Positions 1 through 20,282 of a stretch of 20,282 nucleotides of DNA are shown piece after piece. The notes under the pieces were generated by a model. It ran no database searches. It saw nothing but the letters and a program-made list of their open reading frames with translations, and was not told the DNA's origin. This stretch comes from a virus, in IMG/VR virus record IMGVR_UViG_3300039412_000906, positions 1 to 20,282 of that record; one strand, given 5' to 3'. Numbering within the stretch: the first letter of the stretch is position 1; every line of letters starts with the position of its first letter. A program made the position numbers and the translations under genes.

Positions 1-1
1 C

Positions 2-250
2 GGCGTTTCGCTGCTGACCGGAGGCCTGCGGCCGGCGGCAAGCGTGGGCGCAGCGGGGATGGCCGCGGCGCAGATCATGCGGATAGCGGGCGATGACGAC
101 GTAACCCCGATACCACCTGGTGGTGGAGGGACGAAGACACCGCCGGAAGGTCCGGGAGGTGGTAGCGCTGCTGGGGGAAACCCTAAGCCAGGCGGGGCGG
201 GAGAGGTATTGAATCATCTGCGGCGTTCGCTCACGACGACGCGAAGGTAG
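2..250 (+). CDS. C-terminus of Gly/Pro-rich phage protein (partial)
   Basis: The frame is open from the left edge, so only the last 82 residues are visible. The fragment has an Ala/Gly-rich, weakly hydrophobic stretch followed by a Gly/Pro-rich low-complexity region (PIPPGGGGTKTPPEGPGGG) and a basic end (LNHLRRSLTTTRR). No enzymatic motif is seen and I do not recognise the family. Its place upstream of tail-like genes on the same strand makes a virion or DNA-delivery protein possible, but this is context only. The 3' end overlaps the convergent gene on the other strand by 37 bases. Confidence 0.5.
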   Translation, partial: GVSLLTGGLRPAASVGAAGMAAAQIMRIAGDDDVTPIPPGGGGTKTPPEGPGGGSAAGGNPKPGGAGEVLNHLRRSLTTTRR

Positions 251-465
251 AAGGCGCGCACCAGGATTGGAGCGATACTGTTGGCCGTCTCCGGGTATTG
301 TTCGATGGCCGATTCGGCGACCTTCGCAGCAGTCAGATTAGGCTGAGCGGCTTGCCATTTGCGGAGCCAGATCTCAGCGTCGGCTAAGGGGTTAGCCGAA
401 ATAAGATGGCTCGGCCGCGCCATTGTGTTGCGTTTTTGAGACGGTCTGCTAAGCTCGTTTTGCAT
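214..465 (-). CDS. Small hypothetical protein, possible moron
   Basis: An 83-aa protein. ATG is preceded by ACGGAGG with an 8-base spacer, a strong ribosome binding site. An internal Met at residue 15 is an alternative start. The sequence is mostly helical (AEIWLRKWQAAQPNLTAAKVAESAIEQYPETANS) with no metal site, signal peptide or membrane segment, and an Arg-rich C-terminus. It is the only minus-strand gene among plus-strand structural genes and is convergent with the gene to its left. That is the layout of a phage moron with its own promoter. Function unknown. Confidence 0.6.
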   Translation of the reverse strand: MQNELSRPSQKRNTMARPSHLISANPLADAEIWLRKWQAAQPNLTAAKVAESAIEQYPETANSIAPILVRAFYLRVVVSERRR

Positions 466-571
466 CTGAAAAACCTCCGTTTTCGGGTGCCACGGGGCGG
501 GGCCGTTGGTAGCGGTCGCCGCCTCACTTAGTTTACGCCCGAAGGGGTGTCAGTAGAGAGGAAATCGAACG

Positions 572-958
572 ATGCGAATCAATGCAGTTGTGTCGGTGAC
601 GCATTTGACACCGCAGTGCCTGGCGACGGTGCTGGGCTTGTTGCCGGCAGCGCCGGACGCGAAAACTCAACCGATCTGGGCGAACCGAGTGGATGTGCAG
701 ATACCGGCCGGAGTCACGACGTACGGCTATTATTTTGACCTGGCTAACTTCCCGCCGGGCACGGTGGCGAACATGGCCACGGCCGGACATGTAACGGGTC
801 AGGTCCAGCCGGGCACCGCAGGGGCGCCTGGATTACCATTCACGGATGCGCCAGCGGGATTGGGCTTCGGCGCGGCGCGCGACATCACGAAAATCTGGAT
901 CGACATTGGGGCAACTGGCACGATGGCGGTTATCGTGAGTGTCGATCTGAGGAACTGA
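572..958 (+). CDS. Hypothetical virion-like protein
   Basis: A 128-aa protein with no signal peptide and no Cys cluster. The ATG follows AGAGGAAA with an 8-base spacer. The chain is rich in Gly, Ala, Thr and beta-branched residues (VDVQIPAGVTTYGYYFDL, DITKIWIDIGATGTMAVIVSV), as expected of a beta-sandwich structural or decoration protein. The next gene starts 7 bases after the stop in the same direction, so the two are probably co-transcribed. A minor tail or capsid component is an inference from position and composition; no family is recognised. Confidence 0.65.
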   Translation: MRINAVVSVTHLTPQCLATVLGLLPAAPDAKTQPIWANRVDVQIPAGVTTYGYYFDLANFPPGTVANMATAGHVTGQVQPGTAGAPGLPFTDAPAGLGFGAARDITKIWIDIGATGTMAVIVSVDLRN

Positions 959-965
959 GGGGACG

Positions 966-1964
966 ATGAAACGACTATTGCTGCTGGCTCTGCTTGCGGT
1001 ACCGTGCTTCGCACTGACAACGGTGCAGGACACGCTGTATACGGCGACGGGGGCGTTTTGCTCGGGCAAGGTGACGCTGAGCTGGGACACCTTCACCTCG
1101 CCGACGGATGGGCACACGGTCTACGAGGGCACGTACGAGTTTCCGGTGACGGCGGCTATCAACGGGCTGAGCGTCTCGCTCGAGCCGGGGCAATACACGG
1201 CGAGCTACAACATCACCCCATCGGGATGCGCGCCGGCGTACGAGCAATGGATCGTGCCATCGTCACCGGGAACGGTGAATCTGGCTGGAGTGAGAAGCAT
1301 CAATCCGCCGGTGCCCTACAGCCTGGTGTCGCTGGCATGGCTGGCGCAGGATGGGGCGGTAAATGGGAATGGGATGTGCTGGACTACCTTGGGTGGGTGG
1401 GGACCTGGAACCTGCGGAGGCGGAGGCGGCGGAAGCATGACCTGGCCGGGGGCGGCGGGCTTGGCTGTGTATGCAGGATCGAGCGCGTGGGGGACATCGC
1501 TGACGGCGCCGAGCGGGCTTCAGGGAGTGACGTTTACATCCTACGTACCGAGCCTGACGGCGCTGGGGACGGCAGCAACGGCGACATTGGGCACGAGCGG
1601 GGCGACGGTGCCACTGCTGAACACGGCGAACACATGGAGCGCGCTGCAGACGGTGACGAGCATGACGGGGAGCGGCGGAGTGGTGGATATGTCCGGCTCG
1701 ACGCACACGACTCCGGCGAAGGTGGGGGTGACGGCGAGCAAGCCGGCCGTGTGCGCCATTGGCGAGATGTATTTCGCGACGGACGCGACGCCTGGCCAGA
1801 ACTGGTACTACTGCACGGCGAGCAACACCTGGACTCAGCAGACCGGAGGCGGTGGAGGGAGCGGGTTGAGCGGTAGTTGCACGTGGTCGGTATTGGAGGC
1901 GGGAAGCTGTGGCGCTGGGAGCCTTGCCGCCGCGATGACCTGGGCAGAGATTGAGGCGTTATAA
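966..1964 (+). CDS. Tail-fibre-like protein with N-terminal signal peptide
   Basis: A 332-aa protein. Residues 1-16 (MKRLLLLALLAVPCFA) form a textbook Sec signal peptide. Residues 17-110 look like a beta-sandwich with Cys32 and Cys88. Residues 151-157 are a pure Gly-Ser linker. Residues 160-245 are Thr/Ala/Gly-rich and include NTANTWSALQT, a pattern common in phage tail-fibre repeats. Residues 255-290 hold CAIGEMYFATD...NWYYCTASNTW, a Cys-bracketed receptor-binding-like module, then a second Gly linker and a C-terminus ending TWAEIEAL. A signal peptide on a virion protein is odd: it may instead be a secreted adhesin-like protein. The next gene follows closely. Confidence 0.75.
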   Translation: MKRLLLLALLAVPCFALTTVQDTLYTATGAFCSGKVTLSWDTFTSPTDGHTVYEGTYEFPVTAAINGLSVSLEPGQYTASYNITPSGCAPAYEQWIVPSSPGTVNLAGVRSINPPVPYSLVSLAWLAQDGAVNGNGMCWTTLGGWGPGTCGGGGGGSMTWPGAAGLAVYAGSSAWGTSLTAPSGLQGVTFTSYVPSLTALGTAATATLGTSGATVPLLNTANTWSALQTVTSMTGSGGVVDMSGSTHTTPAKVGVTASKPAVCAIGEMYFATDATPGQNWYYCTASNTWTQQTGGGGGSGLSGSCTWSVLEAGSCGAGSLAAAMTWAEIEAL

Positions 1965-1976
1965 GGAGTCATGAAT

Positions 1977-2093
1977 ATGAAAACGTTGGTGACGTTCGTG
2001 GTGCTGGCAGGGTGTGCACTGTCCCAAACACCGCCGCAGATCGCGAGCACGGTGGATCAGGTGACTCTGTATCAAGCGAGCGTGCACCACTGA
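1977..2093 (+). CDS. Very small putative lipoprotein
   Basis: A 38-aa protein beginning MKTLVTFVVLAGC. The lipobox L-A-G-C places the lipidated Cys at residue 13, after a basic n-region of one Lys and a short hydrophobic core. The mature part is only about 26 residues. AAGGAG lies 8 bases before the chosen ATG; an in-frame ATG two codons upstream is too close to it. The gene follows the tail-fibre-like gene by 12 bases and is the last of this transcription unit before the terminator. Small phage lipoproteins can act in superinfection exclusion or as outer-membrane spanins; neither is shown here. Confidence 0.6.
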   Translation: MKTLVTFVVLAGCALSQTPPQIASTVDQVTLYQASVHH

Positions 2094-2136
2094 CCATGAG
2101 CGAAACCTCCCAGGTGAGGTGACGGAGTCCGAGAAC

Positions 2137-2179
2137 GAAAACTCCCCCCTTCGGCCGAAAGGCTGGAGGGGGAGTTTTC
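2137..2179. terminator. Strong bidirectional terminator
   Basis: A perfect 12-bp stem pairs GAAAACTCCCCC (2137-2148) with GGGGGAGTTTTC (2168-2179). Between them a small inner hairpin carries a GAAA tetraloop (GCC-GAAA-GGC, 2154-2163). The A-run on the left and T-run on the right let the structure work in both directions. It lies after the plus-strand structural unit and close downstream of the convergent minus-strand unit that ends at 2220. Confidence 0.85.
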
Positions 2180-2195
2180 ATTTATGGCGCCGTTT

Positions 2196-2218
2196 GGCAG
2201 GCCGGTGGCCTGCCCCAC
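2196..2218. repeat. REP-like hairpin, copy 1
   Basis: GGCAGGCC-GGT-GGCCTGCC forms a perfect 8-bp stem with a 3-base loop and is followed by CCAC. A related hairpin followed by the same CCAC lies at 18691-18712. The element is in non-coding DNA between the terminator and the stop of the next minus-strand gene. It resembles dispersed REP/BIME-type palindromes of GC-rich bacterial chromosomes. Confidence 0.55.
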
Positions 2219-2219
2219 T

Positions 2220-2429
2220 TTACTGGACGAGGCGGGCGAGGTCGCGGAGATGCTGGGCGCGGGCGAGCTCGGGCTCGAGGATGCTGACGGGCTGAACGCT
2301 GGAGACTTCGCGGTGTTGGGCGCGGCGCTCGACGGCGGCGCAATACTGAGCGAGCTGGATGCGCGCGGCGGCGCGCTCGACGGCGGCGTGTTGCATGGCA
2401 GCGGCGAAGAGAACGAGTGTTGCGATCAT
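2220..2429 (-). CDS. Small helical hypothetical protein
   Basis: A 69-aa protein whose ATG overlaps the stop of the upstream HNH-like gene (ATGA) and has GGGAGG four bases before it. Residues 1-12 (MIATLVLFAAAM) are hydrophobic and could be a short membrane anchor or signal segment. The remainder is an Arg/Ala/Gln-rich amphipathic helix region typical of coiled coils. It is the last gene of a three-gene unit that ends near the bidirectional terminator. Function unknown. Confidence 0.6.
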   Translation of the reverse strand: MIATLVLFAAAMQHAAVERAAARIQLAQYCAAVERRAQHREVSSVQPVSILEPELARAQHLRDLARLVQ

Positions 2430-2797
2430 TTGACCTCCCGAGAGTGGGCGAACCACTCGGCGTTGAGTTGGCGGACAGTGGCGGCGATATCGAGAGAGTA
2501 GCGCAGTTCGAAGGCTGCGCGGCCATCGCGGCCGTGGTCGAGTTCCATATGTTCCTCGTAAGTGAGCGGGATGCAGGAGAAGTCGGAGGCCTTCTGAGAC
2601 ATGCCGCCATCGTTGCCAGTGTGACAGGCCTGGCAACCGGGCAGGCCAGAGATGGCGGAAGGGAGTGAGCGAATCCAGGCGCGGTACTTGGGGCAGCGGG
2701 CGGGGCCACGGCGGGCAGGGCGGCGCGCTGCGCGCGGGTGAGTGGTTTCGCCGTGGATGGCGTAGCGGAGAAAGTGGACGAGGGCTTTACCAGGCAT
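2426..2797 (-). CDS. DUF968-like HNH-type protein
   Basis: A 123-aa protein with a basic N-terminus (RAARRPARRGPARCPKYRAW) and a C-terminal zinc/HNH-like core: Cys55-x2-Cys58-His59, then GGMSQKASDFSCIPL (residues 64-78), His83 and LDHG. This order is that of the DUF968 family found in phage recombination/nin regions, which is related to HNH nucleases. The first His pair of the classic HNH motif is reduced to a single His here. The start overlaps the previous gene by 11 bases and the stop overlaps the next start, so translation is coupled. A nuclease or recombination role is inferred from family resemblance. Confidence 0.7.
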   Translation of the reverse strand: MPGKALVHFLRYAIHGETTHPRAARRPARRGPARCPKYRAWIRSLPSAISGLPGCQACHTGNDGGMSQKASDFSCIPLTYEEHMELDHGRDGRAAFELRYSLDIAATVRQLNAEWFAHSREVK

Positions 2798-3314
2798 CGT
2801 CCAGCTCCTGGATGGAATCGAGGATGCAGGCCTGTTCGATGCGCTTAAGCTGGGCGTCGACGGCGAGGCGATCGAGGGTAGGCTGCTCGCGATAGCCGAG
2901 GAACTGGAGGCGGCCGTCGAGAGCATGCAAGATTCGGCCGAAGGCACCGGGGGCTTCGCGTTCGCGCTCGAGGATGATAGCTCGGGTGAGGAGGAGGTCC
3001 TCGATCTGGCATTCGATGCGGTGGGCGCGGATAGCGTCTTCGGTGGGAAGCGCGGGCTGAGTTTCGCCTGGGAGCCAGATGCGCCATTGGTCGAGCGAAC
3101 CGCGGCCGGCCTTAAAGCGGCAAATGAAGAAGGACTGGCGGGGCTGGATATGGCGGTGCTCGATGAGATCGGCGACGGTGACCGGGAGGAACATGACGCG
3201 GCCATCGGTGAGGGTGAAGAGCAGGGGCCGGCCGAGTTGTTTGCGGCGGCCGGTGGGAAAGGCCAACGAAACCTCGATGGGGACGTTGGGGCGGAAGCGG
3301 AGGATGTTTGCCAT
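2787..3314 (-). CDS. Hypothetical phage protein
   Basis: A 175-aa protein, first gene of a minus-strand trio. The N-terminal half is beta-rich (NVPIEVSLAFPTGRR, LLFTLTDGRVMFLPV) and ends with a stretch about substrate-like handling of a small domain (FICRFKAGRGSLDQWRIWLP). The C-terminal half is helical with charged repeats (ILEREREAPGAFGRI). No catalytic motif is recognised. No Shine-Dalgarno sequence precedes the ATG; a weak promoter (TTGACG, 17 bases, CACACT) ends five bases before it, so the mRNA may be leaderless. Confidence 0.7.
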   Translation of the reverse strand: MANILRFRPNVPIEVSLAFPTGRRKQLGRPLLFTLTDGRVMFLPVTVADLIEHRHIQPRQSFFICRFKAGRGSLDQWRIWLPGETQPALPTEDAIRAHRIECQIEDLLLTRAIILEREREAPGAFGRILHALDGRLQFLGYREQPTLDRLAVDAQLKRIEQACILDSIQELDDAW

Positions 3315-3319
3315 GTCTT

Positions 3320-3400
3320 AGTGTGACATCTTAGCGCTAGGGCGTCAATACCCCTTTGGGTGTATTGGTGCACTCGTGGGCCTAGGAGTACAATGCGGAC
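3320..3400. promoter_or_regulatory. Divergent promoter region with shared operator-like inverted repeat
   Basis: Rightward: TTGGTG (3365-3370), 18 bases, TACAAT (3389-3394), six bases, then the ATG at 3401, which predicts a leaderless mRNA. Leftward: TTGACG (3348-3343), 17 bases, weak CACACT (3325-3320), five bases, then the ATG at 3314. An inverted repeat CAATACCCC-TTT-GGGTGTATTG with one bulged base (3346-3367) overlaps both -35 regions, so one bound protein could control both directions. A direct repeat of TCTTAG lies at the leftward start. The -10 TACAAT is good; the leftward -10 is poor. Confidence 0.5.
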
Positions 3401-3565
3401 ATGGACACACGAGATGCGGGCGCGATGCGCTGGGAAGGAACGACGCCGAAGCAGCGCAGCGATCATGCCCGCGCGATGAATGCGGCACGATGGGCCGGGC
3501 ACGTGGCGAAGCGACCGGCTTCATCGAGGAAGAAGCCGGCGAAGAGAAAGAAGGCTCCGAAGTGA
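3401..3565 (+). CDS. Small basic protein
   Basis: A 54-aa protein: an N-terminal MRWEGTTPKQRSDHARAMN-type segment followed by AARWAGH and a Lys/Arg-rich tail (RKKPAKRKKAPK). The pattern of W-G-T-T-P-x-Q-R-S-x-H-A-R is one I associate with small conserved proteins of acidobacterial genomes and phages; function unknown, nucleic-acid binding plausible from charge. ATG lies 6 bases after a TACAAT -10 element. AGGAG is present but 12 bases away. The stop overlaps the next GTG start (GTGA). Confidence 0.65.
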   Translation: MDTRDAGAMRWEGTTPKQRSDHARAMNAARWAGHVAKRPASSRKKPAKRKKAPK

Positions 3566-4029
3566 AGACAATTGGGTTGCTCTTAGTGGGATTGACTTTT
3601 GGTTTCGTAATTGGGGCGATTGCAGTGGCTCACCGCGGCGCCCCCTCCGGATCTATCCTTGTGGACCCCTCGCAGGTGCAAGCGATGCCGCAAGCGAAGC
3701 ATCCGGATGTCTTCGACCGGATCGACGCTGAGGAGAGAAGGAAGGGGAAGGAGGACGTGGACATGGAAACGCTGGCTAAGCGATATGGCGCTACAGCATC
3801 TCGGCTGCCAGGTCTTCCTCCCGGGTACACGCTCGATCCGACGCCGGCGGCTCAGGCCGTGGCGGTGGCTGTGCCAGCAGTTCCCGAATCGAAGGGGCTG
3901 CTCCACTTCGATATGCGCGCGGCCTGCCTGGTCACGTCGATGGTTGCACTCGCGCTTGTGTTGGGTGAGATAGAGGCGATGAAGAGGCTGCTGCGGGAGA
4001 TCAGGGACGCGGGCGGCCGGCGTAGCTGA
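3562..4029 (+). CDS. Predicted two-segment membrane protein
   Basis: A 155-aa protein starting at GTG, chosen because GTGA overlaps the stop of the preceding gene. Residues 2-23 (KTIGLLLVGLTFGFVIGAIAV) are a clear membrane segment. A charged middle part follows (DRIDAEERRKGKEDVD), then a Pro/Ala-rich stretch and a second hydrophobic segment near the C-terminus (ACLVTSMVALALVLGEIEAM) with a basic tail. Holin, spanin-like or host-envelope roles are all possible. No lysozyme gene is nearby to support lysis. Confidence 0.65.
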   Translation: MKTIGLLLVGLTFGFVIGAIAVAHRGAPSGSILVDPSQVQAMPQAKHPDVFDRIDAEERRKGKEDVDMETLAKRYGATASRLPGLPPGYTLDPTPAAQAVAVAVPAVPESKGLLHFDMRAACLVTSMVALALVLGEIEAMKRLLREIRDAGGRRS

Positions 4030-4071
4030 AGGCCTGGGAGGAGGCCTTGCAGGGTGTGGCTGAGACGCCAC
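4029..4071 (+). other. Two adjacent hairpins after a stop codon
   Basis: AAGGCCT-GGGAGG-AGGCCTT (4029-4048) begins within the stop of the membrane-protein gene, and GTGGC-TGAGAC-GCCAC (4056-4071) follows. Neither has a T-run after it, so they are more likely mRNA-stabilising or processing structures than a full terminator. Confidence 0.35.
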
Positions 4072-4108
4072 AGTTATTTGGAATATGAAATAGCGTAGGG
4101 AGGAAGCG

Positions 4109-4579
4109 ATGGTCAAAACGGCCATTTCCCGGAGTGCTGAAGCGCTGGAAACCGAGACGGGGGAGTTGGTGGAGAATGGGGTCATTCTGCATCCGGATCT
4201 GCCGGCGGCGCCGCTCGCGGAGATTCTGCTGGAGGAAGCGGAGCCGGGTCTGCTGCGGGAATTGGGCAGGGCGCTCACGATTCGGCATCTGATACGAGCG
4301 ATCAGGGCGGAGCGGCTGCGCGGCCGAAAGCCGATTGAGTCGGCGCCTCTGTTCGCCGGACTAAATCATCTGCCGCGGACGATCACGCTGGATGGGAAGC
4401 GGAGGGTCTTCGCCAAAGCGAACCGGACACAGCTCCGGGCTTACCTGACGAGCTTGCACGCGCGCCACAAAGACCGCATTGCGGATATCGAAGCCGTTCT
4501 GAAGCTGATGGAACAGTATGCGGCCGGCGAACGAAACGTGAACGTGGCAGCGGTTGCGGCCCGGGTGGCGGGCGAATAG
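4109..4579 (+). CDS. Hypothetical protein upstream of recombinase
   Basis: A 156-aa soluble, acidic-to-neutral helical protein. ATG follows AGGGAGGAAGCG, a strong ribosome binding site. The middle has a basic helix (LIRAIRAERLRGRKPIES), and the C-terminal half is a long helix (LTSLHARHKDRIADIEAVLKLMEQYAAGE). No HTH or metal motif is certain. It abuts the recombinase start with no gap (stop TAG then ATG), so the two are probably one operon and it may assist or regulate recombination. Family not recognised. Confidence 0.7.
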   Translation: MVKTAISRSAEALETETGELVENGVILHPDLPAAPLAEILLEEAEPGLLRELGRALTIRHLIRAIRAERLRGRKPIESAPLFAGLNHLPRTITLDGKRRVFAKANRTQLRAYLTSLHARHKDRIADIEAVLKLMEQYAAGERNVNVAAVAARVAGE

Positions 4580-5356
4580 ATGAGAGCGGCGATCTACGCG
4601 CGGGTATCACGGGAGCGGTGCACGGGTTGCGGGCACGTATTCGACGAGCACAAGGGCGGAACGGGGCGCTGCGGGCATGCGGGATGCAAGTGCCCTGGAT
4701 ACGCAGGGCAGCATCCGGAGAATCAACTGGTGGAGCTGCGGCGGTATGCGACGGCGCAATCGTGGGAAGTGGTGGAGTACATCGATCGGGCCACGGGGAA
4801 GAACTCGGACCGGGACGCGTTCAAGGAACTGTTCGTGGATGCGAGCCGGCGGAAGTTCGACGTGGTGATCGTGTGGGCGCTGGACCGGATGTCGCGCGAG
4901 GGGATCGGCTCGACGTTTGAGCACTTGAAGCGGCTGAAGGGGTACGGTCTGGCGTTCGAGAGCTACACGGAGCCGCAGTTCCGGACGACGGGGCCAGGCG
5001 GGGAGATGTTCGCCGAGCTGATGATCGCGCTAGCGGCGTGGATGGCGAAGCAGGAGCGGCTGCGGATCAGCGAGCGCACGAAGGCCGGCCTGGAGCGAGC
5101 GCGGCGGGCGGGGCGCATTGGCGGGCGGCGCCCGAAGGTATTCGACCGGGAGCGGGCGGAGAAGCTGCGAGCGAAGGGAATGAGCTGGCGTGCGATGGCG
5201 CGGGAGATGGGGATCGCGCACAGCACGATCCGCGATGCGCTCGAGAAGCGGTGTACGGAAAAGCGGCAAAAGGGGCGTACGAGAAACGTCTCGAAAAAAG
5301 GGGTCGTTAAGAGCGCAAATAAAGCAGTTGTGGGGTTGCAGCGGCGGGCTAAATAA
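4580..5356 (+). CDS. Serine recombinase (resolvase/invertase type) with Cys-rich insertion
   Basis: A 258-aa site-specific recombinase. YARVS (residues 6-10) supplies Arg8 and nucleophile Ser10. LDRMSRE (101-107) carries Asp102, Arg103 and Arg106. The long E-helix region (AELMIALAAWMAKQERLRISERT) and a Hin-like C-terminal HTH (RAEKLRAKGMSWRAMAREMGIA) follow. Length fits small resolvases, not 450-600-aa large serine integrases. Unusual: about 30 residues after Ser10 contain Cys14, Cys17, His19, His24, Cys31, His33, Cys36 and Cys38, where relatives go directly to a D-Q-x-x-x-x-Q-L segment (here NQL at 48-50). It may be the phage integrase or an invertase. Confidence 0.9.
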   Translation: MRAAIYARVSRERCTGCGHVFDEHKGGTGRCGHAGCKCPGYAGQHPENQLVELRRYATAQSWEVVEYIDRATGKNSDRDAFKELFVDASRRKFDVVIVWALDRMSREGIGSTFEHLKRLKGYGLAFESYTEPQFRTTGPGGEMFAELMIALAAWMAKQERLRISERTKAGLERARRAGRIGGRRPKVFDRERAEKLRAKGMSWRAMAREMGIAHSTIRDALEKRCTEKRQKGRTRNVSKKGVVKSANKAVVGLQRRAK

Positions 5357-5518
5357 CGGTCGTTTGCCGCACAGGCGAGTTCGGCAAACCCGGCAAATTT
5401 GGCGAAGTCGCGAGAGTCGGCGGGCTTGACGGATCCGGCGGAGAGCCGGGGAAATCGCACGAAAAGACAGGGGCAAGGGGGGGGCCGGAAACTCCATCAT
5501 GCAAAATTGCATGGCGGG
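5357..5518. other. Intergenic region with repeats and a 16-bp dyad
   Basis: No gene is seen. Contents: GTTTGCCG (5362-5369) and CGGCAAAC (5382-5389) as an inverted repeat; three 9-bp units TTCGGCAAA, CCCGGCAAA, TTTGGCGAA in tandem (5380-5406); CCGGC-GGAGA-GCCGG (5435-5449); and CATGCAA-AA-TTGCATG (5498-5513), a perfect dyad with a two-base centre. The region lies between two convergent genes just after the recombinase, where a recombination site, operator or terminator could be. No strong T-run terminator is visible. Confidence 0.4.
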
Positions 5519-5824
5519 TCACACGGGTTTCTCCGGCGGCCGGCGCCTGGCGCGCCATTCGCGGAAGGCGAGGAGCATGGGGCCGATGCCGTCGAGGGGC
5601 ATCTGCAATTCGGGCCCACAGAGCCACGAGACCAGAAAGGCGTCCGTGTTGGCGGCTTCGATGGCGCCGAGCACACACTGGGCGTGGTGATAGCCTTCCT
5701 CGGGCGTCCATTGGCAGACCTGTTCCTCGGTTCCATCGTCGTACTTGAGGAAGATCTGGATGTAGGGTTCGAGATCGCGGCCGCTGACGATGGAACGAGC
5801 TTCGATGCTGGCGGGCTTACGCAT
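5519..5824 (-). CDS. Hypothetical early protein
   Basis: A 101-aa protein, the last gene of the long minus-strand operon. ATG follows GAGGGG with a 7-base spacer. The N-terminal half is beta-rich (LEPYIQIFLKYDDGTEEQVCQW) and the rest helical (YHHAQCVLGAIEAANTDAFLV), ending in a basic, Pro-rich tail. No enzymatic motif is seen. I associate similar small proteins with acidobacterial phages, but assign no function. Confidence 0.6.
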   Translation of the reverse strand: MRKPASIEARSIVSGRDLEPYIQIFLKYDDGTEEQVCQWTPEEGYHHAQCVLGAIEAANTDAFLVSWLCGPELQMPLDGIGPMLLAFREWRARRRPPEKPV

Positions 5825-5907
5825 CAGTTAAACCCCTCGATCCATTTGCGGACGTCCTGCGCGCTGCTTGGCCCATGCGATTGGCGGAATGAATAAATGC
5901 ATAGCAA
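5824..5907 (-). CDS. Possible tiny gene or gene remnant
   Basis: A 27-codon frame ending GPSSAQDVRKWIEGFN, whose TGA overlaps the ATG of the next gene (TGATG), like other joints in this operon. The C-terminus reads like real protein, but the only start in a sensible place is TTG and no ribosome binding site is obvious. It may be the decayed end of a once longer gene. Low confidence. Confidence 0.25.
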   Translation of the reverse strand: MLCIYSFRQSHGPSSAQDVRKWIEGFN

Positions 5908-5915
5908 TATACAGC

Positions 5916-6488
5916 CTACAAGTGCTTTCCTACCGTCATTTTGCCAAGCGTTGCCACGGGGGTAGCTGCGTCGGCGGAATTCAGGCCGTTGACGAGATTG
6001 ACGAGATTCGCGCGGGAGATCTTCCAGCCTCGGTCGGAAACGGCGGGCAAGCGGCCGTCGTCGATGGCGCGGCGGATATAGGTTTCAGTGAAGCCGGTGA
6101 ACTCTGAGGCCTGGGCGACGGTCAGCATGAGCGCCTGGGGCTGGGCTCCGGCGGCCATCTTGAGCAACTCCTGGAGCAAGTTGTTGGGGGTGGGTAAGGG
6201 CTCGCGGCGGGCGAGGGCGGTAGCGACGTGGGAGCGATTGAGCGCGGCGGCGCTTTCCTCGGTCGAGGCTTTGGGCATGACGACGGGATCGGCGGCGGCG
6301 ACGATGCGGTCGACGTCGGCGGGATCGAAGACTGGCTCGGGCTTCTTGCCGGGGCGGAAGCGATCGGCGCGGATGGGGCCGAGGCCTTCGCGGTAGCGGC
6401 GGTCGAGAGTGCGGGCGCTGATTCGTAAACGCTCACACGTCTGTTTCGTGGTGAGCCAGGTGGATAGGTCAGGCTGAGGCTTGGGCAT
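5916..6488 (-). CDS. Double helix-turn-helix DNA-binding protein
   Basis: A 190-aa protein. ATG is preceded by AGGAGCAAC; an earlier start would overlap the previous gene heavily. Residues 11-62 (WLTTKQTCERLRISARTLDR...FDPADVDRIV) form a MerR/excisionase-like winged HTH. Residues 121-169 (MLTVAQASEFTGFTETYIRRAIDDGRLPAV) form a second one. A linker of about 55 residues separates them. Two excisionase-like domains in one chain suit a repressor, a plasmid/phage partition-type adaptor or a recombination directionality factor; a serine recombinase is encoded nearby on the other strand. Which DNA it binds is not shown. Confidence 0.75.
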   Translation of the reverse strand: MPKPQPDLSTWLTTKQTCERLRISARTLDRRYREGLGPIRADRFRPGKKPEPVFDPADVDRIVAAADPVVMPKASTEESAAALNRSHVATALARREPLPTPNNLLQELLKMAAGAQPQALMLTVAQASEFTGFTETYIRRAIDDGRLPAVSDRGWKISRANLVNLVNGLNSADAATPVATLGKMTVGKHL

Positions 6489-6687
6489 GTTGCTCCTGGG
6501 GATGAAAGTTGCGGGCTGCGGTCTGAAGGCAATCGTGGTGAGCGTAGTGCTCGACGAGTTCGAAGCGTGTGGGGCGCTCAATCCCGTCGCGGTCGGTCAC
6601 CAGCAGCGGCGTGACCAGCGGATCGCGGATGCTGATCTGTACATCCTGTTCGAAGACGGGGCGGTGGCAGAAGTAGCAGTTGGTCAT
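6469..6687 (-). CDS. Small zinc-finger-like protein
   Basis: A 72-aa protein starting MTNCYFCHRPVF. Cys4-x2-Cys7-His8 near the start and His51-Asp-Cys53 (YAHHDC) suggest a single treble-clef-like or LIM-like zinc site. ATG is preceded by GAGG with a 5-base spacer. It overlaps the upstream gene's TGA by one base (TGATG) and the downstream start by 20 bases. Function unknown; adaptors of this size often bind nucleic acid or host proteins. Confidence 0.65.
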   Translation of the reverse strand: MTNCYFCHRPVFEQDVQISIRDPLVTPLLVTDRDGIERPTRFELVEHYAHHDCLQTAARNFHPQEQHAQASA

Positions 6688-6986
6688 CAGTTCCTCGCGG
6701 CGCGGAAGAATTCGCACGTTGCCTTTTGCTGAGCGGCATTGTCGGCCAGGTATGGAATGGCCTCGTCCATCGTCTGGAAGCGCGTTGGGGCGTCCTCGAT
6801 CGTATACTTGCGCGAGTGGCAGATTCCGCACCTGTCCTCCGCGCCGTGGGCGCACAGGCCACGGAAGAACTCAAGCAGCCGGCTGCGCATCTCCTCGATG
6901 GGTTCGCCATCCGGACTCTGGTACGCGTTGCCCACTATACAGTGGCGCTCGGGACAGAGCATCTGGACGATGCGCACGCGGGACAT
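6687..6986 (-). CDS. Conserved small protein with CxxC motif
   Basis: A 99-aa protein. It has an N-terminal beta-strand and CPERHC motif (residues 11-16), then a CGICHSRK knuckle around residues 53-60, and a helical end (FQTMDEAIPYLADNAAQQKATCEFF). The Cys pairs look like one split zinc ribbon. TAATG joins it to the upstream HNH gene. I recall similar proteins in acidobacterial mobile DNA without known function. Confidence 0.65.
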   Translation of the reverse strand: MSRVRIVQMLCPERHCIVGNAYQSPDGEPIEEMRSRLLEFFRGLCAHGAEDRCGICHSRKYTIEDAPTRFQTMDEAIPYLADNAAQQKATCEFFRAARN

Positions 6987-7453
6987 TACCGCGGCTCCGT
7001 TTGGGCGAGCGATTCGAACTTCTCGCCGAATGCGGCGGCGGCGGGGGGCATCGCGATTACATCGAGCAGTGGCCTAGCCGCGTCTTTCCGCGCCGACCTG
7101 GTTTCTTTGTGGTGGAGCTTATCGTAATTGAGATGGCACCACTGGCAGAGGGCGAGGAGGTTCTCGTCGCGGTCGTCGCCGGCGATGTGATTGAGGTGGG
7201 CGACGGTGAGGACGATGCGCACCTCGCGCGTATCGGCTAAGAGCTGGCAGGCGCTGACCCGTCCTTGGGGGCTGTGCCACTTGCCGCGGAGGGACAGCAG
7301 CGAGCGCCAGAGGCCATCAGGGCCGCGCTCGACGCGCTGATGGTTGGGTACGCCGCATTGTTCACAGCGATGGTGAGCGCGGGCGAGGATGCGCAAGCGG
7401 ACCTGGAGCCAAGGTCCGCGGTAGAAAATGCGAAGATCACGACGGATTGGCAT
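6986..7453 (-). CDS. HNH endonuclease
   Basis: A 155-aa protein. ATG follows AGGAGGCCC. Cys30-x2-Cys33 and Cys103-x2-Cys106 build the structural zinc site. The HNH core is VAHLNHIAGDDRDENLLALC with His86 and His89, Asn98, then His107 in QWCH. Spacing is typical of phage HNH nucleases of the HNH (PF01844-like) group. Phage HNH enzymes nick DNA during packaging, homing or host degradation. Here it sits in the early operon far from terminase, so a packaging role is less obvious. Overlaps on both sides indicate coupled translation. Confidence 0.85.
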   Translation of the reverse strand: MPIRRDLRIFYRGPWLQVRLRILARAHHRCEQCGVPNHQRVERGPDGLWRSLLSLRGKWHSPQGRVSACQLLADTREVRIVLTVAHLNHIAGDDRDENLLALCQWCHLNYDKLHHKETRSARKDAARPLLDVIAMPPAAAAFGEKFESLAQTEPR

Positions 7454-7727
7454 GGGCCTCCTGTTGTGCGGGCGATTCGCCGGCAAGTTCACGCAGGTGG
7501 TCGAGGAAGGCGAGAGTGCGATCGCGAAGATCCATCGCGGTGGCTTTCTCGGGCTCGGTTGGGATCTGCAACACAACCAGGCTGAGGAAGGCGATGGCGT
7601 CGCGGAGGACAGGGTCGACGCGCTGGACGTAGCGATAGCGGCAGGATTGCCGCTTGAGGATGCGGTTGACATCCGCCTGAGCCGCGCGGCCGCGTTGGAC
7701 GAATTCCTCGATTTGGTTGATGCTCAC
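7437..7727 (-). CDS. Helical hypothetical protein
   Basis: A 96-aa protein starting at GTG, chosen because GTGA overlaps the upstream stop. It is helical throughout (INQIEEFVQRGRAAQADVNRIL, LRDRTLAFLDHLRELAGE) with no metal site. The 3' end overlaps the HNH gene start by 17 bases. Function unknown. Confidence 0.6.
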   Translation of the reverse strand: MSINQIEEFVQRGRAAQADVNRILKRQSCRYRYVQRVDPVLRDAIAFLSLVVLQIPTEPEKATAMDLRDRTLAFLDHLRELAGESPAQQEAHANPS

Positions 7728-7972
7728 GGGTGCTTCATGATGTCTTCTAGCAGAGCCGATAGTAGGGCATGGGGTTGCTCGCGCGCGAATGCCTCCATCT
7801 CGGAGGTGACTGAGTCGTACTCGGCGAGAACGGCTCCCAATCGCAAGGCTCCCTCTTTCATGCCGGCGTCGAGCATCTGGGCGTAAGCCGCGCGCGCGGG
7901 CTCGATTAGCATTCCCAGGGCGTTGCGCTGCCGCATGGAAAGGGTGGCCATTTTAGCGACGATAGGGCTCAT
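7724..7972 (-). CDS. Helical hypothetical protein
   Basis: An 82-aa protein. The ATG that overlaps the upstream TGA (ATGA) and lies after GAGG is preferred over a GTG two codons earlier. Sequence is alpha-helical (LSMRQRNALGMLIEPARAA, YDSVTSEMEAFAREQPHALL). No signal peptide or metal site. Its stop forms GTGA with the next start. Confidence 0.6.
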   Translation of the reverse strand: MSPIVAKMATLSMRQRNALGMLIEPARAAYAQMLDAGMKEGALRLGAVLAEYDSVTSEMEAFAREQPHALLSALLEDIMKHP

Positions 7973-8409
7973 ACGCACCTCGAGCAGAGATTAGGAGTGG
8001 CCCAGAAGCAGCCACCGGAACAGGACTTCGACTCGGAACAGCCACAGTGGAAGCAGGAGTGTTCGGCGCCGGCGGCGATGCGCGCCTGGCGCTCGAATTC
8101 CAGAGCCGCGAGAGCCTGCATGGCGGTTAGCGCCTCGGGATTGTCTTCGTCCAGGAGAGTGGGCAGCTCTTCGCGGATGTCGGCCGCCTCTTCGGGGCAG
8201 AGATCATCCTCGGTCACGCGAACCACCTCGAGGTCGCCTGGGGCAATCAGCCGGAATGTGATGATGCGGCGGATTTGCCGTTTGTTGCCGACATAGAGGT
8301 CGTAGTCGTAGTCGTAATCGAAGCCGGCGCCTTTGGTCCGCACGTGCACGCTGGGCAGGTGGATGTGGCGGGGAAGGGCGCGGCGGGATGTGGCGCGAGC
8401 TGGGCTCAT
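7969..8409 (-). CDS. Protein with C-terminal zinc ribbon
   Basis: A 146-aa protein. The N-terminal part is basic, then DYDYDYD (residues 31-37) is encoded by a small trinucleotide-like repeat. The middle is acidic (EEAADIREELPTLLDEDN). The C-terminus carries CFHCGC...CSGGCFW...LCSRC with Cys119, 122, 124, 130, 134, 142 and 145, a dense zinc-ribbon motif recurring at the end of unrelated phage proteins. Coupling by ATGA on both sides. A DNA- or polymerase-binding adaptor is possible. Confidence 0.7.
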   Translation of the reverse strand: MSPARATSRRALPRHIHLPSVHVRTKGAGFDYDYDYDLYVGNKRQIRRIITFRLIAPGDLEVVRVTEDDLCPEEAADIREELPTLLDEDNPEALTAMQALAALEFERQARIAAGAEHSCFHCGCSESKSCSGGCFWATPNLCSRCV

Positions 8410-8567
8410 GACGTTTTGACCTCCGAAGCATTCTTGACGCAGGCTGGGCAGTAGTGAAACTGAAGCTCGTTCCAGACCAAGACAACGATGGAGGTATCCG
8501 GAGGGATGACGAACCCGCAGCGGGAACAGCGATAGGGGGCGTCCTGGGCTTCGATGCGGGCGATCAT
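8406..8567 (-). CDS. Small zinc-ribbon protein
   Basis: A 53-aa protein: MIARIEAQDAPYRCSRCGFV, then IVVLVWNELQFHYCPACVK. Cys14-x2-Cys17 and Cys40-x2-Cys43 make a clean four-Cys zinc ribbon. Both ends overlap neighbours by ATGA, which strongly supports a real gene despite its size. Role unknown; ribbons of this kind in phages often modulate RNA polymerase or bind nucleic acid. Confidence 0.7.
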   Translation of the reverse strand: MIARIEAQDAPYRCSRCGFVIPPDTSIVVLVWNELQFHYCPACVKNASEVKTS

Positions 8568-8878
8568 TCGGAGGCCGCCTCTCGCTCGGCCGCGCTCAAT
8601 GGCGCGTTGGCACCGGGAGTTTCAACGCGTCGGAGGTCGCGGCCCATCTTGCAATCGCAATAGTCCACGGGCCAATTCGACAGAGTGTTCGTTCCGGCAA
8701 CCGCGCCGGTGCGATCGATAATGCGACCGATGCCGTTGCATTTTTCGCAGCGGGGAACGGCGGGCCGAGTACGCGACGCCTCGTACAGGCGCTCCCAGGT
8801 GGCCATGGTTTCGGGTCCGACGGCGCGTAACCATGCCAAAAATGCCAGGTCGGCGGCATTGTCATCTTGTGGCGTCAT
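8564..8878 (-). CDS. Small Cys-motif hypothetical protein
   Basis: A 104-aa protein. The N-terminal half is helical (DLAFLAWLRAVGPETMATWERLY). CEKCNGIGRI and YCDCKMG form half of a DnaJ-like cysteine knuckle (CxxCxGxG...CxC). The rest is charged. It overlaps the gene remnant upstream by ATGA. Similar CxxCxGxG segments also mark phage replication-loader partners, but no such claim can be made here. Confidence 0.65.
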   Translation of the reverse strand: MTPQDDNAADLAFLAWLRAVGPETMATWERLYEASRTRPAVPRCEKCNGIGRIIDRTGAVAGTNTLSNWPVDYCDCKMGRDLRRVETPGANAPLSAAEREAASE

Positions 8879-8984
8879 CTGGGGACCACCTTGTCATAAG
8901 CGGGGTTGTCGCCGAGCCGTAGGAGGGCGGCGGTTGCCGGCAGACCGGACATCTGAACATCCTGGATGATGCCCGTTATCATTT
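8875..8984 (-). pseudogene. 3' part of a gene split by the insertion sequence
   Basis: This part continues ITGIIQDVQMSGLPATAALL and ends GDNPAYDKVVPR. Joined to the 5' part after removing the element and one copy of the 8-bp duplication, the reading frame runs through ...HIRKMI-TGIIQDV... without a shift, giving a 99-aa protein. Alone, it contains an ATG (8982-8980) made partly from the duplicated target that could start a 35-aa peptide. A -10-like TATAAT from the IS end lies six bases before that ATG. Confidence 0.85.
8977..8984. repeat. Target-site duplication, left copy
   Basis: TATCATTT directly precedes the left inverted repeat and is identical to the eight bases after the right inverted repeat. 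Eight bases is the usual duplication size for IS1595-family insertions. Confidence 0.95.
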
Positions 8985-9006
8985 GGGAATTATATACATG
9001 ACTCCC
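8985..9006. repeat. IS left terminal inverted repeat
   Basis: Twenty-two bases starting GGGAATTATATACATGAC and ending CTCCC, perfectly inverted with respect to the other end. Read outward (minus strand) it contains TATAAT followed by TCCC. Confidence 0.95.
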
Positions 9007-9013
9007 GAAACCC

Positions 9014-9142
9014 TTAGCTGTCAACACGTTTCCGCCGATTCTGTTTCTTCCGTTTTCGGGGTTTCGGAGTCTTGCCGATGGGCCGATATGCCAGCACCAC
9101 ATCGACGATTTTATCCAGCACTCCGGGGGTTTCCGGTTTCAT
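9014..9142 (-). CDS. Small basic IS-encoded peptide
   Basis: A 42-aa peptide: a helical first half (PGVLDKIVDVVLAYRPIG) and a Lys/Arg-rich tail (KTPKPRKRKKQNRRKRV). Its ATG overlaps the transposase TGA (ATGA), so it is translationally coupled to it. Composition suggests nucleic-acid binding. Small basic genes behind IS1595-type transposases are something I recall, but no function is established to my knowledge. Confidence 0.65.
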   Translation of the reverse strand: MKPETPGVLDKIVDVVLAYRPIGKTPKPRKRKKQNRRKRVDS

Positions 9143-10056
9143 TGGATCAGCCCCTTGTACGTGAGACGTTTCCCGCTCGTGTTGTCGATGAAACTGTCCA
9201 GCCGCTCAAACGTGTGGCGCTTCACGTCGCCATCGTTCAGCCGGAAGGTGAACTCATCGACGTACCGCTGCAAGTGCTTCGGGCTGGCATGGTGGTAGAC
9301 GCCATGGAGCCCGCGCTTCAGGACGGCCCAGACGCTCTCTATGCTGTTGGTAGAGACTGGCCCGCGCGCGAATTCACCAGCCCCGTGGTTTACCGTGTCA
9401 TGGTCAAAGAACAATCCACCGAGATCGTTGTACGCTCCGTGCTCATCGGTGTAGACCTGGGAGCCGACTTCAACCGCGCCATGGATTTCGTTCTGGACAG
9501 TGCCAAGGGCCGTGTCCGGTACGACCATGGCCACGGTCTGACCACCACGCGCGCGCAAGCCAAGGACGGCGGTCTTGCCTACGGAGCCACGGCCCGCGTT
9601 GAGCTTTTTCCATTCGTGCTTGTTGCGCTCTTTTCCGCCGATGAAAGTTTCGTCGATTTCGACGGTGCCTTGGAGCTTTGCCAACTTCGTACCACATGCC
9701 TCGCGCAAGCGCCCCAGAATGAACCACGCGGTTTTCTGGGTCACGCCGATCTCTTTGGCCAGTTGCAGCGAAGAGATGCCCTTGCGGGCCGTAACGAGCA
9801 AGTACATGGCATAGACCCACTTGTGCAGTGGAACATGGGAGCGCTCGAAAATCGTGCCCGTCCGAACCGTGAAATCCAATTGGCAGGCATTGCATCGGTG
9901 GAAGCCGTCCTTGCGTGGGGTAAGCCTGTCCCCCGCGTGGCAAGACGGACAGACCGAGCCATTAGGCCAGAGCCGATCTTCCAGATACGCGCGCGCGGAT
10001 TCTTCGTCAGGGATAAGCTCGAAAAGTTGGAAGGTGCTAATTGTGCTTTTGCTCAT
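9139..10056 (-). CDS. IS1595-family transposase
   Basis: A 305-aa transposase of ISXO2-like type. N-terminal zinc ribbon: CPSCH (residues 36-40) and CNAC (55-58). The catalytic RNase H-like core has Asp135 in EIDETFIGG, Asp204 in YTDEHGAY, and a later NSIE segment (237-240) within the conserved end of the ISXO2 core. The C-terminus (HLQRYVDEFTFRLN) is typical. Length is normal and no frameshift or stop is seen. Starts 3 bases after the stop of the passenger gene. Confidence 0.95.
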   Translation of the reverse strand: MSKSTISTFQLFELIPDEESARAYLEDRLWPNGSVCPSCHAGDRLTPRKDGFHRCNACQLDFTVRTGTIFERSHVPLHKWVYAMYLLVTARKGISSLQLAKEIGVTQKTAWFILGRLREACGTKLAKLQGTVEIDETFIGGKERNKHEWKKLNAGRGSVGKTAVLGLRARGGQTVAMVVPDTALGTVQNEIHGAVEVGSQVYTDEHGAYNDLGGLFFDHDTVNHGAGEFARGPVSTNSIESVWAVLKRGLHGVYHHASPKHLQRYVDEFTFRLNDGDVKRHTFERLDSFIDNTSGKRLTYKGLIQ

Positions 10057-10059
10057 GGT

Positions 10060-10464
10060 CTACCGACCGCCTCCAACCGGGATCGCTTCCAGTTGCGCGA
10101 CCGCTTCCGCCAATTTCTTTTCTACCTCGGCTACCACATTGCGAAGATTGACTTTAGATCCGGGGTGAATCGAAACTTCAGAATCGCCGGCTTGGTCAAA
10201 CCCGCCGGTACTTTCTCGGTAGAGAAGGCCCCCGCCCGCTTTTTGCGCGTGATCGCTCATGCGAACGGTGATTTCCGCTTCGTAGCCGTCTCGGTCAAAC
10301 GTGCCCACGGTCAGGTACGCCGACCCAACGCCATACCAGGAGTCTTTCGTCTTAAGCCATTTCGTCGGGGCTGGCCTTCGGAGCGAAGCGGCAAGCTGGC
10401 GACCTGCGTAGCCAGCACCTTCCAAAACGGCGATCAATCTGTTCCATCTATCGTTCGGCTTCAT
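10060..10464 (-). CDS. IS passenger protein of unknown function
   Basis: A 134-aa protein between the right inverted repeat and the transposase. The N-terminus is helical and basic (KPNDRWNRLIAVLEGAGYAG), the centre beta-rich (YGVGSAYLTVGTFDRDGYEAEITVRMSDHAQKAGG), the end a helix (LRNVVAEVEKKLAEAVAQLE). The VRxSDH motif recurs in small mobile-element proteins I recall, without a known activity. The start was chosen because TTGCTT-17-TATATT ends six bases before this ATG, predicting a leaderless mRNA. Co-transcribed with the transposase. Confidence 0.75.
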   Translation of the reverse strand: MKPNDRWNRLIAVLEGAGYAGRQLAASLRRPAPTKWLKTKDSWYGVGSAYLTVGTFDRDGYEAEITVRMSDHAQKAGGGLLYRESTGGFDQAGDSEVSIHPGSKVNLRNVVAEVEKKLAEAVAQLEAIPVGGGR

Positions 10465-10470
10465 AATCTT

Positions 10471-10499
10471 AATATACTTGATTCCCTCACAAAAAGCAA
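10471..10499 (-). promoter_or_regulatory. Promoter of the IS operon
   Basis: On the minus strand: TTGCTT (10499-10494), a 17-base spacer, TATATT (10476-10471), then AAGATT and the ATG at 10464. The predicted transcription start coincides with the A of the ATG, and no Shine-Dalgarno sequence is present, so initiation would be leaderless. Confidence 0.7.
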
Positions 10500-10543
10500 G
10501 AGAAAAATGCACCCCGTACAGAGATTTTTGAAGAAAAGGCGAA

Positions 10544-10565
10544 GGGAGTCATGTATATAATTCCC
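10544..10565. repeat. IS right terminal inverted repeat
   Basis: Perfect inverted copy of the left end, reading GGGAGTCATGTATATAATTC then CC. Confidence 0.95.
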
Positions 10566-10573
10566 TATCATTT
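10566..10573. repeat. Target-site duplication, right copy
   Basis: TATCATTT, identical to the copy before the left inverted repeat. Confidence 0.95.
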
Positions 10574-10763
10574 TGCGGATGTGACCGGCAGATACGCCCA
10601 CGTTCGCCGGGTGCCGAAGGGCGAGCTGCAATTGCGCGACGGTTCCCAGTGCGGTCGATAGATCGAGGGCGAGATAGATCAGGACGTGGCCGTGATCCAG
10701 GCATTCGGCCGTGGAGCGACGCACCAGCTCGTCCTTCTCGGCGATGGAGATGGGCGGCGTCAT
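10566..10763 (-). pseudogene. 5' part of a gene split by the insertion sequence
   Basis: Encodes the first 66 residues, MTPPISIAEKDELVRRSTAE to GHIRKMI. Its ATG overlaps the replication gene's stop (ATGA). Reading on into the IS adds 34 foreign residues before a stop at 10461, so a 100-aa hybrid could still be made. The restored protein is 99 aa, helical, with a C-terminus ending GDNPAYDKVVPR; I recall similar small proteins in acidobacterial phages. Function unknown. Confidence 0.85.
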
Positions 10764-12373
10764 GTGAGACCTGCCTCTCTGAGAATCTCGCGGGCCCGGA
10801 GGCGATCCATCTCGTCGTAATCGGACTCGTTGGCCAAGACAGCGCGCGCGCGCGCGATGAGATCTTCTTGGCGCCGGCGCTCTTTGTCCTCGATCTGCTT
10901 CCAGTCGTCGCCATCGAACATTTTGGGTACGGCGACGCGGAGGAAGGCGACCGGATTGGAATAGCGCTGGAGATTGAGGCCCATGTCGCGGTTGCCAGGT
11001 CCGAATTCTCGCATCATGGCGCCCTTGCGGTGGATCATGTCGACGACGGTTTCGATGCGGCAGGATGGAGCGCGATTGCGGCAGGCGATTAGGAGGCCGC
11101 GGGCCATATCCTGCTCGACGTGGACAGGGTGGCAATATGTCCGCATGGTGGCCTGGACGATGGAGACTTCGACGGGGGAACCGGCGGCCGTAGACGAGGC
11201 GGAGGCCCTGGGTGCATCTGCCTCCCCCGAGGTGGTCACGAGTGGGCTCTCCGCTCGTTGGGGATTTACGGCCGCCGAAGGACGTGGGGTAGGGGCGGGA
11301 TGGGTGATGCGGTCACGTTCCGCTGCTCCGGCAGTGTCACTTTGCCGCCCCGTAGCGGTAGATTTTCGATTTGGAGAGGCGGCGGGGCTAGGGGTGGGTG
11401 AGCTTCCGGCGGGTTGGAGCGCCGGCGGGTGGCCCTGCGCCGCCTCGTGTTGGAGGCCGACCAAGCGGTTTACGGTCTGCTGCAATTCGGCCCTCGCCCG
11501 AACGAAGGCCTGTAGTGCGGCAGCGAAATCCGGATGGGCGGCTATGACTGGCGCCAGGATACGGTCCGCCGGATCGAGAAATGGCAAAAGGTATTGTGCG
11601 CCGGGATGGTCAGCAGGTTCCAGAGATGGCGAAATATGTTGTGTACTTTCGCTGATTTCAATAGACTTATCGTCCCAAAGGGGTACATCAACCGTACCCC
11701 TTTGGGCTTCGCTTCGTGCGATCGACTCGTCGATGGACTGCTGAATGTTCTTGGCGGGTTTCGGCTGCTGGAGGAGGTAGATGACCACCTTTCCAGCACG
11801 CCTTTTCTGCGCTTCCGAGAGGCTAGAGAGGGGCGTGACATAGCCACGGGCGATCGCGTCGTGGAGGGAAACGCCGGCGAGTTCGCAATAGGCGCGGCTG
11901 TCTGGCTGGCGGTTCCAACGTGCGCGGCAGATCAGACCTTCGTCGTTTTCCATGGACTCGAGGGCGCGCCGCACGCGTGCCTTGGTCGCCAGGACCGCTT
12001 TGAGCTGTTCCTCCGGGAGATGAACCTTCGATTCCTTGCAGGCGCCCCGCGTGGCGGCATTTAATAAGAGGACCAGGTCGTGACTCTGCAGCGGGGTCAC
12101 GTGCTCGGGTGCGTCCTTCCTTTTCGTTACGAGGCGCTCCTTTACGGCAACGCTGTTTTCGTAGCCGGCCGTGCGGAGAATGAGCAGGGACCAGATGCGG
12201 ACTTTCAGCGTCTGGTTCGGGCGCGCCATGGCGTAGACGGGGAGCTTGCCGACGTCCATCCACTCGCCAGGTGCGACGCGATCCCTCTTGAGATGGCGTG
12301 GGACGTACTTCTCTTTGGTCTCGCCGAGGTCCGGATCGAGGGCTTCGGCCTGGGCGCCCTTCCGCGTCAACAT
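10760..12373 (-). CDS. Putative replication/DNA-binding protein
   Basis: A 537-aa protein, first gene of the minus-strand early operon. Residues 1-200 are helical and basic with winged-helix character (LPVYAMARPNQTLKVRIWSL, KARVRRALESMENDEGLICR). Roughly residues 300-410 are Pro/Ala/Ser/Thr-rich and likely disordered. The C-terminal part is again folded and ends in charged helices. This plan fits phage replication initiators with an N-terminal origin-binding domain, but no Walker, primase or nuclease motif is seen. The ATG was chosen because AGGTGG lies five bases before it; an in-frame GTG five codons earlier is the alternative. Confidence 0.6.
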   Translation of the reverse strand: MLTRKGAQAEALDPDLGETKEKYVPRHLKRDRVAPGEWMDVGKLPVYAMARPNQTLKVRIWSLLILRTAGYENSVAVKERLVTKRKDAPEHVTPLQSHDLVLLLNAATRGACKESKVHLPEEQLKAVLATKARVRRALESMENDEGLICRARWNRQPDSRAYCELAGVSLHDAIARGYVTPLSSLSEAQKRRAGKVVIYLLQQPKPAKNIQQSIDESIARSEAQRGTVDVPLWDDKSIEISESTQHISPSLEPADHPGAQYLLPFLDPADRILAPVIAAHPDFAAALQAFVRARAELQQTVNRLVGLQHEAAQGHPPALQPAGSSPTPSPAASPNRKSTATGRQSDTAGAAERDRITHPAPTPRPSAAVNPQRAESPLVTTSGEADAPRASASSTAAGSPVEVSIVQATMRTYCHPVHVEQDMARGLLIACRNRAPSCRIETVVDMIHRKGAMMREFGPGNRDMGLNLQRYSNPVAFLRVAVPKMFDGDDWKQIEDKERRRQEDLIARARAVLANESDYDEMDRLRAREILREAGLT

Positions 12374-12423
12374 ACTGTCCACCTGCACTGCATCGTCGTC
12401 ATACTGTCCACCTGCACTGCATC
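12371..12423 (-). repeat. Tandem duplication of the translation-start module
   Basis: Two identical 24-bp copies (12371-12394 and 12400-12423) separated by five bases. Read on the minus strand each contains AGGTGGACAGTATG, i.e. a ribosome binding site and an ATG. The lower copy starts the replication gene. The upper copy starts an 11-codon frame (ATG at 12402) that stops four bases past the main ATG. Alternatively the repeats may be protein-binding iterons. Confidence 0.7.
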
Positions 12424-12722
12424 AAAAGCACCTCAAAAAAATCTCGAAATTGAGCCTTTGTTGCGCCGGGGAAACGTGCGAAGATGGGGGGGTGATGGTA
12501 CCCGGCGCCCGTGGCCGCATTCAACGCTACTTTCGAGGGTGAGCGCGAGATGCGGTCATGGGCCGAGTGGCGGCCCCCTTCCTTCCTGCGACAATCTACC
12601 CCACGGTTCTAGGGCAATTTGCGACCGGGACACCGATGCCTGGCCACGCTGCGCAGGTACTACCGGCCGGCTGATCCGTTCCAGTCGAACGCCTGCGCGC
12701 TGATGGGGCTGTGACTTCACAA
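12424..12722. other. Intergenic region upstream of the replication gene
   Basis: No convincing gene on either strand; frames are short and lack ribosome binding sites. A run of T bases on the minus strand and the near-palindrome CTCGAAATTGAG (12443-12454) lie just before the duplicated start module. A self-complementary CCGGCCGG lies near 12663. The promoter of the early operon and possibly the origin should be here, but I cannot point to a clear -35/-10 pair. Confidence 0.4.
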
Positions 12723-12929
12723 TTAGGCTGGCGCGCCGCACAGCGCGGCTCTTTCCGCCTTCTTCCGTCTTCGGACGGCGAGGCCGGCCTGGTTGGCTTT
12801 CTTCCTGAGGGCGCTAATCTCTTCGGGCGTGTAGCGCTCGGCGATTACGCGGTTCGCCTTCTCCGCACTGACGGTCGCGATGATGCTCCGCGCTTCCCGA
12901 ATCTGTTCGGGGGTGTACTTCGATTTCAT
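12723..12929 (-). CDS. Small basic protein with repeated YTPE motif
   Basis: A 68-aa helical protein with two related segments, KYTPEQIREARSI and RYTPEEISALRKK, and a Lys/Arg-rich tail (AVRRRKKAERA). The duplication suggests a two-helix unit used twice, plausibly DNA binding. ATG is preferred; a GTG two codons earlier is possible. No ribosome binding site is obvious. Upstream lies a 21-bp palindromic element, so it could be an autoregulated regulator. Family not recognised. Confidence 0.5.
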   Translation of the reverse strand: MKSKYTPEQIREARSIIATVSAEKANRVIAERYTPEEISALRKKANQAGLAVRRRKKAERAALCGAPA

Positions 12930-12944
12930 CTTCACGAATGATAA

Positions 12945-12965
12945 CTCACTTCGCTCACAAGTGAG
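12945..12965. promoter_or_regulatory. Operator-like palindrome
   Basis: CTCACTT-CGCTCAC-AAGTGAG: 7-bp arms, perfectly inverted, 7-base centre, located 16 bases upstream of the small basic gene's ATG. Arm length and spacing fit a dimeric HTH repressor site. A TATCAT -10-like hexamer lies between it and the gene. Confidence 0.5.
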
Positions 12966-12972
12966 AAAGTTA

Positions 12973-13077
12973 TTTTCAGGGAGCCATCGGATGGGCTCCT
13001 TTCAGGGGGCCTTCGGATGGGCTCCGGCGATTTATTGACACGATTAGACTTATCGGTTTTAGGGAGCCATTGGATGG
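12973..13077. repeat. Three related hairpin repeats
   Basis: Copies at 12973-12999, 13000-13025 and 13057-13077 share TTTTAGGGAGCCATYGGATGG with variation. The first two continue into GGGCTCC, so GGAGCC/GGCTCC form stems around an ATCGGATG loop; copy 2 has compensating GGGGGCC/GGCTCC changes. The third lacks the closing arm. TTGACA (13035-13040) lies between copies 2 and 3. They could be operators, tandem terminators or binding sites of an RNA-binding protein. Confidence 0.6.
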
Positions 13078-13101
13078 TAGCGTATTGAGATCTCTGAGAT
13101 T

Positions 13102-13261
13102 GGAAGGAGCTGCGCTCCTTCCTGGGCGGGGCTATCGAGGCTGAAATTCAGCAATCACTCGTCGTCGTCGTCTTGAGATCTGCGAACGACGACGACGATG
13201 GAGTGTAGAACGGAGCCAGGAACTAACGGAGGCGGAGTGCACGCGGGCGAAGACCGCCTCC
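13102..13261. other. Highly structured intergenic stretch, candidate non-coding RNA
   Basis: Three perfect or near-perfect hairpins in a row: GGAAGGAGC-TGC-GCTCCTTCC (13102-13122); a long stem in which CACTC plus a GTC-repeat arm pairs with a GAC-repeat arm and GAGTG (13156-13205, three-base bulge); and GGAGGCGG/CCGCCTCC (13228-13261). A TTGACA with a weak TTTAGG 17 bases on lies just upstream on the plus strand. No protein frame here looks real. Stretch 13262-13428 beyond it holds nothing I can name. Confidence 0.4.
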
Positions 13262-13428
13262 TGAATGGGCTGGGGGAGTGATGTGATGGCACTCGAGCCC
13301 GCAAACAAACTGCCCATAGTTCAGTATTGTAAGTTGTGGCGCGCGACTTTCTTATACCCGCCAGCGTGGGGAGAGGGCAGTCTTATAGATAGGTGCTTCG
13401 CCTCACCCATTGCTCGGAAGGCAGCGGG

Positions 13429-13776
13429 CTAGGCGACTTTCTGCACCACCTGGCAGTACGGGCAGCGGTCGGAACCAGGCGCATGTAAGCCATACTGATG
13501 GGGGCCACTGAGGTGCAGAGTCTCCGGATGCTGCATGACGTAGAGGACAAGCTGACGATCGTCGGCGAGTCCGACTTTGCGAGTCAAGCGGAGAATGTGA
13601 GTGCGCGCCGTCTTGGGATGGATTTCCAATTCAGCGGCAATTTCCTTGTCGCTTGCGCCGCGGCAGATCAGGGCCAGAATGAAGCGATCGCGTGGGCTGA
13701 AGCGGACGAGGGTTTGGGTGAAACGCTCGATGGAATCATCGATGCGGGTACTTTCGGGGCTCCGAGTGAGGGTCAC
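13429..13776 (-). CDS. LuxR-type HTH transcriptional regulator
   Basis: A 115-aa protein starting at GTG. Residues 26-85 are a LuxR/GerE HTH: FSPRDRFILALICRGASDKE, then IAAELEIHPKTARTHILRL. No receiver or ligand-binding domain precedes it. The C-terminus carries a CPYC pair (105-108). It is divergent from the late operon, with promoters and palindromes between, which suggests control of the late genes and of itself. Phosphorylation-independent action is inferred from the missing receiver domain. Confidence 0.8.
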   Translation of the reverse strand: MTLTRSPESTRIDDSIERFTQTLVRFSPRDRFILALICRGASDKEIAAELEIHPKTARTHILRLTRKVGLADDRQLVLYVMQHPETLHLSGPHQYGLHAPGSDRCPYCQVVQKVA

Positions 13777-13912
13777 ATAAGCCAGATTTGCGGTGGGCCC
13801 GGTCGAGCAAAACGCCCACTTATGGTCATTTTAGCCCGAAAACGGGCATCTTGCCCAGAAGTGCGCACTTTGCCCATAACGCTCGAGACCGGAAGGGGCG
13901 CACTGTGAAGGT
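13777..13912. promoter_or_regulatory. Divergent promoters with palindromes
   Basis: Leftward: TGGGCA (13857-13852), 18 bases, TAAAAT (13833-13828). Rightward: TTGCCC (13851-13856), 18 bases, CATAAC (13875-13880). The -35 boxes overlap. Each spacer has its own dyad: GCCCG-AAAA-CGGGC (13834-13847) on the left and the perfect AAGTGCGCACTT (13859-13870) on the right, framed by a direct repeat TTGCCCA (13851-13857, 13870-13876). Binding by the adjacent LuxR-type protein is a reasonable guess. Confidence 0.5.
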
Positions 13913-14134
13913 GTGAGTATCTCGATCGAGATGACGCCGGCGACATCGACGGCGATCTCGGCGCATGGATACGACGCGGCCACGAAGACGGCACGCATTC
14001 AATTCGCCAACGGGCGGACACACGATTATCCGGATGTCGAGCCCGAGCAGTACCAGCGGCTCGCTTCGGCCGAATCGCTCGGCCGGCATTTCAATCAACA
14101 CTGGCGCGGGTCGGCGCACACGAGGATTTCGTGA
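13913..14134 (+). CDS. KTSC-domain protein
   Basis: A 73-aa protein. The pattern S-T-A-I-x4-GYD...T-A-R-I-Q-F-A-N-G...Y-P-D-V...Y...L..A.S.G..FN matches the KTSC domain, common in small phage and mobile-element proteins near lysyl-tRNA-synthetase-like or replication genes; its activity is unknown. The start at GTG gives a length close to the domain; an ATG at 13931 is an alternative. The stop overlaps the next GTG (GTGA). Confidence 0.75.
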   Translation: MSISIEMTPATSTAISAHGYDAATKTARIQFANGRTHDYPDVEPEQYQRLASAESLGRHFNQHWRGSAHTRIS

Positions 14135-14550
14135 GTCCGAAACTGACGCCCGCGCAGCGCCGAATGATCGACGAATACGCGGACGTGCGCGCGGCGGCGG
14201 CGGCCTGGAAGCCGGCTACGAATCCTCACGCGGCGCGGCTGGCTCAGTTATCCGCTGAAATCGGACGAGTGGCGGATTTGCAGCCAGCGGATGCAGAAGT
14301 ACTCCTGGCAGGCTTCCACTTTTCGGTACCGGTGAGCATGAAGCGGATCCGGCGGACGATCATCAATCTGCCGAAGCTATTCGAGAGGCTGGGCAACGAG
14401 TGGGTGATGAAGCACTGCGCGCCGGGCCTGGGCGACGTGGACAAGGTGCTGGAGCCGGCGGAGCGAGCGGAGTACATCGCCGAAGAACGGACGTTGTCGC
14501 GCATCATCGGCGAGCCAGTGCAGGCGCAAGCGAAGCGAAAGGCCGCATAG
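14131..14550 (+). CDS. Hypothetical protein
   Basis: A 139-aa protein starting at the GTG that overlaps the previous stop. Helical (LTPAQRRMIDEYADVRAAAA, AARLAQLSAEIGRVADL), with LPKLFERLGNEWVMKHCAPG in the middle and a basic C-terminus. No recognisable motif. First larger gene of the late operon; function unknown. Confidence 0.65.
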   Translation: MSPKLTPAQRRMIDEYADVRAAAAAWKPATNPHAARLAQLSAEIGRVADLQPADAEVLLAGFHFSVPVSMKRIRRTIINLPKLFERLGNEWVMKHCAPGLGDVDKVLEPAERAEYIAEERTLSRIIGEPVQAQAKRKAA

Positions 14551-14619
14551 AAGCGGCACAGCCTGGCGGAGCGGGCTCAAAACTACCCCGGTCTTGTGCG
14601 ACAGACAGGAGAGTTGTAG

Positions 14620-14892
14620 ATGACGAAGCAGATTAATAAGAGTTCCGGCCCGGGCCACAACCCCAGCTCCGATCAGAGCTGCGTTCAGTTGCTGGACAAT
14701 GCGCTGAAGGTGACCGAGTTCGCCGGAAAGATGCTGAACGAGATCAGGGGAAAGGTCACAGGGGATCAGTTTCCGGACGATGCGGCCAAGACCGAAAGCC
14801 ATATTGAGCCCCTGCAAAGCGGGCTGTACAAACTTGTCGCGCGCCTGAATGGGATCGCCTCCGAACTCAGCCTAATTGACACTGCCCTCTGA
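14620..14892 (+). CDS. Hypothetical protein
   Basis: A 90-aa protein with AGGAGAG eight bases before the ATG. N-terminus KSSGPGHNPSSDQ is polar; the rest is amphipathic helix (LLDNALKVTEFAGKMLNEIRG, LYKLVARLNGIASELSLID). Coiled-coil scaffold or adaptor character is possible. Function unknown. Confidence 0.6.
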   Translation: MTKQINKSSGPGHNPSSDQSCVQLLDNALKVTEFAGKMLNEIRGKVTGDQFPDDAAKTESHIEPLQSGLYKLVARLNGIASELSLIDTAL

Positions 14893-14896
14893 GCGG

Positions 14897-15208
14897 GTGC
14901 CGGTGATGCGCGGCGAGCGTTGCCTGGAGCTGGCGGACGGGGCCCGGGTGGCGCGGCTGGCGAAGGCGCCGAACGCGGAGCTGGTGTGGCGGCACAGGGA
15001 CGGGAAGCTGGTTGAGATACAGCTTCACGAAGCCGGCGACGACTCGAGGAAGCGCGGGCGCGCCGGCAACCCACTGCGGTACTCGCATGACCACGAGACG
15101 GCAGACAATCCCGAGAACGTGTGGACACTGCGGGAGATTCCGAGTGAAGCGCGGCGAGTGTTCACGGCGGTGTTGCTGGACTGTTTGAGCGAGCGACGGG
15201 ATGACTGA
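14897..15208 (+). CDS. Hypothetical protein
   Basis: About 103 aa, with an uncertain start: GTG (14897), GTG (14903) and ATG (14906) are all in frame, and a TTG at 14876 overlaps the previous gene. Centre is charged and beta-rich (LELADGARVARLAKAPNAEL, LVEIQLHEAGDD); DNPENVWTLREIPSEARRVF near the end is distinctive. The stop overlaps the next ATG by eight bases. Family not recognised. Confidence 0.55.
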   Translation: MPVMRGERCLELADGARVARLAKAPNAELVWRHRDGKLVEIQLHEAGDDSRKRGRAGNPLRYSHDHETADNPENVWTLREIPSEARRVFTAVLLDCLSERRDD

Positions 15209-15743
15209 GCCGATCGAGATCACGGCGGGGATGGCCACTGCGGCGGCGCTGGCGGGGTGCGAGCATTGCCACGGGTTCGGCTCGCGGCCGGTTCGATTTG
15301 GGAAATTCGTCGTCTGCAATTGCGCGTTGCGGAGGATCTTCCGGGCATGCCTGGTGAAATACCGGGAGGTGACGGAAACGGTTGGGCACTCCTACGGAGC
15401 GACCTGCATGGAAGTGTTCCAAGGGCACAGCCATCTAGGTCTGGGGTACGGGAACAAGGGCGCCGAATTCAGGGCGGACGTCGAACTCACGGCGCGGCGG
15501 GTGTTGACGCCGCCGCAGCTCGAGATCTTCACGCTGCACTTCGTGGGTGGAATGGACTGGCACGTGTGTTGCGCGCGGCTGAAGCTGGATCGGGGAAACT
15601 TCTTCCACAAGGTGTACGTGGTGCAGGAAAAGATGGGACGGGCATTAGCCGAAGCGGGTGTCTACCCGACGCGCAGCTATTTCAGCGGCTGTTTCATCGA
15701 GAGTTCGCAGGTGGGCAGGTGCCACACAAGGACGGCGGTATGA
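15201..15743 (+). CDS. Sigma-region-4-like HTH protein with zinc knuckle
   Basis: A 180-aa protein. CEHCHGFG...CNC (Cys20, 23, 39, 41) is a small zinc site. Residues 95-150 (LTARRVLTPPQLEIFTLHFV...LDRGNFFHKVYVVQEKMGRA) resemble a sigma-70 region 4 HTH. Such proteins sit just before phage packaging genes and may act as late transcription activators or Q-like antiterminators. The activity is inferred from fold likeness and position. Coupled to both neighbours. Confidence 0.6.
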   Translation: MTEPIEITAGMATAAALAGCEHCHGFGSRPVRFGKFVVCNCALRRIFRACLVKYREVTETVGHSYGATCMEVFQGHSHLGLGYGNKGAEFRADVELTARRVLTPPQLEIFTLHFVGGMDWHVCCARLKLDRGNFFHKVYVVQEKMGRALAEAGVYPTRSYFSGCFIESSQVGRCHTRTAV

Positions 15744-15949
15744 ACCCAAGCTGGTTGCCTGGAATCGTCGGCTCGTTGCTGACGCTGGTCAACATGATCT
15801 GGACGGGGCTTAATTTGCAGATGCGCGCGGACGTGAAGGCGGCGCTATCGCAACAGACCTCCGAGCTGAAGGCGTGGATGGCGGAGTTCTACGTCTCGAA
15901 AGAGATCTACCACCTGCGCTGCAAGGCGGCAGAAGAGAGAACCGAGTAA
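15740..15949 (+). CDS. Small membrane protein, holin/spanin-like
   Basis: A 69-aa protein whose ATG overlaps the preceding stop (ATGA). Residues 4-26 (SWLPGIVGSLLTLVNMIWTG) are a single membrane segment; the rest is an amphipathic helix (MRADVKAALSQQTSELKAWM) with charged end. One-span plus coiled coil fits Rz-like spanins or holins, but no endolysin is visible in the window. Confidence 0.6.
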   Translation: MNPSWLPGIVGSLLTLVNMIWTGLNLQMRADVKAALSQQTSELKAWMAEFYVSKEIYHLRCKAAEERTE

Positions 15950-16045
15950 TGGACCGCGAAGGCGCTGTTTCTACTCTTCGCCGCGCTGGTGGCCGCCGAT
16001 CTGCTGGAGGCCTGGGACAAGTGGAAGAGGGGCGGCGGTGGCTAA
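15950..16045 (+). pseudogene. Possible membrane mini-protein lacking a start codon
   Basis: The frame reads WTAKALFLLFAALVAADLLE then AWDKWKRGGGG and stop: one hydrophobic span with a charged tail, exactly the look of a 31-aa phage membrane peptide. No in-frame start precedes the span. The sequence TAATGGACC would give ATG-ACC if one G were absent, restoring the gene with a TAATG joint like its neighbours. Alternatively the codons come from translation past TAA. Confidence 0.35.
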
Positions 16046-16457
16046 GGCGCGGCCGAGCACGATAGTCAGGGCGCGGGCGTTTCTGGCGGCGTTCCGGAAG
16101 ACATGCAACATCACGGGGTCGGCGAGGGCGGCGGGGATCAGTCCACGGCAACATTACCGGTGGCTGGAGAAGTATCCGAAGTACGCGGCGGCGTTCCAAC
16201 GGGCGACGGTGATTGCGGCCGGGCACCTGGAGAGCGTGGCGATCGAGCGGGCGACCACAGGCTGGAGAGAGCCGGTCTTCTACCAGGGCGCGCGATGCGG
16301 GACGGTGCGGCGGTTTGATGGCGGCCTGATGCAGCTCCTGTTGCGCGCGTGGCTGCCGGCTAAGTACAAGACCACGACCGAGGTGACGGGAGCGAACGGC
16401 GGCCCGATCGAGGCGAAGCTGGAGGTGGTGTTCGTGAAGACCGGGCCGACGCCGTGA
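16038..16457 (+). CDS. Terminase small subunit
   Basis: A 139-aa protein starting at GTG. The N-terminal half has an HTH (FRKTCNITGSARAAGISPRQ, HYRWLEKYPKYA), the usual DNA-recognition domain. The C-terminal half has DGGLMQLLLRAWLPAKYK, a pattern frequent in small subunits. It overlaps the large subunit start (GTGA), as expected. Binds the packaging site and the large subunit. Confidence 0.85.
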   Translation: MAKARPSTIVRARAFLAAFRKTCNITGSARAAGISPRQHYRWLEKYPKYAAAFQRATVIAAGHLESVAIERATTGWREPVFYQGARCGTVRRFDGGLMQLLLRAWLPAKYKTTTEVTGANGGPIEAKLEVVFVKTGPTP

Positions 16458-17749
16458 CAGTCGAGCTGCCGGAAAAGGTCCAGTTTCTATTCGAGCCGCA
16501 CGATTACAAATTCCTCTACGGTGGGCGCGATGGCATCAAATCCTGGAGTATGGCACAGGCGCTCCTGATCCTGGGAGCCCAAAACCGGCTGCGGTGGTTG
16601 TGCGCCAGAGAGACACAACAGTCGATTGACGAATCAGTTCACCAACTCCTAGCCGATCAGATTCAGCGATTGGGCCTGGAATCCTTCTACCGGGTGGAGA
16701 AGCGGAAAATCGTCGGCACGGTGGAACACAAGGCCGGAATGTATGGGCGCCCGATCGAGCAGCCGGGTTGCAGTGAGTTCGTCTTCGCCGGCCTGCGGCA
16801 CAACGTCAACCAGATCAGAAGCTATGAAGGTCTCGATGGCGTGTGGGTCGAAGAGGCGGCCAATGTTTCGCGGAATTCCTGGGAAGTCGTAATTCCGACG
16901 ATTCGCAAGGAAGGCTCGGAAGTCTGGGGGAGCTGGAACCCGGAATTGGCTACCGACGACACGCACATCCGGTGGGTGCTGCACCCGCCGCCTGGCGCGG
17001 TGGTGGTGCGCACGAGTTACGTCGACAACATATGGCTATCGGAAACATCACGCAAAAAGATCGAGCACCTGCGCGAGACAGACCCGGAGACGTTCGAGGT
17101 GATCTACGGCGGGGCGACGCGGTCGTCGACCGAGGGCGCGGTTTACCGGGCGGAGATCGCGGCGGTGGAGAAGGAAGGGCGCCTGACGCGGGTGCCTTAC
17201 GACCGCTCGAAGCCGGTGGAGACGTACTGGGATCTGGGGTACGCGGACGAAACGACGATCTGGTTCGTGCAATCGTTTCCGTTCGAGACGCGAGTGATCG
17301 ACTATGCGGATGGGTCGCGGGAGCCACTGGCGTACTATCTGAAGCTTCTGCAAGACCGGCCATACGTGTACGGGACGCACAACCTGCCGCACGATGCGCG
17401 AGCGCACACGTTGGGGACGGGGAAGTCGATCGAGGAACTGATGCGGGCGGCCGGGCTGAAGGTGCGGATCGTGCCCAAGCTCTCGATCGCGGACGGGATT
17501 AACGCGGCGCGGACATTGTTCCCGAACTGCTGGTTCGACGCGGAGAAGTGCGCGGAGGGGTTCCAGTATTTGCGGCGCTACCGGTACGGGGTGGTGCAGA
17601 CATTGGGCGTGCCGACGCGAGAGCCGCTGCATGACGAGGCGTCGCATGCAGCGGACGCATTTCGCGAGCTGGCGGTAGGGATCAAGGCGCCGAAGAAAGA
17701 ACCGCCGAAGGGAGCCGAGGCGCCGCGGGCGGTCTCGGCGTGGTCATAG
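16454..17749 (+). CDS. terL: Terminase large subunit
   Basis: A 431-aa packaging ATPase/nuclease. Walker A region FLYGGRDGIKSWS (residues 20-32) with Lys29-Ser30; its GGRDGIKS departs from the usual GGRGxGKS. Walker B with catalytic Glu: VWVEEA (130-135). The RNase H-like nuclease has Asp260 in YWDLG, Asp314 in LPHDARAH, and Asp401 in SHAADAFRE. Size is normal. It cuts concatemers and drives DNA into the portal encoded downstream. Overlap with the small subunit suggests coupled synthesis. Confidence 0.9.
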   Translation: MTVELPEKVQFLFEPHDYKFLYGGRDGIKSWSMAQALLILGAQNRLRWLCARETQQSIDESVHQLLADQIQRLGLESFYRVEKRKIVGTVEHKAGMYGRPIEQPGCSEFVFAGLRHNVNQIRSYEGLDGVWVEEAANVSRNSWEVVIPTIRKEGSEVWGSWNPELATDDTHIRWVLHPPPGAVVVRTSYVDNIWLSETSRKKIEHLRETDPETFEVIYGGATRSSTEGAVYRAEIAAVEKEGRLTRVPYDRSKPVETYWDLGYADETTIWFVQSFPFETRVIDYADGSREPLAYYLKLLQDRPYVYGTHNLPHDARAHTLGTGKSIEELMRAAGLKVRIVPKLSIADGINAARTLFPNCWFDAEKCAEGFQYLRRYRYGVVQTLGVPTREPLHDEASHAADAFRELAVGIKAPKKEPPKGAEAPRAVSAWS

Positions 17750-17758
17750 GAGTCGAGG

Positions 17759-18070
17759 ATGGCGAAGAATCGGGAAGCGCACGCATACGACTGGCGGAAG
17801 GGCGGCGAGCAAGGGGCGCCGGCCAAGAAAGCCAGAAAGCCAGAAAGCACGAAAACGGCGAAGCCGGCCGGCGAGCTGACGGCGGCGAAGCGGAAGGCGC
17901 TAGCGGCGTCGACGTTCGGGCTGCCTGGTCGGCGGGCGTATCCGATGCCGGACAAATCGCACGCGGCGAATGCGAAGGCGCGGGCTACGCAGATGGTGAA
18001 GAAGGGCAAGCTCTCGAGCGGGGCGAAGGCGAAGATCGACGCGAAGGCAAACGGGATTCTGGGGGGATAG
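17759..18070 (+). CDS. Basic hypothetical virion-associated protein
   Basis: A 103-aa, strongly Lys-rich protein. ATG follows AGGAGTCGAGG. The segment LTAAKRKALAASTFGLPGRRAYPMPDKSHAANAKARATQM resembles a motif recurrent in phage structural-region proteins (K-A-L..S.F..P..R.YP.PDK.HA..A). Located between terminase and portal. Probably DNA-binding or structural; role not proven. Confidence 0.65.
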   Translation: MAKNREAHAYDWRKGGEQGAPAKKARKPESTKTAKPAGELTAAKRKALAASTFGLPGRRAYPMPDKSHAANAKARATQMVKKGKLSSGAKAKIDAKANGILGG

Positions 18071-18373
18071 ATGGGACACGCTTATAACTTCCGAGACAGC
18101 GAAGGGCCGAAGGGGACGAAGATGCCGTCGGCCGGGCCGAAGACGCTTAGGCGCCTTGAAGTGACGCCGGGCAAGAATGGCGGCCACTCGGTCAACCATG
18201 TGTTCAACTACAACCCCGGGCCCGGACCGAGCCACCCGGACGAAGAGCACATCTTCGGAGCGAGCGAGGGGCCGAAGCTAATGGCTCACCTACAAAAGCA
18301 CCTGGGGATCAAGGCGCCGGCGCCGCCTCCGGTACCGGCGGCTGGGCCGAGCGCGAACGCGCTGGAGCAATGA
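18071..18373 (+). CDS. Hypothetical protein
   Basis: A 100-aa protein. The ATG directly follows the previous stop. Polar, Gly/Pro-rich, with LRRLEVTPGKNGGHSVNHVF and a C-terminal Pro/Ala tail (APAPPPVPAAGPSA). No domain recognised. Conserved neighbour of portal genes is a guess from position. Confidence 0.6.
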   Translation: MGHAYNFRDSEGPKGTKMPSAGPKTLRRLEVTPGKNGGHSVNHVFNYNPGPGPSHPDEEHIFGASEGPKLMAHLQKHLGIKAPAPPPVPAAGPSANALEQ

Positions 18374-18543
18374 AGATGGACTCACAACGGATTCTGAATG
18401 CGGCGGCCGCGGTGCTCCATGTGTTGGACGGGTCGTTCGAGGGCGCTGACGGCGGCGGCAGGATGGTGACGAAGACTGAGCGCCTCGTCGTCATCGACGT
18501 CGTCCAGACCGTTATCGATGCGGACTGCGATCTGACGGAGTGA
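18370..18543 (+). CDS. Small hypothetical protein
   Basis: A 57-aa acidic protein: ILNAAAAVLHVLDGSFEGAD and LVVIDVVQTVIDADCDLTE. ATGA overlap with the upstream stop makes it credible despite its size. Function unknown. Confidence 0.6.
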   Translation: MKMDSQRILNAAAAVLHVLDGSFEGADGGGRMVTKTERLVVIDVVQTVIDADCDLTE

Positions 18544-18577
18544 ACGCCTCGGTCAATCAGGCGCGCGAGGGACGGCC

Positions 18578-18700
18578 ATGTGGGAAGCGGACGACGAGCC
18601 GACGGTGAACGAGCTACGGGGGAGTTGGTTTCTGCGATGCCGGCGGCGGCCTCGGCGGGATTCGAGCAGAGAACGGAAGCGTAAACAGTTGGCAGGCTGA
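18578..18700 (+). CDS. Possible small basic protein
   Basis: A 40-aa frame with GAGGGA before the ATG: acidic start (MWEADDEPTVNEL) and very basic end (RCRRRPRRDSSRERKRKQ). Its stop lies inside the hairpin repeat, so the 3' end may have been altered by that repeat. Weak support. Confidence 0.35.
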   Translation: MWEADDEPTVNELRGSWFLRCRRRPRRDSSRERKRKQLAG

Positions 18701-18713
18701 AGCCTGCCCCACC
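18691..18713. repeat. REP-like hairpin, copy 2
   Basis: GGCAGGC-TGAA-GCCTGCC followed by CCACC; same arms as copy 1 at 2196. Located just before the portal gene, it could act as an mRNA-stability or attenuation element. Confidence 0.55.
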
Positions 18714-18718
18714 AGAAC

Positions 18719-20282
18719 ATGCCCAGGGCAAACACGCACGACGAAGCGCTGTTGAAGGAGATTAGGGACAACTTCGACTATGCGGTGAAGTTCTGGCAAG
18801 ACACGCGCGACGAAGGCGATATCGACATGCGGTACGCCTCGGGCGACCCATGGGATCCGAAGGACAAGGCGGAGCGCAAAGCGGCCGGGCGGCCGTGCGT
18901 GGCGTTTGACGAGTTGAACCAATACCTGAATCAGCTCATCAACGATGTCCGGCAAAATAAGCGCGCGGTGAAGGTGAATCCGACGGGGAGCGGGGCGACT
19001 GACAAGTCAGCCGAGTTCCGTGGCAACCTGATCCGGCAGATCGAATACGCGAGCCGGGCACAGGCGGTCTACTCGCAGGTGATGGAGAACGTCACTCAGC
19101 GTGGGTACGGATTCGCGCGAGTGTCGAAGCGGTACGTGGCGCCCGATTCGTTCGACCAGGAGCTGGTGGTCTCTCCGATCGCCAATCCGAACACGGTGTG
19201 GACGGATCCGGACGCGAAGCAGAAAGACCGCTCGGACATGGGCTGGTGCTTCGTAACGGACCTGATCCGGCGGAGCAATTTCAAGAAGCGCTGGCCGAAG
19301 GCGACGATCACGGATTTCTCGACCGAGCAGCTCGCCGAGCTGCCGATGTGGATCAAGGACGACTTTATCCAGATCGCGGAATATTGGAAGGTCGAAAAAC
19401 AGACCCGGACGCTGCTGAGCTTGGATATCGCGAGCGGATTGCACGTGTTCGCCGACGAGTTGGAAGGCGCGGAGATCGACGACGAAACGGTGAAGCTGAG
19501 CCACGCGGTGGATCTGGGCGACGGCGTAACGGTGCCGCGCGGGACGCACAAGATCCTGAACCAGCGGGGGAGCGAAGAGCCGCATGTGGTGCAGTATCTG
19601 ACCAACGCGGTCGAGATCCTCGAGGAGAACCCGCAGGACGGCAAGTACATTCCGATCGGGTGCTGCTACGGCAAGGAGAAATACGTCAACGAAGGCGGCG
19701 GGTCGAAGCTGGTGGTCGAATCGCTGATCCGGCTGGCGCGCGAGGCCTACATGGCGTACTGCTACGGGCAGACGACCGGGCTCGAGCTGCTGGGCATGAT
19801 GCCGAAGGCGATGTGGCTGGCTGTGGAGGGCCAATTCGAAGGCCACGAAGACGAGGTCAAGCACGTCGGGCACGCGCCGCGGCCGTTCCTCTACTACAAA
19901 GCGAAGACGGAAGAGACGGGCGACGCGCTACTGCCGGCGCCGCAATTCAACCACTGGGAAGCTCCGCTGGAATCGGTGCAGGTCCTCACCGAGAGCTACA
20001 AGCGGGCGATTCAGAGCGCGCTGGGGATGTACAACACCTCGGTCGGGAAGCACGACACGAACGCGCAATCGGGCGTGGCGGTGCGAGCGCTCGACGATCA
20101 ATCGAGCCAAGGGTCGTTTCACTTCATCGACAACTTCGACGGCTTTTTGGAACACATGGGCCGGATCATGAACGACCTGATCGACTACGTCTACGACACC
20201 AAGCGGGACGTCGGGATTCGGCTGGCGAACGAAGATCACAAAGTGGTGCGGATCAACGAGCCATTCAAGGACCCGGAGACGG
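18719..20282 (+). CDS. P22-type portal protein (N-terminal part)
   Basis: Open to the right edge, 521 residues visible; P22 gp1 is about 725. The chain contains the family's features: an N-terminal helix region (DNFDYAVKFWQDTRDEGDID), FDELNQYLNQLINDVRQNKR, GYGFARVSKRYV, IQIAEYWKVEKQTRTLL, and the late MYNTSVGKHDTNAQSGVAVR block that matches the P22-like portal pattern. The dodecameric portal is the DNA channel and terminase docking site at one capsid vertex. No stop or frameshift is seen. Confidence 0.9.
   Translation, partial: MPRANTHDEALLKEIRDNFDYAVKFWQDTRDEGDIDMRYASGDPWDPKDKAERKAAGRPCVAFDELNQYLNQLINDVRQNKRAVKVNPTGSGATDKSAEFRGNLIRQIEYASRAQAVYSQVMENVTQRGYGFARVSKRYVAPDSFDQELVVSPIANPNTVWTDPDAKQKDRSDMGWCFVTDLIRRSNFKKRWPKATITDFSTEQLAELPMWIKDDFIQIAEYWKVEKQTRTLLSLDIASGLHVFADELEGAEIDDETVKLSHAVDLGDGVTVPRGTHKILNQRGSEEPHVVQYLTNAVEILEENPQDGKYIPIGCCYGKEKYVNEGGGSKLVVESLIRLAREAYMAYCYGQTTGLELLGMMPKAMWLAVEGQFEGHEDEVKHVGHAPRPFLYYKAKTEETGDALLPAPQFNHWEAPLESVQVLTESYKRAIQSALGMYNTSVGKHDTNAQSGVAVRALDDQSSQGSFHFIDNFDGFLEHMGRIMNDLIDYVYDTKRDVGIRLANEDHKVVRINEPFKDPET

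What the first reader, a model, noticed from the sequence alone, without database searches (positions are those of the whole stretch)
4608..4729. Serine recombinase with a Cys/His knuckle inserted beside the catalytic serine
Relatives go from YARVS directly to D-Q-x-x-x-x-Q-L. Here some 30 residues with Cys14, 17, 31, 36, 38 and His19, 24, 33 are inserted at that point. A metal-binding loop next to the nucleophile could gate activity by metal or redox state, or add DNA or protein contact. The knuckle resembles C-x2-C-G-H...C-x4-C-x-C segments of small free-standing proteins, suggesting domain capture.
Basis: partly seen in the sequence, partly recalled or inferred. Interest (0 to 1): 0.65.

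Follow-up and report, generated by a model that had tools for sequence, protein, structure and literature searches.

The report
Zinc-type loop inserted in phage recombinase
A DNA-rearranging enzyme of a soil bacterial virus carries a small, conserved, probably zinc-binding module spliced into its active-site loop, and at least two distant relatives carry different Cys/His modules at the same place, so the loop seems to be a docking point where these enzymes gain new metal-held parts.

Summary
ORF 4580-5356(+) is a small serine recombinase (Pfam Resolvase 1e-26, PHROG DNA invertase 2e-36) with its catalytic residues in place. About 30 residues (13-43; 4616-4708), holding 5 Cys and 3 His, sit between Ser10 and Gln44, where most relatives have 3-7 residues in all. 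In the four distinct insert-bearing sequences (window plus three other phages) all eight Cys/His are invariant, against 6 of 21 other columns. Silent change is near saturation while amino-acid change is not, so the insert is translated and under selection. A near-copy lies in a Bryobacterales MAG next to chromosomal genes. The insert is rare: 5 of 62 aligned relatives. The site is reused: L077 has an unrelated C4 ribbon there (predicted at pLDDT 80-90), L130 a C2H2 knuckle, four others non-Cys inserts. Half of the insert shares ligand spacing with metallothionein SmtA, but family membership fails. Most likely this is a structural zinc module in the beta1-alphaA loop adding DNA or protein contacts near the crossover core; metal or redox gating is neither excluded nor supported. 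A candidate crossover site (26-bp dyad, GT core, in several relatives) lies just 3' of the gene. New variant of a known kind.

The parts
4580..5356 (+). small serine recombinase, 258 aa (catalytic domain, helix E, C-terminal HTH)
   Evidence: Pfam PF00239 1.1e-26, HTH_38 4.6e-7; PHROG 125 DNA invertase 2.2e-36; PDB phmmer best hits are DNA invertases 4m6f, 3uj3
4607..4609 (+). catalytic Ser10 codon
   Evidence: invariant across 36 relatives
4616..4708 (+). inserted Cys/His module, residues 13-43 (C14 C17 H19 H24 C31 H33 C36 C38)
   Evidence: absent from most relatives, ligands invariant in those that have it
4709..4711 (+). Gln44, the conserved Gln that follows the catalytic Ser in this family
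   Evidence: invariant in the 36-row alignment
5123..5248 (+). helix-turn-helix DNA-binding part (about residues 182-223)
   Evidence: PF13936 188-217, PF02796 182-217
5347..5372 (+). candidate crossover site GGCTAAATAACG-GT-CGTTTGCCGCAC, degenerate left half and consensus right half
   Evidence: right half conserved 3' of the gene in relatives; 12-2-12 dyad in L066, L073, L063, L072; single copy in window
4109..4579 (+). upstream ORF that ends directly before the recombinase; homolog in L001 overlaps the recombinase start
   Evidence: ORF lists and tblastn

Best explanation
A phage-borne small serine recombinase of the resolvase/invertase type has acquired, in the loop between strand beta1 (which ends at the nucleophile Ser10) and helix A (which follows Gln44), a short module whose five Cys and three His bind zinc. 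Shown: the insertion, its position, translation under selection, invariance of the putative ligands, an intact catalytic set, rarity, and use of the same loop by two other, unrelated Cys/His patterns. Inferred: zinc as the metal (eight ligands suit one or two sites); a folded knuckle that projects from the loop near the crossover core; and a function in adding DNA or subunit or partner contacts that stabilise the recombinase on its site or control synapsis, the metal being structural rather than catalytic. The recombinase probably acts at the dyad-type site with a GT core just 3' of its own gene; because each phage record has one clear copy there, multimer resolution or recombination with a second molecule fits better than inversion of a cassette.
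For: Insert position and alignment of 36-62 relatives. Cys/His 8/8 invariant against 6/21 other columns, pN well below pS. Counterparts of the gamma-delta catalytic residues (R8, S10, D69, R78, D102, R103, R106) present (roles from general knowledge of gamma-delta resolvase). The same loop carries a C4 ribbon in L077 (three strands, block pLDDT 80-90), a C2H2 knuckle in L130, and non-Cys inserts in L061, L062, L108, L109, so the fold tolerates insertions there; TP901-1 integrase also has a 4-residue longer loop at this point. The second half H-x6-C-x-H-x2-C-x-C matches SmtA spacing. Candidate site.
Against: No metal was measured. AlphaFold confidence over the insert is low (pLDDT 55-66). No Pfam or NCBIfam zinc family is reached. 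Only four distinct sequences carry this form. DNA or partner contact is not observed. The candidate crossover site was noticed after the fact, and its left half is degenerate in all finger-bearing phages.
Confidence: 0.55

Rival explanations
1. Tolerated passenger: the loop accepts folded inserts because it points to solvent, and the zinc knuckle folds neutrally with no role in recombination; the ligands are kept only because losing one unfolds the module and harms the enzyme.
For: Several insert types at this loop, including Lys/Arg-rich ones without a Cys/His set; insert pN is about two to three times flank pN.
Against: Ligand conservation and fixed boundaries over long divergence (57-60% overall identity); relatives without the insert exist, so deletion would be an easy escape.
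Confidence: 0.22
2. Metal or redox switch: loss of zinc or oxidation of the Cys closes or opens the active site, so that recombination responds to metal or redox state.
For: Position within a few residues of Ser10; eight potential thiol or imidazole ligands.
Against: No regulatory evidence. Structural zinc modules are commoner (general knowledge). In A118 integrase, with a Cys-rich segment elsewhere, redox and chelators had little effect (PMC3556126).
Confidence: 0.1
3. Partner-docking module: the knuckle binds a phage or host protein that delivers or activates the recombinase, comparable to the part Fis plays for Hin.
For: Modules of different kinds at the same place would suit changing partners.
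Against: No conserved neighbour gene was found only with the finger-bearing form.
Confidence: 0.13

Closest known systems
Small serine recombinases: Gin/Hin invertases, gamma-delta/Tn3 resolvases (PF00239)
   Same: Catalytic domain and residues, helix E, C-terminal HTH; best PDB matches by sequence and fold
   Different: These go from the Ser to the Gln within a few residues; no Cys/His insert there in the alignments inspected
Large serine integrases with a zinc ribbon (phiC31, LI/A118)
   Same: A zinc part in a serine recombinase
   Different: Their zinc ribbon is in the C-terminal domain and binds DNA (PMC3783163); here the module is inside the catalytic domain and the protein has no large C-terminal domain
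Bacterial metallothionein SmtA/BmtA (PF02069)
   Same: H-x6-C-x-H-x2-C-x-C ligand spacing and local sequence DxHxGGxxxCGHxGCxC
   Different: N-terminal half differs; E 0.17 only; PF02069 gives no match even at E 10
Rubredoxin-like zinc knuckle
   Same: RCT..CG...DE beginning
   Different: Short local match, E 0.23-0.34, no second rubredoxin knuckle

Membership tests
Resolvase/invertase serine recombinases (PF00239) | catalytic domain above curated cut-off | tested here: met
   94 bits against cut-off 23.3
Resolvase/invertase serine recombinases (PF00239) | catalytic Ser and the conserved Arg/Asp set | tested here: met
   R8, S10, R78, D102, R103, R106 invariant
Resolvase/invertase serine recombinases (PF00239) | cleavage with 2-bp stagger and subunit rotation | not testable with these tools
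   needs biochemistry
DNA invertase in the functional sense (Hin, Gin) | two inverted crossover sites flanking a cassette | tested here: inconclusive
   no flanking inverted repeats; one clear motif copy per record next to the gene, but records may be fragments
Large serine recombinases | C-terminal recombinase and zinc-ribbon domains | tested here: not met
   258 aa, essentially only HTH families after the catalytic domain
Bacterial metallothionein PF02069 | match to the family profile | tested here: not met
   no match at E<=10 in four finger-bearing phage records; control rings in Synechococcus elongatus
Known zinc-ribbon families of Pfam | score above curated cut-off | tested here: not met
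   best Zn_ribbon_4 E 0.18, 12.2 bits against 30.3
Zinc-binding module | bound metal with clustered ligands | not testable with these tools
   ligand invariance only; model confidence low and no coordinates

The most novel reading that the evidence does not exclude
The beta1-alphaA loop beside the nucleophile is a recurrent insertion point at which phage serine recombinases gain unrelated metal-held modules that reshape site use. In the finger-bearing lineages the module makes up for a lost half-site: their candidate crossover site keeps one consensus half (2-6 of 12 arm matches), whereas finger-free relatives with a recognisable site mostly keep a dyad (8-11 of 12, one at 6).
Probability: 0.15. 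Interest if true: 0.75.

Novelty: new variant of a known kind. Interest (0 to 1): 0.5.

Why it matters
Zinc parts described in serine recombinases lie in the C-terminal DNA-binding region (PMC3783163). A conserved Cys/His module inside the catalytic loop, and other module types at the same point, would show a natural way to add contacts next to the active site without destroying catalysis. That bears on how these enzymes choose sites and on where recombinase engineers could insert targeting modules.

Tried and rejected
Invertible cassette: no convincing flanking inverted repeats at the recombinase in window, L001, L024, L033, L034, L059, L060, L077. Recombinase as sole integrase of the lineage: 9 of 23 phage records also carry a tyrosine integrase, two of them finger-bearing, and in the Bryobacterales MAG contig the phage-chromosome junction lies at window ~12625, not at the recombinase site. 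Single against several origins of the finger: unresolved, p-AU 0.46. Metallothionein membership: not met. Free-standing homologs of the finger: nothing convincing in 297 Acidobacteriota genomes or in phages. Papers describing such an insert: none found among the held papers.

Full report
What is there. The window is a 20,282-base IMG/VR virus record. ORF 4580-5356(+) encodes 258 residues: a serine recombinase catalytic domain and a C-terminal HTH, closest by sequence among solved structures to DNA invertases 4m6f/3uj3 and by fold to Tn3 and gamma-delta resolvases. The fold model is good for the core and low over the insert. The residues used for catalysis in gamma-delta resolvase (general knowledge) all have counterparts here and are conserved.

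The insert. Residues 13-43 lie between Ser10 and Gln44. In most relatives the whole gap between that Ser and Gln is 3-7 residues; here it is 33. Three other phage records (L033, L034, L042) carry the same module, C-x2/4-C-G-H-x2-D-E-H-x6-C-x-H-x2-C-x-C-x2-Y-x-G-Q, and a 95%-identical protein lies in a Bryobacterales MAG (L001). All eight Cys/His are invariant in the four distinct sequences, against 6 of 21 other ungapped insert columns (Fisher p 7e-4). Silent sites are near saturation in the insert (pS 0.57-0.75) while pN is 0.23-0.25. The insert is therefore translated and constrained, more loosely than its flanks (pN 0.07-0.12) except at the ligands. The sequences are related, so the p-value is indicative only.

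How common. Of 62 aligned relatives, 5 have this module, 1 has a C4 ribbon, 4 have inserts without a Cys/His set, and 52 have none (N-termini). In 257 genomes of the MAG's order, 27 have a relative at E<=1e-30; of those whose N-terminus could be read, only the MAG itself has the finger. In 396 genomes of the phylum only that MAG matched the finger-containing N-terminus at E<=1e-9.

A reused site. L077 carries CPRC-x13-CSSC in the same gap, predicted as a three-stranded ribbon with block pLDDT 80-90. L130, a more distant recombinase, carries KCETCGKKPALHPYAGHEF there. L061/L062 and L108/L109 carry Lys/Arg-rich inserts. TP901-1 integrase has a 4-residue longer loop at this point. The loop thus tolerates insertions, and Cys/His modules of at least three patterns have entered it. 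L077 and L130 are single sequences, so their ligands have no conservation test.

Origin. With the insert columns removed, the tree leaves the two finger lineages apart but unresolved (AU p 0.46 for one clade). Identical boundaries and ligand pattern make one origin, with loss or exchange, the simpler reading. The PDB profile search put the SmtA metallothionein first at E 0.17: window DEHKGGTGRCGHAGCKCPG against DGHTGGSKGCGHTGCNCHG, same ligand spacing. SmtA binds four zinc ions and has a zinc-finger fold (PMC10612145). PF02069 itself does not match, so this is resemblance, not membership.

What the recombinase acts on. Just 3' of the gene, relatives share CGGTCGTTTGYYGCRC: window 5357-5372, directly after the stop codon. 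In L073 and L066 it is part of a 12-2-12 dyad, GTGCCACAAACG-GT-CGTTTGTTGCAC (11 of 12) and GTGCGGCGAACG-GT-CGTTTGTCGCAC (10 of 12), the layout of serine-recombinase crossover sites (general knowledge); L063 and L072 have 9 of 12. Records with a good match have one clear copy, beside the gene (the window). Finger-bearing phages show 2-6 of 12 arm matches; finger-free ones with a recognisable site show 6-11. This contrast was seen after the fact on few, related sequences and is a lead only.

The Bryobacterales contig carries chromosomal genes up to about 20,340 and phage sequence after it. The junction corresponds to window ~12,625, while the recombinase site with its flanks is intact. Nine of 23 related phage records also hold a tyrosine integrase. 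So integration through this site is not supported, and multimer resolution or another single-site role is the better guess.

Mechanism. Structural zinc module in the beta1-alphaA loop adding contacts close to the crossover core: position, ligands and intact catalysis are shown; metal, fold and contacts are inferred. Metal or redox gating is possible but unsupported. The passenger view is the main rival.

Verdict.

Noticed in passing
window 5347-5372; L066, L073, L063, L064, L072, L045 near recombinase 3' end: Conserved dyad-type site with GT core downstream of the recombinase gene, a candidate crossover site; in finger-bearing phages only the right half is clear.
   Followed up: partly
window ~12419-12625; G001:C99 about 20348: Phage-chromosome junction in a Bryobacterales MAG, beside a larC-like gene on the chromosomal side; the repeat TTGTCGCA occurs twice at the junction.
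   Followed up: partly
window 9139-10056 (-): IS1595-family transposase with its own zinc-ribbon, inserted in the phage; a 68%-identical copy in L072.
   Followed up: no
window 7969-8409 (-): Protein with a Cys-rich C-terminus (CFHCGCSESKSCSGGCFWATPNLCSRCV) whose end is conserved in L001 and L069; no PHROG match.
   Followed up: no
L077:4001-4669 and L130 (recombinase on - strand): Unrelated C4 ribbon and C2H2 knuckle inserted at the same loop as in the window protein.
   Followed up: partly
window 10760-12388 (-): 542-residue ORF next to the junction, shared with L001, no significant Pfam or PHROG family.
   Followed up: no
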